Positions 1 to 64,000 of a stretch of 64,000 nucleotides of DNA are shown piece after piece. Both the position numbers and the translations under genes were made by a program. The notes below the pieces were generated by a model. It made no database searches, had not been told where the DNA came from, and saw nothing but the letters and a program-made list of their open reading frames with translations. Positions within the stretch are counted from its first letter, which is position 1. Each line of letters begins with the position of its first letter. Where the stretch lies: NCBI RefSeq assembly GCF_007859855.1, contig NZ_SJPK01000015.1:1-64000 (forward strand). The letters are read 5' to 3'. Source of the stretch: Allorhodopirellula solitaria. Lineage in GTDB: Bacteria; Planctomycetota; Planctomycetia; Pirellulales; Pirellulaceae.

Positions 1-1
1 G

Positions 2-133
2 CAGCTTCTCGCTGGCAAGAAGCGTCGAGGCCCTCAATCGATCGGCGACTTGCTGATCGGCTTACTAATTCGTCTTGGAGTGAACCAGGAAAACACTGTA
101 GAATCGAAACCGTCCGAAGCTCTGAAGCCTTAG
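2..133 (+). CDS. C-terminal end of an unidentified protein (partial)
   Basis: An open frame enters at the window edge and stops with TAG at 131-133, giving 43 residues. A stretch reading RRGPQSIGDLLIGLL faintly recalls the N-terminal part of DUF721/DciA-type proteins, but here it lies just before the stop, so this may be chance or a truncated gene. Nothing upstream can be seen. I do not recognise the gene and am unsure that it is coding. Confidence 0.25.
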   Translation, partial: QLLAGKKRRGPQSIGDLLIGLLIRLGVNQENTVESKPSEALKP

Positions 134-796
134 GCTGAATTGTCGTGCTGCCAAGCACACTAACAACGTCGTCGCATGCCGAGGGTATCGGTGGAGCGTA
201 GCTCTGCTGAGCAAGCCCGTGCTAGAGTGAGATGCTCTGTTAGCGGTTCAAACGCCGGATGAGACAGTGTGGGGCTCTCAGAGCTTCGGATATCTACCAG
301 GGTGGCGAGACTGAACCACCAAAGCTAACCGAGCCGTGCTGGCTGGCCGACAAACAGTGGACTTTGAGTGTCGAAAAAGCTACCCTATTGGTGGTGCCGC
401 TGAGCGTACGCGCGCACTGCAAATTTTCGTTCTGGATATGACAGTACTCAAAAAACCTTCCGCTGTGCTCTGCGCACGCTTCCGTCGGATGAACCCATTT
501 TCCTCGCTAACGCATCGGATTGCCAACCTAGTCGCGCCCCAAACGAGGCCAAAGTAAGCGGTATTCGCCTTACGGCCCTCGGCTCACCGCTGCGGGTCCA
601 ACGTCGATTCGATCAACAGTCTTTAAGCTTATCGACCAGCACCGGGAACGTCAGCGTAGCGTTGGCCGGCTGTTTGGGCGCCGCAGCGGAGGCGCACCGA
701 GTCAAATAAGCCGCCAAAGCGGCAAGCACAGATGCTTCCGAGCGGGGCCGAGATTGGTGTCACTCGCCCGATCGACGTCGGTCACCGCCGGGGCGA
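134..796. other. Non-coding stretch holding one solo repeat end
   Basis: About 660 bases without a convincing gene. Two short overlapping open frames can be read in it, but their C-terminal peptide comes from a mobile-repeat terminus (about 445-495), so they are not treated as genes. I see no tRNA, rRNA or clear terminator here. Confidence 0.5.
445..495 (+). repeat. Solo terminal repeat of the MITE-like family
   Basis: The block from about 445 to 495 matches the right-hand terminus of the elements at 24926-25232, 39476-39794 and 61103-61423, including the core CGCACGCTTCCGTCGGATGA. No matching opposite terminus or element body is visible within 400 bases on either side. It is therefore a solo end or the remnant of a deleted copy. 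Confidence 0.7.
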
Positions 797-2458
797 CTAC
801 TTGCCCCAACCGGCGACGTCGATCAGCCAATCGGTGAGCGAGCTGACCGGGGCGGCAGGTTCGGAATAGCTCCACATATTGCGGACGAGATCCGACATCA
901 GCATGCCGCCGAGGCTCATGACAATCAAAATCAGCAGCATGCCGACGGTTTGCAGCATCGTGAACGGAATTTCGAATCCAGCCGGGGCACCTGCTTGAGC
1001 ACCGGCGGGTTGAGCGACAGCCTCGTCCTCGGCATCCGCTTCCCCAAAACCACCTTCGTCTTCAACTGCAGCAGCATCATCACCGAAGGCATCGACCTCT
1101 TCAAAGCCGCCGGCTTCTTCGACGACTCCGGCCTCTTCAAAGGCAGGCTCATCAAACCCGCCGCCGAAGGAGTCCGAATTCTCAACGTCGATCTCTTGCG
1201 ATTCACTTTCTTCTGATTTGTCGAGCTGGATACCCGATGGAGAGAGCTGGAATTCTTCATCGGCCGGAAAGTCGATATCGGATCCGCTGTCATCGGCGGG
1301 GCTCAACCCAGATCCGTAGCTGCCGCTGCCGATTCCCGACCCGCTGCCTTCGGTGAGCTCGGCGCCCAGGTCCAGCGAGGAAACGCTGCTGCTGGCCAAA
1401 TCCAATGGCTCCCCTTCGAGCGACAATCCGCTATCGGACGGGCTCATCAGATCGATACCGCTATCGCCTGCCATCGAGATGTCGTTGCCCTCGCTGCTAA
1501 TAATCAGGTCATCGTCGTCATCGGAGATCATCAGATCATCGTCCGCCAAGGCATCATCGACGCCGGAACCTGTATCGGAGATACCGCTCAAGGAACCTGC
1601 GATGGGATTCTCACCGTCGCCGCTGAGCACACCGCTGCCGACTGAATCCCCGGCGAGCAGATCGAGTTCGCTGAGCACATCGCCGCTCGCACGACCGGCG
1701 GGTTTATCCTCCGCTTTGCCGCTCGAGTCGGGTTCACTGAGCATATCGAGGCTGCTAGATCGTTCGTCTTCACCGCCGAGATCGAGATTGAGATCTTGAT
1801 CACTGCCGGGAACGATGTCCTCCTCGAGGTCCAATACGCTACCGATGTTGAACTCATCGCTATCTTCGGAAGCGGCCGGTGGTTGTTCACTCTTGGCTGC
1901 TGACTCGCTGGCCTGATCGCTCGCCGCTGGCGACGCGGCCCCGGCGTCGTCGGCTTTGGGCTCGGTCCCGGAACCGGTCTCGAGATTCAGTTCACCACTA
2001 TCATGGGAGATCGCCGAACCAGCGACATCCAAATCGTCCAGATCGAGAATCCCCGAACCGCTGGCACTTGGAATGACGAGCACATCACTGCCATCGGAGC
2101 CATCGCCGGGGACGAGATTCACGTCGCTATCGCCACCTTGGCCCGCAGGTTCGCTACCCAACTCGATGCTGCTACCGGCTTCGTCGTCTCCGATCACACC
2201 ACCGAGAGACAACGCGCTGTCGTCACCGCTGATCCCTTCTGGCTTGGATCCGGCCCCACCGCCCACGTTGATTCCTGATCCAATTCCCGAGAGATTGGGC
2301 AGGTCATCCTGCAATCGATCGATTTCATTCTCAGGAAACTTCCAACTTGTACCATCGCGGAAGCCGCGAACCTGCCCTTGAGAACGCAGGTCGATGAGTG
2401 TCTGCGTGGGAATACCGAGTTTTTTCGCAGCTTCTTCGAGCGAGAGATAGTTGGCCAT
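797..2458 (-). CDS. HTH (excisionase/MerR-type) protein with long acidic linker and C-terminal membrane anchor
   Basis: About 553 residues. The start is placed at the ATG at 2458 because the product then begins MANYLSLEEAAKKLG, the usual opening of an excisionase-type helix-turn-helix; an upstream in-frame ATG at 2512 would only add 18 unlikely residues. Residues 1-50 form the HTH domain. Residues about 60-470 are a very acidic, Ser/Gly/Asp-rich, low-complexity linker with runs such as DDDDDLIISS and GSGSGIGSGSYGSG. Near the C-terminus one hydrophobic segment (MLQTVGMLLILIVMSLGG) is followed by a short tail. DNA or protein binding at the membrane is inferred. It lies 117 bases downstream of the small exported gene at 2576-3070 and may be co-transcribed with it. 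Confidence 0.8.
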   Translation of the reverse strand: MANYLSLEEAAKKLGIPTQTLIDLRSQGQVRGFRDGTSWKFPENEIDRLQDDLPNLSGIGSGINVGGGAGSKPEGISGDDSALSLGGVIGDDEAGSSIELGSEPAGQGGDSDVNLVPGDGSDGSDVLVIPSASGSGILDLDDLDVAGSAISHDSGELNLETGSGTEPKADDAGAASPAASDQASESAAKSEQPPAASEDSDEFNIGSVLDLEEDIVPGSDQDLNLDLGGEDERSSSLDMLSEPDSSGKAEDKPAGRASGDVLSELDLLAGDSVGSGVLSGDGENPIAGSLSGISDTGSGVDDALADDDLMISDDDDDLIISSEGNDISMAGDSGIDLMSPSDSGLSLEGEPLDLASSSVSSLDLGAELTEGSGSGIGSGSYGSGLSPADDSGSDIDFPADEEFQLSPSGIQLDKSEESESQEIDVENSDSFGGGFDEPAFEEAGVVEEAGGFEEVDAFGDDAAAVEDEGGFGEADAEDEAVAQPAGAQAGAPAGFEIPFTMLQTVGMLLILIVMSLGGMLMSDLVRNMWSYSEPAAPVSSLTDWLIDVAGWGK

Positions 2459-2575
2459 GGCAGCGCGGGAGATTCGGAAATGGGCGTTAGGAAGCAGGGG
2501 TAAAAACCACACTCTGTCACGCTCGCACTTAGTCTCCGCGGATCGATTATTCGACCGTACAGGCTGCAGGGACGA

Positions 2576-3070
2576 TCACTCGGATCGCGGCGGCAGGCCC
2601 TGAAGACGGCGGATCTCGTCCGGTATCGGAGCGGTTGCATTGAGCTGGAGTGTGAAGTCGGCGGCAATTTCGCGACTGCTTGCCAGTCGGATCGTGCCCC
2701 CTGAACCTACATGATACACCGCCATCCACCGTTTTTCCGCATCTACGATGGTAATTACCTGAGTTCCCTCGTTGTCAACGTGGGAAAATCCGATCAATCC
2801 TCCCGAACCGGCAACATCGCGTCCTTCCCGAGCCTCGACGACGGTGACACGATCCCCCACCTGATTGCGAAAACTCTTTTCTGCGGGTTGATTTGGCTCG
2901 GCGCCGAAATTCGACCAACGCCCCGCCGGCGCGTCCCCCCCCGGCGATTGGGCCGTGACCGCTGCGGGCTGCTCCGATCCCCAAACCAGGCCAATCGCGA
3001 TACCGATTATCAAGGGCATGCAGCGAGCGATGGTGCGTGAGAGCCGAGGGCGATCGATGGGGAAGTTCAT
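2576..3070 (-). CDS. Small exported protein of unknown function
   Basis: 164 residues. A charged N-terminus and a hydrophobic stretch (PLIIGIAIGLVW) ending near a VTAQ-S site read as a signal peptide. The mature part, from about residue 40, is a single small, probably beta-rich domain with no motif I recognise. A second in-frame ATG at 3019 is a possible start just before the hydrophobic segment. It is divergent from the TolQ-like operon that begins at 3320 and lies upstream of the HTH protein gene on the same strand. No enzyme function can be inferred. Confidence 0.7.
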   Translation of the reverse strand: MNFPIDRPRLSRTIARCMPLIIGIAIGLVWGSEQPAAVTAQSPGGDAPAGRWSNFGAEPNQPAEKSFRNQVGDRVTVVEAREGRDVAGSGGLIGFSHVDNEGTQVITIVDAEKRWMAVYHVGSGGTIRLASSREIAADFTLQLNATAPIPDEIRRLQGLPPRSE

Positions 3071-3319
3071 GGAAAATTCCAGTGAGATTGGCTTTGGTTG
3101 GATACTATCCAGGCAACGGTTCAGTCATACCGAGCACGCCGACTTCACCGCAAACCCGAATTTTGCCGTTTCGGTAAAGTCGAACGGTTGTAGTGGTCGA
3201 TCTGGTGATTCGTACGTCCTGCATGATAGTGTCACGCCGATGCACGTTTGGGCTCATGTTCGAGCCCTCCCCATTTAGGCTGCTCGGCGGCCCACCTCTC
3301 CCAGCGGAAACGCAGTCCC

Positions 3320-4789
3320 ATGACTCAGCCTCCTGAAACCCCAGACGCCTCGCTTCGAGCTGATTCCCCCAGCAAGGTGCTGGTCGGCAAACTCACCCCG
3401 TTGGTGCTGGGATTGGCCGGCTGCGGCGTGTTTTACGCGATCGTGCTGACAGTCAACTGGGCACCGTTGAACCGCTACTTCACTGGGCACCCCGTTTCGA
3501 TCGCCGCTACGACCCTCTTCTCCGTCGCACTGGCCATTCTTGCCATGATGTCGCTGAGAACCGCGTCGCAGCAACGCACCCTGCGGTTGCTGCGTGACAG
3601 CGATCTCTTGCCACCCTCGTCCGACGAGGACTCGCTCGAATCGCCGGCCCAACGTTGGCGAACCGAGAACGACGCCGGCCACGCTGCCCGACTTTGGCGT
3701 GCTACCCTCAGCCGCTTGCCTGTCAGCACTCGCAGAAGCGCCGTCGTGCGAAGACTCGATGAAGTGCTGACCCGGCAGAGCTACCGTTCGACGACCGGCG
3801 AACTGCCAGAGGACCTGCGAGAGCTATCCGTCCGCGATGCGGATGCCGCTCACGATTCGCTGGGTCTGATTCGCATCATTGTCTGGGCAATCCCCATGTT
3901 GGGATTTCTCGGTACCGTCATCGGCATTACCCAAACGCTCGGTGGACTTGATTTCTCCGACGGAACCGCCGCGGTCGACCGTTTGAAAAGCGGCTTGTAT
4001 GTGGCTTTCGACACGACGGCACTCGGCCTGGTTCTATCTGTCGTCGCTATCTTCCTACAGTTCCCCGTTGAGAGAGCGATGCAATCGCTGATCGTCGAAA
4101 TAGACGAACGGGTTCGAAACCTAGTTTCGATTGGATTGCCCAGCGACGAATCCGCTGACGATCAAACAGCGATGATCACGAGGTTGTGCAGCGGAATCGA
4201 AACCGCGGTCGCCGAATCGCTGGCGACTCAAGCCAAACTGTGGCGTGAGACGATCGAAGAGGCCCAGGATGCCTGGCGTAGCCAGCAGACCGAGGGAGCC
4301 GAACAGTTTCGTCAATTGCTGCAGTCGGCGATGAAACCGGCATTGACGCATCACGCCGACCGGATTGATGCATCGATCGGCCGGCTCGATAACGCAGCGA
4401 ATTCCGTGGGCAACGCACTGCGAGAACAAACTGCGGCTTGGCGTGCTGCCGTGCAGGAGACCACTTCCGAGGTGCACACCCATCGCCGGACCCTGCTGAC
4501 GCATACTGAAGCCATGACGACCCTTGCGTCGCGGCAGAGCGACCAGGACTCCTCGCTCAGGGACGCCCTGAAGCTTGTCGTTGCGGATCGCCAAAGCGAT
4601 GACCAGGCGGACTCCGCGGCGAGCTTCGATCCGGCCGTCACACAAGCGATGACCGTGCTCGCTCGCGCCGTGGATGTGCTCAGCTCGCGATTGCCAGCGT
4701 CCATGGAACAGCCGCTAGCACCGACTCAGCCCGAACAACGCGTTCGTGCTGCTGACGCAGCTGACTCCAACGTCGGGCGGGCCGCATGA
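3320..4789 (+). CDS. MotA/TolQ/ExbB-type proton channel protein
   Basis: 489 residues from the ATG at 3320, which follows a purine-rich AGCGGAAACG. Two N-terminal membrane helices (about residues 22-45 and 54-75) are followed by a soluble segment, then the conserved pair of the family at about 184-250. The second pair contains MLGFLGTVIGITQTLGGL and FDTTALGLVLSVVAIFLQF, the signature of TolQ/ExbB/MotA stators. The C-terminal 230 residues are a long, probably helical cytoplasmic tail. In this family the protein forms the proton path and works with a TolR/ExbD partner. The stop overlaps the next gene in an ATGA, so translational coupling is likely. The load driven by the motor is unknown. Confidence 0.88.
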   Translation: MTQPPETPDASLRADSPSKVLVGKLTPLVLGLAGCGVFYAIVLTVNWAPLNRYFTGHPVSIAATTLFSVALAILAMMSLRTASQQRTLRLLRDSDLLPPSSDEDSLESPAQRWRTENDAGHAARLWRATLSRLPVSTRRSAVVRRLDEVLTRQSYRSTTGELPEDLRELSVRDADAAHDSLGLIRIIVWAIPMLGFLGTVIGITQTLGGLDFSDGTAAVDRLKSGLYVAFDTTALGLVLSVVAIFLQFPVERAMQSLIVEIDERVRNLVSIGLPSDESADDQTAMITRLCSGIETAVAESLATQAKLWRETIEEAQDAWRSQQTEGAEQFRQLLQSAMKPALTHHADRIDASIGRLDNAANSVGNALREQTAAWRAAVQETTSEVHTHRRTLLTHTEAMTTLASRQSDQDSSLRDALKLVVADRQSDDQADSAASFDPAVTQAMTVLARAVDVLSSRLPASMEQPLAPTQPEQRVRAADAADSNVGRAA

Positions 4790-6984
4790 GTCGCCGCCGC
4801 GCCGGAATCTCACCGTCGCTCTTCCCGTTCCTGGCGGTGCTCATCTGCACGCTCGGTACGCTGATCTTGCTTCTTGCGCTAGTCGCTCAGGATGCGAAGG
4901 AAGCGGTCGTTGCCGAGGCAGAACAGGAGTCGCAGGCTGCATCAGCGGCCACCGATCCAGACACGGCCGAGGCCGCTGAAAACTCTGCTGCAGAGAACGA
5001 TTCACCTCAAACATTGACTGCTGCAGCTGCCGACAGCATGATCGAACAGGAGCGTTTTCGCGTCAGCGAGCTCGTATCCTATCGCGATCAGCAGACCGCG
5101 GAGTTGGAGCGAAAACGCGACGAGATCACCCAAGTCGAATCGCACATGCGCAAAATCCAAGACGAACTCGAGGCGTTGAATACCGAGGTCGAGACGGCGA
5201 TGGAGTCGACCGACAAACCGTCCTCGGACATTGAGACCGATGAACAGACCCTGTTGTTAATGCGGGAAGAAGCCGAAAAACTGCGCGCCGAAATCAAAGA
5301 TTTACAGTCGAGCGAACGAGGGACGAAACCACGCGTGGTGATTGTGCCGCACCGCGGTCCCAATGGAACCCAGCGGCGTCCGGTCTACGTGATCTGCGAT
5401 GCCAATGGATTGCAGGTCATGCCCGAAGGCGTTCGGATCAGCAAAGAACAAGCCCTCGCGGCGACGGAGACCAACAACCCGCTGAGCAATCCGCTGGGGT
5501 CGGCGCTCCGCGTCGCCCGCCGGTTTGCGGTTGAGAAGTACGGCGACAACCAGCCACCCTATCCGCTGCTCATCGTCCGCCCCAATGGGATCTATATGTA
5601 TCGTGTCGCCAGTGCATTGATGAAGGACTGGGACGATCAGTACGGTTACGAACTCGTCCCGGGCGAGGTAGATCTCGCATTCCCCGGCGGCGACAAAGTC
5701 CTGCGTCAAGATATGGAAACTGCTGTTGCCGAAGCAGCTGCGCGCAATCTCCAACTCGCAGGCGGCGGGTACGGAGGCGGCGGAGGTCGTGGGCGGGGCC
5801 GCGGTTACGGTCGGGCCAGCAGTGGTGATTCCAGCTACAGCGCATCGGGCACGCCGTTGGCCGCGAACCAAGCCAACGCGTCCGCTGGCGCTAGCAATGA
5901 TCCATCTCAACCGGCTGGGCAAACAGGCGGCGCCGGCGAGGCTGGGGGAAGCGGAGGCGGAACGCAATCGGGCAACCGTCAACAGCGATCCCTGCCCACC
6001 TTGTCCGCCCGAGATCTCGACCGACAGGCACAATCCAAGGGTTACTCACTCGCCCGAGACCAGCGATTCTCCTCGGGGGTCTATTCGCAGCCTCCCGGAT
6101 CACGATCGGAAAGCTACGGCGCCGCCCAATCTGTGGAATCGCAGTCCGATGCTCTTAACAATTTCCTCAATGGCAAATCCAATCCAGGCATGGACGATTC
6201 CAATCCCAGCGGCTCCGGCGAAATGGCGAGCCAAGGTGGCAGTGGAGGAGAAGGAACCGGCGATGCCAATGACGCTGATGCAAGCATGAACGGCGAGATG
6301 AACGGCGACGGCGAGAACACCGCAGGCGGCGCTGCCGACGGGGCAGGACCGGAGGGGCAAGCTCAATCTGCGGGCGGCAACTCGTCGACCGGAACCTCCG
6401 CGGCCTCTGGCGCCGCGATGAGCCCGACCGGTTCGGCGGAGCAGACAGAGACGCCCGAGATGACGTCCTCGGCCAATCCTAACGGAGCGAGCCAGGCGGC
6501 TGCGATGGCGTTGAGCGATGCTGGGCACGCCGGGCCGTCGTCACGCCATGACGCTGAGAGCACATCCCAATCGGACGGACAGTCCTCGGGATCTCCGTCC
6601 GCCTCCGCTGCCGGCCAGGAACCGCAGAACATGGTCCAACGCAAAGGCGTGGACTGGGCATTGCCGGAGGCCTTCCGAGGCATGGGCGGGACAGAGTTCA
6701 TTCGTCCGATCGCGATGCGGTGTCAGCACGATCGCTTTGAACTAGTCGATAACGGCCGCGTGGTGCGAACGATCCCGCTGGGTAGCAGCGGTCTCGAACG
6801 CCCCACCAGAGAACTGGCCACCGCTGTCCGCGACCGCGTTGCCAACTGGGGTGCCACAATGCGAGGCGGCTACTGGAAGCCCCGCCTGGAAGTCAGCGTG
6901 GGACCGCGTGCTGAGCAGCAATTCGAAGAGTTCCAAAGGCTCATGGAAGATAGTGGTGTCGAAGTAACCAGGAGAGCACCATGA
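4786..6984 (+). CDS. TolR/ExbD-position protein with one N-terminal helix and a long Gly/Ser-rich region
   Basis: 732 residues, starting in the ATGA overlap with the TolQ-like gene. A single membrane helix (about 10-32, SLFPFLAVLICTLGTLILLL) is followed by a coiled coil (about 80-175) and a conserved globular part (about 180-325). A Gly/Arg run (GGGYGGGGGRGRGRGYGRAS) and a 270-residue Gly/Ser/Asn/Gln-rich linker come next. The last 110 residues are ordered again and begin near GVDWALPEAFRGM. The topology and gene position are those of TolR/ExbD, but the protein is about five times longer than usual. It ends in another ATGA overlap with the third gene. Function as a motor partner or force transmitter is inferred. 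Confidence 0.75.
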   Translation: MSRRRAGISPSLFPFLAVLICTLGTLILLLALVAQDAKEAVVAEAEQESQAASAATDPDTAEAAENSAAENDSPQTLTAAAADSMIEQERFRVSELVSYRDQQTAELERKRDEITQVESHMRKIQDELEALNTEVETAMESTDKPSSDIETDEQTLLLMREEAEKLRAEIKDLQSSERGTKPRVVIVPHRGPNGTQRRPVYVICDANGLQVMPEGVRISKEQALAATETNNPLSNPLGSALRVARRFAVEKYGDNQPPYPLLIVRPNGIYMYRVASALMKDWDDQYGYELVPGEVDLAFPGGDKVLRQDMETAVAEAAARNLQLAGGGYGGGGGRGRGRGYGRASSGDSSYSASGTPLAANQANASAGASNDPSQPAGQTGGAGEAGGSGGGTQSGNRQQRSLPTLSARDLDRQAQSKGYSLARDQRFSSGVYSQPPGSRSESYGAAQSVESQSDALNNFLNGKSNPGMDDSNPSGSGEMASQGGSGGEGTGDANDADASMNGEMNGDGENTAGGAADGAGPEGQAQSAGGNSSTGTSAASGAAMSPTGSAEQTETPEMTSSANPNGASQAAAMALSDAGHAGPSSRHDAESTSQSDGQSSGSPSASAAGQEPQNMVQRKGVDWALPEAFRGMGGTEFIRPIAMRCQHDRFELVDNGRVVRTIPLGSSGLERPTRELATAVRDRVANWGATMRGGYWKPRLEVSVGPRAEQQFEEFQRLMEDSGVEVTRRAP

Positions 6985-8024
6985 GTGGACGCCGTCGCAG
7001 TTCCGTCGAACTTGGACACGATGCCTTTTTGGACATCGTTGCTAACCTCGTCGGCATCCTAATCATTCTCGTCGTGATTCTGGGCACGCAGACCCACCAT
7101 GTCACTGAGATGATGCGCGCCGAATCCGAGGTCGAAGACGAGCTCGACTCGACCGACTCCTCGTCCCCTGTCGCGACAAGGAGCCAGCTCGATGAGCTTG
7201 GCCAGATGGCGATGCGGGCGGCATCGGCACAGCGAGAATCGATGGAATTAGAAGCCAAGCTGCGCCGCTACGATGCCCAGGTCCAACAGCTCGATACCGC
7301 CCGCGGCAAGCTTCTCGATCTACTCGGGGTGGCGGAAGCCGCATGGGAGGACGCCCAATCCAAACTCGACCAATCGAAGGTTCGTGGTGCCAAATTGCAG
7401 CGTGAAATTCACGAGATCGAGGGCGAGCTCGCAGAATTGGCAGGTACCAAGGATCGGCTGGCCAATGAAAAGGCTCCGCTCGTCGCCGTCGAGCACCTGC
7501 CCACTCCGATGGCAAAAACCGTTTTCGGGGACGAAATTGACCTGCGTCTCAAGGCAGGGCGTTTGTCGGTTGTGCCCGTGGAGATTCTGATGAAGGACAT
7601 CAAAGAAGATGTCCAACGAATGACTCGCAAGCCCGGAAACGCCGCGGCGACCGTCGGACCGATGCGCGACTACATCGCCAATTATGTGATCGAACGAACG
7701 GTAGAGCGTGTCTCACAGAACGGGCGTTCGGGCATGGCGATGACGGCCCGCCTCGGTGCGGTCGCCTTTGAACCGCTGACCGAATCCGTTGGCCAACCGA
7801 TCGGCGAAGTGCTTCGCAACCGTAGCTTCCTCGACGTCGAGTTGGCTGGGCGAGATCCCAATGCGACCACGATCACCGTCTGGGTCTATCCAGACAGCTT
7901 CGGCGAACTCCGCCAGCTGAAAGAACATCTCTACCAACGTGGCTTCGCGACTGCTTCCCGACCTCTGATGGAAGGTCAAGCTATCATCTTCAGTAGCAGC
8001 GGCACGCGTTCGAAGGCACAGTGA
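6981..8024 (+). CDS. Second TolR/ExbD-like protein with periplasmic coiled coil
   Basis: 347 residues, coupled to the gene before it by an ATGA overlap. After a short basic N-terminus with an acidic residue close to the helix (HDAFLDIVANLVGILIILVV, about 14-33), it has a long coiled coil (about 55-170) and a C-terminal globular region. The aspartate just ahead of or within the helix is what TolR/ExbD proteins use in proton coupling. The stop codon lies in the first unit of a five-unit tandem repeat (8012-8086). Together with the two preceding genes it forms a TolQ-TolR-TolR set, the same composition as the AglR-AglQ-AglS gliding motor of Myxococcus; the common role is not shown. Confidence 0.75.
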   Translation: MSGRRRSSVELGHDAFLDIVANLVGILIILVVILGTQTHHVTEMMRAESEVEDELDSTDSSSPVATRSQLDELGQMAMRAASAQRESMELEAKLRRYDAQVQQLDTARGKLLDLLGVAEAAWEDAQSKLDQSKVRGAKLQREIHEIEGELAELAGTKDRLANEKAPLVAVEHLPTPMAKTVFGDEIDLRLKAGRLSVVPVEILMKDIKEDVQRMTRKPGNAAATVGPMRDYIANYVIERTVERVSQNGRSGMAMTARLGAVAFEPLTESVGQPIGEVLRNRSFLDVELAGRDPNATTITVWVYPDSFGELRQLKEHLYQRGFATASRPLMEGQAIIFSSSGTRSKAQ

Positions 8025-8086
8025 TTGAAGGCGCAGTGATTGAAGGCGCAGTGATTGAAGGCGCAGTGATTGAAGGCGCAGTGATC
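8012..8086 (+). repeat. Tandem array, five 15-bp units
   Basis: Five units of GAAGGCGCAGTGATT, at 8012, 8027, 8042, 8057 and 8072; the first has one change and the last ends in C. The array begins inside the last codons of the TolR-like gene and carries its stop codon, so each unit repeats the TGA. The short frame that reads through it on the other strand is not regarded as a gene. Confidence 0.95.
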
Positions 8087-8172
8087 GAGGCAGCCCCGCC
8101 GTGCTTCTATCGCTGCGAAGCAGCGGAGCGAGAATCAATCCAGCGTTAGACGCTGGGGTCCAAGAGCATGGA

Positions 8173-9033
8173 CTAGATGCTGCTGACGTGGTCGCGGAAA
8201 AGCTTATTGAGCTGCTGGGTGACAGGTCCTACCTTCCCTGCGGCGATCAGGCGACCGTCGAGCCGGACAGCGGGGATCACTTCAGCGGCACTACCGGTCA
8301 GGAAGCATTCGTCGGCGATGAACAAGTCGTGGCGGGTCAGTGTTTCTTCGGATACTTCGATCCCGGCTTCCCGTGCCAAATCGATCACCGTGTTGCGGGT
8401 GATTCCTTCCAAAATCCCAGCATGGATCGGCGGGGTCAGCAGCCGTCCACGGCGGACGATGAAAATGTTATCGCCTGTGCACTCGGCAACTTCGCCTTTG
8501 TGATTGAGCATCACAGCCTCGATGCATCCTGCTCGGATCGCCTCGATCTTGGCCATGATGTTGTTGAGGTAGTTCAGCGACTTGACCCGAGGACTCAGGG
8601 CTGCCGGATGGTTCCGAATCGTCGAGGCGGTGATCAGATCCAATCCCTCGGTGTAGAACTTTTCGGGGTACAGCGAGATCTTATCGACGATGATGATCAC
8701 TTGCGGCTCTTCGCAACGGTTCGGATCGAGCCCCAATTGATTGCTGCCGCGGGTGCAGACCAATCGCACATAAGCTTCACTCAAACCATTCTTTTCAATG
8801 GTCTCGCTGACGGCACTCCGCATCGCATCGATATCGATCGGCAATGTCAACGCGATCGCGCGGGCGGATTCATAGAGGCGGACGAGGTGATCTTCCAATG
8901 CGAAAACCTTGCCATTGTAAATCCGCATCCCTTCAAACACGCCGTCACCGTACAACAGCCCGTGATCGTAGACGCTGATCTTGGCGTCTTCGCGAGAGAA
9001 AAATTCACCGTTGATGTAGATCGCTTGAGCCAT
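8173..9033 (-). CDS. ilvE: Branched-chain/D-amino-acid type aminotransferase (PLP fold type IV)
   Basis: 286 residues, the usual length for fold-type IV aminotransferases. The protein opens AIYINGEFFSREDAKISVYD and has the family motif YGDGVFEGMRIYNG. The PLP lysine is K151 in RVKSLNYLNN, and the conserved E in VAECTGDNIFIV follows. It would transfer the amino group between branched-chain amino acids and 2-oxoglutarate in the cytoplasm; D-alanine aminotransferase or aminodeoxychorismate lyase activity cannot be fully excluded from sequence alone. It lies downstream of fabZ-fabI on the same strand with a 168-base gap. In bacteria lacking a bkd-type supply gene nearby, IlvE can provide branched primers for fatty acids, so the neighbourhood is suggestive but not proof. 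Confidence 0.88.
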   Translation of the reverse strand: MAQAIYINGEFFSREDAKISVYDHGLLYGDGVFEGMRIYNGKVFALEDHLVRLYESARAIALTLPIDIDAMRSAVSETIEKNGLSEAYVRLVCTRGSNQLGLDPNRCEEPQVIIIVDKISLYPEKFYTEGLDLITASTIRNHPAALSPRVKSLNYLNNIMAKIEAIRAGCIEAVMLNHKGEVAECTGDNIFIVRRGRLLTPPIHAGILEGITRNTVIDLAREAGIEVSEETLTRHDLFIADECFLTGSAAEVIPAVRLDGRLIAAGKVGPVTQQLNKLFRDHVSSI

Positions 9034-9201
9034 GAGAAAATACTGTCGTCTGAAGTTGGAAGAAAAAAATGAAACCAGCGAAAGCGTGTCCTTTTCGCGT
9101 TTCGCTGTCGCCCCTACCGAGGCTAGCCGGGTGGGGCAATCGATCTCCTGGGACTGACGCCCGCCGTCCGAGTGCTAGCGCCACGACCGCGGCTGTCGAG
9201 A

Positions 9202-10041
9202 TCAATCGACCGAGGCATCGGTGACCGCGCCGACCACGTCTGCATCAAAATAGTTGATCGACATGCCAGCATCGACGATCAGGGATTGAGCCGTGATTCC
9301 ACTCGATCGGGGCGACAACAAAAATGCCGCCGTCGCAGCGACTTCATCTGTCTTCACCGCACGGCCGCGAGGGATGACCTTTTCGGCGTACAAGTAGGAA
9401 TCAACGTATCCAGGAATGCCCGCTGAGGCGCTCGTTTTCAGCAATCCGGCGGCGACACTATTGAATCGCACCTCGCTGAAGCGACTGAAGGACTTCGTCA
9501 AGAAAGCGAGCGATGACTCCAGCGCAGCTTTGATCGGAGCCATGAAGCCGTAACTCTCACTGGCCATGCGTGTGGTACTGATCCCGATCGTGACCACGGA
9601 GGCGTCTCGAGCGAATTGGTCTCGCAGTGCCTGGCAAACCGCAGTCAACGAAAATGCTGAGATATCCATGGCCTGCAAGAACTGCCGCCGCGTCGTTTCG
9701 TGAAACGGCCGCATGCCCTCGGAGTAGTCCGCGAAGGCAATGGCATGCACCAATCCCGCCAACTCGATATTCTCGCTAGCGAGTGTTTCGGCGAGTTGGT
9801 CGATTTGGCTCTGGTCCTCGACATCACACACAATCACACGGCGGTCCGCCAATAGCTTGGCGGTACTGTCGCGACGTGATTCACTGCGAACGGTATAGAT
9901 GACTTCGCCACCGGATTGCTCGACCAATCGGGCGATGCTCCAGGCAACGCTCTTCCGATTGGCCACGCCCATGACCAGAAATGTCTTTCCGGAGAATCCC
10001 AGGAAATCGATCGGGGTGGGAGCAGGACTGGATTCGCTCAC
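9202..10041 (-). CDS. fabI: Enoyl-[acyl-carrier-protein] reductase (NADH), FabI type
   Basis: 279 residues, a short-chain dehydrogenase fold. The dinucleotide site reads [13 protein letters not shown], the FabI form of the glycine motif. The active-site pair is Y164 and K171 (YGFMAPIK), with the six-residue spacing of FabI rather than the three of ordinary SDRs. It carries out the last reduction of each fatty-acid elongation cycle. Its start overlaps the fabZ stop by four bases (10038-10041), so the two dehydration/reduction enzymes are translated together. It belongs to the triclosan-target family; no unusual residue was noticed at the active site. Confidence 0.93.
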
Positions 10042-10556
10042 GGGGCAGTCCCCCCGCTACTCGCGTCAGCACCGCCGGGATTCGTGATACTGCAGGCAAA
10101 GTCGAGGCGTGTGGTGGTTTTACCGTTGAGTAGCATTTTCCCATTTAGAAAAAAGGCGTTGGCGAGACGTTCCTTGAGCGTGACGTGGATGTCCACGGTA
10201 TCACCTGGCCGCACCATGTTTTTGAACTTCACGCTATCCATCCGCGTGGCCACGGGCACGAAACCGCCCGCCTCGGGGGTCTGTTCGCTCAGCAGGATGG
10301 CGCCCGCTTGCAAACAGCATTCACACTGAATGACTCCCGGCACAAGTGGGTAGTCTGGGAAATGCCCCTGCACAAAATAGTCGTTGCTGGAAAAGGTCTT
10401 CCGCGCGTGAATCGTCGATTCCGTCAATTCGACGACTTCATCGAGCAGGAGCATCGGCGTGCGATGCGGGATTTTTCGCTCGATTTCCGCAATCCCCATC
10501 GGGGCGTTCGCTGAGGAGCGAGCATCGGAATCAGGCGGGATCGAGGCGGCAGTCAT
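10038..10556 (-). CDS. fabZ: 3-hydroxyacyl-[acyl-carrier-protein] dehydratase, FabZ type
   Basis: 172 residues. The hot-dog fold signature [13 protein letters not shown] is followed by [16 protein letters not shown], with H65 and E79 at the same spacing (14) as the catalytic pair of E. coli FabZ. It dehydrates 3-hydroxyacyl-ACP to trans-2-enoyl-ACP, the substrate of the FabI encoded next. The first 20 residues are low-complexity, and an in-frame ATG at about 10499 ([13 protein letters not shown]) may be the real start. The overlap with fabI argues for one transcript. Confidence 0.92.
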
Positions 10557-10649
10557 GAAATCATTTGCGTGCGGAGGGGGAGAAATCGCACGATATCAGA
10601 CGTTAAAACCGGGGTCGTCGTCAAGCAGGTTGATTCCGAAACGACGCCG

Positions 10650-11816
10650 CTAAGTAGCGGTCGAACCCTCAGCTGATTTCTGCAGCCCCATCAAATACTC
10701 GACCAAATCGACAAGCTGCTCCGCGGTCATCAATCGCTGCAGATCCTGCGGCATCATCGACTGAGACTTTTTCTCGAACAACTCCACGGCCTCACGGTCC
10801 ACCGTCCGGTCGATGCCCTCATTGGTCCGCAGGGTGATCGCGGCATCGGTTTGGCTGATCAACAACCCCGTGAAAGCGGTGCCATCGTCGGTGAGCAGCA
10901 CGTACGTTTCGAAGTTATGACTGACTGCCGCACTCGGGTCGAGAATCGCGACGAACATCGCTTCACGCGAGAGTTTGCTGCCGATTTCTGAAAGATCGGG
11001 GCCGACCTCTTTCCCCTCACCGTGGATCTTGTGGCATTCGATGCAGGTTCCTGGCTCGCGAAACACCTTGGCTCCTGTTGCGACATCGCCTCTTCGCTTG
11101 GCCAGCTCGACAACGGGAGGCAGCGGTTGGCTATCGGCGGTCTCGGGTAGCGAGAGATACTTACTCGCTTCTTCCACAGCTTCCGCGTTCGGGGATGCCA
11201 AGAGCACGTTTGCGGCAGCAAATTTCAGCTCGTCAGGAAGTGCCGTTTCTTTGACCATGCTGAGGATCTGGGTTTGACCGTCGATCTGCCTGCCCATCGC
11301 GGTCAACGCGGCAATGCGGCGATCCATGGATGTTTCACCCGATGTCACCAACGGCAGTAAAGACTCGACTGTTTTGCCGCGACCGCTTCTCCCGATTAAC
11401 GCGATCGCTGTCATCGCACGCTCCGAATCGTCGGCCTCGGCGACGTCGAGCAACCGCTTCTGTTGCCCCATCGCGAACAGCAATTCCGCTGCCCGGACTC
11501 CCTCGGTCTCGTTGGCATGTTCCAAACCAAAAGCGGCCAAATCGGGAGCAATCTCAACCGGTTTAAAACGCCTGATCAGGTCAAAGGACTGCTTCGATCC
11601 CAAGCGGGCACGCAGATAGCGCAGCACAGCCGCCTTCGCCGGAGCCGACGACTCCAACTGAAAACTCTGCAATCGCAGCACGGTCTCAACAACGAGCTTG
11701 TCTTGAGGAGACAGCTCGCCCCCGTCATCGGCGGCTGGCAGAAGGGGACCAGGCAGAAGGGGACAGGCAAAGATCGTGAGCAGAATCAGGATCGCTGGGC
11801 GAAGTCGCGGAGTCAT
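10650..11816 (-). CDS. Exported HEAT-like plus cytochrome c protein, Pirellula/Verrucomicrobium type
   Basis: 388 residues with a signal peptide (residues 1-29, containing a PLLPGPLLPA duplication coded by a short tandem repeat). Residues about 40-235 look like alpha-helical HEAT-type repeats. The haem site is CIECH at 258-262, followed by GPDLSEIGSKLSREAMFVAI and the C-terminal DLVEYLMGL helix, which is the layout of the haem-binding domain known in planctomycetes and verrucomicrobia. It lies 92 bases downstream of the propeller gene (11908-14337); in many relatives these parts are fused in one chain. Electron acceptor for a periplasmic sugar dehydrogenase is the likely role, by inference. 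Confidence 0.87.
   Translation of the reverse strand: MTPRLRPAILILLTIFACPLLPGPLLPAADDGGELSPQDKLVVETVLRLQSFQLESSAPAKAAVLRYLRARLGSKQSFDLIRRFKPVEIAPDLAAFGLEHANETEGVRAAELLFAMGQQKRLLDVAEADDSERAMTAIALIGRSGRGKTVESLLPLVTSGETSMDRRIAALTAMGRQIDGQTQILSMVKETALPDELKFAAANVLLASPNAEAVEEASKYLSLPETADSQPLPPVVELAKRRGDVATGAKVFREPGTCIECHKIHGEGKEVGPDLSEIGSKLSREAMFVAILDPSAAVSHNFETYVLLTDDGTAFTGLLISQTDAAITLRTNEGIDRTVDREAVELFEKKSQSMMPQDLQRLMTAEQLVDLVEYLMGLQKSAEGSTAT
11738..11765. repeat. Short tandem duplication in a signal-peptide region
   Basis: The unit GGCAGAAGGGGAC occurs twice in direct succession, at 11737 and 11752. It codes on the minus strand for the repeated PLLPG of the signal peptide of the cytochrome gene. 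Confidence 0.85.
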
Positions 11817-11907
11817 GGAGATGGGGAACCGGTGGGAATGGTTGGCGATTGGAATGAGCGGTAAAGTGTCGGTTCACGGCTCGGGCGGGGTGCTGCTGAG
11901 CAGGAAC

Positions 11908-14337
11908 CTACAGTCCGAGCAGCGATCGCAGCGCGGCGTCTTTCGCAGGTCCTTCATGAAAATCGAAGGCCCGCATGAAATGATCGTGCTGCTCGACCGG
12001 GGTATCTGGGTCCTGCAGAATCTTCACCAGCAAGGCGGCAGCTTTCGGTGCGCGGCTGCGCCAGACAATCTCTCGACCGCCGGAGGTGTTCCAGTCTCCG
12101 TCAACGAGTTCCAACCAAGCATCAAAGTACGCTTCGGCGTGCCCGTTGCCAGCGCCGATCCCGAGTGCTTCGAGATACCACCGATCGCTGCCATCATACT
12201 GCTTTGCGAGCGTTGCCCATACCTTCGCAGCTCGCGGCGAGTCGCTGCGCCGCAGCGAGATCGCCAGCTCCCGCCGCACCGCGGCAGATGCGTCCCGCTC
12301 AACCTTCGCAGCGTAGTCCGCCAAGTCGATCCCCAATTGCCGCGCCAATCGGATCCCCACGATACGGATGTTCTTATCGTCGTCACCAAGAGCTTCGTTC
12401 ACCGTCTCGAGACCGCGGCCCTCGATCTTGCCCAACAACCACAAGGCGCGAGCACGGTAGATCGGGTTGTCCGAACGGGCCAGCTCGAGCAGACCAGCTT
12501 CTGCGCTGGTACCTTGGGCGCGTAGTGACTGCCAAGCCAAAGCACGGGCCGCGTCGTTGGGGCTTTGGAGTGCCTCGACCGCTCCGCCTATGGAGTCAAA
12601 GTCGTAGGTAGGCACGTCGTATTTCACGTTACCTTTTCGTGGCGTCATGCGAAACAAACGGCCGCGATCGACATCGCCCATGCCATGGCCCCCCACCCCG
12701 GGATCGTACCAATCAGCGATCACGAGTGATCCATCCGGCGCAACCTTCACATCGGAAGGACGGAACCATCGATCCTGGGTCCCCTTGAGAATGTCTCGGA
12801 TCTTCGCTTGATAGCCCGCTCCGTCGCTCTTGAGTAGATACGCGCGGCAGACGTTCGGACCAGCATCGCAGTGAATGAGATCACCGCGAAACATTGGCAA
12901 CAGATCGCCTTCATAGACGGTGATTCCTGTCGGAGACCCCGCACCGGTGTGCAGAAGATTGGGGACGACACCGGGGTCGTTCTGGTGCCAATGTCGCTCG
13001 ACGATGACATCACTCATACCGGTGCGCTGCGAACGCCAACCGGCGCCGGTCAGTTCGTCCTTATAGCCGTAATTGCCAAACTCCATGACGAAGTTGATCC
13101 GGCAACTTTGGTTTCCGTCGTCATCGTTGTCCGACTGCCAAATCGTCCCGTAGGAGTCGACCGCGACCATCCAATTGTTCCGAAAGTTCCACGCTAGCGT
13201 CTCGAACTCAGTTCCGTCGAGATTGCAGCGAAACACCATCCCGTCCTGGTAGGGTTGTCGATGATTATTGACGACGTTGCCGGCTTGGTCGACGATCCGA
13301 TTGCCAGCGGCGTCTCTGATCTGACGCCCCTCGTTGCCGATATTGAAGTAGAGTTTTCCATCGGGACCAAATCGGAACGCGTGGATGCCATGATCGTGCT
13401 GAGTCCCCGAAATCCCGCTGAACAAAACCCGCTGCTCGTCGGGCCGATCATCGCCGTCTCGGTCAGTGAACACCTGCACTTTATCGCCAGCCGACACGAT
13501 GACTTGATCGCCAAGAACACAGACGCCGTGAGGCGAATTGATGTCATTGCCTTGGTAGAACACCTTCTCGCTGTCGCACAATCCATCGCCGTCGGTATCC
13601 TCGAGAATGAGGATCCGATCGCCCTCAGCCCGTTCGCCGTTGTGCCCGCGATAATTGACGACTTCGCAAACCCACACGCGACCCCGATGGTCGATGTCAA
13701 TATTCGAGGGGCTCAGCAATTGGGGTTCGCCAGCAAAGAGGCTAGCCGTGAGAGCTTGCCCGACTTCTAAACCCGCCAACGCGTCAGCAACGTCGTGCGA
13801 TGCGGCGCCCTGGGCTGCGGCGATCTCTGGAGGTTCAGAGGTGTAAACGAGAAACTGGACACTCGCCTCGTTTCCGCAGGCGCCTTGGTCGGTACCACCG
13901 TTGTCCAAGCCTCCGATCGCGCGAAACCGGTCGTAACCTTTGGGAACACGATACGCGATGACTGAATTGGCGTGGGTGCCGATTCCATACTCGATCGGCT
14001 CACCGGCGATCTGCAGTGGCGTGCCACCGGAACTTTTGTTAACGCGGACCTTCCCGAAGCCAGCGACCGCTGACTCCCACGTCAGTTCCGTGAGCTTCTT
14101 TTCGCCCTTTGGTCCGATCAAACGCGGCAGGGCCCAATCGGCCCAATCACACGAGAATCCGTTGCCACCATCGTTGACGACGAGATAAATCTCACTGGCG
14201 CCGTTGAGTTCGACATCGATCTCGACGCTGTGTCCGCTCGTTTGACTGGTGACGATCTCACTTTGAAAGACTGGCTTGGACGCTTGACGCTTTACCCGAG
14301 CGACGGAGCGTTTGACTTGCGGAGCTCTTTTTTTTTT
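11908..14337 (-). CDS. NPCBM plus beta-propeller (PVC-type dehydrogenase) plus HEAT region; probably read by frameshift from ThuA
   Basis: The frame ends at 11908. No ATG or GTG start exists where the first domain begins; the nearest is a TTG at 14121, which would cut an NPCBM domain (GIGTHANSVIAYRVP further on) in half. The same frame stays open upstream, reading VFQSEIVTSQTSGHSVEID, back to a run of ten A residues (minus strand; 14328-14337) inside the end of the ThuA gene. After the NPCBM part, residues from about VGQALTASLFAGEP to LFRMTPRK form the planctomycete membrane-bound dehydrogenase propeller, with Asp-rich DTDGDGLCD and DRDGDDRPDE loops. The C-terminal 200 residues are HEAT-like. 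No signal peptide is present, which fits export as a fusion with ThuA. Reading by -1 slippage is an inference; a plain inactivating frameshift or a sequencing error is the alternative. Confidence 0.75.
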   Translation of the reverse strand, partial: KKKRAPQVKRSVARVKRQASKPVFQSEIVTSQTSGHSVEIDVELNGASEIYLVVNDGGNGFSCDWADWALPRLIGPKGEKKLTELTWESAVAGFGKVRVNKSSGGTPLQIAGEPIEYGIGTHANSVIAYRVPKGYDRFRAIGGLDNGGTDQGACGNEASVQFLVYTSEPPEIAAAQGAASHDVADALAGLEVGQALTASLFAGEPQLLSPSNIDIDHRGRVWVCEVVNYRGHNGERAEGDRILILEDTDGDGLCDSEKVFYQGNDINSPHGVCVLGDQVIVSAGDKVQVFTDRDGDDRPDEQRVLFSGISGTQHDHGIHAFRFGPDGKLYFNIGNEGRQIRDAAGNRIVDQAGNVVNNHRQPYQDGMVFRCNLDGTEFETLAWNFRNNWMVAVDSYGTIWQSDNDDDGNQSCRINFVMEFGNYGYKDELTGAGWRSQRTGMSDVIVERHWHQNDPGVVPNLLHTGAGSPTGITVYEGDLLPMFRGDLIHCDAGPNVCRAYLLKSDGAGYQAKIRDILKGTQDRWFRPSDVKVAPDGSLVIADWYDPGVGGHGMGDVDRGRLFRMTPRKGNVKYDVPTYDFDSIGGAVEALQSPNDAARALAWQSLRAQGTSAEAGLLELARSDNPIYRARALWLLGKIEGRGLETVNEALGDDDKNIRIVGIRLARQLGIDLADYAAKVERDASAAVRRELAISLRRSDSPRAAKVWATLAKQYDGSDRWYLEALGIGAGNGHAEAYFDAWLELVDGDWNTSGGREIVWRSRAPKAAALLVKILQDPDTPVEQHDHFMRAFDFHEGPAKDAALRSLLGL

Positions 14338-15272
14338 GCGGCGCCGGCATTTCGTTTCGGCTGCGGCTTGGGCTCGTCTTGGTTTGCTTCGAGTTCCGCC
14401 TCGGTGGGATTCGGAGTGCTGACGCCACTATCGGGAACGTCATCATGGGCAGTCCAAACGATCGCATTGAGCATGACCTTGCGAAAGTTTTCGTCGGCCC
14501 AATTCCAGTGGAAATGGCCACCGGTGAACCCGAATCCACGTCCCCCGTCCTCTCGATCGGCGGCCCACGCCATGTGCTGGATCTCGCCCTCGGCGACAGC
14601 TTTGCGGACAGCAGGGTTGCCGCTGTGCGGGCCATCGGGTCGCCGCATCGTCGATTCCGGCGGATGAGCGGACAGGATCGGCGTGACACCTTCCATTTCG
14701 TCACGAAACCGCATGTGGAAGTACCACTCATCGTTAATCTGAAACGGCTCCACACCACGGCTAATCGGGTGAGCAGGAAAAGCTTCGAACTTTGCTACCC
14801 AGTGCGGGTTGACCGACCACCCGGCTTCGAAATAGCCGCCCATCCAGTCGAGGAAAGCGTCACCAGTTTTCCCTTTGGGCGTCTCGACTCCGTAGTGGAT
14901 ACAGACCAAACCGGCCCCCGCTTTCATCAACGGGTCGAACTCGTCGACATGCGGGTTGAGCAAATGCCGCGACCCACCGTCACAGTACACGACGATGGAA
15001 TCGGCATCCTTCAAGGCGTCTGCGCCTTCTTTAGGCCAACCCTCCTTCATGACCACCACGTCATAATCAGGTTTGGCTTCCTTCAAAGCTTCAGCGAGCA
15101 ATCGACATCCCGCATAATGCTCGTGCGCTCCGTATCCATGGGAGGGACGCCCCGCGAGAAACACAATCTTCTTGGCATCAGTCGCACCGGCGCTCGGAGC
15201 ATCCGCAGCCAACGAGGGAATCTGGCCAGCGGGCAGTAGGGTGAGCAAGCAGAGAACGCGGAGTAGTCGCAT
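14292..15272 (-). CDS. Exported ThuA-domain protein
   Basis: 326 residues from the ATG at 15272, chosen because a signal peptide (MRLLRVLCLLTLLPAG) starts there; an upstream in-frame ATG at 15386 adds 38 residues before it. The ThuA (trehalose-utilisation, glutamine-amidotransferase-like) fold is shown by KIVFLAGRPSHGYGAHEH, the central VCIHYGVE, and late GFGFTGGHFHWNW. The last 35 residues are charged and low-complexity and pass through an A10 run (14328-14337); in the zero frame they end at 14292 in an unremarkable tail. A -1 shift on the A run would fuse the protein to the NPCBM/propeller frame downstream. ThuA domains are linked to sugar metabolism, but the exact reaction here is unknown. 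Confidence 0.87.
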   Translation of the reverse strand: MRLLRVLCLLTLLPAGQIPSLAADAPSAGATDAKKIVFLAGRPSHGYGAHEHYAGCRLLAEALKEAKPDYDVVVMKEGWPKEGADALKDADSIVVYCDGGSRHLLNPHVDEFDPLMKAGAGLVCIHYGVETPKGKTGDAFLDWMGGYFEAGWSVNPHWVAKFEAFPAHPISRGVEPFQINDEWYFHMRFRDEMEGVTPILSAHPPESTMRRPDGPHSGNPAVRKAVAEGEIQHMAWAADREDGGRGFGFTGGHFHWNWADENFRKVMLNAIVWTAHDDVPDSGVSTPNPTEAELEANQDEPKPQPKRNAGAAKKKELRKSNAPSLG

Positions 15273-15535
15273 TGATCGATGCCTTGTCTGTATCGGAAAG
15301 GGGGGCAATGAAGGTGGGAGGATCCGGATTATAACCCAAGCTGAGAATCGGGTGACTCGTCGGTGAAAGATTTCTTTCTCGGCCACTCAGCGATGCCAAC
15401 GTTCGCATTGATCCAAAGTCGGTGATGCTGCTATCGTCGGCGAATAAGGCCTTGATTGCCCGTCTCCAGCAACCAGACTGAGGGATGTTCATCGATGGAC
15501 TTCGACTTCACGCTCCTTCTAGCTGGCCCAACCGG

Positions 15536-16606
15536 ATGATTTCTCCGCAGTTTTCTGCCCTGAACGCTCCTAACCTCATCGCTGCTCGGCGGATCGCGGT
15601 GGGGTGGATTGCGGTGGGGTGGATCGCCCCGATCACTTTCACGGCTGTCCTGTGCGTAGTCGCACTGCCACAACGAAGCGCCGCCGACGAGCCCGGATTG
15701 GCAGATCCAGCCACGCTGTCCTCTCCCGCCTCCGAAACACCTCAATCGAGCGCAGCGACGTCTGATGAGAGCACACACGATGATGCCGCCAACGAGGCAT
15801 CTGCGATTCCGGTGCATTCAATCGGTCCCGGAAAACGACCACCCGATTCGCTCGAGCCGCTGATTGAATTCGCAACGAGAGCGCAGCTGCGGTTCGAGAG
15901 TGAAGTCGATGCGTATACCTGTTTGCTCGTCAAACGAGAAACGTTGGAAGGCAAGCTCGAACCGACTCACTATATCCGGCTGAAAATCCGCGAGCGTCGC
16001 GTCGACGGCGAACGTTTGGTCCAGCCGCGCAGTCTGTATGCAAAGTTCCTCAAACCGAGCGACGTCGTCGGACGTGAGGTGCTCTACGTCGAGAACGAGC
16101 GCGATGGTGACCTGTTGGTGCGTCGCGGTGGCACACGGTTGCCCAACCTAACGGTCGAACTCGATCCAGAAGGACGATTGGCTAAACGGGAGAGCCACTA
16201 CTCCATCGTGCAATCTGGTATTCGCCCAATGCTCGAACAGATACTCGAACGGATCGAGTCCGAGATCGATCCGGACAACATCAAGATTCGCTACTTCGCT
16301 GACGCGAAGGTCGACGGACGTCCCTGTCAACATATCGAAGTCAGCCAAGTCGAACGCCGGTCCAATTCCACGTTCCAGGTCGCGAAGGTCTACATCGATA
16401 TCGAACACGAACTTCCTGTGTTCTTTTCGTCCTATGCATGGGCAGACAACCCCGAGGACGATCCCGTCTTGCAGGAACAGTATGCGATCACGCAGATTGA
16501 CTTAAACGCCGAACTGACTGACCTCGACTTCGATCGCACCAACCCGCAGTACCAGTTTCGCCCCGAAGACGAGTCGGAAAAAGAGGCCGATAGCGATCTA
16601 CCGTAG
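15536..16606 (+). CDS. Exported DUF1571-type protein
   Basis: 356 residues from the ATG at 15536 (MISPQFSALNAP); an upstream ATG at 15485 is also in frame. The N-terminus carries a signal peptide whose hydrophobic part includes a coded duplication IAVGWIAVGWIA. A Ser/Ala/Asp-rich linker leads to a domain of about 240 residues with YTCLLVKRETLEGKL, YIRLKIRERR and GREVLYVENERDGDLLVR, which resembles the planctomycete DUF1571 family (possibly lipoprotein-carrier-like). The tail is acidic. It is convergent with cstA, whose end is 66 bases away. Function unknown. Confidence 0.75.
   Translation: MISPQFSALNAPNLIAARRIAVGWIAVGWIAPITFTAVLCVVALPQRSAADEPGLADPATLSSPASETPQSSAATSDESTHDDAANEASAIPVHSIGPGKRPPDSLEPLIEFATRAQLRFESEVDAYTCLLVKRETLEGKLEPTHYIRLKIRERRVDGERLVQPRSLYAKFLKPSDVVGREVLYVENERDGDLLVRRGGTRLPNLTVELDPEGRLAKRESHYSIVQSGIRPMLEQILERIESEIDPDNIKIRYFADAKVDGRPCQHIEVSQVERRSNSTFQVAKVYIDIEHELPVFFSSYAWADNPEDDPVLQEQYAITQIDLNAELTDLDFDRTNPQYQFRPEDESEKEADSDLP
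15592..15621 (+). repeat. Tandem duplication, 15-bp unit, inside a signal peptide
   Basis: Two units (GGATCGCGGTGGGGT at 15592 and one variant at 15607), followed by a partial third. They encode the repeated IAVGW of the DUF1571 protein signal region. Confidence 0.9.
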
Positions 16607-16671
16607 CGCGGCCGCGGCGCTGCGCCCGCCCGAGCAGACCATGCCCCTCCAAGGTGACTGATGAATTCGCC

Positions 16672-18564
16672 TCACTCGGTCGCATTCTCAGTCGACCGTG
16701 ACTGCCCCCAACCGCGCCGCCAGAGCAGGACCCCTTCTACGATCATCCAGGCCTGTAGAGACAATATCGACAGACCGAACGCGACCAACACCCAGTCGCG
16801 GGCGGGCCACCAATTCTCGATCAAGTCGAACGTCATCGCCCACGCTGGCATCAGCAACATAGCGAACATCGGAATCGCCAACAAAGCAACGCTTTGATTG
16901 CGACGGGCCAAGTAAAACACAGCGACCATCAGGGCCAATCCAGCGAGCAATTGATTGGTCGCACCAAAAAGTGGCCAGAGGATTAGACCACCCGTGCCTG
17001 GTGCCTCGCCAGCAAAGATAGCGATCAACATGGCCACAGCGACCGCGATCGCAGTCGACACATACTTGTTCTTGCCCGGTTGAAAACCGACCGATTCGGA
17101 CAATTCACTGATCACGTAACGCTGCAACCGTGTCGCCGTATCGAGCGTCGTCGCGGCGAAACAGGCAACCATGACCGCCATGATAGCAACGCCAAATTTC
17201 AGGGGCACGCCAATGGAGGAGAGGAAATTGGCGCTGCCATCGATGAATGCAGCAAGGTTCTTTGCCAGTCCCTGCTTTCTCCAACCACCCGGGTTGGGAT
17301 CGTCGACGCCGCTGACGCCGGCGGCTGCCGATGCAGTCGAGGCGCTCAGGCCAGTTTGGTAATAAGATCGCCATGCGGCCGAACCCTCTGCCTCCGCCGA
17401 ACGATCGTCCGCGGGATCCGACGGTACCCGGGCAATCACAGTGGCTCCGTCGACGACACTTCGCTCCAAACGCCCCATCCCAACTCCGGCGCAGCAGGCC
17501 AAGATCACCAACACAGCCAACATCCCTTCCCCGAGCATGGACCCATAGCCGATCATTTGAGCGTCGGAGGCACAGCTCAACTGCTTACTCGTCGTTCCGC
17601 TGCTAACGAGACAGTGAAACCCGCTGCAGGCACCACAGGCGATCGTAATGAATAGAAATGGCAACATCGGTGGCGCATCGCTCGGGATATTTTGCGCAAT
17701 CGCCGGTGCGGATTGAACCAAGTCAGCCTGGCCGCTGAAGGACGCGATCGCCAAGCCCGCAACAAGCAGGACCAGCGCGACGAGCAACTGCAACGAATTG
17801 ATGAAATCGCGTGGCTGCAACAGCAACCACACCGGTAGCACCGAGGCGATGAACGCGTATCCGAGCAGCAAAGCGGTCCAGACAACAATTGGCGTGAGGT
17901 ACACGTTGTCGCTCGGCAAATAAACAGCCAAGTCGATAGGGAGGTGATAGGCGCCGAGGTACACCGTTAGATAGAGGACGGCCAGCCCCAATAGGCAAGG
18001 CACGACTAAATTGCCACCTCGGCGGATCACCAGCCATCCGATCAACACCGCGACCGGCATCGCCGTCCAAACACTCAACACCGATTCGGGGTAGAGCTGG
18101 AAGATATTGGCGATCACCAACCCGAAGACCGCCAGCACGATCGACAACGCCAACATCAGGACGATCAAAAACAAGAACTTGGCTCGGGGCGAGATAAGGT
18201 GCCCAGCAGCCTGGCCGATCGACTCGCCGCGGTTGCGGATCGAAATCACCAAAGCAGCCAGATCATGCACTCCGCCGACGAGAATCGAACCAAACACCAC
18301 CCACAGAAGCGCCGGCAGCCAACCCCAAAACACAGCCAAAGCCGGGCCTACAATCGGTCCTGTGCCGGCGATGCTCGTAAAATGATGACCAAAGACAACA
18401 CTGCGGTCAGTCGGAACAAAGTCAACATCGTCACGCTGCTGCACGCTTGGCATGGGCTCGTCGTCACGCAGACCAAAGAGCCGCTTTGCCAGATAGCGGC
18501 CGTAGGTGTGATAGGCGACGACGAAGCCTAGCATCGAGGCCAAGGCGACAAAAAGTGTGCTCAT
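16672..18564 (-). CDS. cstA: Carbon starvation protein A (CstA) family peptide/pyruvate transporter
   Basis: 630 residues with about 16 hydrophobic helices. The N-terminal half has the strongly conserved CstA stretches GHHFTSIAGTGPIVGPALAV and FGSILVGGVHDLAALVISIR, and the C-terminal half has DTATRLQRYVISE and PLFGATNQLLAGLAL. CstA proteins import peptides or pyruvate across the inner membrane during carbon limitation. It is slightly shorter than the E. coli protein (about 700). No regulatory pair is next to it; its neighbour upstream on the same strand is an AI-2E-type permease 86 bases away, which may share a promoter. Confidence 0.93.
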   Translation of the reverse strand: MSTLFVALASMLGFVVAYHTYGRYLAKRLFGLRDDEPMPSVQQRDDVDFVPTDRSVVFGHHFTSIAGTGPIVGPALAVFWGWLPALLWVVFGSILVGGVHDLAALVISIRNRGESIGQAAGHLISPRAKFLFLIVLMLALSIVLAVFGLVIANIFQLYPESVLSVWTAMPVAVLIGWLVIRRGGNLVVPCLLGLAVLYLTVYLGAYHLPIDLAVYLPSDNVYLTPIVVWTALLLGYAFIASVLPVWLLLQPRDFINSLQLLVALVLLVAGLAIASFSGQADLVQSAPAIAQNIPSDAPPMLPFLFITIACGACSGFHCLVSSGTTSKQLSCASDAQMIGYGSMLGEGMLAVLVILACCAGVGMGRLERSVVDGATVIARVPSDPADDRSAEAEGSAAWRSYYQTGLSASTASAAAGVSGVDDPNPGGWRKQGLAKNLAAFIDGSANFLSSIGVPLKFGVAIMAVMVACFAATTLDTATRLQRYVISELSESVGFQPGKNKYVSTAIAVAVAMLIAIFAGEAPGTGGLILWPLFGATNQLLAGLALMVAVFYLARRNQSVALLAIPMFAMLLMPAWAMTFDLIENWWPARDWVLVAFGLSILSLQAWMIVEGVLLWRRGWGQSRSTENATE

Positions 18565-18650
18565 ACAGGTGGGGACAGCTTGGGGGGGCGTGGAACCAAT
18601 GAATGATCGACATCATAGCGGCTCTGACGCGTCGCGTGAGCCTCGGCCGG

Positions 18651-19883
18651 TCACTTTGAATCATCCGCTCCGCCATCGTCCGGATCCACCTCAGCACCGC
18701 GGGCCGACAAAAAATCACCATAGGGTTCCAGCGATGGGATGTGTTCGCAGAACGTACGGAGCGTGACCAGTAGAGGAACGGCGACCAACATGCCGACGAC
18801 CGACCACAACCACGCCCAGAAGGTGACCGAAATGAAAACCACGACAGTATTGAGTTTCAAGTGACGGCCCACGAAATACGGCGTGATGAACTGGCCCTCG
18901 ATCGCCGTCAGCAGATAGTAGGTGGCCGCTGGCATGATCGCTGCCCACGCACCCGAGAACGTCAACAGTCCAACCACCAGGGCGAGCAGCGAACCGCCAA
19001 TCGCACCGATGTAAGGCACATAGTTGAACAGGGCAGCAACGAGTCCAAACAAAAACGGGTTGGGCATCCCGAAGGCCCACATGGCCAGCCCGACCGCGAT
19101 CCCCAGACCTCCGTTGATGATCGATATGGTCATCAGATACTGAGAAAGCTTGCGCTCCACATCATGCGCAATCGTGATCGCTCGTCGTTTATCGCGAAAC
19201 GTGGGCATCGTATGCACAAGCTTCTCGTAGAACATGTCCCCCGACGCGAGGATGAAGAACAGCAGCACCAACACCAAGATAGTTTGCACGAACGCCGAGG
19301 GCGCCGTCGTGGCGAGCATGCCAACATAGCTCTGGTCGCGAACGACGACCTCTTGGACGTCGCCATTCGACTCTGGTGTAGCCGCGTCTTCGACCTCTTG
19401 CACCACTTCGCTGACGGACTTGCCCTCGGAACCTCCACCGAAGCCGTTGCGGATTTCGAGCATGCGTTGTTCAAGCCTAGCGCCGATCTCCGGAGCATTC
19501 TCGACCCAGTTTGTCAGCGGCGTTATCAACATCAGCCCCGTCAGTAGCAAGCCGCCGACGAGCGTCATGACGATCATCCCCGCCGCGATACCAGGCGGCG
19601 TGCCAATTCGCTCCAACAGCCGACGTACGGGACTGAACACTAGCGACAGCAGAAAAGCAAGGATTACGGGCGTCAAGAAAACCTGAGCGTAGGCCAACCC
19701 CGCAACGGACAAGAGCACGAAAATCCCGATGACCGCCCACGCTGGGGCGCCCTGACGTCGATTCGGTTTCCCCGCACGCGACTGCGGTGGGGCGGTCTGG
19801 GCAAGCTCGTCACTTGCCGCTTGTTGGTCCAACGATTTCGAATCAGGGGCAGCGGTAGGGCCGGATTTTGCTTCGTTTGACAT
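18651..19883 (-). CDS. AI-2E family (PerM-type) membrane transporter
   Basis: 410 residues from the ATG at 19883, which is preceded by AAAGGATACG, a good ribosome site. The N-terminal 60 residues are polar. Two hydrophobic helices around AWAVIGIFVLLSVAGLAYA and FLTPVILAFLLSLVFSP open the membrane part. The conserved C-terminal half contains FGLVAALFNYVPYIGAIGG and the late ITPYFVGRHLKLNTVVVF, the typical end of the family. Members move small solutes such as autoinducer-2 or sodium/protons; the substrate cannot be read here. Confidence 0.9.
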   Translation of the reverse strand: MSNEAKSGPTAAPDSKSLDQQAASDELAQTAPPQSRAGKPNRRQGAPAWAVIGIFVLLSVAGLAYAQVFLTPVILAFLLSLVFSPVRRLLERIGTPPGIAAGMIVMTLVGGLLLTGLMLITPLTNWVENAPEIGARLEQRMLEIRNGFGGGSEGKSVSEVVQEVEDAATPESNGDVQEVVVRDQSYVGMLATTAPSAFVQTILVLVLLFFILASGDMFYEKLVHTMPTFRDKRRAITIAHDVERKLSQYLMTISIINGGLGIAVGLAMWAFGMPNPFLFGLVAALFNYVPYIGAIGGSLLALVVGLLTFSGAWAAIMPAATYYLLTAIEGQFITPYFVGRHLKLNTVVVFISVTFWAWLWSVVGMLVAVPLLVTLRTFCEHIPSLEPYGDFLSARGAEVDPDDGGADDSK

Positions 19884-20292
19884 CGTATCCTTTGATCGAT
19901 TGAGGGACGAGTGAAAATCCGACAGTGCCAGCATCCTTTTCGAAAGGTCAGATCGAACACGCGGCTCTAATCTGCCAGCGGAGACACCTCCGTGCCATCA
20001 GCCCCCGCAGTCGAGACTCGGGCCGCCGCAAGTATCGTACCACCTTCGACCGCAGTCTGCGGATTGGTACGACAAATGCTGGGCTATTAGCCGAACGAGC
20101 GTTCGTCTTGTCTGATTCCACTAACGGGCCAGCCGCCGCCAGTGTCCCTGGAACTGAATAAGACGCCGAGCCCTGGGGCAGCGAAACTGCGGCTGCGCCC
20201 GGCCGCTTGGGCGAAGAATTACCGGCCCCCATTGGCTCGCAGCCCACGAACGACTTACTGCACTTTCTCAACTTTCACTGAACCAATTGAGC
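19884..20292. other. Intergenic region between divergent genes
   Basis: About 400 bases between the AI-2E-type permease (-) and the DUF1206 gene (+). It must hold both promoters. I could not single out -35/-10 boxes with confidence, and I see no repeat or RNA gene in it. Confidence 0.4.
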
Positions 20293-21168
20293 ATGTCGAA
20301 AACAGCTACAAACCAGAATGATCTCTCCGAACACGAATCGTGGCACGGCTTTGAAACCAAGACGCTTCCCGAGGTACCGTCGTGGGTCGAACCGCTCGGT
20401 CGAGCGGGACACATCGCCAAGGGCGTGGTCTACGGGATCATCGGTGCGTTGGCATTTCAGCTCGCGATTGGGGCGGGCGGTGAGATATCGGGGTCCCGGG
20501 AAGCTGTCCGGGAGATCGGCCAGCAGCCATTCGGGCGAATTTTGCTAGGCATTGTTGCCATTGGATTGCTCGGGTACACGTTGTGGCGTTGGGTGCAGGC
20601 TGCGAAGGATACCGAGGGGGAGGGCACCGATGCCAAAGGTATCGTTAAACGCGTGGGGTACGCCCTCAGCGGAGCCGCCTACCTGTCGCTGGGGATCTTT
20701 GCCGGTTCGCTTGCCTTGGGAATGGCGGGTGGATCGGGAAGTGGATCCGGTGGCGGTTCGAGCACGCTACTCGATTCCACTTGGGGTCGCATCGTGCTAG
20801 GCGTGGCGGGTGCCGTCACGATCAGCGTCGCGATTTACTTCGTCTACAAAGCTTACCTGGCGAAGTTCATGGAGAAATATGACTTCGCCCGGATGAGCGA
20901 GTCGGCGAGGAAATTCGCACTGCACGCTGGGCGATTTGGACTGGCCACACGTGGCGTCGCTTTCGCGATCATCGGTGGGTTCATCCTTCGTTCGGCGGTC
21001 AATGGAACCGCCGATGGCGAAATTGCCGGAATGAGCGATGCCTTGGCAGCGATCGCGGCGCAACCTTTTGGCAAAGTCCTGATCGGTATCACCGGCTTAG
21101 GATTGGTTTGTTATGCCGTTCACATGTGTCTGATGGGCTGGTATCGTCGGTTCAACATTGGCAAGTGA
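20293..21168 (+). CDS. DUF1206 family membrane protein
   Basis: 291 residues from the ATG at 20293. The protein is made of three similar units of two helices each, opening with GRAGHIAKGVVYGIIGALAF, VGYALSGAAYLSLGIFAGSL and GRFGLATRGVAFAIIGGFIL. This triple DUF1206 repeat is characteristic. Small-residue turns QQPFGRILLGIVAIGLLGY and AQPFGKVLIGITGLGLVCY close the first and third units. The function of the family is not known. It is the first gene of a tight four-gene operon with phosphatidylcholine synthase, so a role in the envelope is plausible. Confidence 0.9.
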   Translation: MSKTATNQNDLSEHESWHGFETKTLPEVPSWVEPLGRAGHIAKGVVYGIIGALAFQLAIGAGGEISGSREAVREIGQQPFGRILLGIVAIGLLGYTLWRWVQAAKDTEGEGTDAKGIVKRVGYALSGAAYLSLGIFAGSLALGMAGGSGSGSGGGSSTLLDSTWGRIVLGVAGAVTISVAIYFVYKAYLAKFMEKYDFARMSESARKFALHAGRFGLATRGVAFAIIGGFILRSAVNGTADGEIAGMSDALAAIAAQPFGKVLIGITGLGLVCYAVHMCLMGWYRRFNIGK

Positions 21169-21175
21169 TCCGGTG

Positions 21176-21877
21176 ATGCATCGAAAGCGGCTCATTGCCT
21201 ACTCCGTCCATGTGTTGACGGCCTCTGGAGTCGTGCCGGCTGCGCTGGCGGCGATGGAGATCGCCAGCCCGACGTGTGATCCCAGAATCGTTTTTCTGTG
21301 GTTGTTGCTCTCAACGCTGATCGACGCGATCGACGGTCCACTGGCGAGACGATTTCACGTCAAGAAGTATGCAGCCAGCATTGACGGGCGGACGATCGAC
21401 GACTTGTTGGACTACCTGACGTTCGCGTTCATCCCCCTCCTGTTGATCTGGCGGATGCAGTGGATGCCAATCGGCTTAGGTTGGACGGTCGTGCTGGCGA
21501 TGGGCGCGAGTCTGTTTGGCTTTGCCCATACCGAAGCGAAGGACGAGACGGATGGTTTCTTCCGCGGCTTTCCTTCGTACTGGAACGCGTTCGCTCTTTA
21601 CGCTGGCATTTTCTCCACACTGTTTTCACCGTGGTTGACTGCCATTACGCTGTGGATATTGACTGTGCTGACGGTTGCTCCGGTACGGATGATCTATCCG
21701 AACTTGGCTCCGAGGGCGTGGAAGCCTACCGTCATGATTGGCGCGTTGCTGTGGACGCTTATACTCCTAGCGATGCTATACAGTTTCCCTCGACCGCCGA
21801 TCGTCTTGGTGGCCGTGTCACTGCTGTATCCCGTGTTCTATGCGTTCCTATCCTGGCACCTGAGTCGACGTTCATGA
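21176..21877 (+). CDS. pcs: CDP-alcohol phosphatidyltransferase, phosphatidylcholine synthase type
   Basis: 233 residues with six to eight membrane helices. The motif reads D50-AID-G54-PL-A57-R58, then twelve residues to G71, D75 and D79. The general CDP-alcohol motif has eight residues in that gap; the twelve-residue gap (DG-x2-AR-x12-G-x3-D-x3-D) is the form described for bacterial phosphatidylcholine synthase. FFRGFPSYWN also fits that family. The enzyme would join CDP-diacylglycerol and choline to make phosphatidylcholine at the inner membrane. The start at 21176 lies seven bases after DUF1206; a GTG at 21173 is possible. Its stop overlaps the next gene in an ATGA. Confidence 0.85.
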   Translation: MHRKRLIAYSVHVLTASGVVPAALAAMEIASPTCDPRIVFLWLLLSTLIDAIDGPLARRFHVKKYAASIDGRTIDDLLDYLTFAFIPLLLIWRMQWMPIGLGWTVVLAMGASLFGFAHTEAKDETDGFFRGFPSYWNAFALYAGIFSTLFSPWLTAITLWILTVLTVAPVRMIYPNLAPRAWKPTVMIGALLWTLILLAMLYSFPRPPIVLVAVSLLYPVFYAFLSWHLSRRS

Positions 21878-22329
21878 TTTCCGATTCGTTGCCGAACTCA
21901 CCAATGGCGTTACCACGTGCCATTCCGATTCGCGTCTCGGGGGGTTGGCTAGTTTCAGGGAACTCTGTCGAGACAGAAACCACTTTCGATCTATTTTCCG
22001 TCGTGCAGCACGTTGCTAAGCAGTGCGGGCAGCCGACCAGCGCAAACGAGACAAGTATGGCAAGGACAGCATCCTATCCCGGCGTGATGCTGGGGCGGAT
22101 CGCAAAGCGAAGTGGCGTGGCCGCAATGGTGCAGTCTATCGGCGGTGCTCCCGAGGAAAACGGCTCGGCCCACGGCGGCCTGCCGGGCATGGTTGCATTG
22201 GCAGACACTCAGCAATTCGGCGTGAGAATCCGCTGGGGTCAGTTTGCCGCTGAACAGCTAGCTATCCTTCCCAACGACAAGGCTGCTGGCTGGAAACCGC
22301 GTGGATCTGCGAAGATGGTGAGGCGTTAG
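21874..22329 (+). CDS. Small protein of unknown function in the pcs operon
   Basis: 151 residues. It begins in the ATGA shared with the pcs stop codon and ends one base before the next start, so position strongly argues that it is translated. No motif is recognised; it has no clear signal peptide or membrane helix, and the middle is rich in Gly, Ala and Ser (SIGGAPEENGSAHGGLPG). The same frame is open for a further 138 codons upstream, but that part lies over pcs and is not considered coding. It could also be a decayed or lineage-specific gene. Confidence 0.5.
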   Translation: MISDSLPNSPMALPRAIPIRVSGGWLVSGNSVETETTFDLFSVVQHVAKQCGQPTSANETSMARTASYPGVMLGRIAKRSGVAAMVQSIGGAPEENGSAHGGLPGMVALADTQQFGVRIRWGQFAAEQLAILPNDKAAGWKPRGSAKMVRR

Positions 22330-22330
22330 T

Positions 22331-23488
22331 ATGAGTATCGCCTTCATCGCGTCTGTTGTGATTCTCGCGGCACTGCTTTTCCTGGCCTTCGGCTCACTGC
22401 TGAGCCTGAGCAGTCACCCACACTGGTTCGTGCGCGGCTGGGATTTCCCTCGCGTTCAGATCCTGGTACTCAGCTGGGCGCTACTGTCCCTGTATGCCGC
22501 CGTGCGCGGCGTCTGTGGTGCGGATGCCGTGCTGGCCGCCTGGCCATTCGTGACGCTGGCGGTCGCTCTGACGCTCTGGCATGGCTTCCGCATCATCCCA
22601 TACACGGTGCTGTACCCGAAACAAGTCGCGGACACGCCGCCGGATCTGCCGGATCATCAACGCGAGCACAATGACACGACACGGTTGCTGATGAGCAACG
22701 TGGAGATGGAGAACGACCAGTACGAACGAGCGATGGCGGTTATCCGTCGGGCGTCGCCGGACGTCGTGCTGATGGTTGAGATTGATCAAAGTTGGCTAGA
22801 GGAAATTTCGGAATTCGTTGCTGAGTATCCACACCGAGTGATCGTTCCACAGGACAATTGGTACGGGATGATGCTGCTTTCGAAACTTCCGATTGAACGC
22901 CATGAAGTTCGCTATCTGATCCAGGACGATATTCCATCGATCGATGCGAGCCTCCGGATGGATGATGGCACCTTGATTCGCTTCATCGGCGTTCATCCCC
23001 GACCTCCCGAACCGATTCGTGACACCGACGCGACGGCGCGGGATGCAGAGCTGATACTGTGGGGTGAAGAGCTAGCCGATGAAGAAGGTCCCGTGATCAT
23101 CGGTGGTGACCTCAACGACGTCGCCTGGTCACAGACGACGCGTTTGTTCCTGCGGGTCAGTCGCTTACTCGATCCCCGCCGCGGACGCGGGTTTTTCAAT
23201 TCGTTCCACGCCGGCCGATGGTACCTGCGATTTCCGCTCGATCACGTTTTTCACTCCGTCCACTTTACGCTGAGCAAGATCGCCAGATTAGATAATATTG
23301 GCTCAGACCATTTTCCAATCATGATCGATCTTCGGTTGACCCCTGAGGAGAAATCGGAGCACAACCCGTTGGAGAAGGAGGAGTCCGACGATGCGGCTGC
23401 CGAGGAGCGTTTGCAGCGGGCCGCCGACGATGAGACGCTCGATGGCGACGCCGTCGACGATGACGTCGAAGACATCTCAGACCGATGA
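22331..23488 (+). CDS. Membrane-anchored endonuclease/exonuclease/phosphatase family protein
   Basis: 385 residues. Three hydrophobic helices fill residues 1-95. The EEP catalytic domain follows at about 115-335, with LLMSNVEMEND (metal Asn/Glu), VVLMVEIDQSWLEE, VIIGGDLNDVAW (the GDxN motif) and the closing IGSDHFPIMIDL (SDH motif). The last 50 residues are strongly acidic. Such proteins cleave phosphodiester bonds in nucleic acids, phospholipids or inositol phosphates; next to pcs a phospholipid substrate is attractive but unproven. The start is one base after the previous stop. Confidence 0.88.
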   Translation: MSIAFIASVVILAALLFLAFGSLLSLSSHPHWFVRGWDFPRVQILVLSWALLSLYAAVRGVCGADAVLAAWPFVTLAVALTLWHGFRIIPYTVLYPKQVADTPPDLPDHQREHNDTTRLLMSNVEMENDQYERAMAVIRRASPDVVLMVEIDQSWLEEISEFVAEYPHRVIVPQDNWYGMMLLSKLPIERHEVRYLIQDDIPSIDASLRMDDGTLIRFIGVHPRPPEPIRDTDATARDAELILWGEELADEEGPVIIGGDLNDVAWSQTTRLFLRVSRLLDPRRGRGFFNSFHAGRWYLRFPLDHVFHSVHFTLSKIARLDNIGSDHFPIMIDLRLTPEEKSEHNPLEKEESDDAAAEERLQRAADDETLDGDAVDDDVEDISDR

Positions 23489-24200
23489 GGGCTGGCGTCG
23501 CTCGAATGCCGTCGCACCATCACCGGGCTTGGGCACCGTCAGCTCCCCTCTCGGCGGCTTGACTGCCGGCCCGCCTCGCGGTTGATTCACCGAAGAAACA
23601 TCACGCCATCCAGCGTCGCTACGCATTCCACGAGAAAAATCACTGAACCTACGTTCTGTATTTCCGTCCAGCAGTGACGTCGGAGCCGACAGTTCGCTGG
23701 CGTCGAGCAGGTCCGCATAAGTCACCCGGTTCGCTCTCCCGACGGTGACCTGTCTCGCCAGGCACGAGATTCGCGTCTGATGATTGATCTATATCGCTCC
23801 TGAGCAGGAACTAAAGATGACGGACTCATCGAACCAATGAACCCATAGAGCGAGGTGTTTGGAGTGGTGGGTTTAACCCAGGCGTTCGCTGGCTGCGAAG
23901 GTCGGGCGACTGATTCGATTCAGCGAATCAATCGCGCCCTGGCAGTCCACCGAGGTTCGCAAGAGCAGCCGGATGACAAAACGATTATCGTGATCTCGAA
24001 ATCAGCGGAAACACCGTAAGCGGCACCGCGCCGACCTGCAGGTATACCCTGGAGTTCCCCACGGGTTGCCTTGGGGCAGCTGACAGCTCGTCGCCTCGTT
24101 CATCGCAATTCCGCCAGCCGTCGATCAGCCAACAGTGGATCCGCCAAAAGTGGATCCGCCGGTGGTTGCTCGCAGATTGTTTAATTGCGGCATTGGCGGA
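23489..24200. other. Gene-poor stretch
   Basis: About 710 bases without a gene I would defend. An 82-codon frame on the minus strand overlaps the acidic tail of the EEP gene and looks like its shadow. A 15-bp duplication lies at 24133-24162. No RNA gene or clear terminator was recognised. Confidence 0.45.
24133..24162 (+). repeat. Tandem duplication, 15-bp unit
   Basis: Two adjacent units containing AGTGGATCCGCC, at 24133 and 24148, just downstream of the metallopeptidase stop codon. Confidence 0.85.
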
Positions 24201-24905
24201 TTAAAATTCTCCCCACGTTCTCGCTTGCAGTTCGAACATCCGAGGATCGTGCTGTTTCAACTCGGCGCGAACGAAGGGGTAGAAGTCGTTGACCCCCAGG
24301 TAGGCTTCCGTCGACTCCGCGAAGTACTCCTTGTGATTGTTCATGCCGTAGTGCATCGCCGTGCGATGGTCGTGGGTCAATACCTTGTCGTAGCTACCGG
24401 AATTCTTCGCACTGTCATAGATCGCCCGGATCTCCGGCTCATCGAATCCCAGGACCTGATCGTGGTACGCATGCGCCAATTCGTGCAACACCGCGTAGGG
24501 ATGCTTAGCCCACTGCGTTCGGCTAAGCAGATGGTCCACATTGGGCACATGGACGTGTTTCGCAAGCGCCGGGTTCATCCCGTTTCTCGCCAACCAGCGG
24601 GCGTTCGGGTGATAGACCAGCCCCCGACCTTGGCCTGCCCATTCGATCCAAATTGGCAGGCTCTGCAGTTCAGCTAATCGTTCTCCACGAACGACAAAAG
24701 CGCAGCGTTGGAGATGATTTGCGAGCGCGTCCAATGCCCGCTGTCCCTTGGCGGCATGATCGGGGGTCAGCAATTGCGGATCCACTTTGACGGTCCAACC
24801 CTCGATTTCCCGAACCACCGGTTCCTTGTACGGAGCGGAATCATCGGCCGCGCCGATGCTCGCCGAAATGTAGAAACAACCGAGCAGCAACCAACCAAAT
24901 CTCAT
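24201..24905 (-). CDS. Exported zinc metallopeptidase-like protein
   Basis: 234 residues with a signal peptide (MRFGWLLLGCFYISASIGAA). The zinc motif is HELAH at 141-145, within PYAVLHELAHAYHDQ. About 50 residues later HKEYFAESTEAYLG offers the third ligand (E197 or E200), the arrangement of gluzincins and lethal-factor-like peptidases. The protein probably acts in the periplasm or outside the cell. A copy of the MITE-like element starts 20 bases upstream of its start codon (24926) and may have brought or broken its promoter. Substrate unknown. Confidence 0.83.
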   Translation of the reverse strand: MRFGWLLLGCFYISASIGAADDSAPYKEPVVREIEGWTVKVDPQLLTPDHAAKGQRALDALANHLQRCAFVVRGERLAELQSLPIWIEWAGQGRGLVYHPNARWLARNGMNPALAKHVHVPNVDHLLSRTQWAKHPYAVLHELAHAYHDQVLGFDEPEIRAIYDSAKNSGSYDKVLTHDHRTAMHYGMNNHKEYFAESTEAYLGVNDFYPFVRAELKQHDPRMFELQARTWGEF

Positions 24906-24925
24906 TCCGAACCAACCTTTTTGAG

Positions 24926-25232
24926 CTCAACCAACGGAAGCGTGCGCGGAGCACAGGGGAAGGTTATTCTAGGCATGGCTCTCGTATCCAATGATTGATT
25001 TGTCGGAGGTGATAGTGGATGTTAGACTAGAGCTGCCGGGAGAAACGGAGCCGAGATCTGCAGAGGTGCGGGCTTGGCAAGGGATATCTCGGTCGATGGT
25101 ACGCCAATGGTGTTGCCGGTCCCTGGCGGACATTCGTTCGTCAGGCACCCATTTTTGTAAGATTATTGGATACTAAAGCCATGCCTAGAAAAACCTTCCC
25201 CCTGTGCTCCGCGCACGCTTCCGTCGGATGAG
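24926..25232. mobile_element. MITE-like inverted-repeat element, copy B
   Basis: About 307 bases with terminal inverted repeats of about 70 bases. The left end (24926-24995) and the reverse complement of the right end (25163-25232) differ at only a handful of positions, and both hold CGTGCGCGGAGCACAGG. The interior matches copies C and D (AGAAACGGAGCCGAG; GGCTTGGCAAGGGATATCTC). There is no transposase. No clear target duplication was found, so the edges may have eroded. It sits between the metallopeptidase and the FAD oxidoreductase genes. Confidence 0.85.
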
Positions 25233-25322
25233 CCCGAAATTGCGGCAATGAGTGCTAGCAGTCCGATCATCGTTTTCTGTCCATTCGAAGTCGGTGACGC
25301 AGCGGTGCCAAAATGCACTTGA

Positions 25323-26768
25323 TTAGCCCTTGATCTTATCCCAACGTAGCTCCTGCGGCATGACCTGCTGCTGAATCGAGACCGTCGCGGCGCGTCCCGC
25401 CGCTTCGCCCATCGCAACAGCGTTTCCAGTTACCCGGTAGCTAGAGTGGGCGATGAAGTCGCCGCTAATGCAGCGGCCTGCCAGCAGCAATCCATCGACA
25501 TCTTTGGCGATCAATGCCGGATAGGGTATGTCGTACGGTTGATGGCCGCCCTTTCTGAACGCGCCATCAATCTCCTTATTGCCGTGCGCGTTCAATGCGT
25601 GCACATCGATTGGAAATTTGGCGGTACAGACCGATTGCTCGTGCTTGAGCCCCGTGGCGATATCGTTTGCGGTGATTTGGTAGCGGCCACGGATCCTTCG
25701 TCCTTCGCGAACCCCGATCTGTTCCGCCGTTGCCACGACGGCAATGTCTTTCCAAGGGCCGCCGATACGGCGCAAGCCGTTAACCAGGTCGTGAACTTCG
25801 CGGCGAGCACGAATCGTCGACTCACTGATCGCATTGGCGTCGAACGCCGAGACGCCGTACTCGTGATTCGTCATGATCGAAAAAATATCGCTGTGCAAAT
25901 GTCGCAACGTGGGTGCCCGGTACGAAGGAGACAGCCCGTGTTCTTCCATCAGATCCAGTAGCAAGCGTTTTGCTGCAGGTGCTGTTTCTCGAATGTATGG
26001 GCGCACGGCATCGGGATCGATCCCAGTCAACAACGCGAGCATCGACATGGGCTGACACTCGCAGTCTTCGCCGAAGCCGAGATCGAATCGACAACCTGCA
26101 TGGGCCGCCAAGTCACCATCACCACTGCAATCGATAAATCGATCGGCTAGCCAAGCTTCACGACCGGACTTTGATTCCGTCAGTACCGCGACGACGCGGC
26201 GGTTCGAGTCCGTGACAGCCCCGACCAGCCGTGTGTGCAAGCGGATCTTCACACCCGCCTGGACACAAACGTCTTCGAGCACAAACTTGGCCACTTCCGG
26301 ATCGTAAACCGTGCCGTTGGTCTGATTCGCCACCGCGCTGCCGTGCTCTGCGAACCGCTGGAGTAGCTCGGCCATGATCCCGGATTTGTTCTCCGCATCA
26401 AGAATCTTGGTCAATAGCCCTGCTGTCCAGACACCGCCCAGACATCCCGCGACTTCGATCAATTGCACCGTTGCCCCGGCACGAGCAGCTGCCAAGGCCG
26501 CAGCGACTCCGGCCGGACCACCGCCACAAACGAGCACTTCGCTCTTTCCGGCCACAGGAATCTCTCGGGGTTGCTCTTTCAAAACCTGAGCGTCAGGTGA
26601 AAGCTCTGCTTCAGTGCGCAGTACGTCACCGCTGAGCGGATTCGCCATCCGAATCCCAGGGTTGGCGTCGGACGCCTTCGTGTCTGGCGAAGTCAGCGAA
26701 GCGGAGACGAAGAGCCCACCGGCGGTGGCTTGCAGAAAGTTGCGGCGTGATGGAACTGGAGTGTCCAT
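25323..26768 (-). CDS. Tat-exported FAD-dependent oxidoreductase
   Basis: 481 residues. A twin-arginine signal (SRRNFLQATAGG) opens the protein, indicating folded export with cofactor. The FAD site is VLVCGGGPAGVAAALAAARAG followed by an acidic residue (QLIEVAG). CSGDGDLAAHAGC lies near the middle, and the C-terminal LLLAGRCISGDFIAHSSYR followed by GEAAGRAATVS is the usual closing FAD contact of the FAD-dependent oxidoreductase family found in planctomycete sugar loci. The substrate is unknown; sugars or sugar derivatives fit the neighbourhood (fucosidase, Gfo/Idh/MocA). Confidence 0.88.
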   Translation of the reverse strand: MDTPVPSRRNFLQATAGGLFVSASLTSPDTKASDANPGIRMANPLSGDVLRTEAELSPDAQVLKEQPREIPVAGKSEVLVCGGGPAGVAAALAAARAGATVQLIEVAGCLGGVWTAGLLTKILDAENKSGIMAELLQRFAEHGSAVANQTNGTVYDPEVAKFVLEDVCVQAGVKIRLHTRLVGAVTDSNRRVVAVLTESKSGREAWLADRFIDCSGDGDLAAHAGCRFDLGFGEDCECQPMSMLALLTGIDPDAVRPYIRETAPAAKRLLLDLMEEHGLSPSYRAPTLRHLHSDIFSIMTNHEYGVSAFDANAISESTIRARREVHDLVNGLRRIGGPWKDIAVVATAEQIGVREGRRIRGRYQITANDIATGLKHEQSVCTAKFPIDVHALNAHGNKEIDGAFRKGGHQPYDIPYPALIAKDVDGLLLAGRCISGDFIAHSSYRVTGNAVAMGEAAGRAATVSIQQQVMPQELRWDKIKG

Positions 26769-26969
26769 ATTTCTTCCTTCATCGCTGGGACGCTGAGCAA
26801 AGATCCAAACCCATTCACCGTGGAATGCTAGCTGCCTGTGAACGGATCATCGCGTGCATGTGGTTGATTGCCGGCGTTATGCTGAGCTCAGTACGTCGCT
26901 GGCTTTCGCAGAACATCCGCTGGTGTCTGCAAGTCTACACGCTCGAGCAACAGCGTGCGAACGACTTGG

Positions 26970-27013
26970 AAGCTCCCGACAGGAGGCTTGGCGACAGGAA
27001 GCTCGGCGACACA
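26970..27013 (+). repeat. Tandem array, about three 15-bp units
   Basis: Units beginning at about 26970, 26984 and 26999, each close to AGGCTTGGCGACAGG. It lies in the non-coding stretch upstream of the hydrolase remnant. Confidence 0.8.
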
Positions 27014-27072
27014 GACACAGGGAGACGCTGTACACTTGAGAGCGTTCTCTCTCTCGTTCACTGGTTCATTTA

Positions 27073-27294
27073 ATGACACATCCAATGTTCCTCCCGGTAG
27101 CCGCGAAGTATCTCGATCTGCCCGGCCTGATCGCATCGCTGGCTCCACGACCGCTATGGCTCGCCGGTCAAGACGCTCCGCCTGCAATGATCGCCGCTAC
27201 CTATGACCAGGCTTCTCAATCCAGTGCACTGGTAACCTTCACCGGTGAGGCTGAGAAGCAGCAAGCCGAGGCGATTGGGTGGCTGCTTGAATAG
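27073..27294 (+). pseudogene. C-terminal remnant of an alpha/beta hydrolase (acetyl-xylan-esterase-like)
   Basis: A 73-residue frame with LDLPGLIASLAPRPLWLAGQ resembles the end of the large exported alpha/beta hydrolases of planctomycetes, where a phrase like LAPRPLLL precedes the catalytic Asp region. The rest of such a gene (several hundred residues, including the nucleophile) is absent upstream. I therefore read it as a gene remnant; a small independent gene is less likely. Confidence 0.45.
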
Positions 27295-27382
27295 CAGCCC
27301 GACCGTGTCGCTCAGCTTTTCCAGCTGATAGCAATAACAATCGTAAAAAGTAAAGAATCCCAAAGATATCGAAAGTAGAATT

Positions 27383-28486
27383 ATGAAACGCCGCCGAATC
27401 CTTCACGCCGGACTGAGCCTGGCTGTCGCACCGCCACTGTTGGCTGCCGTCCGAGAAGGTCGCTTTGACGCGGGGGCCGAGGTATTGCGGAAGGCGACAG
27501 CATCGGGGCAAGTCGAATCCGCGACGATGTACCTGCGTCAGAAAGACGACGTTTTCTCCGAAGCTTACGGCGGTGCTGGCACGGTGGACGCGAGCTTTTT
27601 ATTAGGGTCGATCTCCAAGCCAATCTCCATCGCGGCGGTGATGTCTTTGTTCGATGCCGGCGAGTTCAAACTGGATGATCGAGTCGTCGAGTTTCTGCCC
27701 GAGTTCCAGGGCGAAGGTCGGGAACGGATCACCATGCAGCAACTGATGACGCATACCTCGGGACTGCCCGACCAATTGCCAGAAAATGCGAAACTGCGAG
27801 CGGCCCACAGCCCCTTGGCCGAGTTCGTTGATGCTGCCATCCGGACTCCATTGCTGTTCGCACCGGGTGGGCAATACAGTTATTCCAGCATGGCCATTCT
27901 GCTGGCGTCCGAAGTGGCGCAAAGAATCACGGACAAGCCGATTGCGAAGTTGGTCGACGAAGTTGTCTGTCAGCCGCTGCAGCTCAAACGGACGTCTCTG
28001 GGAATCGGTCGATTGCACCGAGAATCATTGATGCGGTGCCAGGTCGAACACGCCGCTCCCGAATCGGGTGCGGGAGACCCGAGCACGAAATCCTGGGATT
28101 GGAACAGCGACTACTGGCGGCAACTCGGAGCACCTTGGGGGACGGCGTTTTCGTCGGCGGGCGACGTGGCTCGGTTCCTGAACGCGTTTTTGCATCCTCA
28201 GGTAACCATGCTGCAACCGGAGACTGCTCGCTTGATGATCCAGAATCACAATCCACCCAACATGAGGGCACGCGGTCTTGGATTCGATCTCGGAAGCGGT
28301 TTGAACGGCCCCGCCCGAAACGATGTGTTTGGTCATACCGGTTCGACGGGCACGATTTGTTGGGCCGATCCCGCCACCGATACCGTTTGCGTCGTGCTAA
28401 CGACGCTTCCCGGTCGAGCGGTCACGCCGCACCCTCGCGAACTCGTATCCAGCCGCGTCGTTGAATCTCTCAGCAAGGAAAACTAA
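27383..28486 (+). CDS. Exported serine hydrolase of the beta-lactamase/penicillin-binding class C fold
   Basis: 367 residues with a signal-like N-terminus (MKRRRILHAGLSLAVAPPLL). The catalytic motif SxxK is S76-I-S-K79 in LLGSISKPISIAA. The YxS/N-type motif is in GGQYSYSSMAILL and the third motif is GHTGSTGT in place of KTG. These proteins act as esterases or peptidases on small substrates; true beta-lactamase activity is not implied. It follows the hydrolase remnant and precedes the fucosidase in the same direction. Confidence 0.88.
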   Translation: MKRRRILHAGLSLAVAPPLLAAVREGRFDAGAEVLRKATASGQVESATMYLRQKDDVFSEAYGGAGTVDASFLLGSISKPISIAAVMSLFDAGEFKLDDRVVEFLPEFQGEGRERITMQQLMTHTSGLPDQLPENAKLRAAHSPLAEFVDAAIRTPLLFAPGGQYSYSSMAILLASEVAQRITDKPIAKLVDEVVCQPLQLKRTSLGIGRLHRESLMRCQVEHAAPESGAGDPSTKSWDWNSDYWRQLGAPWGTAFSSAGDVARFLNAFLHPQVTMLQPETARLMIQNHNPPNMRARGLGFDLGSGLNGPARNDVFGHTGSTGTICWADPATDTVCVVLTTLPGRAVTPHPRELVSSRVVESLSKEN

Positions 28487-28647
28487 GGTCTTTACGTGCA
28501 TCCGATTGTGTTAGCAGCAACATGGCGGAAACCAGCACTCCGAGATTCTCGGCATGCGGCTTCTTCGTGCACGGCTTCTCGGCTTCCCCTGATGATCGCA
28601 GCAGATCGAAAGGCGGGAGACCGCCCCCCCATAACAAGGCCCGATGA

Positions 28648-30276
28648 ATGAAATTGCTACTATCCTTCCTGCTCGCGTTGAGCGTCTCAATCGCGTATGC
28701 GGCTGAGACACCCGCTGACGTTGGAAACTCTGCGAACCAGGAATCGCAAAAGACTGCCGGATCGGAACCAGACGAGCGTGCAGCCCCTCCCTACGACGGG
28801 AGCTGGGAATCGCTTCAAGAGATGCCCGTTCCCGCTTGGTTCAATGACGGCAAGATTGGTATCTTCATTCACTGGGGGCCTTACAGTGCGATTGGGTACA
28901 AGCGGGGTGGTGCTGGCTACGCCGAACACGTCCCCAAGTTGCTGTATCGGGAATCCGATCACTACTACCCGTACATGCAAAAGCGATGGGGAGCGACCCC
29001 GCCTGCGTTTGGATACAAAGACATTATCCCCGAGTTCCAAGCCGAGAACTGGGACCCGGACCGATGGGCGAAGTTGTTCGCCGAAGTCGGCGCCACGTAC
29101 GTGGTCCTGACGGCAGAACACCACGATGGCTGGGCCAATTGGGACTCCGACCTGACGCCGTGGAATGCGATGGACATGGGTCCGAAACGCGACCTCGTCG
29201 GGGATCTCGGCAAGGCCGTCCGGAAACACGGGTTGAAGTACGCACCATCATACCACCGCGAACGGCACACCGGCTTCTTTGCAAAGGATCTCTATGCGGT
29301 GGAGAGCAAACCGCAAGAAGATATCGCTGAGGAGATTCAGCGGGTGCCTGAAGCTGCATCACTCTACGGCCCGTTCCGCTACGACAAGGCTTTCATCGAC
29401 GACTACGTTGCTCGTTGGAAGGAGATCCAGAAAAAGTATCAACCTGACTTCTTATGGGTCGATGACTTTCCAATCTATACTCGAGACGGCAATCAGGTGA
29501 GAGCTGGAATCGCCAAGCCTCCGATCCAATATATGGACGATCAACTGCGCGGCATGATTACGGATTTCATGAACGAGGGTTCCTCCCGAGGGCAAGCGGT
29601 GTACTGCAACAACAAGGGCGGCAACCCCAACTGGCCGGATGGTGTTGGCTGTTATGAAAAGGACAATTTGAAATTCAAGGTGATCGGACCGAAATGGCAA
29701 AGTTGCACGACGTTCGGGTCCTCTTTCGGATACCTCGCGGCCGAGGAAGCGCCAGATTACCGACGCAAGAAGTCCGATCAAGCGGTGATCCATGAGCTGG
29801 TCGAAGTCATTAGCCGCAACGGTAACTTTCTAATCAATATCGGTCCCAAAACCGACGGCACAATTCCCACCTGGCAGGTCGAACGACTGCGAGCGATGGG
29901 CGATTGGCTGCGAATCAACGGGGAGGCGATCTACGGATCGAGATATTGGAAGGTGAGCGATCAGCATGACGAGCAATTGGCGTTCACGGCCAAGGGAAAG
30001 AATCTCTACGCCATCAAGATGTCGCGGCCCGAAAAACCGTTTCTGATCAAAGGGACAGCCAACTGGCAGGCGTCGGATGTTACTGCGATTGCCCTGCTCG
30101 GTTCCAACGCGGAAGTTGATTACGAAGTCACTCCCGAAGGCGTGCGTATCACGCCACCGAGCGATTTGGGCGAGTCGACGACCGCTTGGACGTTCGAGAT
30201 TGCGACGACCACTCTTCAGCACCACCCGAACGTGATCGAGAAAGATCCCGCGAAGGCATTTCAAGGTACCCCATGA
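28648..30276 (+). CDS. Alpha-L-fucosidase, glycoside hydrolase family 29
   Basis: 542 residues with a signal peptide (MKLLLSFLLALSVSIAYAAE). The start of the catalytic barrel has GIFIHWGPYSAIGY, followed by VLTAEHHDGWANWDS, both typical of GH29. The nucleophile is expected at D272 in FLWVDDFPI. GNFLINIGPKTDGTIP and a C-terminal beta-sandwich complete the family layout. The enzyme releases fucose from glycans, probably in the periplasm. Its stop overlaps the start of the next gene (ATGA at 30273), so the two are translated together. No sulfatase gene is in the window, although fucose polymers of algae are often sulfated. Confidence 0.93.
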   Translation: MKLLLSFLLALSVSIAYAAETPADVGNSANQESQKTAGSEPDERAAPPYDGSWESLQEMPVPAWFNDGKIGIFIHWGPYSAIGYKRGGAGYAEHVPKLLYRESDHYYPYMQKRWGATPPAFGYKDIIPEFQAENWDPDRWAKLFAEVGATYVVLTAEHHDGWANWDSDLTPWNAMDMGPKRDLVGDLGKAVRKHGLKYAPSYHRERHTGFFAKDLYAVESKPQEDIAEEIQRVPEAASLYGPFRYDKAFIDDYVARWKEIQKKYQPDFLWVDDFPIYTRDGNQVRAGIAKPPIQYMDDQLRGMITDFMNEGSSRGQAVYCNNKGGNPNWPDGVGCYEKDNLKFKVIGPKWQSCTTFGSSFGYLAAEEAPDYRRKKSDQAVIHELVEVISRNGNFLINIGPKTDGTIPTWQVERLRAMGDWLRINGEAIYGSRYWKVSDQHDEQLAFTAKGKNLYAIKMSRPEKPFLIKGTANWQASDVTAIALLGSNAEVDYEVTPEGVRITPPSDLGESTTAWTFEIATTTLQHHPNVIEKDPAKAFQGTP

Positions 30277-31589
30277 ACCGCCCCTACGCTTTGACTCTCG
30301 CCGTGCTGCTCAGCTCGCTGTTGCTACCTCAAGCGACACGCGCGCAGTCCGGACCGGAGTCCAGCATGACAACATTTCAAGCGGATTATGAGTTTCTCCG
30401 CGAGCACACCAATACGGTCTTATTGGAACGAGAGGGCGCCGCTGTCGTTTTGGTGCCCGACTATCAAGGCCGCGTGATGACCAGCACCGTTGATCGCGAA
30501 AGCGGCCCCAGTTTCGGCTGGATCAATCGCCCTGTGATCGAGAAAGGATTGCTGAGCGAAGCTGAGCGTGAGGGGCAATTGGAGGAGCACATCTATATCT
30601 TCGGTGGTGAAGAACGATTCTGGCTCGGCCCGGAAGGAGGACAATTCGCGTTGTTCTTCAAACCGGGCACGTCGTTCGAGTTCGCCGATTGGTCCACGCC
30701 GCCGGCAATCGATACGGAACCATTCGAACTGGTTCAGCAAACCAAGACGACGGCAAAATTCGAACGGGACTGCGAAATCACCAACTTCAGCAACACGACA
30801 TTCCAAATGGGTATCGAGCGAACCGTCCGGCTACTCGATCAAGAGGCCATCGCCGAATCGCTGCGTGTTTCGCAGCTGCCCGCTGGCGTGCATGTGGTCG
30901 CCTACGAATCCGATAATCGCTTGACCAACATCGGCACAGAGGCCTGGACCGTTGAAACAGGAATGCCTTCGATTTGGTTGCTCGGCATGTACAACCCATC
31001 GCCGCAGACGACGATCGTCGTCCCTTTCCGAGCTGGCAATGACTCATCGCTAGGTCCCAAAGTCAACGACAGCTATTTCGGAGAGGTTCCACCGGAACAC
31101 CTGAGCGTAGAAGATGATGTCCTGTTCTTCAAAGGTGATGGGACGCGGCGCGGAAAAATCGGAATTTCCCCGCAGCGGTCTCTAGGAATCGCCGGCAGCT
31201 ACGACGCAGAGGGCGAGGTGCTCACCGTGGTGACATACAATGTTCCAACGGCCCCGTTGGGATACGTCAATTCGATGTGGGAATTTCAAGACGAGCCGTT
31301 CCAGGGCGATGCTATCAATGCCTATAACGACGGTTCTCCCGCTCCCGGTGAACCTCCACTTGGTCCGTTCTACGAACTGGAAACATCTTCGCCAGCGGCG
31401 GCTCTCGGACCGGGAGAGACTTTGAAACACGTTCAGAGAACGATTCATGTCCAAGGTGCCCCGGGGCAACTCAATCCAATCTCCGAGCGTCTGCTTGGCG
31501 TTTCGATTGATGAGATCAATCATGGTATCCCGCCCGGTCCCAACGCCGCTTCGTTGAGATCACAGCAACAGCCAGGCCGAGGCGAATAA
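30273..31589 (+). CDS. Exported DUF6786-like protein
   Basis: 438 residues from the ATG at 30273, which overlaps the fucosidase stop. A signal peptide (YALTLAVLLSSLLLPQATRA) opens it. The mature part is one large beta-rich domain with VLVPDYQGRVMTSTVDRESG and a middle EEHIYIFGGEERFWLGPEGG. This resembles a planctomycete family (DUF6786) whose fold may be like sugar mutarotases and other carbohydrate-binding sandwiches. Coupling to GH29 suggests a sugar-handling role. The reaction is unknown. Confidence 0.78.
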   Translation: MNRPYALTLAVLLSSLLLPQATRAQSGPESSMTTFQADYEFLREHTNTVLLEREGAAVVLVPDYQGRVMTSTVDRESGPSFGWINRPVIEKGLLSEAEREGQLEEHIYIFGGEERFWLGPEGGQFALFFKPGTSFEFADWSTPPAIDTEPFELVQQTKTTAKFERDCEITNFSNTTFQMGIERTVRLLDQEAIAESLRVSQLPAGVHVVAYESDNRLTNIGTEAWTVETGMPSIWLLGMYNPSPQTTIVVPFRAGNDSSLGPKVNDSYFGEVPPEHLSVEDDVLFFKGDGTRRGKIGISPQRSLGIAGSYDAEGEVLTVVTYNVPTAPLGYVNSMWEFQDEPFQGDAINAYNDGSPAPGEPPLGPFYELETSSPAAALGPGETLKHVQRTIHVQGAPGQLNPISERLLGVSIDEINHGIPPGPNAASLRSQQQPGRGE

Positions 31590-31731
31590 GAGCACGCTGT
31601 GCATCAACAGCCTTGGCTGGCATGGTCGTTCTGCCTGACGATGGACACGAAACACACTGGCCGCGGCGAACTGTGATACAATTTCTCTCTCTAGCTACCG
31701 TCGCCTCTCCGCTGCCAAGGAAATCATCGTC

Positions 31732-33210
31732 ATGAGAAAGTCTTCGCAAGCTCGCTCCAATCGCCGTCAGTTTCTCAAGAGTACGTCCGCTGTTGGCGGA
31801 TCCTTGATCATCATGGGGACGAAAGCAACGGCGGGAATTCAGGGTGCCAATGATCGCGTGCGGATCGCGGTCGCTGGGCTCAACGGTCGCGGACAGAGCC
31901 ATATTGACGGTTGGTCTAAGGCCGACAATGTGGAACTGGCCTACGTCATCGATCCGGCTGCAAACGTCTTGCAACGCCGCATGGATGGCTTGGAAAAACG
32001 TGCCACGGGCAAGTTCACGACCAAGGGAGTGGCTGATTTTCGCGAAGCACTCGATGACAAAGGGCTCGACGCTATCTCGATCGCCACCCCGAATCACTGG
32101 CATTCGCTGATGACCATTCGTGCGGCCCAGGCGGGCAAGCACGTGTACGTCGAAAAGCCGATGAGCCATGACGTCAGCGAAGGACGCACGGCAGTTGAGG
32201 CGCAGAAGAAGTATGGCGTCGTGGTTCAGCACGGTACCCAGCGCCGCAGCAACGCAGGCATCGCGGGCCTGCACGAAGCGTTGAAATCAGGCGAATTGCC
32301 GCGTTTGAAGATCGCCTACGGCTACTGCTGCAAGCCGCGGGGTGGGATCGGCAACAAGCCACCGGGCCCTCCGCCTGAAAATCTAAACTGGGATCTCTGG
32401 AAGGGCCCCGCTGTCATCGACCAATACCATGCCAATTACCATCCCTACAACTGGCACTGGTTCTGGGAGACCGGCAATGGCGATCTCAATAACCAAGGCA
32501 CGCACCAACTCGACATCGCCCGCTGGGCTATCGACGATGACCAAACGCATCCCGTGCGAGCCATGTCGATCGGAGGTCGCTTCCAGTGGGATGACCAGGG
32601 CGAAACCCCCAATACAATGTTCTCCTATGCGGAGTACCCCAACGGTCAAATGGTGTTCTTCAACGTCCGCAACGTCAATTACGAAGGTTACCAGCGCCAG
32701 GTTTTCAACGAGTATTACCTCGAAGACGGCAGCGTCATCACCGGTGAGGGCAGCTACCAGATCCTCCGACCTGGTGCCAAACGCCCCGAAAAACTCAAGC
32801 TGGCCCAGGGCCACGTGACGCCAGGCGGAAACTGGAACTCGTTTATCGCAGCGGTTCGCGCTGGAGACCCATCGATGGCCAATGGAAATGCGCTCGACGC
32901 CCACTATGGCTGCGTCCTCGGCCATCTGATGAACAATTCGTATCGAATTGGCGAACCGGTTTCCTTCCATGTCGATGCTGCCAACTTGCTAGGTAACGAT
33001 GACGCGGTCGCCCATTTCACGAAGCTCCATGAGGTCATGCGCGATGGGGTCGGGATCGCTGAGAACAGCACCGAGTATCAGCTCGGCAAGTCGCTCACAT
33101 TCGACCCTGCGACAGAGCGTTTCACCGGTGAATTTGCTGAGCAAGCCAATGCTTTGATCAAAGACGCTGACAACTCTGGCTTCGAGATCCCCGGAGCAAC
33201 TGTGGTCTGA
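31732..33210 (+). CDS. Tat-exported Gfo/Idh/MocA family oxidoreductase
   Basis: 492 residues. The export signal NRRQFLKSTSAVGG is a canonical Tat motif. The nucleotide fold follows with VRIAVAGLNGRGQSHIDGW, and the second family motif is HVYVEKPMSHDVSEG, in which the lysine of EKP is the conserved catalytic residue. The C-terminal part has the GTHQLDIARWAI helix typical of planctomycete members. Such enzymes reduce or oxidise sugars with a tightly bound NAD(P). It closes the carbohydrate block and stands 48 bases before nrfH. Confidence 0.92.
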   Translation: MRKSSQARSNRRQFLKSTSAVGGSLIIMGTKATAGIQGANDRVRIAVAGLNGRGQSHIDGWSKADNVELAYVIDPAANVLQRRMDGLEKRATGKFTTKGVADFREALDDKGLDAISIATPNHWHSLMTIRAAQAGKHVYVEKPMSHDVSEGRTAVEAQKKYGVVVQHGTQRRSNAGIAGLHEALKSGELPRLKIAYGYCCKPRGGIGNKPPGPPPENLNWDLWKGPAVIDQYHANYHPYNWHWFWETGNGDLNNQGTHQLDIARWAIDDDQTHPVRAMSIGGRFQWDDQGETPNTMFSYAEYPNGQMVFFNVRNVNYEGYQRQVFNEYYLEDGSVITGEGSYQILRPGAKRPEKLKLAQGHVTPGGNWNSFIAAVRAGDPSMANGNALDAHYGCVLGHLMNNSYRIGEPVSFHVDAANLLGNDDAVAHFTKLHEVMRDGVGIAENSTEYQLGKSLTFDPATERFTGEFAEQANALIKDADNSGFEIPGATVV

Positions 33211-33258
33211 GCGTGACCTTGCATTTGCCCTTACCCTCTTCTTTTTCGGACCGATTCG

Positions 33259-33780
33259 ATGTCGGATGAATCATCCCCGCCACAAGAGCAGGTGACCGAG
33301 ACTTCGACAGCAAAATCCGCGTTCCCATTTCGACCTGGCAAAGCTGTTGTTCTGTTTGCGGTTTGCATGGGGATGTTGATCGGGATCGGATTCTTCACGT
33401 TCGGCTATGGCAAGGGGGCCAGCTACCTAAGTAATAACCCGCAAACCTGTGCGAATTGTCATGTCATGCAATCTCACATGGATTCGTGGCAGCAGAGTTC
33501 GCATCATGCCGTCGCGGTCTGCAATGACTGCCACCTGCCCCACTATTTCTTAGGCAAGTGGGTGACGAAAGCGGACAATGGCTTCTTCCATTCGCTGGCC
33601 TTCACGATGGGAAATTTCAAAGACCCAATCCAGATCAAGCCAAGGAACAAGCGTGTGACGCAGAATGCCTGCATCCATTGTCACCAAGACCTTGTTCATC
33701 CACTCTTACCGGACGTTCGAGGACAAGACATGCTCTCATGCGTTCATTGCCATACCAGCGTCGGACACGCCGAAAGATAG
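33259..33780 (+). CDS. nrfH: Cytochrome c nitrite reductase small subunit, NrfH (NapC/NirT family)
   Basis: 173 residues. One N-terminal membrane helix (about residues 28-50, VVLFAVCMGMLIGIGFFTFG) anchors four haem motifs: CANCH (64), CNDCH (88), CIHCH (138) and CVHCH (161). The early NPQTCANCHVMQ is typical of NrfH, where a methionine two residues after the first haem can act as ligand. It takes electrons from menaquinol and passes them to NrfA. The 48-base gap to nrfA and shared direction make an operon. Confidence 0.95.
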   Translation: MSDESSPPQEQVTETSTAKSAFPFRPGKAVVLFAVCMGMLIGIGFFTFGYGKGASYLSNNPQTCANCHVMQSHMDSWQQSSHHAVAVCNDCHLPHYFLGKWVTKADNGFFHSLAFTMGNFKDPIQIKPRNKRVTQNACIHCHQDLVHPLLPDVRGQDMLSCVHCHTSVGHAER

Positions 33781-33828
33781 CAACCGGCGGCCTCCCTATT
33801 TGAACTCTTCCTTCGACGAGCTTACCTA

Positions 33829-35379
33829 ATGAGTACTGAAAAAAAGCAAAGTTACGGCTGGCTCGCTTTCCTGACAGGTTTGGTTGCCTTGGCCACGATC
33901 GGCATCGCCATGCTGCTAGTCAACATCTTTGAACGCCAACAGGAAGCGCGAACGCCATTCGTCAAAGTGGTCGAAGTGAGCGAGATCAGCACCGATCCAG
34001 AACCATGGGGGCTCAACTTTCCTCAACAGTACGAGGACTACCTCCGCACAGTCGACGACGAGTACACCGACTACGGTGGGAATCACGCCTTGCCGCCGAG
34101 CAAGCTGAAAGAACACCCCTGGCTGAAACGCCTCTACGCTGGTTACGCGTTCAGCATCGAATATCGAGAGGCGCGCGGCCATGCTTATATGCTGTCCGAT
34201 CAAGAAGTGAGCCCGCGGGTGACACAGGTCCAGCAAGCCGGTGCGTGTCTGCACTGCCATGCTGCGATCGTTCCCACCTATCGACGCATCGGCATGGAGG
34301 AGGCAGGAGAAGAGGTGACCGAGGCAGCTCTCGCGGAGTCCTTTGACCACGACGCGGTGATGGCAGGTTTCCGAGCCGTCAGCCAGCATAACTATGAAGA
34401 CGTCTTGAAGGAGCTGGAGAAAACCCCCGACGGTGTCGTCAAAGCCGAAGCGGGTGATCCGCACTTAGGCGAGGCCCACCCCGTTTCCTGCATCGATTGC
34501 CACGATCCGGAAACCATGGCGATTCGTGTGACCCGTCCTGGCTTCATTCTCGGCATCGACAAGCTAGCCAAAAGTGACGATCCGGTCCCGCATCTACCCA
34601 GCATTCAGAAATGGCGTGACGACGGTGCCCAGGGTGACTATGACCCCAACGTGCACGCCACGCGTCAAGAGCTCCGTTCGTTTGTCTGCGGGCAGTGCCA
34701 TGTTGAATACTACTGCGCCAACAAGATGACACTCACCTATCCGTGGGGTAACGGATTGAAAGTCGAAGATCTGGAAAAGGAATGGGACGAGACGCAGTTC
34801 CCCGAGGATGCTGACGGAAATGAGGGCGGTTCGTTTTATGATTACGTCCACAAAGAAACCGGCACCAAGGTCTACAAGGCCCAGCATCCTGAATTTGAAC
34901 TGTGGAGCCAAGGGATTCACGCTCGTGCGGGCGTCAGTTGCAGCGATTGCCACATGCCCTATGAGAAAGTGGGAGCGACCAAGGTCAGCAGCCACTGGGT
35001 CCGCAGCCCGATGACGAATATCAACAAGGCCTGCCAGACCTGTCACCACGTTGCCGAGCAAGAACTCAAGGACCGGGTGAGCGTCATTCAAGATCGCACC
35101 GTCCAATTGATCGATCGAGCCGCCGACGCGTGCGTGGAAATGTTCGACGCGATCGTGGCAGTCCAAGAGGCCGGAGCGACCGATGAAGAGCTCGAGCCGA
35201 TCCGGGACCTGCAGCGCAAAGCAATGTGGCGACTGGACTATATCTCAAGCGAAAACAGCAAAGGCTTCCATGCTCGCCAGGAAGCCGCTCGGGTTCTCGC
35301 CGAGTCAGTCGACTATGCCAGACAAGCGATCGCCCAGTGCTATCGATTAGAAGGCAAGACCGAAGAAGAAGGATCCTAA
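33829..35379 (+). CDS. nrfA: Ammonia-forming cytochrome c nitrite reductase, NrfA (CxxCH variant)
   Basis: 516 residues with an N-terminal hydrophobic helix. Five haem motifs are seen: CLHCH (140), CIDCH (221), CGQCH (287), CSDCH (371) and CQTCH (402). The first is at the place where E. coli NrfA has CxxCK, so the catalytic haem would be bound by histidine rather than lysine. The active-site tyrosine is in CHVEYYC and the histidine in GIHARAGVSC; an arginine lies after the second haem (CHDPETMAIRVTRPG). The enzyme reduces nitrite to ammonium with six electrons at the outer face of the membrane. The partner NrfH precedes it. Confidence 0.95.
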   Translation: MSTEKKQSYGWLAFLTGLVALATIGIAMLLVNIFERQQEARTPFVKVVEVSEISTDPEPWGLNFPQQYEDYLRTVDDEYTDYGGNHALPPSKLKEHPWLKRLYAGYAFSIEYREARGHAYMLSDQEVSPRVTQVQQAGACLHCHAAIVPTYRRIGMEEAGEEVTEAALAESFDHDAVMAGFRAVSQHNYEDVLKELEKTPDGVVKAEAGDPHLGEAHPVSCIDCHDPETMAIRVTRPGFILGIDKLAKSDDPVPHLPSIQKWRDDGAQGDYDPNVHATRQELRSFVCGQCHVEYYCANKMTLTYPWGNGLKVEDLEKEWDETQFPEDADGNEGGSFYDYVHKETGTKVYKAQHPEFELWSQGIHARAGVSCSDCHMPYEKVGATKVSSHWVRSPMTNINKACQTCHHVAEQELKDRVSVIQDRTVQLIDRAADACVEMFDAIVAVQEAGATDEELEPIRDLQRKAMWRLDYISSENSKGFHARQEAARVLAESVDYARQAIAQCYRLEGKTEEEGS

Positions 35380-35468
35380 GCCGCGTCTCGAACAGTACCG
35401 GTGGCGTCCAACGGTTCCATGGGTGAAACCGAAGGACGCCACGCTTGCTTGACGAAGCCTGAGCAGAC

Positions 35469-36926
35469 CTAGTTGCTCGGTGAGACCATCACGAACAGAG
35501 CGATGCTACGTGCGATTGATTCGACGTAATCGCTGTCCTCGGAGCTGAGGCGGTCCATTGGAACCGTGCAGGTCTTGCCATTGTTCTTGAGCAACTTGAT
35601 GTGGTCGTCACCGATTTGGATCAAGCGTCCTTCGGTGCGGAATCCGCCCGTGTTATCAACCCAATCACGTACGACCGTGCTGTCGAGTGCGGTCAAGGTA
35701 TCGCCTGTTTCCTCGGGCGACTCAACTTCGTCGGAATCGGCAACAGGTGCGGCGTCCTCGATCATCGCATTTTCAGCTGCCTCGGTTTCGTCGGACCACT
35801 GTGAGAACAGGTCGTCCAAAGTGTCAGCCTCCGGTTCGTCGGCAGGCGGGTCACCGAAGAGGTCATCGATGCCTTCACCAGGAGCAGCGGGCTCAATCGC
35901 TTCCGGCTCGGCGGCCCCGGGCTCGGCAGCAGGATCCCCAAACAGGTCATCGATCGCACCCGAATCATCGGCTGGCAGATCTTCCATCTCTGCGGGAGCA
36001 CCAAAGAGATCGTCGCTAGCAGCGGCGTCTTCGGCTGGCATTTCCAAACCGGGCAAGGCGTCATCCGCATCGCTGCCGAACAAGTCCTCGACGCTTTCCG
36101 ATTCAGCAGGTGCGGCAGGAGTGTCGGCTGGCGGGATATCTTCGGCTGGTGCGCCGAACAAGTCGTCCATTTCGTCGGACTCGTTCGCCGGCTCTACCGG
36201 CTCAGTTGGGAGCTCATTCATGTCGGCTTCGGCGGGTTCGCCAAACAGATCGTCAATTGACTCCTCCGCTGCGGGAGCGGCGGGTTCTGGGGTAATCGGT
36301 TCTGGATCAGCGGGTTGTGGGTCGTTAGGAAGCTCCATGGCTTCCTCGGCTCCGCCCATACCAGCGTCCGCTTCCGGCTCGGGAGTTGGCGCGGGCTCTT
36401 CGACTGGCGCGGGAGGCGCGTCGAGTTCTTCGTCGGCAGCCTCGACTGACTCGGCATCTGCCGCGGCTTCGCTAGCCTCGCTGTCCGCTTCCTCAGGAGC
36501 GTCGGTGGACGTCGAAGTGGTTTCCTCGGTTTCCGTCTCCGCAGCTGGCTCGGCGTCTTGACCAGCATCGGCGGCTGGCTCTTCGAGCACCGAGGCTTCC
36601 TCTGACATTTCGGTTTCAGGAACGATCGTTCCCTCCATCACCGAGCTGCCCTCGAGAACCGACACACCTTCGACCACGTCGCCACCGCAGCAGGGATCTG
36701 GCTCACAGCAGTCGACGACAGGTGGCGAGTAGACGGGCTCGGCACAGCAATCCGGAGCGGGCGGTGGCGTGCTACAAGTCGGCACGGGGCAGCACTGCGG
36801 CTCGGGTGGACATGGGTGCATGTGTCGGTGAAGCCACCCAGCGGCCACCGGGCCAGTACTGAGGTAAGTGGCCAACGTGACCACAAGGCTCCATCGCAGG
36901 GAGTGGCGGATTGAACGCTTCATCAT
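35469..36926 (-). CDS. Exported acidic protein with DDLFG repeats and a C-terminal SHD1 domain
   Basis: 485 residues from the first of two adjacent ATG codons (36926). A signal peptide (SLRWSLVVTLATYLSTGPVAA) is followed by a Cys/Pro-rich segment (about 28-75) with CC pairs. Residues 75-410 are a Glu/Asp/Ala/Pro-rich linker that carries seven copies of a [DE]DLF motif, six of them [DE]DLFG. The C-terminal 60 residues (FRTEGRLIQIGDDHIKLLK, later MDRLSSEDSDYV) match the SLA1 homology domain 1 found in many planctomycete exported proteins. Function is unknown; a scaffold binding short peptide motifs is a guess. It is divergent from the sensor kinase gene. Confidence 0.82.
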   Translation of the reverse strand: MMKRSIRHSLRWSLVVTLATYLSTGPVAAGWLHRHMHPCPPEPQCCPVPTCSTPPPAPDCCAEPVYSPPVVDCCEPDPCCGGDVVEGVSVLEGSSVMEGTIVPETEMSEEASVLEEPAADAGQDAEPAAETETEETTSTSTDAPEEADSEASEAAADAESVEAADEELDAPPAPVEEPAPTPEPEADAGMGGAEEAMELPNDPQPADPEPITPEPAAPAAEESIDDLFGEPAEADMNELPTEPVEPANESDEMDDLFGAPAEDIPPADTPAAPAESESVEDLFGSDADDALPGLEMPAEDAAASDDLFGAPAEMEDLPADDSGAIDDLFGDPAAEPGAAEPEAIEPAAPGEGIDDLFGDPPADEPEADTLDDLFSQWSDETEAAENAMIEDAAPVADSDEVESPEETGDTLTALDSTVVRDWVDNTGGFRTEGRLIQIGDDHIKLLKNNGKTCTVPMDRLSSEDSDYVESIARSIALFVMVSPSN

Positions 36927-37248
36927 TGTCTCGGGGTGGTTTACAGAGGTCAAAGCGGGGACAGTTACAGTTAAACGCAAGCTGATCGGTCAGCTTTTTT
37001 TCACAGTCTTCCGTGACAAAACGCAGGTAATCCTAATTATGACTCCGCAGCGAAACAAGCATTATTTCACGTGGAGGCCGCCTGGGGCACAGAAACTGTA
37101 GGAATTCGGTAAAATATCTCGATTACGCGAAAAACGAGTAATGGGTGGATTCGTCTCGTCACGGTGGCGAGTTTCAGTCAAACTAGACAGTCTGCTACCG
37201 AAAACCGGTTCGCACGTTCAGCCCATTCCCCTTGCACCTATTTTGCTG

Positions 37249-39045
37249 ATGCTGCGGTTTTTCCAAAGCTTATTCGCGTCGATGAGTCTCGAACGCAAAT
37301 GTCTGCTGTTCTTCGGCTCGGCGCTGGTCGTGCTGATGTGCGGTGCGTTCTGCGTCGTTCTATTATTGGCCGATCGCTTCGTCCGGATGACGACACAGCA
37401 ACAGGCCCGTGACGTCGCGGCCACCGAGATGATGCTGCTGCACGCCAACGCAATTTACAAGAATGGGGTGCCCCCCCAACGTCTCGAGCTTGAGCAACAA
37501 CAGGTCACCGCACTGCGGTCGCAACTGCTCAGCGAGGATATTGAATTCGATATCCTCGGGCTTGAGGACCCGCACCCCTTTGACAATCTCGAGCCCGCGA
37601 CCCCACCCGCGTCGCCATCGGAGCGTCAACTTCTGGTTGAACTCGAGGGCATGTTTCGCTCCCGGATGGCCGATCGGCTGCGTGAGGACCAACCCGGGTT
37701 GGCCGAACCGGTCAACCTTGCCGAGGACGCAGCCATGAGCCGAATCGGGCCCGGTAACCGGCCGCTGTTCAGAGCGATTGGTCCGATTGAAGGTCGGTAC
37801 GTCTACTATGAGCCCGTTTTCCTGACCCAGGACTGCATCGCCTGCCACACGCCCACGGGAGCGGCGATCGCTCTCTCGCCTGACGTCGATCCCGAAACGC
37901 GGGCTGCTGAGTTGCCGTTTCGCGTCAAACGGGTGAGCATGCCTGATGAAAAGATCCTCAACGATACCAACCAAATTCGAGCCGCTGTCGTTGCGATGGC
38001 AATGTTAATCGTGGCGGTGACCCTCTTTGTGTTGCACGCGATCGTCCGCTATCTCGTCCTCCAACCCTTGCTGCACTTGCGCGATGTCAGTGATGCGATT
38101 ACCCATGGTGACACCAACCAGCGTGCGGTGATCGATACCGAAGATGAATTTCGCGAGCTCGCCGATGCCTTCAATCGCATGCTCCGGCACCTCACCGAGA
38201 CGCAAACCCAGCTCCAAAGCGTCAACCGGGAACTGGATGCCCGCGTGGACCAATTCGCCCAACTGAACCTGCAACTTTACGAAGCCAACCGCCTGAAGAC
38301 AGACTTTCTGGCGAACATGAGTCATGAACTGCGCACACCGCTGAACAGCATCATCGGGTTCTCGGAAGTCCTACAAGGCATCGATTCGCTCGAGGATAAA
38401 CAGCGTCGGTATGCCACCAACATTCAAAAAAGTGGGCGTCTGCTATTGGAGATGATCAATGACATCCTCGACTTGGCCAAGGTCGAAGCCGGCAAGATGG
38501 AGGTGCGTCGCAGCGAATTCCAAATCTCGCGGCTGATCAGTGCCCAGTGCGACATGATCCAGTCACTCTCAGAGGACAAGAACATCTCGTTGTCGATCGA
38601 CGTCCCCGATGACCTGCCCAAGGCCTATCAAGATCCCAACAAGCTCGGTCAGATCATCAACAACCTGCTCAGCAATGCCATCAAGTTCACGCCCGAAGGA
38701 GGCATGATCACGATCCGCGTCACGGACTTGGCCGACGGTCGCTTCCGGATGTCGGTGATCGATACCGGCGTCGGAATTGCCGAAGAAGACCAGCCGATCA
38801 TCTTTGAGAAGTTCCGTCAGAGTACCAAAGTGCTCGAGGGCGATGGTCTGACCCGAGAATTCGCCGGGACCGGCCTGGGGCTATCGATCGTTAAAGAACT
38901 GTCGATTCTGCTCGGTGGCGAGATTGATTTTAAGAGCGAACTGGGCCGAGGCAGTACCTTCTGGGTGACGCTTCCGTACCGGCTCGATGAACAGGAAATC
39001 GAAGACGCCCCCGCCGCCATGGTCTCGCTCGCCTCGAGCTCCTAG
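37249..39045 (+). CDS. Membrane sensor histidine kinase with periplasmic c-type haem site
   Basis: 598 residues from the ATG at 37249; an in-frame ATG at 37141 would add 36 residues ahead of the first helix. A helix at about 10-35 and another at about 245-265 enclose a 205-residue periplasmic sensor part. That part holds one CIACH motif (196-200), like the haem-binding DUF3365-type sensors. Then come HAMP, a coiled coil, HisKA with FLANMSHELRTPLNSI (phospho-acceptor H359), and the ATPase domain with NNLLSNAIKFTPEGG, DTGVGIAEEDQ and GTGLGLSIVKEL. No receiver domain or partner regulator lies nearby. Redox or NO/nitrite-type sensing is suggested by the haem and by nrfHA close by, but this is inference. 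Confidence 0.9.
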   Translation: MLRFFQSLFASMSLERKCLLFFGSALVVLMCGAFCVVLLLADRFVRMTTQQQARDVAATEMMLLHANAIYKNGVPPQRLELEQQQVTALRSQLLSEDIEFDILGLEDPHPFDNLEPATPPASPSERQLLVELEGMFRSRMADRLREDQPGLAEPVNLAEDAAMSRIGPGNRPLFRAIGPIEGRYVYYEPVFLTQDCIACHTPTGAAIALSPDVDPETRAAELPFRVKRVSMPDEKILNDTNQIRAAVVAMAMLIVAVTLFVLHAIVRYLVLQPLLHLRDVSDAITHGDTNQRAVIDTEDEFRELADAFNRMLRHLTETQTQLQSVNRELDARVDQFAQLNLQLYEANRLKTDFLANMSHELRTPLNSIIGFSEVLQGIDSLEDKQRRYATNIQKSGRLLLEMINDILDLAKVEAGKMEVRRSEFQISRLISAQCDMIQSLSEDKNISLSIDVPDDLPKAYQDPNKLGQIINNLLSNAIKFTPEGGMITIRVTDLADGRFRMSVIDTGVGIAEEDQPIIFEKFRQSTKVLEGDGLTREFAGTGLGLSIVKELSILLGGEIDFKSELGRGSTFWVTLPYRLDEQEIEDAPAAMVSLASSS

Positions 39046-39097
39046 CCCGATCGGTGTTTGGCGAGGGACTCATCGCTTCCTGGTCATTCCCCACAAG

Positions 39098-39126
39098 TTT
39101 TCCTACGCCGAAGGCGTAAAAGAAAA
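39098..39126. repeat. Head palindrome of the second repeat family, 39-kb locus
   Basis: TTTTCCTACGCCGAAGGCGT followed by an A-rich return arm forms a hairpin. The same sequence lies at 60856-60885, where it is directly joined to the CCGGTGGT hairpin; here the two are 680 bases apart. Confidence 0.8.
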
Positions 39127-39164
39127 TGTTTCTGCTCGTGATTGAGTGGCAGGCATCGAGGATG

Positions 39165-39410
39165 TTGGATTTTTGAGGCATCGGCTCCTGCATCCAGTGA
39201 GCGAAGAACGGATGCCCGGCAAGCGTGAAGTTGCCGAGCATCAACCGCACCACTGGTGCGCTATCGACCGGAATATCCCTTCCCAGGCCCGCGTCCCCGC
39301 ATTGCCGCCAGTCCGTTTTTTCCGGCATCTACAAATCTATCGGAGTCGTCCCTGAAATTCAAAATTACTCAGCGCAGGAGCCCATGCCTGGAAAATCTAC
39401 CACGCAGGAT
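39165..39410. mobile_element. Degraded MITE-like copy (reverse orientation)
   Basis: A left arm near 39172 (TTTTTGAGGCATCGGCTCC) and a right arm near 39385 (GCCCATGCCTGGAAAATCT) resemble the family termini. Between them CGACCGGAATATCCCTTCCC mirrors the interior of copy D (CGACCGAGATATCCCTTGCC). Many substitutions and gaps show that it is old; its limits are approximate. Confidence 0.5.
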
Positions 39411-39475
39411 CCGAGAATCGATCGGTTCGACCGCGATTTCCATGCCACTCAATTCCGAGAAGAACCAAGGAAATA

Positions 39476-39794
39476 GGGCTCATCCGAGGGAAGCGTGCGC
39501 CCGAGGTTTTCAAGGCATGGCTCCAGTATCGAAGGATTTATTTGTGGGATGTGATTATCAATGTTAGACTGGCACTGCCGGGAGAAACGGAGCCGAGCTC
39601 TGCAGAGGTGCTGGCTTGGCAAGGGATATCTCGGTCGACAGCGTTTCCCTGCAAAAGCGGTACGCCAATGGTGTTGTCGATCCCTGGCGAGCGTTTGTTC
39701 GTCAGGGACGCATTTTTGAAAGATCATTGGATACTAAAGCCATGCCTCAAAAATCCTTCCGCTGTGCTCTGCGCACGCTTCCGTCGGATGAACC
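39476..39794. mobile_element. MITE-like inverted-repeat element, copy C
   Basis: About 319 bases. The right terminus (39728-39794) and the reverse complement of the left (39476-39540) share GGCATGGCT, CGGAAG/CGTGCGC and TCATCCGA blocks. The interior matches copies B and D almost throughout, with the same small open stretch coding LPGETEPSSAEV. Flanks read GAAATA on the left and GAAAATA on the right, compatible with a 7-base target duplication that lost one A. It appears to be inserted into the second repeat family. Confidence 0.85.
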
Positions 39795-39802
39795 GAAAAT
39801 AG

Positions 39803-39980
39803 CCGGTGGTCGAGCGCAAGCGAACACCACCGGAAACGCCGCGAAACACGCCTGCTAACCCCGAATGGGGTGGAAGATCGTCCACGGCGAGGTCTGCGAC
39901 CCACTTCGGGGTCGGCGCTCCCCTCTTCCACGATCAATCGTAGGTGGCGCTGCGCTGACCCGCGGCTATTTTCTATTATC
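39803..39980. repeat. Second palindromic repeat family, 39-kb copy (body)
   Basis: Starts with the hairpin CCGGTGGT...ACCACCGG, then AACCCCGAATGGGGTGGAAG and GCGACCCACTTCGGGGTCG, which are short palindromes. The same order and near-identical sequence occur at 60888-61045. No protein is coded. Confidence 0.8.
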
Positions 39981-40007
39981 CCTGACGGGATATTTGTGGG
40001 GACGCAA

Positions 40008-40061
40008 GGACTCATCGCTTCGTCCGCTACGATGCGGGGGACTCATCGCTTCGTCCACTAC
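40008..40061 (+). repeat. Direct repeat pair
   Basis: GGACTCATCGCTTCGTCC occurs at 40008 and 40039 with flanking similarity, and a shorter match (GGACTCATCGCTTC) is at about 39066. They lie immediately downstream of greA. Confidence 0.75.
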
Positions 40062-40063
40062 TG

Positions 40064-40543
40064 TCACAGTTCGAAAGAGATCTTCAGCACCTTGAACTTG
40101 ATCTTGCCCGCGGGCACGTCAATTTCGGCGAACTCACCCTTTTTCTTACCGAGCAAGCCCTGGCCGAAGGGGCTCGTGACGAGAATCTTGCCCGCGTCGT
40201 AGTCCTCATCACCAGCGCCGACGAGTGTGAACTCTTCCTCGTCCCCGTAGGCAACATCCTCCACCGTGACCGTGCAACCGAAAACGACTTCATCTTTGGG
40301 CAGTTTTGACGGGTCGATGATCGAGGCGCGCGCGATTTTGTCTTTCAGCTCGTTGACTTTCGCCATCAACATCCCTTGGTTTTCACGCTGAGCGTGATAC
40401 TCCGCATTCTCTTTCAGATCGCCTTCCTCTCGAGCTTCGGCAATCTTCTCCGTCACGAGCGGCATTTCCACGTGCTCGAGACGGTGAATTTCCGCTTTGA
40501 TTTTGTTGTAGCCCTCGCGGGTCATGGGGACGGATTCAACCAT
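40064..40543 (-). CDS. greA: Transcription elongation factor GreA
   Basis: 159 residues, the normal length. The start at 40543 ([15 protein letters not shown]) is chosen because AGGA lies eight bases upstream; more distal in-frame starts would add non-conserved residues. The N-terminal coiled coil has [24 protein letters not shown] sequence ([17 protein letters not shown]), with the acidic tip that enters the RNA polymerase channel. The C-terminal FKBP-like domain ends in [14 protein letters not shown]. It rescues back-tracked polymerase by stimulating transcript cleavage. Confidence 0.95.
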
Positions 40544-40785
40544 GCCTGTCATCCTGAATTTTTGCAGAAACCAAAAAAGAAACCTTTCCCACACCCATGT
40601 GTTGGAAAAGGCCGCCGTGACGAATCAAAGACGCGTCATTGTGAACCAGTCCGACGCGCGCGGCAAGTGCTCTCGAGCCCTTCCCCAGCGTGAAACCGAC
40701 AATCCGACGTCCGCCGCCTGAGGCCGGCACGGCACGCAAAACAGCCGAAATCTGCAACGCGTGCGTTCGCATCTCTAAGACAGAG

Positions 40786-41007
40786 TCATCGCCGGGGAGG
40801 TTCGTCCGGATAGTCGCGGTACTCAACCGGTGTATCCTCCGCATCCCCCTCAAACGGCACACCAATCTCCTCGTTGAACCAGCGTCCCAGATCAATCAGT
40901 TGGCACCGGGAGGTGCAGAACGGAGGTGTCGGGGTCTCGTCGGACAAGAATTTCCGGCCGCAGGTCGGACAGGTCATGGGATTCGGTTTCATTTTCGAGA
41001 CATCCAT
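40786..41007 (-). CDS. yacG: DNA gyrase inhibitor YacG-like zinc protein
   Basis: 73 residues. The zinc site is CPTCGRKF and then FCTSRCQLIDLGRWFNEE, the complete YacG signature. In E. coli the protein binds GyrB and blocks DNA binding. A second in-frame ATG at 40992 is an alternative start. It stands alone, 243 bases upstream of greA on the same strand. The acidic C-terminus (EGDAEDTPVEYRDYPDEP) is somewhat longer than the minimal domain. Confidence 0.92.
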   Translation of the reverse strand: MDVSKMKPNPMTCPTCGRKFLSDETPTPPFCTSRCQLIDLGRWFNEEIGVPFEGDAEDTPVEYRDYPDEPPRR

Positions 41008-41129
41008 GAAAATCGACTTTACCGGGGGTCAAAGGCTGCAATGATGAGGCGTCCAACAACGGAACGCCACCGCGGACCCCCATAGCTTACAATAGAAGGA
41101 TCGTTTTGAAAAACCTTGGATGGATTGCC

Positions 41130-42416
41130 ATGTTCTCCGTGCCCCACACCGCCCCCCACCTGCCGGCCTCGCGCTCGTGGGCCCCGCGCCGCTGGGCTTC
41201 AGGTCGCCGGATCTTGGGTCGCCGGATCTGGGGTTGCTGGGCTTCAGGTCGCCGGATCTGTTCGAGGGTAGCCTGGCGGACCGGCGAGTTCGCATTGGTG
41301 CTTCTTTGTGGATCGGTCACGGGCGGTCTCGCAAGCGTCTACGCAGACGGCCCGACCGCGGCGGCGAGCGACTCCAACACGACGGCGCCCTCGGTAACCT
41401 ACTCAGCGGCCGTCGTCGAAAAGGCGGAGACTGTATTGCTCGACGCTGGGCTGCGACGAAGCGGAAAATCGATCCAGAGTACCGACGCGGCGGAGTTGTC
41501 GCGGACGCTCAGTGGGCTCGGCCGCGAACGACGAGAGCTCCAACTGCAACAGAAAGCGTTCACGGTCTCCCAGAACCAGGGGGCGATGTTCGAGAATGAA
41601 ATCAACCAACTTAAAAACCAAGACGGCGAACTGAACCTGCAACTCGCCCGCGTCGCTGGCATCGACGTGGCAAAAAACAATCGACTGGTAGCATTGATCA
41701 ATGCCACGCGGACCAAGATTGAACAGCTTAAAAAGCAGCATGGCGAACATAAAGAGCTGATCCAGAAGGCTCGAGCGAAGATCAACACTGCCGAACAAGG
41801 TTACGCCGAGTCCGTCTTTCAAGTACGCAAGCAGATCGATGAACTCGAGGACACGATTCAAACTCAGCTCGAGAACGGGCAGGTTCAGATTGCGATCAGC
41901 GTGATGAACGCGAACTTTGACGTCCCGAAAGATGTTGATGCGGAGCAAGTCTTGCACGCGATCGAGAATCGCTTTCGCGATTTCGAACAGGAGGTCTTTC
42001 AAGAGACGATTGAACTGAACGCTGCGCCGAGTGGCGCACTGTACACAATGGTCAGCGTCAACCAGCAATCCGTCCGGATGATCATCGACAGTGGTGCCAC
42101 CCTCGTGACACTGCCTGCCGACGCCGCAAAGGAGCTGCAGATCGTCGTTCCCGATGATGCTCCCATTCTCCGCCTGCAACTCGCCAATGGGCAACAGATC
42201 AGTGGCCGACGCGTCAAACTCTCGAGTGTTCGCGTCGGTCAATTCGAAGCCGAGGATGTCGATGCCGTCGTGCTCGAAGCGATCCCTCTCAAAGCCGAAC
42301 CCCTGTTGGGACTCAGCTATCTCAATCGATACAAGTTCGAACTCGACTCGGCCGGCAAAACGCTCGGACTGCTCCGTGTGGATGACGCCGACTCTCCGGA
42401 CGCTCAGACTCACTGA
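41130..42416 (+). CDS. Exported coiled-coil protein with retropepsin-like aspartic protease domain
   Basis: 428 residues from the ATG at 41130. The first 35 residues are an Arg/Trp-rich stretch coded by a tandem repeat (ASGRRILGRRIWGC), followed by a hydrophobic segment, so the signal region is unusual. A long coiled coil (about 105-285) leads to the protease domain: MIIDSGATLVTLPADAA (the DSGA motif), GQQISGRRVKLSSVRVG and LLGLSYLNRYKFELD. This is the single-domain clan AA form, which works as a dimer. It ends in TGATG, overlapping mutM by one base. Substrate unknown. Confidence 0.85.
   Translation: MFSVPHTAPHLPASRSWAPRRWASGRRILGRRIWGCWASGRRICSRVAWRTGEFALVLLCGSVTGGLASVYADGPTAAASDSNTTAPSVTYSAAVVEKAETVLLDAGLRRSGKSIQSTDAAELSRTLSGLGRERRELQLQQKAFTVSQNQGAMFENEINQLKNQDGELNLQLARVAGIDVAKNNRLVALINATRTKIEQLKKQHGEHKELIQKARAKINTAEQGYAESVFQVRKQIDELEDTIQTQLENGQVQIAISVMNANFDVPKDVDAEQVLHAIENRFRDFEQEVFQETIELNAAPSGALYTMVSVNQQSVRMIIDSGATLVTLPADAAKELQIVVPDDAPILRLQLANGQQISGRRVKLSSVRVGQFEAEDVDAVVLEAIPLKAEPLLGLSYLNRYKFELDSAGKTLGLLRVDDADSPDAQTH
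41191..41260 (+). repeat. Tandem repeat in an N-terminal coding region
   Basis: Two 25-bp units (GCTGGGCTTCAGGTCGCCGG plus five more) with an extra 15-bp unit (GGGTCGCCGGATCTG) between them. They encode repeated GRRI blocks in the aspartic protease protein. Confidence 0.9.
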
Positions 42417-43408
42417 TGCCGGAGCTTCCGGAAGTCGAGACGATGTGTCGAGGGATTCGACCCATCATTGGTTCGCGGGTCGCCCGTGTCGAGCAGCCAC
42501 CCTGCGCCTGTCGACCGTGTCGGATCGAACCGCCAATCACCGAGATCCACCGCTCGCGCGTGGGCCAACTCGTCAGCGACATTCAGCGGCGGGGCAAGCG
42601 GGTGATGATCGTGTTCGAGGACCAGTATCGACTTGTGATCGAACCGCGTATGAGCGGGCTGGTATTGCTAGCCGATCCACCGGGTGTCGATCACCTGCGG
42701 CTCCGAATTGAATTTTGCAGTGAGCAGACTTCCGCTGCCGAGCGGTTGGGGCCAGACGAGCGTCCGGGAAGGGCCGGCTCCGCGGCGAACGAAGCCGCTG
42801 CCGGAATGTCTCGTACAGTGCCTAACGCTCGTGCAGTGCCTAGCGATAGTCCGCTCTTGGTGTGGGATCGGCGGGGCCTCGGCACGATCCGCTTGATGAG
42901 TCCCACAGAGTACGAATCACAGATCGACGCGAGATTGGGCGAAGACGCACTGTTGATTTCAGAACCGACACTTCGCGAGCGGCTCAGCCGGAGCGGACGG
43001 GCGATCAAGGTCGCTCTGCTCGATCAGACTGCCGTGGCAGGCATCGGCAACCTCTACGCAGCGGAGATCTTATTCGTCGCCGGCATCGATCCGCGACGGA
43101 GGTGCGACCAACTCAGCCGGCCGCAGTGGTCGCGGCTGCACGCAGCCATTGGCCGGGTCTTGAACCAGGCGATCGCTCACGAGGGCAGCACGCTGAGCGA
43201 CGGAACGTATCGCAATGCGCTGAATCAATCGGGCGGGTACCAAAACATGCACCGCGTGTACGACCGGGCGGGGGAGCTGTGCTCACGCTGCCACGAGGGC
43301 ACGATCCGCCGAATCGTTCAGGCCCAACGATCGACGTTTTTTTGTCCAAAATGCCAGCGGCGGACGGGAAAACATGTGGCGGTTGGCGAAATCGGCTTCT
43401 CCGACTAA
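42416..43408 (+). CDS. mutM: Formamidopyrimidine-DNA glycosylase (Fpg/MutM)
   Basis: 330 residues. The mature protein starts P2-E3-L-P-E-V-E-T, giving the catalytic proline and glutamate. The helix-two-turn-helix has GIGNLYAAEILF, and the zinc finger is CSRC and CPKC near the end, closing KHVAVGEIG. It removes oxidised purines such as 8-oxoguanine. The protein is about 60 residues longer than E. coli MutM; the extra lies at about 95-145 (SAAERLGPDERPGRAG, then an 18-bp coded duplication) and is not found in standard members. The start overlaps the aspartic protease stop. Confidence 0.95.
   Translation: MPELPEVETMCRGIRPIIGSRVARVEQPPCACRPCRIEPPITEIHRSRVGQLVSDIQRRGKRVMIVFEDQYRLVIEPRMSGLVLLADPPGVDHLRLRIEFCSEQTSAAERLGPDERPGRAGSAANEAAAGMSRTVPNARAVPSDSPLLVWDRRGLGTIRLMSPTEYESQIDARLGEDALLISEPTLRERLSRSGRAIKVALLDQTAVAGIGNLYAAEILFVAGIDPRRRCDQLSRPQWSRLHAAIGRVLNQAIAHEGSTLSDGTYRNALNQSGGYQNMHRVYDRAGELCSRCHEGTIRRIVQAQRSTFFCPKCQRRTGKHVAVGEIGFSD
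42813..42848 (+). repeat. 18-bp tandem duplication within mutM
   Basis: Two units of GTACAGTGCCTAACGCTC type, at 42813 and 42831, differing at a few positions. They fall inside the extra segment of MutM and encode TVPNARAVPSDS. Confidence 0.85.
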
Positions 43409-43470
43409 CATCTGCGGCTTCCTGCCCTGCGGTTTTTTACGATCTTTTCCTGACACGACAGCCTTTTCCC

Positions 43471-43824
43471 GTGCCTGATTCGCTCGCTCCACTCGATCGT
43501 CTGATGTCCACCCTCGCTGAGCGTGCCGCTGAGCGACCGGCGGGCTCGTACACGACAAAACTACTCGACGGTGGCGCCGATGCGATCGGCAAGAAGATTC
43601 GCGAGGAAGCGGAAGAGCTGATCGAGGCAGCGGGCGAAGCAGGAGCTGACGGACGTGCTCACGCCGTCTACGAGGCTGGCGATTTGATTTATCACACCCT
43701 CGTAATGTTGGCCTGGCGCGGGATCTCGCTCGACGAGGTCGCCGCGGAACTGGCCCGCCGCGAGGGCACCTCCGGGTTGGCCGAGAAGGCCGCCCGTCAA
43801 TCCAACGATGGACTAACAAAGTAG
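43471..43824 (+). CDS. hisE: Phosphoribosyl-ATP pyrophosphohydrolase, HisE
   Basis: 117 residues from a GTG at 43471; the conserved LDRLMSTLAER lies before the next ATG (43504), so the GTG is preferred. RPAGSYTTKLLDGGADAIGK and KIREEAEELIEAA give the MazG-like metal-binding EExxE site. YEAGDLIYHTLVMLA follows. HisE removes pyrophosphate from PR-ATP in the second step of histidine synthesis. It is a stand-alone HisE, not fused to HisI, and sits five bases ahead of hisG. Confidence 0.93.
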   Translation: MPDSLAPLDRLMSTLAERAAERPAGSYTTKLLDGGADAIGKKIREEAEELIEAAGEAGADGRAHAVYEAGDLIYHTLVMLAWRGISLDEVAAELARREGTSGLAEKAARQSNDGLTK

Positions 43825-43829
43825 TAGCC

Positions 43830-44690
43830 ATGATCTCCGATTCTCACCTTCGATTGGGCATCCCAAGCAAGGGACGGCTGAGCGATTTAGCGACCGACCT
43901 CCTGTCACAAGCTGGGTTGCGTTTCCGACGCCAAAACCGGGGCCTGTTCGCCCGGGTCAGCGGTATGGATGTGGATCTCGTCTACCTTCGCACCGACGAC
44001 ATCCCCACGCTTTGCGCCGAGGGAGCCATCGACATGGGGATCACCGGCGGCGATTTAGTTCAAGAATCGGGAGCCGCCGTCGAGCAGCGGATGAAGTTTG
44101 GCGTCGGTCGATGCCGGCTCGCTTTTTGTGTCCCTGACGATAAAGAGATCAAGTCGGCCGCGGAACTCGATGGCAAACGGATCGCCACCAGTTTCCCCAA
44201 TGTCACCCGGCAATATCTCGCTGAGCACGGGGCTCAAGCGCACCTGGTCTCGCTCGCTGGCAGCGTCGAAGCGATGATTCAGCTCGGCGTTGCTGACGCG
44301 ATCGTCGATCTCGTGGAAACCGGCAGCACACTGGCGGCGAACCGACTCCGCATCCTCGAAGAAATCGGACACTACGAAACCGTCTTGATCCAAAACGACA
44401 CGAGACGACTCAGCGGGATCGCCGACAGTCTTGTGCAGCGTCTCGAGGGTGTCGTGATCGCCCGTGACTACTCACTGATCCAGTACAACGTTCCCCGGCG
44501 CGAGCTTGCCGCTGCGGAGAAAGTGACGCCAGGTTTCAACTCTCCGACGATCAATTCGCTCGAAGATGCAGACTGGTGCAGCGTGCAAGTAATGGTGCGC
44601 CGGGGCGAAGTTGTTGACGTCATGGACCAACTCAAATTGATCGGCGCGACAGCCGTCTTCGAGATGACGCTCAATAACTGTCGGCTGTAG
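43830..44690 (+). CDS. hisG: ATP phosphoribosyltransferase, long-form HisG
   Basis: 286 residues, a length that includes the C-terminal regulatory domain, so no HisZ is needed. RLGIPSKGRLSDLATDLLSQ opens the protein. The PRPP site is in LGVADAIVDLVETGSTLAAN, the standard HisG signature. The C-terminal ACT-like domain carries feedback inhibition by histidine in relatives (NSPTINSLEDADWCSVQVMV). It catalyses the first committed step, joining ATP and PRPP. The rest of the his genes are not in the window, as is common in planctomycetes. Confidence 0.95.
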   Translation: MISDSHLRLGIPSKGRLSDLATDLLSQAGLRFRRQNRGLFARVSGMDVDLVYLRTDDIPTLCAEGAIDMGITGGDLVQESGAAVEQRMKFGVGRCRLAFCVPDDKEIKSAAELDGKRIATSFPNVTRQYLAEHGAQAHLVSLAGSVEAMIQLGVADAIVDLVETGSTLAANRLRILEEIGHYETVLIQNDTRRLSGIADSLVQRLEGVVIARDYSLIQYNVPRRELAAAEKVTPGFNSPTINSLEDADWCSVQVMVRRGEVVDVMDQLKLIGATAVFEMTLNNCRL

Positions 44691-44738
44691 TCAACCGGAT
44701 GGACTGGCGGAGCCTCATCCTGCTCTTTCCCGTTGCAT

Positions 44739-47510
44739 TCAGTGAGAGCGAAGGCTGTTCGATTCGCCGAGATGGGACAGGCGGTCGATCATCGCGACCA
44801 ATTGATGACGATCGAGAGGCTTGGTCGTATAGTCCGTGCATCCCGCCGCCATGCATTTGTCGCGGTCGCTTTTCATCGCGTTCGCGGTCAAGGCAATGAT
44901 CGGTACATCACACCCACGGCGGCGTAGTTCTGCAGTGACCTCGTAACCGTCCATAACCGGCATTTGCATGTCCATTACAATCACACCGATCTGAGGCGAG
45001 ACGCCTTCCGTGACGACCTCGATGGCTTCCCGTCCGTTGGTTGCAGTAAGAACGCGTCCGCCCGCCTTTTCGATACAATGCTGAGCGAGATAGCGAATGT
45101 CTCGACGGTCATCGACGACGAGCACGGCGACATTGAGTCGAATCGACGTGTCCGGTTTCTCCGCAGCGTCGTCGAGCGCCAGATTGGGCTGAACCAACTG
45201 ACCCGGCGACCGGGCTTCCATCGCCAGGGTGAATCGACTGCCCACACCCAGGATGCTTTCGACGGCGATATCGCCGCCGAGGATGCGTGCCAATCGGCGA
45301 CAGATTGTCAGACCAAGTCCCGTACCGCCGAACGAACGCGTCGACGTGTTGTCGGCCTGTACGAACGGATCAAATAGAGTTTCAATCTTATCCGGGGCGA
45401 TCCCTATCCCGGTATCGATGACCTCAAAGGTTAGCATTCCGCTGGAGCCATGACTGATTCTTAAACGTACTTCCCCTTCATCGGTGAACTTAATCGCGTT
45501 GCCAACGAGATTGACGAGAATCTGACGAAGTCGGATCGCGTCGGTATGAATCGTTTCCGGAATGGGCCCAGTAAACTCGATCCTCAGCGGCAGATTCTTT
45601 TCAGCGGCGCGCACGTCCATCAGTGACCTCACCTCCGCAAGAATAGCATCTGGACGAACGATACGGTTCGCAACCTCCACCTTTCCCGCATCAATCTTGG
45701 AAAGGTCGAGGATATCGTTGATAATCTCCAACAGGAAATTGCCGTTGCGGCGAATCGTTTCGACTAATTGAAGGTTATCGGGATCGGTGAGATGGTCTTT
45801 GAGAATATCGGTATGCCCGATAATCGCTGCCATGGGGGTCCGGATTTCATGCGACATGTTCGCCAAAAACTCGCCACGGGAACGATTGGCAGATTCGGCC
45901 GACTTCTTGGCTTGTTCCAGGGAAACCTCATGCAGCTTCCGCTGCGTGATGTCCTGTAGGGTACCGATGATACGCACCGGGGATCGAACGCGCCGGCGTT
46001 CTTGGAATATAACCCGTCCGGAGTCGAGGACCCAGCGAATTTCTCCCGAGGGCCGGATGATGCGATACTCGCACTGGAAGCTTTCATCTCCGGCAGATCG
46101 TTTGGCATCTTCAATGAGCTTGCGGACCTTGGGCCGGTCTTGATCATGAATCAACCGCATCACCAAACTCGGCTGGAGGGCCGCCTTCGGTTTTTGCTGG
46201 AAGATGCGATAGAGCTGATCTGACCAAACGGTCTCATCTGTTTCTACATCGTAGTCATAGGTACCAAAGCCGGTCGCTTCGGCTGCCAATCGGAGGCGTT
46301 CCTCACTGATTTCGAGTTCATGTGCCCGATCACGAAGCGCCTTCTCAGCCGTGTGCCGCTCATGCACATCGATGACACTGCCGACATAGCCTTCAAATTC
46401 ACCGCTTTCAGAAAATTTGGGGCGTCCAGAATCAATCGCCCAGCGATACTCGCCCGAGACGGTACGCAGGCGGTAGTCGAACGAAAACGTCTCGTGACGC
46501 TCGAACGCAGGCATTACCACAGCTTTGGCCACAGGACGGTCATCGGGATGAACCATATCCAGCCAACCAAATCCCAATCCATCGCATGCGTTTTGTCCGG
46601 TGTATTCACACCAACCCTGTGAGAGAAACGTGCATTGATGGTTGACGTCGGTGACCCAGACCATCGCCGGTGCAGTATTTGTCATTTCACGAAAGTACGT
46701 CTCGCGCTGCCGGATGGCTTCCTCGGCCATTTGTCGACTGGTGGCATCATAGAAGTAGCAGACAACTCCATATTGATTGTCAGGCAGTGCGATGCGGTAG
46801 ATCGACCAATCGTAGGCTTCGGTCGCATCCACGTCGGTCCGACGTTCCACCAGGGGCGGCGCGATGTACGGCTCTCCGGTGCCGAGCGTACGCTGAAATT
46901 GATGCACCGCTTCGGATGCAAAGGAATCGGGCCAGATCGAATGCATCAACTCAGCGAAGTCACATCCGATCAGCGGCGTAACACTTTGGAATACGTCGCG
47001 GGCCCCCTGGCTCGCATACCGCATGCGCAGGTCTGCATCGACCACATACAACCCCAATGGATTGTCCTCGACCAAGTGATAGAAAGTCTCGTGAGCGCGC
47101 CCGAGCTCGTCTTGTAGTCGCTTTCGTTCGGTGATATCCAGCAAAGCCAGCAAGATGGATTCTGCAGCACCATCATCCCCCTCCTCAGCGGATGGATGCT
47201 GGCAACGCACGAGCAGCCAGAAAAGATCTCCATTAGGATGGACCACACGATACTCGTGTTCGAAGTGATGTTGCACTTCCTTACGGAGCGCTGCTGCGCA
47301 TTGATCGTCAAACCGGCTGCGATCTTGGCAGTGAAATCGCTCACGAAACTGCCGCAGCGGAAGCCTTTGGTCAACGGGCAAACCCAGTAGTGCGGCAGCG
47401 CGGTCGTCCAGAAACGCCGTCTCAGCAGAACAGTCTATCCGTACTAGCCCCATGCCGGACATCGCAATCGCCAACTGAGCAAGATCGTTTGAGATCGCTG
47501 GGCTGCTCAT
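44739..47510 (-). CDS. Hybrid histidine kinase with several PAS domains and a receiver domain
   Basis: 923 residues without membrane helices. Four PAS/PAC units span about 1-130, 140-270, 275-395 and 405-525, each ending in the GTLQDITQRKL or SVIDVHERH type of PAC turn. HisKA has FLANMSHEIRTPMAAIIGH with phospho-acceptor H554. The ATPase domain has NLVGNAIKFTDEGE, DTGIGIAPDKIE and GTGLGLTICRRL. The receiver (about 785-905) has VAVLVVDDRRD, the phospho-aspartate in VIVMDMQMPVMDG, and the lysine in YTTKPLDRHQL. The input is cytoplasmic. It precedes ktrA on the same strand's downstream side but is separated by 167 bases; no output gene is next to it. Confidence 0.93.
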   Translation of the reverse strand: MSSPAISNDLAQLAIAMSGMGLVRIDCSAETAFLDDRAAALLGLPVDQRLPLRQFRERFHCQDRSRFDDQCAAALRKEVQHHFEHEYRVVHPNGDLFWLLVRCQHPSAEEGDDGAAESILLALLDITERKRLQDELGRAHETFYHLVEDNPLGLYVVDADLRMRYASQGARDVFQSVTPLIGCDFAELMHSIWPDSFASEAVHQFQRTLGTGEPYIAPPLVERRTDVDATEAYDWSIYRIALPDNQYGVVCYFYDATSRQMAEEAIRQRETYFREMTNTAPAMVWVTDVNHQCTFLSQGWCEYTGQNACDGLGFGWLDMVHPDDRPVAKAVVMPAFERHETFSFDYRLRTVSGEYRWAIDSGRPKFSESGEFEGYVGSVIDVHERHTAEKALRDRAHELEISEERLRLAAEATGFGTYDYDVETDETVWSDQLYRIFQQKPKAALQPSLVMRLIHDQDRPKVRKLIEDAKRSAGDESFQCEYRIIRPSGEIRWVLDSGRVIFQERRRVRSPVRIIGTLQDITQRKLHEVSLEQAKKSAESANRSRGEFLANMSHEIRTPMAAIIGHTDILKDHLTDPDNLQLVETIRRNGNFLLEIINDILDLSKIDAGKVEVANRIVRPDAILAEVRSLMDVRAAEKNLPLRIEFTGPIPETIHTDAIRLRQILVNLVGNAIKFTDEGEVRLRISHGSSGMLTFEVIDTGIGIAPDKIETLFDPFVQADNTSTRSFGGTGLGLTICRRLARILGGDIAVESILGVGSRFTLAMEARSPGQLVQPNLALDDAAEKPDTSIRLNVAVLVVDDRRDIRYLAQHCIEKAGGRVLTATNGREAIEVVTEGVSPQIGVIVMDMQMPVMDGYEVTAELRRRGCDVPIIALTANAMKSDRDKCMAAGCTDYTTKPLDRHQLVAMIDRLSHLGESNSLRSH

Positions 47511-47677
47511 CGATAGATTGCTCTCGTTAATTCAAGGGAGGCGAATTCCACGGTAGGCACCGATCGCCTCTATCGTCGCTTCCAATGGCGCGCGGGTCAA
47601 TCACATGGATGTTGCGATCATGATCGCTGAATCAATCTCTCCACGGAAGGCCGTCCAATAGAACCGGTCATGAACAT

Positions 47678-48334
47678 CTACTTCACCATGGCTGCCTTTT
47701 CCAACGCCGTGTCGTCACCAGCAACGAGCAGCGTGTCCGAATCCTTCAGGATGTAGTCGGGGTCGGGAGTCGCTGTGATCGTGTCGACGAGAACATCATG
47801 GAGCGCGACGATCGAAATGTCGTAATTCTGACGAAGCTCGAGTTGACGAATGGATTTGCCATACCAACTCGCCGGAACCCCCATCTCTTGGATACTAAAG
47901 CCTGTTCCCAGGCGGACGTAGTTTAGCAACGCCGAACCACTGATCCGGGTGGCGAGCGCCAGGGCGGTATCACGCTCGGGAAAAACGACGTCGGTAACGC
48001 CGATGCGACGCATCACGCGGGCGTGATCGCTCGATACCACCTTCACGAAAATCTCTTTCACCTTCAGGTCATGCAGCGCCATCGCAACAAGGATGCTCGA
48101 TGCCATATCGTCGCCCGTGGAGACGATCGCGGCGTCGGCTTCCGCCGCCCCGATTCCACGTAGTGTTTCGACGTCGGTGGCATCGCCCACTGCGGCATGG
48201 GACACGAATGTTGCCAAACGGTCGATAACATCGCCATCCAGGTCCACTGCTATGACATCCTGTCCGCCTTCGGACAAAGTCTTGGCCACGGTGAAGCCGA
48301 AATTGCCTAAACCTACCACAACGAAACGCTTCAT
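47678..48334 (-). CDS. ktrA: Potassium uptake regulatory subunit, TrkA/KtrA family
   Basis: 218 residues, a single RCK unit. The nucleotide fold opens [20 protein letters not shown] with the acidic VIAVDLD at the end of strand two, and the RCK-C part follows from about residue 135. The protein gates the membrane subunit in response to ATP or NAD(H). It starts 33 bases downstream of the KtrB gene, so the two form an operon. Single-RCK length fits KtrA rather than the double TrkA of E. coli. Confidence 0.93.
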
Positions 48335-48367
48335 ACCGAATCTCCTCCTATTGTTTGGATCATGGGG

Positions 48368-49798
48368 CTATCCGACAACCACGTCTTCATAGGCCAGACG
48401 GAAACGCCCTCGAGTCGAAAGACGAACGATGAGTGCCGCGGCAATGGACAGCGGACCTGTTCTCCCTATAAACATCAGGACGATGACAATCCAGCGTGAT
48501 GGAGTCGATAATTGCGGAGTGATCCCCATCGAGAGCCCGACCGTATTAAAAGCACTTGTCGTCTCAAACAGTCGCACCAAAAACGCTTGCGTGGCCCTGT
48601 GAGAATCTCCAATGAAGGCGAGCACGAAGACTCCCAAGACTACGATGCCAGTTGCGATCACAAACAGGCCGCTTGCTCGCTGAATGGTTTCAGATGGAAT
48701 GGAACGATTCGCGAAACTCGCCGTCTGATGCGATCGCAGCCGGGACCAGGCAAGCAGTCCCAGCAGTGCAAAGGTCGTCGTTTTCATCCCGCCAGCCGTT
48801 GAGCCCGGGGATCCACCTATCATCATCAAAATGATCGTCAGGAAATTCGTGCTATCCGTCGCTGATCCATAGTCAATCGTGTTAAAACCGGCCGTGCGGG
48901 GTGTGACACTCATGAAGAGCGAATTGGTCAGCTTGTCGACCAGAGGCATTTTTGAAAGAAGGCCCTGCCACTCAAACAGTGCGAAGAGTGCCCAGCCACT
49001 GAGCAGTAGGAAAGCTGTGGTTGCGAGCACAAGCTTGCTATGGATCGATAGACGCCTGAAAGCGGGATTCCGCCGAATGTAGCGTTGATGGATCTCTTCC
49101 ATCGTGATGAAACCCAACCCGCCGGCGACGATAAGCACGGAGATCACGACGATCGTGGCGGGAGAGTCTTGATACTCGATCAAAGAACCCGAGTTCGTTG
49201 AAAAGCCCGCGTTGCAGAACGCACTCACGGAATGAAAGATCGAGGGCCAGATCGCCTCCTTCCACCCCATCCGAGGCGTCCAAAACAGGTACAGCGTAAA
49301 CGCGCCAATTGCCTCGAATAAAAAAGTGAATCGGACCACATCGACGATGAGCCGTTTTGTGGGTACCTGCGGCAGCAAATGCCGTGCGCCAACCGCCAGG
49401 CTCTCTGTCCTTAGCGATGGCCTGCCCCCGAGAGCGCCGATGATAACGCTGGTCAGCACGAGCATGCCAAGTCCGCCGAGCTGAATCAGAACCAACACGA
49501 CAGCTTGGCCCAGCGGCGTGAAATAGGTAGCGGTATCAACGACAATCAAACCCGTGACACAAACCGCACTGGTCGACGTAAAAACAGCATCGGTCCAACC
49601 CAGCCCCTCGTTCTCGTACAATCCGGGGATGAATTTAAGTGCTAATGTACCGGCAACAATCAGCGCCAAGAATGAGCCAACGAACAGTTCGGCAGGAGCA
49701 AGCCGCCGCGTTTGGCTCCATCGGGGCGGACTCGTGCTTCCCAATCGTTTTGGCGAGTTCTTTCCAGTCGTGTCTTTTGGACAGTGCGGTTGGACCAC
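48368..49798 (-). CDS. ktrB: Potassium uptake membrane subunit, TrkH/KtrB family
   Basis: 476 residues, with GTG at 49798 as the longest start. About ten helices make four pore repeats; the first selectivity filter is [11 protein letters not shown], the second [11 protein letters not shown], the third [11 protein letters not shown] and the fourth [29 protein letters not shown] is the intramembrane loop of the third repeat. It imports K+ (with Na+ in KtrB). The first 35 residues are basic and probably cytoplasmic. Confidence 0.93.
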
Positions 49799-50001
49799 AG
49801 CGGAGAAACCTCACGTTCTGCCTGCGTAGTATGCGGTTCAGGGATACCGTAGCATTAGACAGTGAGCTCCGACATCAGCATAGGGCGAGGGCTGCGAAGC
49901 CGCGTCCCAGCGGGCAGGTCGTTTTGGGTCGTCACCTGTGTAGCAGCAGCATTGCCCGCATCAGTCGAATCGGCGAGAGAGCACCTCTGCACCGTCGCCC
50001 A

Positions 50002-50472
50002 TCAGCACATGGAGTGGCGCGGTAGAGACACAGGTGCGGCCTTGACCCAGTCGGGAAGATCGAGCGACGGATCGGCGATCCCCATGACGACCGTGGCGGC
50101 GTCCCGGGCGGGACGACCGATGAGCAGGCAGTGTGTCAGCGAAATCGCCGCGTGCAAATTTCGCTGACTCAGAGCCCGCTGGCGTCGCCACTGCTCAAAG
50201 CGAGCTCCGATACTCGGGATCCAATTCATCCCAGCGGTATCCGTACAGAAGTCCACTCGCAAAAGAGTGTTCGGCGCCAGCGTCAATTTCTCACGCAACT
50301 CGCACCAACGACTACCGAGATCACAGAAAAACGCAGGCGTCAAGGCAAGACTCGCTGGCATGACGAGAGCCAGTGTCTTCTGTTCCGCTCGATTGGCCGC
50401 AACGGCATGCGAGAGAAACGCGTCGAGTGTCGTGTCACTCGAGAGCGATTGGACGGATCGTTCGTGCGTCAT
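50002..50472 (-). CDS. Small protein translated with the ExeA-like ATPase, unknown function
   Basis: 156 residues. Its ATG overlaps the stop of the ATPase gene by four bases (50469-50472), so it is a coupled partner. It has no signal peptide or membrane helix that I can see and no motif I recognise; it has several Cys and a hydrophobic QKTLALVMPASLALTPAFF segment. A phrase NWIPSIGARFEQWRRQRAL suggests a helical end. It may be an adaptor of the ATPase. Confidence 0.65.
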   Translation of the reverse strand: MTHERSVQSLSSDTTLDAFLSHAVAANRAEQKTLALVMPASLALTPAFFCDLGSRWCELREKLTLAPNTLLRVDFCTDTAGMNWIPSIGARFEQWRRQRALSQRNLHAAISLTHCLLIGRPARDAATVVMGIADPSLDLPDWVKAAPVSLPRHSMC

Positions 50473-52160
50473 TGGTCAGCATGCTTGGAAGTACGCATCT
50501 TGGCGAGCATCGCGTGAAAGTCGATCGCCATCGATGGCTCATCGGGTCCGTCGCAATGGGCTTCCTCGACGATCACAGTCGATTCGACTTGCACGTCGTC
50601 CTCGATCACCAGCATATCGCGGTCATCGTGAGTGAATCCGTCCTCTTCGGCATCTTCCACCCAAAGCACCGGCGCGGTCGCGACATCTCTCAGGCTCAGC
50701 ACTTCGCGATGAAGCTCTGATTCGATGTCTTCGCTATGATTCAATTCCTCGTCCTGAGGCAACTCGCGGACGTCTTCCTCGTCATCAAAGTCGCCGAAAA
50801 GATCGTTCGGCGATGGCGTGGCATCCCGAATCGGTTCCTCGCAGGCGTCTTGGTGAGAGAGAATCTGGGGCGGATCGGCGTGTGAGCTATCGTCGATTGC
50901 ACCCACGCGGTCGTAATCGAAGTCACTCTCCGCTTGGCAGTCAAAGCTGACCGCCCCGTACTGAGATCCATCATCACCGGTGCAGCCAAGCTGCGTCTGC
51001 ATCGTGAACTCCGGAGTCTGACTCTCGTGATCTTCGTCGGCTGATCCGCACGGATCCGACTGTTGATCGCATGGATGACAGGCCGCCTCGGCAACAGCAG
51101 CAACTGTGTCGTCCTGTGAGGCGCCGGACTGCCCGCGGTCATCGTCTGCCAGAACGTCTTGTTCAGCCGCTTGCTCAACTGCCGCTTGCTCAGAGGCGGT
51201 TTGCTCAGAGGTGACTTCCTCGAAGGCAGGCTCCTCACAGTCGGCACTCTCGAAGGCAGAGCACTCGTCGGTGAGCGGTCCGAACTCCACATTGGATTCT
51301 GGACGGCTCAGCTCCGGCTCTTCGACAAGCGGCCCTGGTAGTTGCTGCAGAATCGACCACGCTCCCTCGACCGTGTCGGTTGTGATGCAGGGCTGTTGCC
51401 GTGAGACTGCCAATCCGATGGCAGCCGACATCAACTGGTTGATCAATCGTGGCACGCCGCTGCAGGCGTGATGTACCGAACGAACGGCCGACTCGTCGAT
51501 CTCAATGCTCTCCGGCTCACAGTTCTGCTCGATTGACCTGCGGATGTAGCGTTCGGTCTCGTCACTGGAGAGCGGATGGACATAACACCGCGTGGCGACC
51601 CGTTGGACAAGCGCGTCGAGCGACGGCAATGCGAGCGTCTCATCGAGCTGGGGACCACCCAGCAAAACGGCGCTGACACGTGGTCGACCATCGGACATCG
51701 CATTGGTCAAAATGCGGATCGTTTCGAGCACATCCGGGCGGAGCGATTGTGCTTCATCGACGAGCAACAACAGACCCGAGAAGTCCTTGGAACTGTTTGC
51801 GATACGCTCGATGATAGCGAGTTGAGGATCATCACCGTGAGCTGGGGGCGACGGCGCGATGCCGCGAATGCGATCGAGCCGGCTGAGCAGGTGACGCTGC
51901 AGAGCGAGCGGACTCTCCAACGTGGTGTCGCCGAACACAATGACTTCACGATCTCGCGAGAAGTATTGCTGCAGCACTTGGCAGATCAAGGATTTGCCGG
52001 TGCCGGGCGGTCCGATGACGAGCGAGATGGCCTCCCAAGCCTCCACGGCGTGGCGAACTCGCTGCAACGCGTCATCCTGGGAACCGACGCGAAGGTATCG
52101 CGAGGCGCTGGGGAAGGGAGGAAACGGGGGTACGTGAAACTGTGTTTCAACCGATGACAT
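50469..52160 (-). CDS. ExeA-like AAA ATPase with a long acidic C-terminal tail
   Basis: 563 residues from the ATG at 52160 (MSSVETQFHVPPFPPFP); an ATG at 52184 adds eight residues. The ATPase part covers 1-290. Walker A is GPPGTGKS (50-57), Walker B LLLLVDEAQ (D135-E136), and GVPRLINQLMSAAI near 240 is the usual ExeA/TniB-type ending. The remaining 270 residues are Glu/Asp/Ser/Gln-rich and contain a NDLFGDFDDEEDV motif similar to the DDLFG repeats of the exported protein at 35469-36926. ExeA-type ATPases assemble secretion or transposition complexes; neither is visible nearby. Confidence 0.85.
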   Translation of the reverse strand: MSSVETQFHVPPFPPFPSASRYLRVGSQDDALQRVRHAVEAWEAISLVIGPPGTGKSLICQVLQQYFSRDREVIVFGDTTLESPLALQRHLLSRLDRIRGIAPSPPAHGDDPQLAIIERIANSSKDFSGLLLLVDEAQSLRPDVLETIRILTNAMSDGRPRVSAVLLGGPQLDETLALPSLDALVQRVATRCYVHPLSSDETERYIRRSIEQNCEPESIEIDESAVRSVHHACSGVPRLINQLMSAAIGLAVSRQQPCITTDTVEGAWSILQQLPGPLVEEPELSRPESNVEFGPLTDECSAFESADCEEPAFEEVTSEQTASEQAAVEQAAEQDVLADDDRGQSGASQDDTVAAVAEAACHPCDQQSDPCGSADEDHESQTPEFTMQTQLGCTGDDGSQYGAVSFDCQAESDFDYDRVGAIDDSSHADPPQILSHQDACEEPIRDATPSPNDLFGDFDDEEDVRELPQDEELNHSEDIESELHREVLSLRDVATAPVLWVEDAEEDGFTHDDRDMLVIEDDVQVESTVIVEEAHCDGPDEPSMAIDFHAMLAKMRTSKHADQ

Positions 52161-52367
52161 GGTCGACGTCCCGAAGCGGCACAAAACGAAAAAAGCGGAT
52201 AACCTATCTAATCGTTACAGTCGGCATGCCGGGCGGCCAAACTGAAGCGAAAATGGTAGCATCGGTTGCGAGTGTTCCCGATCCATCGAGAAGTCGCGGC
52301 GCCGATCACGCCAAGCAACTGTCCTCGCAACCCGTTTCACGTTAACGAATCTGTCGATCCAAAGCCT

Positions 52368-53591
52368 ATGCCACTTTCGAAACCTGCACCGGACGCGATC
52401 GCTGCCGCGATTCGAGCGGATGCATTGGCGGAAGGGTTTATCGCCTGCGGTTTTGCGCCCGCCCTAGATAGCGCGGGGTTTAGCGATCTCGTGGAATGGA
52501 TCGAAGCTGGTTTCGCGGCGGAGATGACCTATTTTGCGGACCGCTTGGATGCCTATCGCCATCCCAGTGGGGTGCTGCCCGGGGCCCGGAGCGTGGTCGT
52601 TTTGGCGTATCCGTATCCCGCGACCGATCCCATTCCACCGGACCTGACTGGGAGCAAGATCGCCGACGGAAATGGGACGGGAATAACGATACACGGACGC
52701 GTCGCCCGGTACACCTGGTCCGGAGCCGACTACCACGACGTGATTCACCCCAAGCTCAAGCGGATTTGCCGCAGCATTAAGCAGCTTTCTCCCGAGGCCC
52801 ACGCCCGTGGCATCGTGGACACCGCACCAATGATGGAACGGGAAGTCGCTCAGTTGGCGGGATTGGGATGGCGAGGCAAGAACACGTTGCTACTGAGCCG
52901 AACGCTGGGCAGCTATTTCTTTCTCGCGTGCGTTCTTGTCGACATCGAACTTCCGTCGGATACGCCCTTTGAGACGGACCACTGCGGCACCTGTACAGCG
53001 TGTCTGGATGCCTGTCCAACGGATGCGTTCGTAGCCCCGCACGTGCTCGACGCATCAAAGTGCATCAGCTTTCTAACCATAGAAAGTCGGGAGCTGATAC
53101 CGGAATCGCTGCGTCACGACATCGGCGACTGGGTTTTCGGTTGCGACGTCTGCCAAGAAGTCTGCCCATGGAATCGCAAACCATCTCGTCGGGCGATCGC
53201 AGCGGAGGGCAGCGACGCGTCGGGCCACCAATCTGCCGCCCAGCCCTCACGCGGTCGAATGCAGCTGGCTGAACTCTTTTGGCTCGACGAGGATTCCTTT
53301 CGCGAGCGGTTTCGTAAGACTCCGATGTGGCGAACGCGGCGGCGTGGTTTGCTACGAAATGCAGCAATCGTCTTGGGAAACACTGGCACGTTCGACTGCC
53401 TCTCCCCGCTCTTATCCGGCCTCCAAGACACCGAGCCGATGGTGAGAGCGGCCTGCGTGTGGGCAATTTTTCAGATTGGCGAACGTTCGCCATTGCCGCT
53501 TCCTGATCATGTCGCCAACGCGCTCGATCAACTGCGACGAGTTGAGAGCCAGGCGATGGTCTTGGCCGAGCTGGAACCCAGGCAAGGCTAG
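52368..53591 (+). CDS. queG: Epoxyqueuosine reductase QueG
   Basis: 407 residues from the ATG at 52368; an ATG at 52266 is in frame but the extra residues are not conserved. The N-terminal cobalamin-binding half has VVVLAYPYP and RVARYTWSGADYHDVI. Two 4Fe-4S motifs are CGTCTACLDACPTDAF and CDVCQEVCPWNRK. The C-terminal 90 residues are a HEAT-like tail that starts near RRRGLLRNAAIVLGN. The enzyme makes queuosine in tRNA by removing the epoxide oxygen. It is divergent from the ExeA-like gene. Confidence 0.95.
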   Translation: MPLSKPAPDAIAAAIRADALAEGFIACGFAPALDSAGFSDLVEWIEAGFAAEMTYFADRLDAYRHPSGVLPGARSVVVLAYPYPATDPIPPDLTGSKIADGNGTGITIHGRVARYTWSGADYHDVIHPKLKRICRSIKQLSPEAHARGIVDTAPMMEREVAQLAGLGWRGKNTLLLSRTLGSYFFLACVLVDIELPSDTPFETDHCGTCTACLDACPTDAFVAPHVLDASKCISFLTIESRELIPESLRHDIGDWVFGCDVCQEVCPWNRKPSRRAIAAEGSDASGHQSAAQPSRGRMQLAELFWLDEDSFRERFRKTPMWRTRRRGLLRNAAIVLGNTGTFDCLSPLLSGLQDTEPMVRAACVWAIFQIGERSPLPLPDHVANALDQLRRVESQAMVLAELEPRQG

Positions 53592-53644
53592 CCTGTCAGC
53601 ACGTCGGGAGAACCACAAATGGCGTGAACTGCCAGCATGCAATT

Positions 53645-55099
53645 TCAGCCGATCGATCGGGCGCGTCGCCACATTCGCTTTTGGCTCGCTCGATCATGCT
53701 TCTGATGCAGTTTGCTCCAGGCCTCCGAAATCTGCTCGCAGGCGACCTCTGCGGACAACTCGCCGAGTACACATTCTCGCACCTTGCGGTCGAGGACATT
53801 GTAATACTCGGCAGCACCAGCGAGCTGCAGGGTAGGCACAAACCCTGGGCTAGATAACTGCGTGCTCAGCCAAGCCCGATACCGCTCGGCCATGTCAGTG
53901 GAAGACTCGCTCGCGGGCGTCGCCACGTTGACCAGCGAAGAAATATTGCGATACAGCGGTTCGCTGCCTTGACCGCCTCCAATCCATTCCAGGAATACGC
54001 CCGCAGCCGCTGTTTGACGACAGGATGCCGCCATGGATCCGACGAGCATGAATGGATCGACCATGGCTCGGTGCGGCAGTGGGCGCCGCTCGTCCTCCGT
54101 GCCCGTCGCCCTCGAGGATACTGCGCTACCTGGCAGTTCCTTAAAAGTGATCACCGTATCGCCGGAAGGTCCATCGGCTTCCGGCCCTGTATCGAGCTGG
54201 GGGAATCCGATACCTGCCTGCAGCTCGCCATTGGCGACCGCACGGTAGATTTCTCCTGGCGTGAGACCGTGATACTCCGGACTGGATTTCGCAACAGCGT
54301 CCTTCATCTGCTGCAAGACAGCAACATATTCGGGCTGCGTCAGCAGCGGTGCGAGTGATTCGCGGTCAAACAACCACGTCGTTTGCAGGCTGCTCGCCAA
54401 TCGCCATAGATACATCGCCCCGGCCCACTGCGGCGCGGTGGGTTCACTACACTTCCCATCGGATGATTCGACCAAAGCCGTGTAGTCGTCCCAGGTGGGG
54501 ACCGACACGTCGCTGGACGATTCGCCCAACATCAGCGAGGGCAAGTAGCCTCCGAGTGGCTTGGCAAGCTTCTCGCCAGCGATCGAGGTTGCCATTCGCA
54601 GTGCGACCGGCACGGCCGAGCGATTCTCCAGGACCGGAACCTCCGCATCCGCATCGGCGAACTCGGCTGACACGGTCTCACTCGCGAGCAGAGGCATGAC
54701 GCGTTTTCGCGACACCATCTCGGCCAGCATTGAGACAGGGTACAACAGCACATCGGCAGCAGCAGCTCGCTCGAACAATTCATCGGACAGGAGCGAAGTG
54801 GGTGCCTCGGTCGCAGGCAGCTGACGCACCGGATCGATCAACTGAATTTCGAGCGGTTGTTCGCTGATCGACCCCCATGTCCTTTGCAGCGTGTCGGCGT
54901 CCTGCTGACTTCCCATCCAAAGAACTCGCAGGGGCACGTCAGTGCGTGTTGGGCGTTTGGACGATTCTTCGGCGGCTTGTGGATCAGGGCGGCAGCCGGC
55001 CGACGCGATCACGCAGGCGGCACCTGCGATCCATTCACGGCGTGCCAGACGCGGTGTCGAGGAAGATGGGAGGTCGCCCGCGCGGGAGGATGATCGCAT
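53645..55099 (-). CDS. Lipoprotein resembling ABC solute-binding proteins
   Basis: 484 residues. The N-terminus RREWIAGAACVIASAGC has a twin-arginine and a lipobox-like end with C36 as the lipid-bearing residue. The mature part has the spread of short motifs expected of family-1 extracellular binding proteins: LRVLWMGSQQDADTLQRTWG at the start, PVALRMATS in the middle and AAAGVFLEWIGGG later. No permease or ATPase gene stands beside it, so a transport partner is elsewhere or it serves another purpose. It converges on queG. Confidence 0.7.
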   Translation of the reverse strand: MRSSSRAGDLPSSSTPRLARREWIAGAACVIASAGCRPDPQAAEESSKRPTRTDVPLRVLWMGSQQDADTLQRTWGSISEQPLEIQLIDPVRQLPATEAPTSLLSDELFERAAAADVLLYPVSMLAEMVSRKRVMPLLASETVSAEFADADAEVPVLENRSAVPVALRMATSIAGEKLAKPLGGYLPSLMLGESSSDVSVPTWDDYTALVESSDGKCSEPTAPQWAGAMYLWRLASSLQTTWLFDRESLAPLLTQPEYVAVLQQMKDAVAKSSPEYHGLTPGEIYRAVANGELQAGIGFPQLDTGPEADGPSGDTVITFKELPGSAVSSRATGTEDERRPLPHRAMVDPFMLVGSMAASCRQTAAAGVFLEWIGGGQGSEPLYRNISSLVNVATPASESSTDMAERYRAWLSTQLSSPGFVPTLQLAGAAEYYNVLDRKVRECVLGELSAEVACEQISEAWSKLHQKHDRASQKRMWRRARSIG

Positions 55100-55246
55100 G
55101 AAAGAACAGTCAGGGTTCGGAACGCAAGAAAACGTTGGCCGGCGAGGCCAACGCGGCCATCATACGCGTTATATTGTCGTCTTGTTCAGGGTAGCCCCGG
55201 ATCCTTCTTCTTTCGACTCTTCCAATTATTCACGATTTACGGCAGC

Positions 55247-56767
55247 ATGAGCTATTACCTCGGAATCGACATCGGCACCAGCGGTACGAAGACACTCCTC
55301 ATCGATGAAGCGGGCAAGGTGCTCGCGGAATCCGACGCGACCTATCCGATGGCCCAGCCTCGCCCCGGCTGGACCGAGCAGGACCCTGAGGACTGGTGGA
55401 AGGCAACCATCAAAACCGTTCGGGCGGTGATGCGGCAATCCAAGGTCGATAAGGCCGATGTCAAGGCGATCGGATTGTCCGGACAAATGCATGGTTCGGT
55501 CTTTCTAGATGCCTCCGACGAAGTGATCCGGCCCGCCTTGTTGTGGAACGATCAACGAACCGCCGATCAGTGCGAAGCGATCACCTCCGCGGCCGGTTCA
55601 CGCGAGAAACTCATTGGCATGGTCGCCAATCCAGCGCTGACTGGATTCCAAGCACCCAAAATTCTGTGGTTGCGAGACAAAGAGAAACGCAACTTTGGAA
55701 AACTCGCAAAGGTCCTGCTGCCCAAAGACGATATTCGTCGGCGTCTGATCGGGGACTACGTAACCGAGGTCAGCGATGCGAGCGGTACCTTGTTACTCGA
55801 TGTGAAAGAGCGGGCTTGGTCGAGCAAACTGCTCAGCAAGTTGGACCTGGATTCCTCGCTGCTGCCGCGCGTGGTGGAATCCGAAGATGTCACCGGAACG
55901 CTGACCACGGCAGCGGCCAAATCGCTCGGGCTGACCACCGATTGCAAAGTTGTCGGCGGAGCTGGCGATTGTGCTGCTGGTGCGATCGGCAACGGCATCG
56001 TGAAAACCGGTCTGCTGAGCACCTCGATCGGAACGAGCGGTGTCATGTTCGTGCACAGTGACCAGCCCAATATTGACGCCGCCGGACGGCTACACACCTT
56101 CTGTCACGCTGTCCGAGGCAAATGGCACATGATGGGCGTGAACCTGACCAGCGGCGGATCGCTGCAGTGGTGGGTTGAGAATGTGCTGCAGGGTTTAGCG
56201 GGCGTACCCAAGAGTCGCTCCTTCGCTGCGGCCACCGAGGAAGCCGCCGGCGCTCCCGCCGGCAGCGGTGCCTTGCTGTTCCTGCCCTACCTCAATGGCG
56301 AGCGCACACCACATGCGGATCCTCGAGCCCGAGGTGCCTTTGTCGGCATGAACCTGACCCATGACCGGGCCGCGATGACACGCAGCGTGATGGAAGGGAT
56401 CACCTTCGCCCTGCGTGACAGCCTCGATATTATCGAGTCGCTCGGCGTTCCCGTTCGGCAGATCCGAGCTTCCGGAGGCGGTAGCAAGAACACGATGTGG
56501 CGACAGATGCAAGCCGATGTGTTTGGCAAAAAAATCACCACCCTGCGAGTCGAACAAGGCGCCGCTTACGGTGTCGCGCTGCTCGCGGCAGTCGGTGACG
56601 GCGCTCATCGCAATATCGCATCGGCCTGTGCTGCGACGATCGAAGTCGCCGACGAAACCAAGCCCGATGCGAAGTCGAAAGCGATTTACAACAAACTGTT
56701 CCCAGTCTATCGTGACCTCTACACTCGGCTGAGTGAACCGATGCACACGCTCGCTGATCTGCAGTAG
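55247..56767 (+). CDS. xylB: Xylulokinase (FGGY family)
   Basis: 506 residues. GIDIGTSGTKTLLIDEAG opens the first ATPase lobe. IGLSGQMHGSVFLD has the MHG motif typical of xylulokinase. The middle has GGAGDCAAGAIGNGIV, and the second lobe carries IRASGGGSKNTMWRQMQADV. The enzyme phosphorylates D-xylulose for entry to the pentose phosphate route. No isomerase gene (xylA) lies in the window. It precedes the DUF1080 protein by 72 bases. Confidence 0.94.
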   Translation: MSYYLGIDIGTSGTKTLLIDEAGKVLAESDATYPMAQPRPGWTEQDPEDWWKATIKTVRAVMRQSKVDKADVKAIGLSGQMHGSVFLDASDEVIRPALLWNDQRTADQCEAITSAAGSREKLIGMVANPALTGFQAPKILWLRDKEKRNFGKLAKVLLPKDDIRRRLIGDYVTEVSDASGTLLLDVKERAWSSKLLSKLDLDSSLLPRVVESEDVTGTLTTAAAKSLGLTTDCKVVGGAGDCAAGAIGNGIVKTGLLSTSIGTSGVMFVHSDQPNIDAAGRLHTFCHAVRGKWHMMGVNLTSGGSLQWWVENVLQGLAGVPKSRSFAAATEEAAGAPAGSGALLFLPYLNGERTPHADPRARGAFVGMNLTHDRAAMTRSVMEGITFALRDSLDIIESLGVPVRQIRASGGGSKNTMWRQMQADVFGKKITTLRVEQGAAYGVALLAAVGDGAHRNIASACAATIEVADETKPDAKSKAIYNKLFPVYRDLYTRLSEPMHTLADLQ

Positions 56768-56839
56768 CTCTCGCTCGGTGATCTGCCTGGTGTCCCACCT
56801 CCCCTCCCCCGCCTCCTATCCTTCCTCATATAGCCTCCC

Positions 56840-59800
56840 ATGCCGCTGAATTTGGGTGCCCTCGCGCGCACCGGATACTTGTGTTTTTGTTTGCTCGGCC
56901 TCTGCTCCGCTGCCCAATCCAACGCCGCTGCCCAACAGGCAGGGCCTGATAACGGCGGTGAATCGAGCTTCCAAATTTTGTTCGATGGTCAATCGCTCGA
57001 TGGCTGGCAAGGGCTGGACGGATTTTGGTCGGTCGTCGATGGCGCGATCCACGGTCAGACGACCAGCGATCATCCGACCAACGGCAACACTTTTCTGGTC
57101 TGGCAAGGAGGCGAAGTCGGAGACTTTGAGTTCCGCTGCAAAGTCCGGTTCGAAGGCAATAATTCAGGAGTGCAGTATCGCAGCGACATCGTCGACGCTG
57201 ACAAATTTGCCATGGCGGGTTATCAAGCCGACTTGCATCCCAGCCAAGAGTACTTCGGGATGATGTACGGCGAACGAACCCCGCGTGGGATCATCGCCAC
57301 CAGGGGGCAGAGAATTGTCGCCCAAGCCGATGGCACGACGCAGATCGTGAGCGAAGTCGGCAATGCGGATACTCTCGACGGCAGTAGCTGGAACGATCTT
57401 CGCATCATCGCGGTCGGTAATCGGTTGATTCATCAAGTCAATGGGATCACAACCGTCGATATCACCGACGAAAATCCCGCTGCGAAGTCATCGGGAAAGC
57501 TCGGTCTGCAGCTGCACGCCGGTCCGCCGGTGGAGGTCGAATTCCGTTCGCTGTTGCTGCGACCGCTCAGCGGCCCTGAGGCCATGTCGACGTTAAACGA
57601 GGCGGTCCAATCCTCCGCAGAGGCGGTAGCCCGCGCCGAAAAAGCCGCAGCAGCCGATGACGATAAATGGGTGACCGCGGAACCGATGCCTACCTGGATC
57701 TGGACTCCCAATCCGCAGCCGAAGCAAAAGGTGTGGTTTCGACGCAGCGTGGAAGTCGGCGGCAAGATCCAATCCGCACGCGTGTACGCGACCTGTGACA
57801 ACTCGCTGAAATTGTTCATCAATGGCGAGGAGGTCGGCAGTTCTAGCGATTGGAGAAAGCCTGTCGAGCAAGATGTCTCGAAGCTACTCCAATCAGGAAC
57901 CAACCTTATTGCGGCCGAGTGCCAGAACGAAACCGGTGTCGCCGCTTTCGTCTGCAAAATAATTATCCAACTCGAAGACGGCACAGAGCAATTGGTTCTC
58001 ACCAATGGCGATTGGAAGTTGAGTGAAGAGCCCGGCGAGAACTGGAACAAGGCTGCCGTCGTTGAGTCCCAATGGCAGTCGTCGCACGAGCTAGGGAAGC
58101 TTGGCAAAGATCCCTGGAAGATCCCCAACCACGCAATCGGCGCGGCGGGTGGCGCGGACCCGCTCAACGCGAAGAATGTGATCGTGCCGCCGGGTTTCGC
58201 AATCGAGCGAATCTATCGCATCCCCGAGAACCAAGGCAGTTGGGTTGCGATGGCTGTCGATCCCCAGGGCCGGATCTATGCCTGTGATCAAGGCGGGCAG
58301 GGACTATTCCGGATTACGATGCACGGAAACCAACAGCCCGATGTAGAGAAAGTTTCCGTCGGCGAACTGAGTGATCTATCCGGTGCCCAGGGCTTGGTTT
58401 GGGCATTTGACAGTTTGTGGTTTCACCGCAACGGCGGCAATCTGGTTCGCTTGACCGATACTGACGGCGACGATGCCCTCGATCATGCCGAAGTGATTCC
58501 CGGTGGCCGTAGCGGTGGCGAGCATGGCAATCACGCCGTGGTCGTGACCGAAGATTGCACCGGAATTTACATGGCCGGCGGCAACCATGCTCAGCTGGGT
58601 ACCCTCGCCGGGAGTAACGTACCGACGTGGTACGAAGGTCTGTTACTACCGCGGATGTGGGACTCCAACGGCCATGCGCGGGGTTTGATGGCGCCCGGTG
58701 GATGGGTCACTCGCCTCGATGTGAGCGAAAAAACTCAACGACTCGAGACGATCGGTTTTCGCAATGAATATGACTTGGCCCTGAATCGATTTGGGGACAT
58801 GTTTACTTTTGATGCGGACATGGAATGGGACATGGGCACCCCTTGGTACCGCCCCACTCGCATCTGTCACGTGGTCAGTGGCGCCGATTTTGGGTGGCGA
58901 AGTGGGAGCGGGAAATGGCCCGCGTACTATGAAGACAGCCTGCCGCCGGTCGTGGATATCGGTCCCGGTTCACCGACGGGCATGGTATCCGGTCAGGGCA
59001 CGCGGTTTCCCACACGGTACCAGGAGGCGGTGTTCGCCCTGGATTGGACCTTCGGCACGATCTATTCCATCGCTCTGCAGCCCAGCGGGTCGAGCTACGA
59101 GGGGACTGCGGAGCCGTTTGTCTATGGCACGCCACTGCCCGTCACGGATGCTGTCGTCGGTCTCGACGGAGCGTTGTATTTTGCCGTCGGCGGTCGGGGC
59201 ACCGAATCGGCTCTGTTCCGAGTGCACTACATCGGTGATGAGTCCACCGCGCCGCCCGCTGCCCCCGCACCAGAACACGCTGCCGCTCGCGCCGATCGGC
59301 ACAGGCTCGAAGCTTTCCATGGCGTCGAGGACGCCGCAGCGGTCGAGACGGCCTGGCCATTTTTATCCAGCCAAGATCGGTTTCTGCGAAATGCCGCCCG
59401 GATTGCGATCGAGAGCCAGGATGTCGAGACGTGGGCGGAGCGAGTGTTTCTCGCAGCGAACCCGCAGACCGCGATTACCGCTGCCGTCGCTCTGGCGCGG
59501 ATGGGCGAGGCAGCTCACGCGTCCCCGCTGATCGATCATCTTCTCAACCTCCCCATCGGCGACCTTCCCGAGGGCCAACAGCTCGGTGCCCTCCGCGCGA
59601 TGGCGTTGGTGTTCACCCAACTCCAAGAACCGGACACCGCACAACGCCGGCAATTGTTAAACAAGTTGGAACCGATGCTGCCCAGCGAGTTTGACAACGT
59701 GAACGTGGAACTGATCCGCTTGCTGACCTATTTGAGAAGCACCCAAGTAGCGGCCAAAGCGATGGCATTGATCGAACACCGCCCGGCCCCTGAGTATCCG

Positions 59801-60628
59801 GATTGGTCAACGCTCGCATCACGCAACAGCCGATACGGAGGCGGCGTGCAAAGAATGCTCGACAACCCGCCGCCCTCACGCGAGATTCACTATGCATTCA
59901 TGCTCCGTAATCTGCGCCAGGGCTGGACGCTCCCGCTTCGCCGCACGTACTTTCGGTTTCTCAATGATGCCGCTCAAACCTCCGGCGGTTCGAGCTTCCC
60001 CGGGTACCTCACCCGTATTCGAGACGAAGCTCTTGCTGCCTGCACTGACGAACAAAGAAAGGCATTGGAGGACATCACGGGTGAGGACTTCAATCCGGTT
60101 CCCGATTTCGATATCGCTCCGATCCAAGGACCGGGCCGAACATGGGATGTCGCCTCGGCGGGAGCCGCTGCCGCTCGAGGGAAACCCAATTTTGAGAGGG
60201 GACGCTCGCTGTACTTCAGTGCCAAGTGCGCATCCTGTCACCGCTTCGCCGGCCTCGGCGGAAACATCGGCCCCGATCTGACGAGCATCCCGAACAAGTT
60301 TGATCGGAAGTACGTGGTTGAGGCGATCGTCGATCCGAGCAAGGTGATCTCTGATCAATATGGCTCATCGAATGTCCTGCTTGCTGACGGCAACCTGCTG
60401 ACCGGATTGGTGATCGAGCATGCCGGCGGTGGGCTGACAGTCTATCCCCCTCAGCCGGATGCCAAAGCAATCGAGGTCGCAGCCGATGATGTCGAGGAGG
60501 TCATCGCCTCGCCAGTCTCACAGATGCCGACGGAGTTGCTCGATGATCTCAACGCGGAAGAGGTTCGCGATCTTATCGCATACCTCTTATCGGGCGGAGA
60601 CGCCAACGACAAACGCTACCGCCAATAG
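56840..60628 (+). CDS. Large exported protein: DUF1080 + galactose-binding-like + propeller + HEAT + cytochrome c
   Basis: 1262 residues with a signal peptide (TGYLCFCLLGLCSAAQSNAA). Residues about 40-245 are a DUF1080 (3-keto-disaccharide hydrolase type) domain with FDGQSLDGWQGLDGFWSVVD. A galactose-binding-like sandwich (about 285-400) follows. The Pirellula-type propeller (about 440-805) has DPQGRIYACDQGGQGLFR and DTDGDDALD. HEAT-like repeats fill 815-1090. The C-terminal domain has haem motif CASCH (1130-1134) and GPDLTSIPNKFDRKYVVEAI. All parts of a periplasmic sugar-oxidising unit are thus in one chain. The acceptor and the sugar are unknown. Confidence 0.9.
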   Translation: MPLNLGALARTGYLCFCLLGLCSAAQSNAAAQQAGPDNGGESSFQILFDGQSLDGWQGLDGFWSVVDGAIHGQTTSDHPTNGNTFLVWQGGEVGDFEFRCKVRFEGNNSGVQYRSDIVDADKFAMAGYQADLHPSQEYFGMMYGERTPRGIIATRGQRIVAQADGTTQIVSEVGNADTLDGSSWNDLRIIAVGNRLIHQVNGITTVDITDENPAAKSSGKLGLQLHAGPPVEVEFRSLLLRPLSGPEAMSTLNEAVQSSAEAVARAEKAAAADDDKWVTAEPMPTWIWTPNPQPKQKVWFRRSVEVGGKIQSARVYATCDNSLKLFINGEEVGSSSDWRKPVEQDVSKLLQSGTNLIAAECQNETGVAAFVCKIIIQLEDGTEQLVLTNGDWKLSEEPGENWNKAAVVESQWQSSHELGKLGKDPWKIPNHAIGAAGGADPLNAKNVIVPPGFAIERIYRIPENQGSWVAMAVDPQGRIYACDQGGQGLFRITMHGNQQPDVEKVSVGELSDLSGAQGLVWAFDSLWFHRNGGNLVRLTDTDGDDALDHAEVIPGGRSGGEHGNHAVVVTEDCTGIYMAGGNHAQLGTLAGSNVPTWYEGLLLPRMWDSNGHARGLMAPGGWVTRLDVSEKTQRLETIGFRNEYDLALNRFGDMFTFDADMEWDMGTPWYRPTRICHVVSGADFGWRSGSGKWPAYYEDSLPPVVDIGPGSPTGMVSGQGTRFPTRYQEAVFALDWTFGTIYSIALQPSGSSYEGTAEPFVYGTPLPVTDAVVGLDGALYFAVGGRGTESALFRVHYIGDESTAPPAAPAPEHAAARADRHRLEAFHGVEDAAAVETAWPFLSSQDRFLRNAARIAIESQDVETWAERVFLAANPQTAITAAVALARMGEAAHASPLIDHLLNLPIGDLPEGQQLGALRAMALVFTQLQEPDTAQRRQLLNKLEPMLPSEFDNVNVELIRLLTYLRSTQVAAKAMALIEHRPAPEYPDWSTLASRNSRYGGGVQRMLDNPPPSREIHYAFMLRNLRQGWTLPLRRTYFRFLNDAAQTSGGSSFPGYLTRIRDEALAACTDEQRKALEDITGEDFNPVPDFDIAPIQGPGRTWDVASAGAAAARGKPNFERGRSLYFSAKCASCHRFAGLGGNIGPDLTSIPNKFDRKYVVEAIVDPSKVISDQYGSSNVLLADGNLLTGLVIEHAGGGLTVYPPQPDAKAIEVAADDVEEVIASPVSQMPTELLDDLNAEEVRDLIAYLLSGGDANDKRYRQ

Positions 60629-60703
60629 GCGGCCAGCGGGCGGTCGCTTGAATCGACGCCGGGGGCCACAATGTCGGACCGAGTGCCGCGAATGCACCAC
60701 GTA

Positions 60704-60748
60704 CCGCCGCCCACCCGGCCGCCATCCACCCAGCCGCCATCCACCCGG
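60704..60748 (+). repeat. Tandem array, three 15-bp units
   Basis: Units of CCGCCATCCACCCGG type at 60704, 60719 and 60734, with small differences, followed by a partial fourth. Confidence 0.9.
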
Positions 60749-60855
60749 CCGCTGCGAAGCGGGGGAGTATTAAGCATCGCGTGATCAATGAGTGGCGGAT
60801 TTTGCGAGATCTTTTCTGTCGTAGACGAGGCAACGAGCTGTAGCTCTCCCACAAC

Positions 60856-61045
60856 TTTTCCTACGCCGAAGGCGTTGAAGGAAAAAGCCGGTGGTTTGAG
60901 CGTAAGCGAACACCACCGGACAGGTCACCAAACGCAAACGCCAACCCCGAATGGGGTGGAAGATCAGTCACGACGGGATCTGCGACCCACTTCGGGGTCG
61001 ACGTTCCACGGCCAACGAACCACCGTAGGTCACGCAGCGTAACCT
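60856..61045. repeat. Second palindromic repeat family, complete copy
   Basis: In order: hairpin TTTTCCTACGCCGAAGGCGT plus return arm (60856-60885), hairpin CCGGTGGT...ACCACCGG (60888-60919), palindrome ACCCCGAATGGGGT, and palindrome GACCCACTTCGGGGTC. The same blocks occur at 39098-39126 and 39803-39980. Possible role as RNA structure or repeat spread with the MITE-like elements is unknown. Confidence 0.82.
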
Positions 61046-61102
61046 CAGCGTTTCTGGCTGTCCCGGATCTCTCCATCTGTTAACGAAAGTCTGTCTCGTT
61101 TA

Positions 61103-61423
61103 GGGTTCATCCGACGGAAGCGTGCGCAGAGCACCGCGGAAGGTTTTTTTTTGAGGCATGGCTCTAGATCCAATGATCGTTCAAAAATGCGTCCCTGACG
61201 AACAAACGCTCGCCAGGGAGCGACAACACCATTGGCGTACCGCTTTTGCAGGGAAACGCTGGCGACCGAGATATCCCTTGCCAAGCCCGCACCTCTGCAG
61301 AGCTCGGCTCCGTTTCTCCCGGAAGTGCCAGTCTAACATTGATAATCACATCCCACAAATCAATCCTTCGATACTGGAGCCATGCCTTGAAAACCTCGGC
61401 CGCACGCTGCCGTCGGATGAGCC
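61103..61423. mobile_element. MITE-like inverted-repeat element, copy D, with 7-bp target duplication
   Basis: About 321 bases, in the opposite orientation to copies B and C. Its left end starts GGGTTCATCCGACGGAAGCG and the right end closes with CCGTCGGATGAGCC. TCGTTTA flanks it on both sides (61096-61102 and 61424-61430), a clear target-site duplication of 7 bases (8 if the shared C is counted). The right copy of TCGTTTA overlaps the NfeD stop codon, so the element inserted exactly at the end of that gene. No transposase is encoded. Confidence 0.9.
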
Positions 61424-61427
61424 TCGT

Positions 61428-62936
61428 TTAGGTAACCCGCACGACGACTCGAGAGCCTTGCTTGGCGATTACTCGCACGGGTTCTCCGACGTCGATATAG
61501 TCGCCCTCGCTGACCACATCGACCAGCATGTCGTCGACCTCGACGCGTCCCCCCGGTCGCAGCGGTGAGACCGTCGTGCCGGTTTGCCCAATCTCCACAC
61601 GCTGCCAAGTCGGTGCGGACTCGTCAATCACCGCACTCTCAGGGGAAATTTCCGCTTGCAAGGTCAATCGACTCAGTCCAGGAATACTCCCCATGTAGCT
61701 GGTTAGAAAGACGACGGCAAAGAGGAATCCCAGAAACGCACCGAGCACGATTACGAGATCATTCCCCAATCCGGTCCAGTCGATTTGGCCGCTCGGCATG
61801 GTCAGGCGCCCTGATGCCATCACGAGTGATCCGGCCGTCAGGGCGAGGCCTAAAATTCCAGCGATGCCGAAACCAGGAATCACAAAGATCTCGCAGGCGA
61901 TGCAGAGCAGACCGATTGCAAAGAGCAATACCTCCAGCCATCCGGAGGTACCGCCCAAGAAACGGCTCCAAAAGAACAGCCCGAAACAGAGCAGGCTGAC
62001 CAGACCGCCTGCACCCAACCCAGGGGCACTGAACTCGACCGCCAACGCGACCAGACCGGCGAGCACCAATAGGAACGTGAAGAATTTCATGTTCAGTATG
62101 AACACCAACGTATCGACCCAGCTTCGCTGCACCTCAGGTATGGGGGACTGCACGTTGAGTACACGAGCCAGATCATCTTTGCCGGAAACGAGCTGGTCGG
62201 CGACACCGAGCTCGACGGCGCGGCGACCGTTGGCGATAAAGAACATATCCTTTCCCGCCTCGCGAATGGGCTTGCCGATCTCCCAGTCGTCAGCGTCCTT
62301 CATCGCTGCGATTTCTTTGTCCGAAAGGAACCGGGTCTCGCCCGTATCCGTGTTCGTTGCACGGAAAACGACCATATCCTTGTCAGTCATCTTTTCAGCC
62401 AGCGCGATCGGGCGTCCGGTCGCCGCGGCGGTATCACGAGCCCGTTGAGCGAGCACGCTGCGGCTCTTGGCTTGGGTGTAGCGATACGCACCATCCTCTC
62501 CCATGACAATCTCTCCCGCATCGCCGATCCGCGCGTCGGGTTTCATCAGGATCGTGTCCATGGACAACGATAGCAGGGCCGCGCCGCTGATCGCGTCTTT
62601 GCCGATATAGGCTACCGTCTCCACCTGGTCGGCATCCTGCACCATATCCATCAGTTCCAGGGTGACCATGGTGAAACCACCGGGCGAGTGGATATCGAAA
62701 ATAATCACATCAACCCCCGACTCGATCGCCGCCTCGAACTTCCGCTTCAACAGCGCGCCACTGAGTGGGTTGATATCTTCTTTCAGCGGGAGAATGACAG
62801 CGGTACGCCGAGTCGGGGCAGAGGCCGCATCTCCTTGCTGAGTTTCAACTTCCGCTTGCGTCGAACCTGGCATCGTGCAGATCAACAGGAACAGTGCCAT
62901 CAGGACTGACTGCAATCGGAAATTTGAATTCAACAT
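61428..62936 (-). CDS. NfeD-type membrane-bound serine protease (ClpP class)
   Basis: 502 residues from the ATG at 62936, preceded by GAAGGGCGTGAG. A signal peptide is followed by a ClpP-like domain (about 25-245) with VDVIIFDIHSPGGFTMVTLE, and the catalytic Ser is expected in KDAISGAALLSLSMD. Four or five helices (about 275-425) come next, then a C-terminal OB-fold of NfeD type with LRPGGRVEVDDMLVDVVSEG. Such proteins with a nearby stomatin handle membrane quality control; no stomatin gene is seen here. The start is one base after the TrkH stop, so the two are coupled. Confidence 0.92.
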   Translation of the reverse strand: MLNSNFRLQSVLMALFLLICTMPGSTQAEVETQQGDAASAPTRRTAVILPLKEDINPLSGALLKRKFEAAIESGVDVIIFDIHSPGGFTMVTLELMDMVQDADQVETVAYIGKDAISGAALLSLSMDTILMKPDARIGDAGEIVMGEDGAYRYTQAKSRSVLAQRARDTAAATGRPIALAEKMTDKDMVVFRATNTDTGETRFLSDKEIAAMKDADDWEIGKPIREAGKDMFFIANGRRAVELGVADQLVSGKDDLARVLNVQSPIPEVQRSWVDTLVFILNMKFFTFLLVLAGLVALAVEFSAPGLGAGGLVSLLCFGLFFWSRFLGGTSGWLEVLLFAIGLLCIACEIFVIPGFGIAGILGLALTAGSLVMASGRLTMPSGQIDWTGLGNDLVIVLGAFLGFLFAVVFLTSYMGSIPGLSRLTLQAEISPESAVIDESAPTWQRVEIGQTGTTVSPLRPGGRVEVDDMLVDVVSEGDYIDVGEPVRVIAKQGSRVVVRVT

Positions 62937-62937
62937 C

Positions 62938-64000
62938 TCACGCCCTTCGCCAAAACGACGGTACGAACAATAACAGTACACTGAAAATCTCGACCCGGCC
63001 AAGCATCATCAACCAGACAAAGAGTAGCTTAGCACCCTGGCTGAATCCCGCGTAGTTTCGCGTTGCTCCGACCACGCCCAAGCCGGGGCCGATGTTATTG
63101 AGCGTGGCTGCGACCGCACTCGCGCAATCAACGAGTTTGTCATCGAGAGTGCCCTTGAGCAATTCCTTTCCCTGCTCGGACTGTTTCGCAACGGTGCTCT
63201 CGAGGACGCCCCACGTCGAATTCGGCTCGAGGGTGACCAAAGCCAGCCAGGAGGCCAAGAAGATCGCGAGCACCATACAAAAGTACAGCAGGATATTGTG
63301 AGCAAGGGTTGGATCGTCAACGGCTTGGCCGCTAATCCTTAATGGCCGGATTACCCGGGGGCGGTGGGCGCGCTCCACTTCCAAACGCAAGATTTTACAG
63401 AATAAAACGATCCGAATCACCTTCAGACCGCCTCCCGTGCTGCCGGCACACCCTCCCACGAACATCAGCAGCAGAAGAATCCCGCGTCCAAAATTGTTCC
63501 AATGGTCAAAATCGGCCGTGCCGTACCCCGTCGTCGTCATCACCGAAACGACTTGGAACAACCCGTTGCGAACCGCCGAGAGCAGCGTCGTGAAGCCCTC
63601 ATCGTCAGCTCGCATGCCGAAAAAAACCACGCCTGCGGTGACGACACCAATGATCCCCACGTAAGCCCGAAATTCTGCGTCGCGAAACATTCGCCGAGGC
63701 CGGCCGATCAAACTCAAGTAAAGCAGTGTGAAATTCGTACCGGCGAGGACCATGAAAGCGATCGTCGTGGACTCGATCAGCGGACTATCGAAACCGCCGA
63801 GCGATCGGTTGTAGGTACTGAATCCACCGGTCGCCATCGTCCCGAACGCGTGACAGAGCGAATCGAAAGCGCTCATCCCTTCACAGAAATAGATAATCGT
63901 CAACAGCACATTGAGTCCGACATAGATGGCTGCGAACACGAGCGCCGTGTGCTGCATCCGAGGCATGCTGCCGTCCTTGGTCGGCCCGGGCATCTCGGCT
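62938..64000 (-). CDS. trkH: TrkH-type potassium transporter, C-terminal part (runs off window)
   Basis: The frame is open to the window edge, so the N-terminus is missing; 354 codons are present. Filters seen are ATGGFSTYNRS and TTTGYGTADF, with GGCAGSTGGGLKVIRI in the intramembrane loop and a final NNIGPGLGVVG. This is the double-glycine TrkH form, unlike the KtrB at 48-50 kb. The gene is coupled to the NfeD gene (TGAGATG). A partner TrkA would be expected upstream, outside the window. Confidence 0.92.
   Translation of the reverse strand, partial: AEMPGPTKDGSMPRMQHTALVFAAIYVGLNVLLTIIYFCEGMSAFDSLCHAFGTMATGGFSTYNRSLGGFDSPLIESTTIAFMVLAGTNFTLLYLSLIGRPRRMFRDAEFRAYVGIIGVVTAGVVFFGMRADDEGFTTLLSAVRNGLFQVVSVMTTTGYGTADFDHWNNFGRGILLLLMFVGGCAGSTGGGLKVIRIVLFCKILRLEVERAHRPRVIRPLRISGQAVDDPTLAHNILLYFCMVLAIFLASWLALVTLEPNSTWGVLESTVAKQSEQGKELLKGTLDDKLVDCASAVAATLNNIGPGLGVVGATRNYAGFSQGAKLLFVWLMMLGRVEIFSVLLLFVPSFWRRA

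Follow-up and report, generated by a model that had tools for sequence, protein, structure and literature searches.

Probable programmed transcriptional slippage at recurrent poly-A runs in ThuA-NPCBM-propeller genes of Allorhodopirellula solitaria and related bacteria

In Allorhodopirellula solitaria and many of its relatives, one gene probably encodes two proteins, a ThuA protein and a ThuA-NPCBM-propeller fusion, by means of programmed transcriptional slippage on a long run of A's. Based on the comparison of homologous loci, we assign this reading a probability of about 0.8. Programmed slippage is strongly supported by this comparison and most likely takes place during transcription. The mechanism is of a known kind, and what is unusual is its recurrence in ThuA-NPCBM-propeller genes. 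RNA polymerase acting on the run of ten A's (A10) would release mRNAs with varying numbers of A's. With the templated ten A's, a transcript would be translated into a secreted ThuA protein whose stop lies 11 codons past the run, and the gain of one A (or the loss of two) would lead to a fusion of approximately 1,120 residues with the order ThuA-NPCBM-propeller-HEAT. Slippage, its transcriptional level and the ratio of the two products are what we infer.

The window, i.e. the whole stretch of 64,000 nucleotides analysed, contains the junction on the minus strand. Direct reading of the letters gave exactly ten A's at 14337-14328, embedded in the ThuA-frame codons GCA AAA AAA AAA GAG, with the slippery heptamer A_AAA_AAA in phase within the run. 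The ThuA frame (14292-15272, minus strand) begins with ATG and yields a short product of 326 aa, consisting of a hydrophobic N-terminus whose likeness to a signal peptide was judged by eye, a ThuA domain (Pfam PF06283, E 1.6e-20, 74.7 bits against a cut-off of 33.4) and the tail KKKELRKSNAPSLG. Its TAA stop codon occupies 14294-14292, 11 codons past the run and hence not adjacent to it. The preliminary description had rightly placed a stop soon after the run; its distance of 34 bases has to be corrected to 33 bases between run and stop codon. The NPCBM/propeller frame lies at -1 relative to ThuA, is open through the run from 14427 to 11908 and would, once slippage has joined it to ThuA, supply the C-terminal portion of the long product. 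Joining both frames takes one additional A or two fewer A's in the run. As described before, the propeller frame offers no start at its first domain: neither ATG and GTG nor TTG occurs upstream of the NPCBM match, and a TTG at 14121 is the earliest start listed.

The profile matches divide between the two frames, with ThuA on the upstream frame and NPCBM, DUF7133, GSDH and HEAT_2 (all Pfam) on the downstream frame. The best stretch of NPCBM spans 13837-14100 and is followed by the DUF7133 match (12703-13788), which is overlapped by a GSDH-like match and by the NCBIfam profile TIGR02604 for PVC-type heme-binding CxxCH proteins (307 bits, cut-off 122.2), and by HEAT repeats at 12367-12579. The heme domain TIGR02603 is not located on the propeller frame. 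It sits on a separate downstream gene (10650-11816, minus strand) with its own ATG, coding for a cytochrome-c-type heme-binding protein according to Pfam and NCBIfam; no long A run was found between this gene and the propeller frame. Further downstream on the same strand, FabA-like and short-chain dehydrogenase genes are located at 9202-10556. The window also contains a run of nine A's (A9) on the minus strand at 61144-61152, and the reading frames that cross it are all shorter than 100 codons.

Homologues were collected by a genus search (13 genomes), a scan of named genomes, from which 80 of 107 loci were retained, and a family search, in which 161 of 241 genomes had a match. From these 161, and among the matches listed, 145 genomes were read, leaving out G095 and second copies in some genomes. 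In seven of these, no ThuA could be read beside NPCBM, so that 138 genomes, the window's own included, make up the family sample. A locus was called fused when one frame crosses the ThuA and NPCBM matches; this class includes the run-less L052, which has an in-frame stop where NPCBM begins, and G104 carries one TAG inside the match. In agreement with the preliminary description, most homologues contain a single uninterrupted ThuA-NPCBM-propeller frame: 108 of the 138 genomes are fused and lack a long A run, 15 are fused with A9-A11, and 15 are split with A9-A10. None of the 108 run-less genes is split (Fisher p 3.6e-12, related genomes being treated as independent). Since 108 of the 138 family genomes manage without a run, two products are not generally required. 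The downstream frame lies at -1 in 13 of the 15 splits and at +1 in two. One of the +1 splits, in Rhodopirellula maiorica SM1 (L088, A9), may be a sequence error because its propeller frame breaks a second time further on; the other belongs to G040, an assembly of 10 contigs. Runs of A's are present in 11 of 44 genera. They include Blastopirellula marina DSM 3645 (L055, A10, fused) and Roseimaritima sediminicola (L038, A9, split), and in the genus g8 all four species carry the run in three different frame settings.

The lengths of the runs and the positions of nearby stops depart from chance. Altogether 214 loci were examined; ThuA was missing near NPCBM in 23 and an NPCBM-type match in four, and the 187 loci with both provided 170 distinct linkers. 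Within a linker, the longest run of A's measured 2-6 in 136 cases, 7 in three, 8 in none, 9 in nine, 10 in 21 and 11 in one, and thus A9-A11 occupies the same junction as in the window in 31 of the 170 loci. A synonymous-codon null, in which codons were redrawn 300 times from each gene's own usage, expects 8.6 loci with nine or more A's on average and 15 at most. The length curve of this null declines, with an expected ratio of A7-A8 to A9-A11 of 2.59 versus 3 to 31 seen. In the same genes, only four runs of at least nine A's were found in 351 kb outside the linker, three of them at the joint between DUF1080 and ThuA, whereas the 27 kb of linker contained 31 loci with such a run. A stop in the -1 frame lies within seven codons in each of the 16 fused carriers of the run (null 18-28%), and a stop in the +1 frame does so in five of the 16 (null 12-14%). 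Among the split carriers, the zero-frame stop follows within two codons in 11 of 15 (null 5%) and after 11-14 codons in four, the window included. Both the run and the stop tests treat related loci as independent, and the null fractions for near stops were calculated with a linker window that did not reach the run of L134. An additional A10 was seen in the fused gene L127, inside the NPCBM region (GPAGKKKLTEL).

In a phylogenetic tree, from which L043 was omitted as a copy of L166, the run was gained or lost at least 17 times, 12 of these changes being forced by well-supported branches, and the frame state changed at least 10 times among the 31 run carriers. The fused L203 and the split L206 illustrate such a change. 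Both carry A10 and an open propeller frame, and the split in L206 is caused by two extra bases just past the run that none of its four aligned relatives has. Purifying selection acts on the split propellers, though more weakly in the pair L172-L176. Between the window and G006, both split, the propellers share 79% amino acid identity (NG86 dN 0.14, dS 2.9 and thus saturated, 792 codons); for the split genes of G007 and G012, dN was 0.028 and dS 0.35 over 1151 codons. The values for ThuA in these two pairs resemble those for the propeller. The split genes L172 and L176 yielded dN 0.17 and dS 0.48 over 210 propeller codons, a weaker constraint than on their ThuA part (0.06 and 0.57). All values are NG86 estimates with saturated dS in some pairs, and about 210 propeller codons were covered for most family loci.

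The replication gene dnaX is a classic slippage gene, and the genome of A. solitaria carries a run in this gene as well. Only 10 A/T runs of nine or more occur in the 6.8-Mb genome. Three of them have a length of 10, located at the ThuA junction, in dnaX (L250, identified with Pfam) and in a PKS/PUFA-type synthase. Across the 13 genomes of the genus, dnaX is fused with A10 in 11, with near stops in both other frames, and split at A9 in two, namely L302 (G011) and L307 (G004). In a wider sample of the family (30 genomes searched), 23 of the 29 dnaX genes found possess A9 or A10. The six without a run are all the dnaX genes found in the genera g8 and g65, where the run is nevertheless present at the ThuA junction, so dnaX is no control for those genera. 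The synthase, a protein of 2404 aa with ketoacyl synthase, acyltransferase, ACP and KR domains (L263, 1246-8460, minus strand, on C10 of the same genome), contains its A10 (GAA AAA AAA AAC, 65396-65405) in a linker after the ACPs and is a candidate for a third slippage site. An A10 in matching context is present in five more genomes of the genus (L268, L276, L278, L288 and L290), with stops in the other frames 2-10 codons on. The C-terminal part of the L263 synthase contains a tandem repeat with a unit of roughly 26 aa (VDRRLRPSREVAADGESRRSEPSDYN).

The main rival to transcriptional slippage is programmed -1 ribosomal frameshifting at A_AAA_AAA, by which both products would come from a uniform mRNA. 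By inspection, every A9-A11 run holds this heptamer in the needed phase, and the direction is one-sided, with 13 of 15 splits at -1 and near stops in the -1 frame of all 16 fused carriers versus five in the +1 frame; in the dnaX genes of the genus, unlike at the ThuA junction, near stops occur in both frames. This one-sidedness is the strongest argument for the ribosome, but it would also follow from a bias toward added A's, such as that of the tssM1 mRNA, in which 11 templated A's become 10-15. For ribosomal shifting A7 or A6G would suffice, yet A8 is absent as longest run, and of the A6-A7 sites listed for fused linkers that lack a run, none is an in-phase A_AAA_AAG. The two +1 splits, G040 being one, also speak against it. 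The heptamer of E. coli dnaX is accompanied by stimulators, whereas the ThuA junction is a run of A9-A11 at which no consistent stimulators were found. In the 30 run loci tested (L134 left out), a Shine-Dalgarno-like motif upstream was missing in 27 and present in three, the window not being one of them. Folds of the downstream 60 bases had a mean z of -0.77, reaching -2 or lower in five of the 30 loci and -5.55 in L136; most were ordinary, as in the window (z 0.03). Ribosomal frameshifting is thus the less favoured part of the earlier proposal of a -1 shift or an extra A in the mRNA, and we regard it as unlikely. The extra A introduced by RNA polymerase is favoured because of the run-length threshold, the shifts in both directions, the lack of consistent ribosomal stimulators and the A10 of dnaX in the same genome.

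Phase variation at the DNA level, in which the run would differ in length between cells and thereby toggle the fusion, is suggested by closely related species that differ in run length and frame. Run carriers span only 9 to 11 A's (one genome per species compared), the frame switch in L206 results from two bases beside an unchanged A10, and dnaX toggles likewise, which makes this explanation very improbable. An error in sequencing or assembly, or a gene that broke recently, both considered in the preliminary description, might be expected from the error-prone nature of homopolymers and from the single frame of most homologues. Neither gains support from the survey: all 15 family splits fall on A9 or A10 and 13 have the same direction, six split genomes are listed as single contigs (G012, G162, G165, G170, G204 and G206), neighbouring species share the split state (the window with G006, and G007 with G012), and dN/dS is low in these two pairs. 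We give this explanation hardly any credence, and the same applies to two independent genes with re-initiation of the propeller at an internal start. Separate adjacent genes with their own starts and signal-peptide-like fronts, the arrangement named beforehand as evidence against slippage, do exist in three run-less splits outside the family (L075, L087 and L090, in records titled Proteobacteria, Akkermansia and Verrucomicrobia), and they are absent among the 138 family genomes read. Of the 15 split loci, 10 contain no ATG, GTG or TTG before the NPCBM match and four contain at least one (L134 was left out), and a re-initiated product would lack a signal peptide.

Transcriptional slippage at the ThuA junction resembles several described systems. 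In Thermus thermophilus dnaX, slippage on A9 leads to 50% short product (PMC1088944, excerpt), and as in the ThuA genes the run lies between a shared front and an optional back part, with near stops in the other frames and two products (PMC1088944, PMC5009743, excerpts). The ThuA genes differ from it in gene and function, in that the DNA is often out of frame and in the repeated gain and loss of the run. The interrupted tssM1 gene of Citrobacter rodentium likewise needs slippage for its long form; its A11 gives mRNA products with 10-15 A's and both forms are made (PMC4256274, excerpt). This secretion-system protein is one of two cases named in the excerpt of PMC4256274, while the ThuA runs are spread over many genera and are not confined to a single domain joint. 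Excerpts of PMC3711429 provide further parallels. E. coli dnaX, with its -1 ribosomal frameshift at A_AAA_AAG, shares two products from one gene and the -1 direction with most of our cases; split dnaX with ten A's is reported from other genera; and GeneTack poly-A clusters such as magnesium chelatase also consist of two frames joined at poly-A and have fused homologues. According to the same excerpts, slippage efficiency in E. coli rises with the number of A's, from 10 to 40 and 63% at 7, 9 and 11 A's. The main text of PMC3711429 does not name ThuA, Rhodopirellula or Blastopirellula, and a search of titles and the beginnings of abstracts, mostly outside subscription journals and supplements, retrieved no paper on slippage in the ThuA family.

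Few non-mobile cellular genes are known to use transcriptional slippage, which agrees with the papers cited. The ThuA proteins, a family of secreted enzymes, seem to rely on it across many genera, and dnaX serves as a control in most sampled genomes. Their junctions supply a large set of natural A9-A11 sites, fused as well as split. Annotation may wrongly present genes of this kind as pseudogenes or as pairs of genes. The family names (ThuA, 3-keto-disaccharide hydrolase, carbohydrate-binding module, sugar-dehydrogenase-like propeller and heme proteins) suggest a role in periplasmic sugar oxidation. DnaX tau and gamma have a common front part, and by analogy one might guess that the two ThuA forms assemble into one complex, with the sugar-binding and redox arm present on only part of its ThuA subunits. 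When ThuA was compared with the sequences in the PDB no match was returned, and structures gave no argument on the arrangement of subunits.

A second joint of the same proteins carries similar runs. In 69 loci, one of them a duplicate, a DUF1080-like domain lies just before ThuA, and A9 or A10 is present at this joint in 12 of the 69. Six of these are fused and six split (five without the duplicate), and in every split with a run the stop follows directly after it; five further splits are run-less. The longest run was 7 in five loci, 8 in three, 9 in one and 10 in 11, a less clean separation of lengths than at the ThuA-NPCBM joint. Moreover, in L091 from a Phycisphaeraceae MAG (3132-3950 and on), a DUF1080 protein (Pfam 3keto-disac_hyd) ends with A10-TAG, past which the -1 frame continues as NPCBM-propeller. 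A wider reading would be that, in a secreted modular sugar-redox family (DUF1080-ThuA-NPCBM-propeller-cytochrome), poly-A slippage sites evolve repeatedly at the domain boundaries DUF1080/ThuA, ThuA/NPCBM and DUF1080/NPCBM and give nested ladders of products. Selection would then keep the run and a nearby stop rather than the DNA frame, making fused and split states interchangeable. The chances of the wider reading appear even, its odds being lowered by the A7-A8 counts at the DUF1080-ThuA joint. An A10 at this joint, in split or fused genes, was observed in L132, L146, L166, L171, L175 and others, and L175 has runs at both joints.
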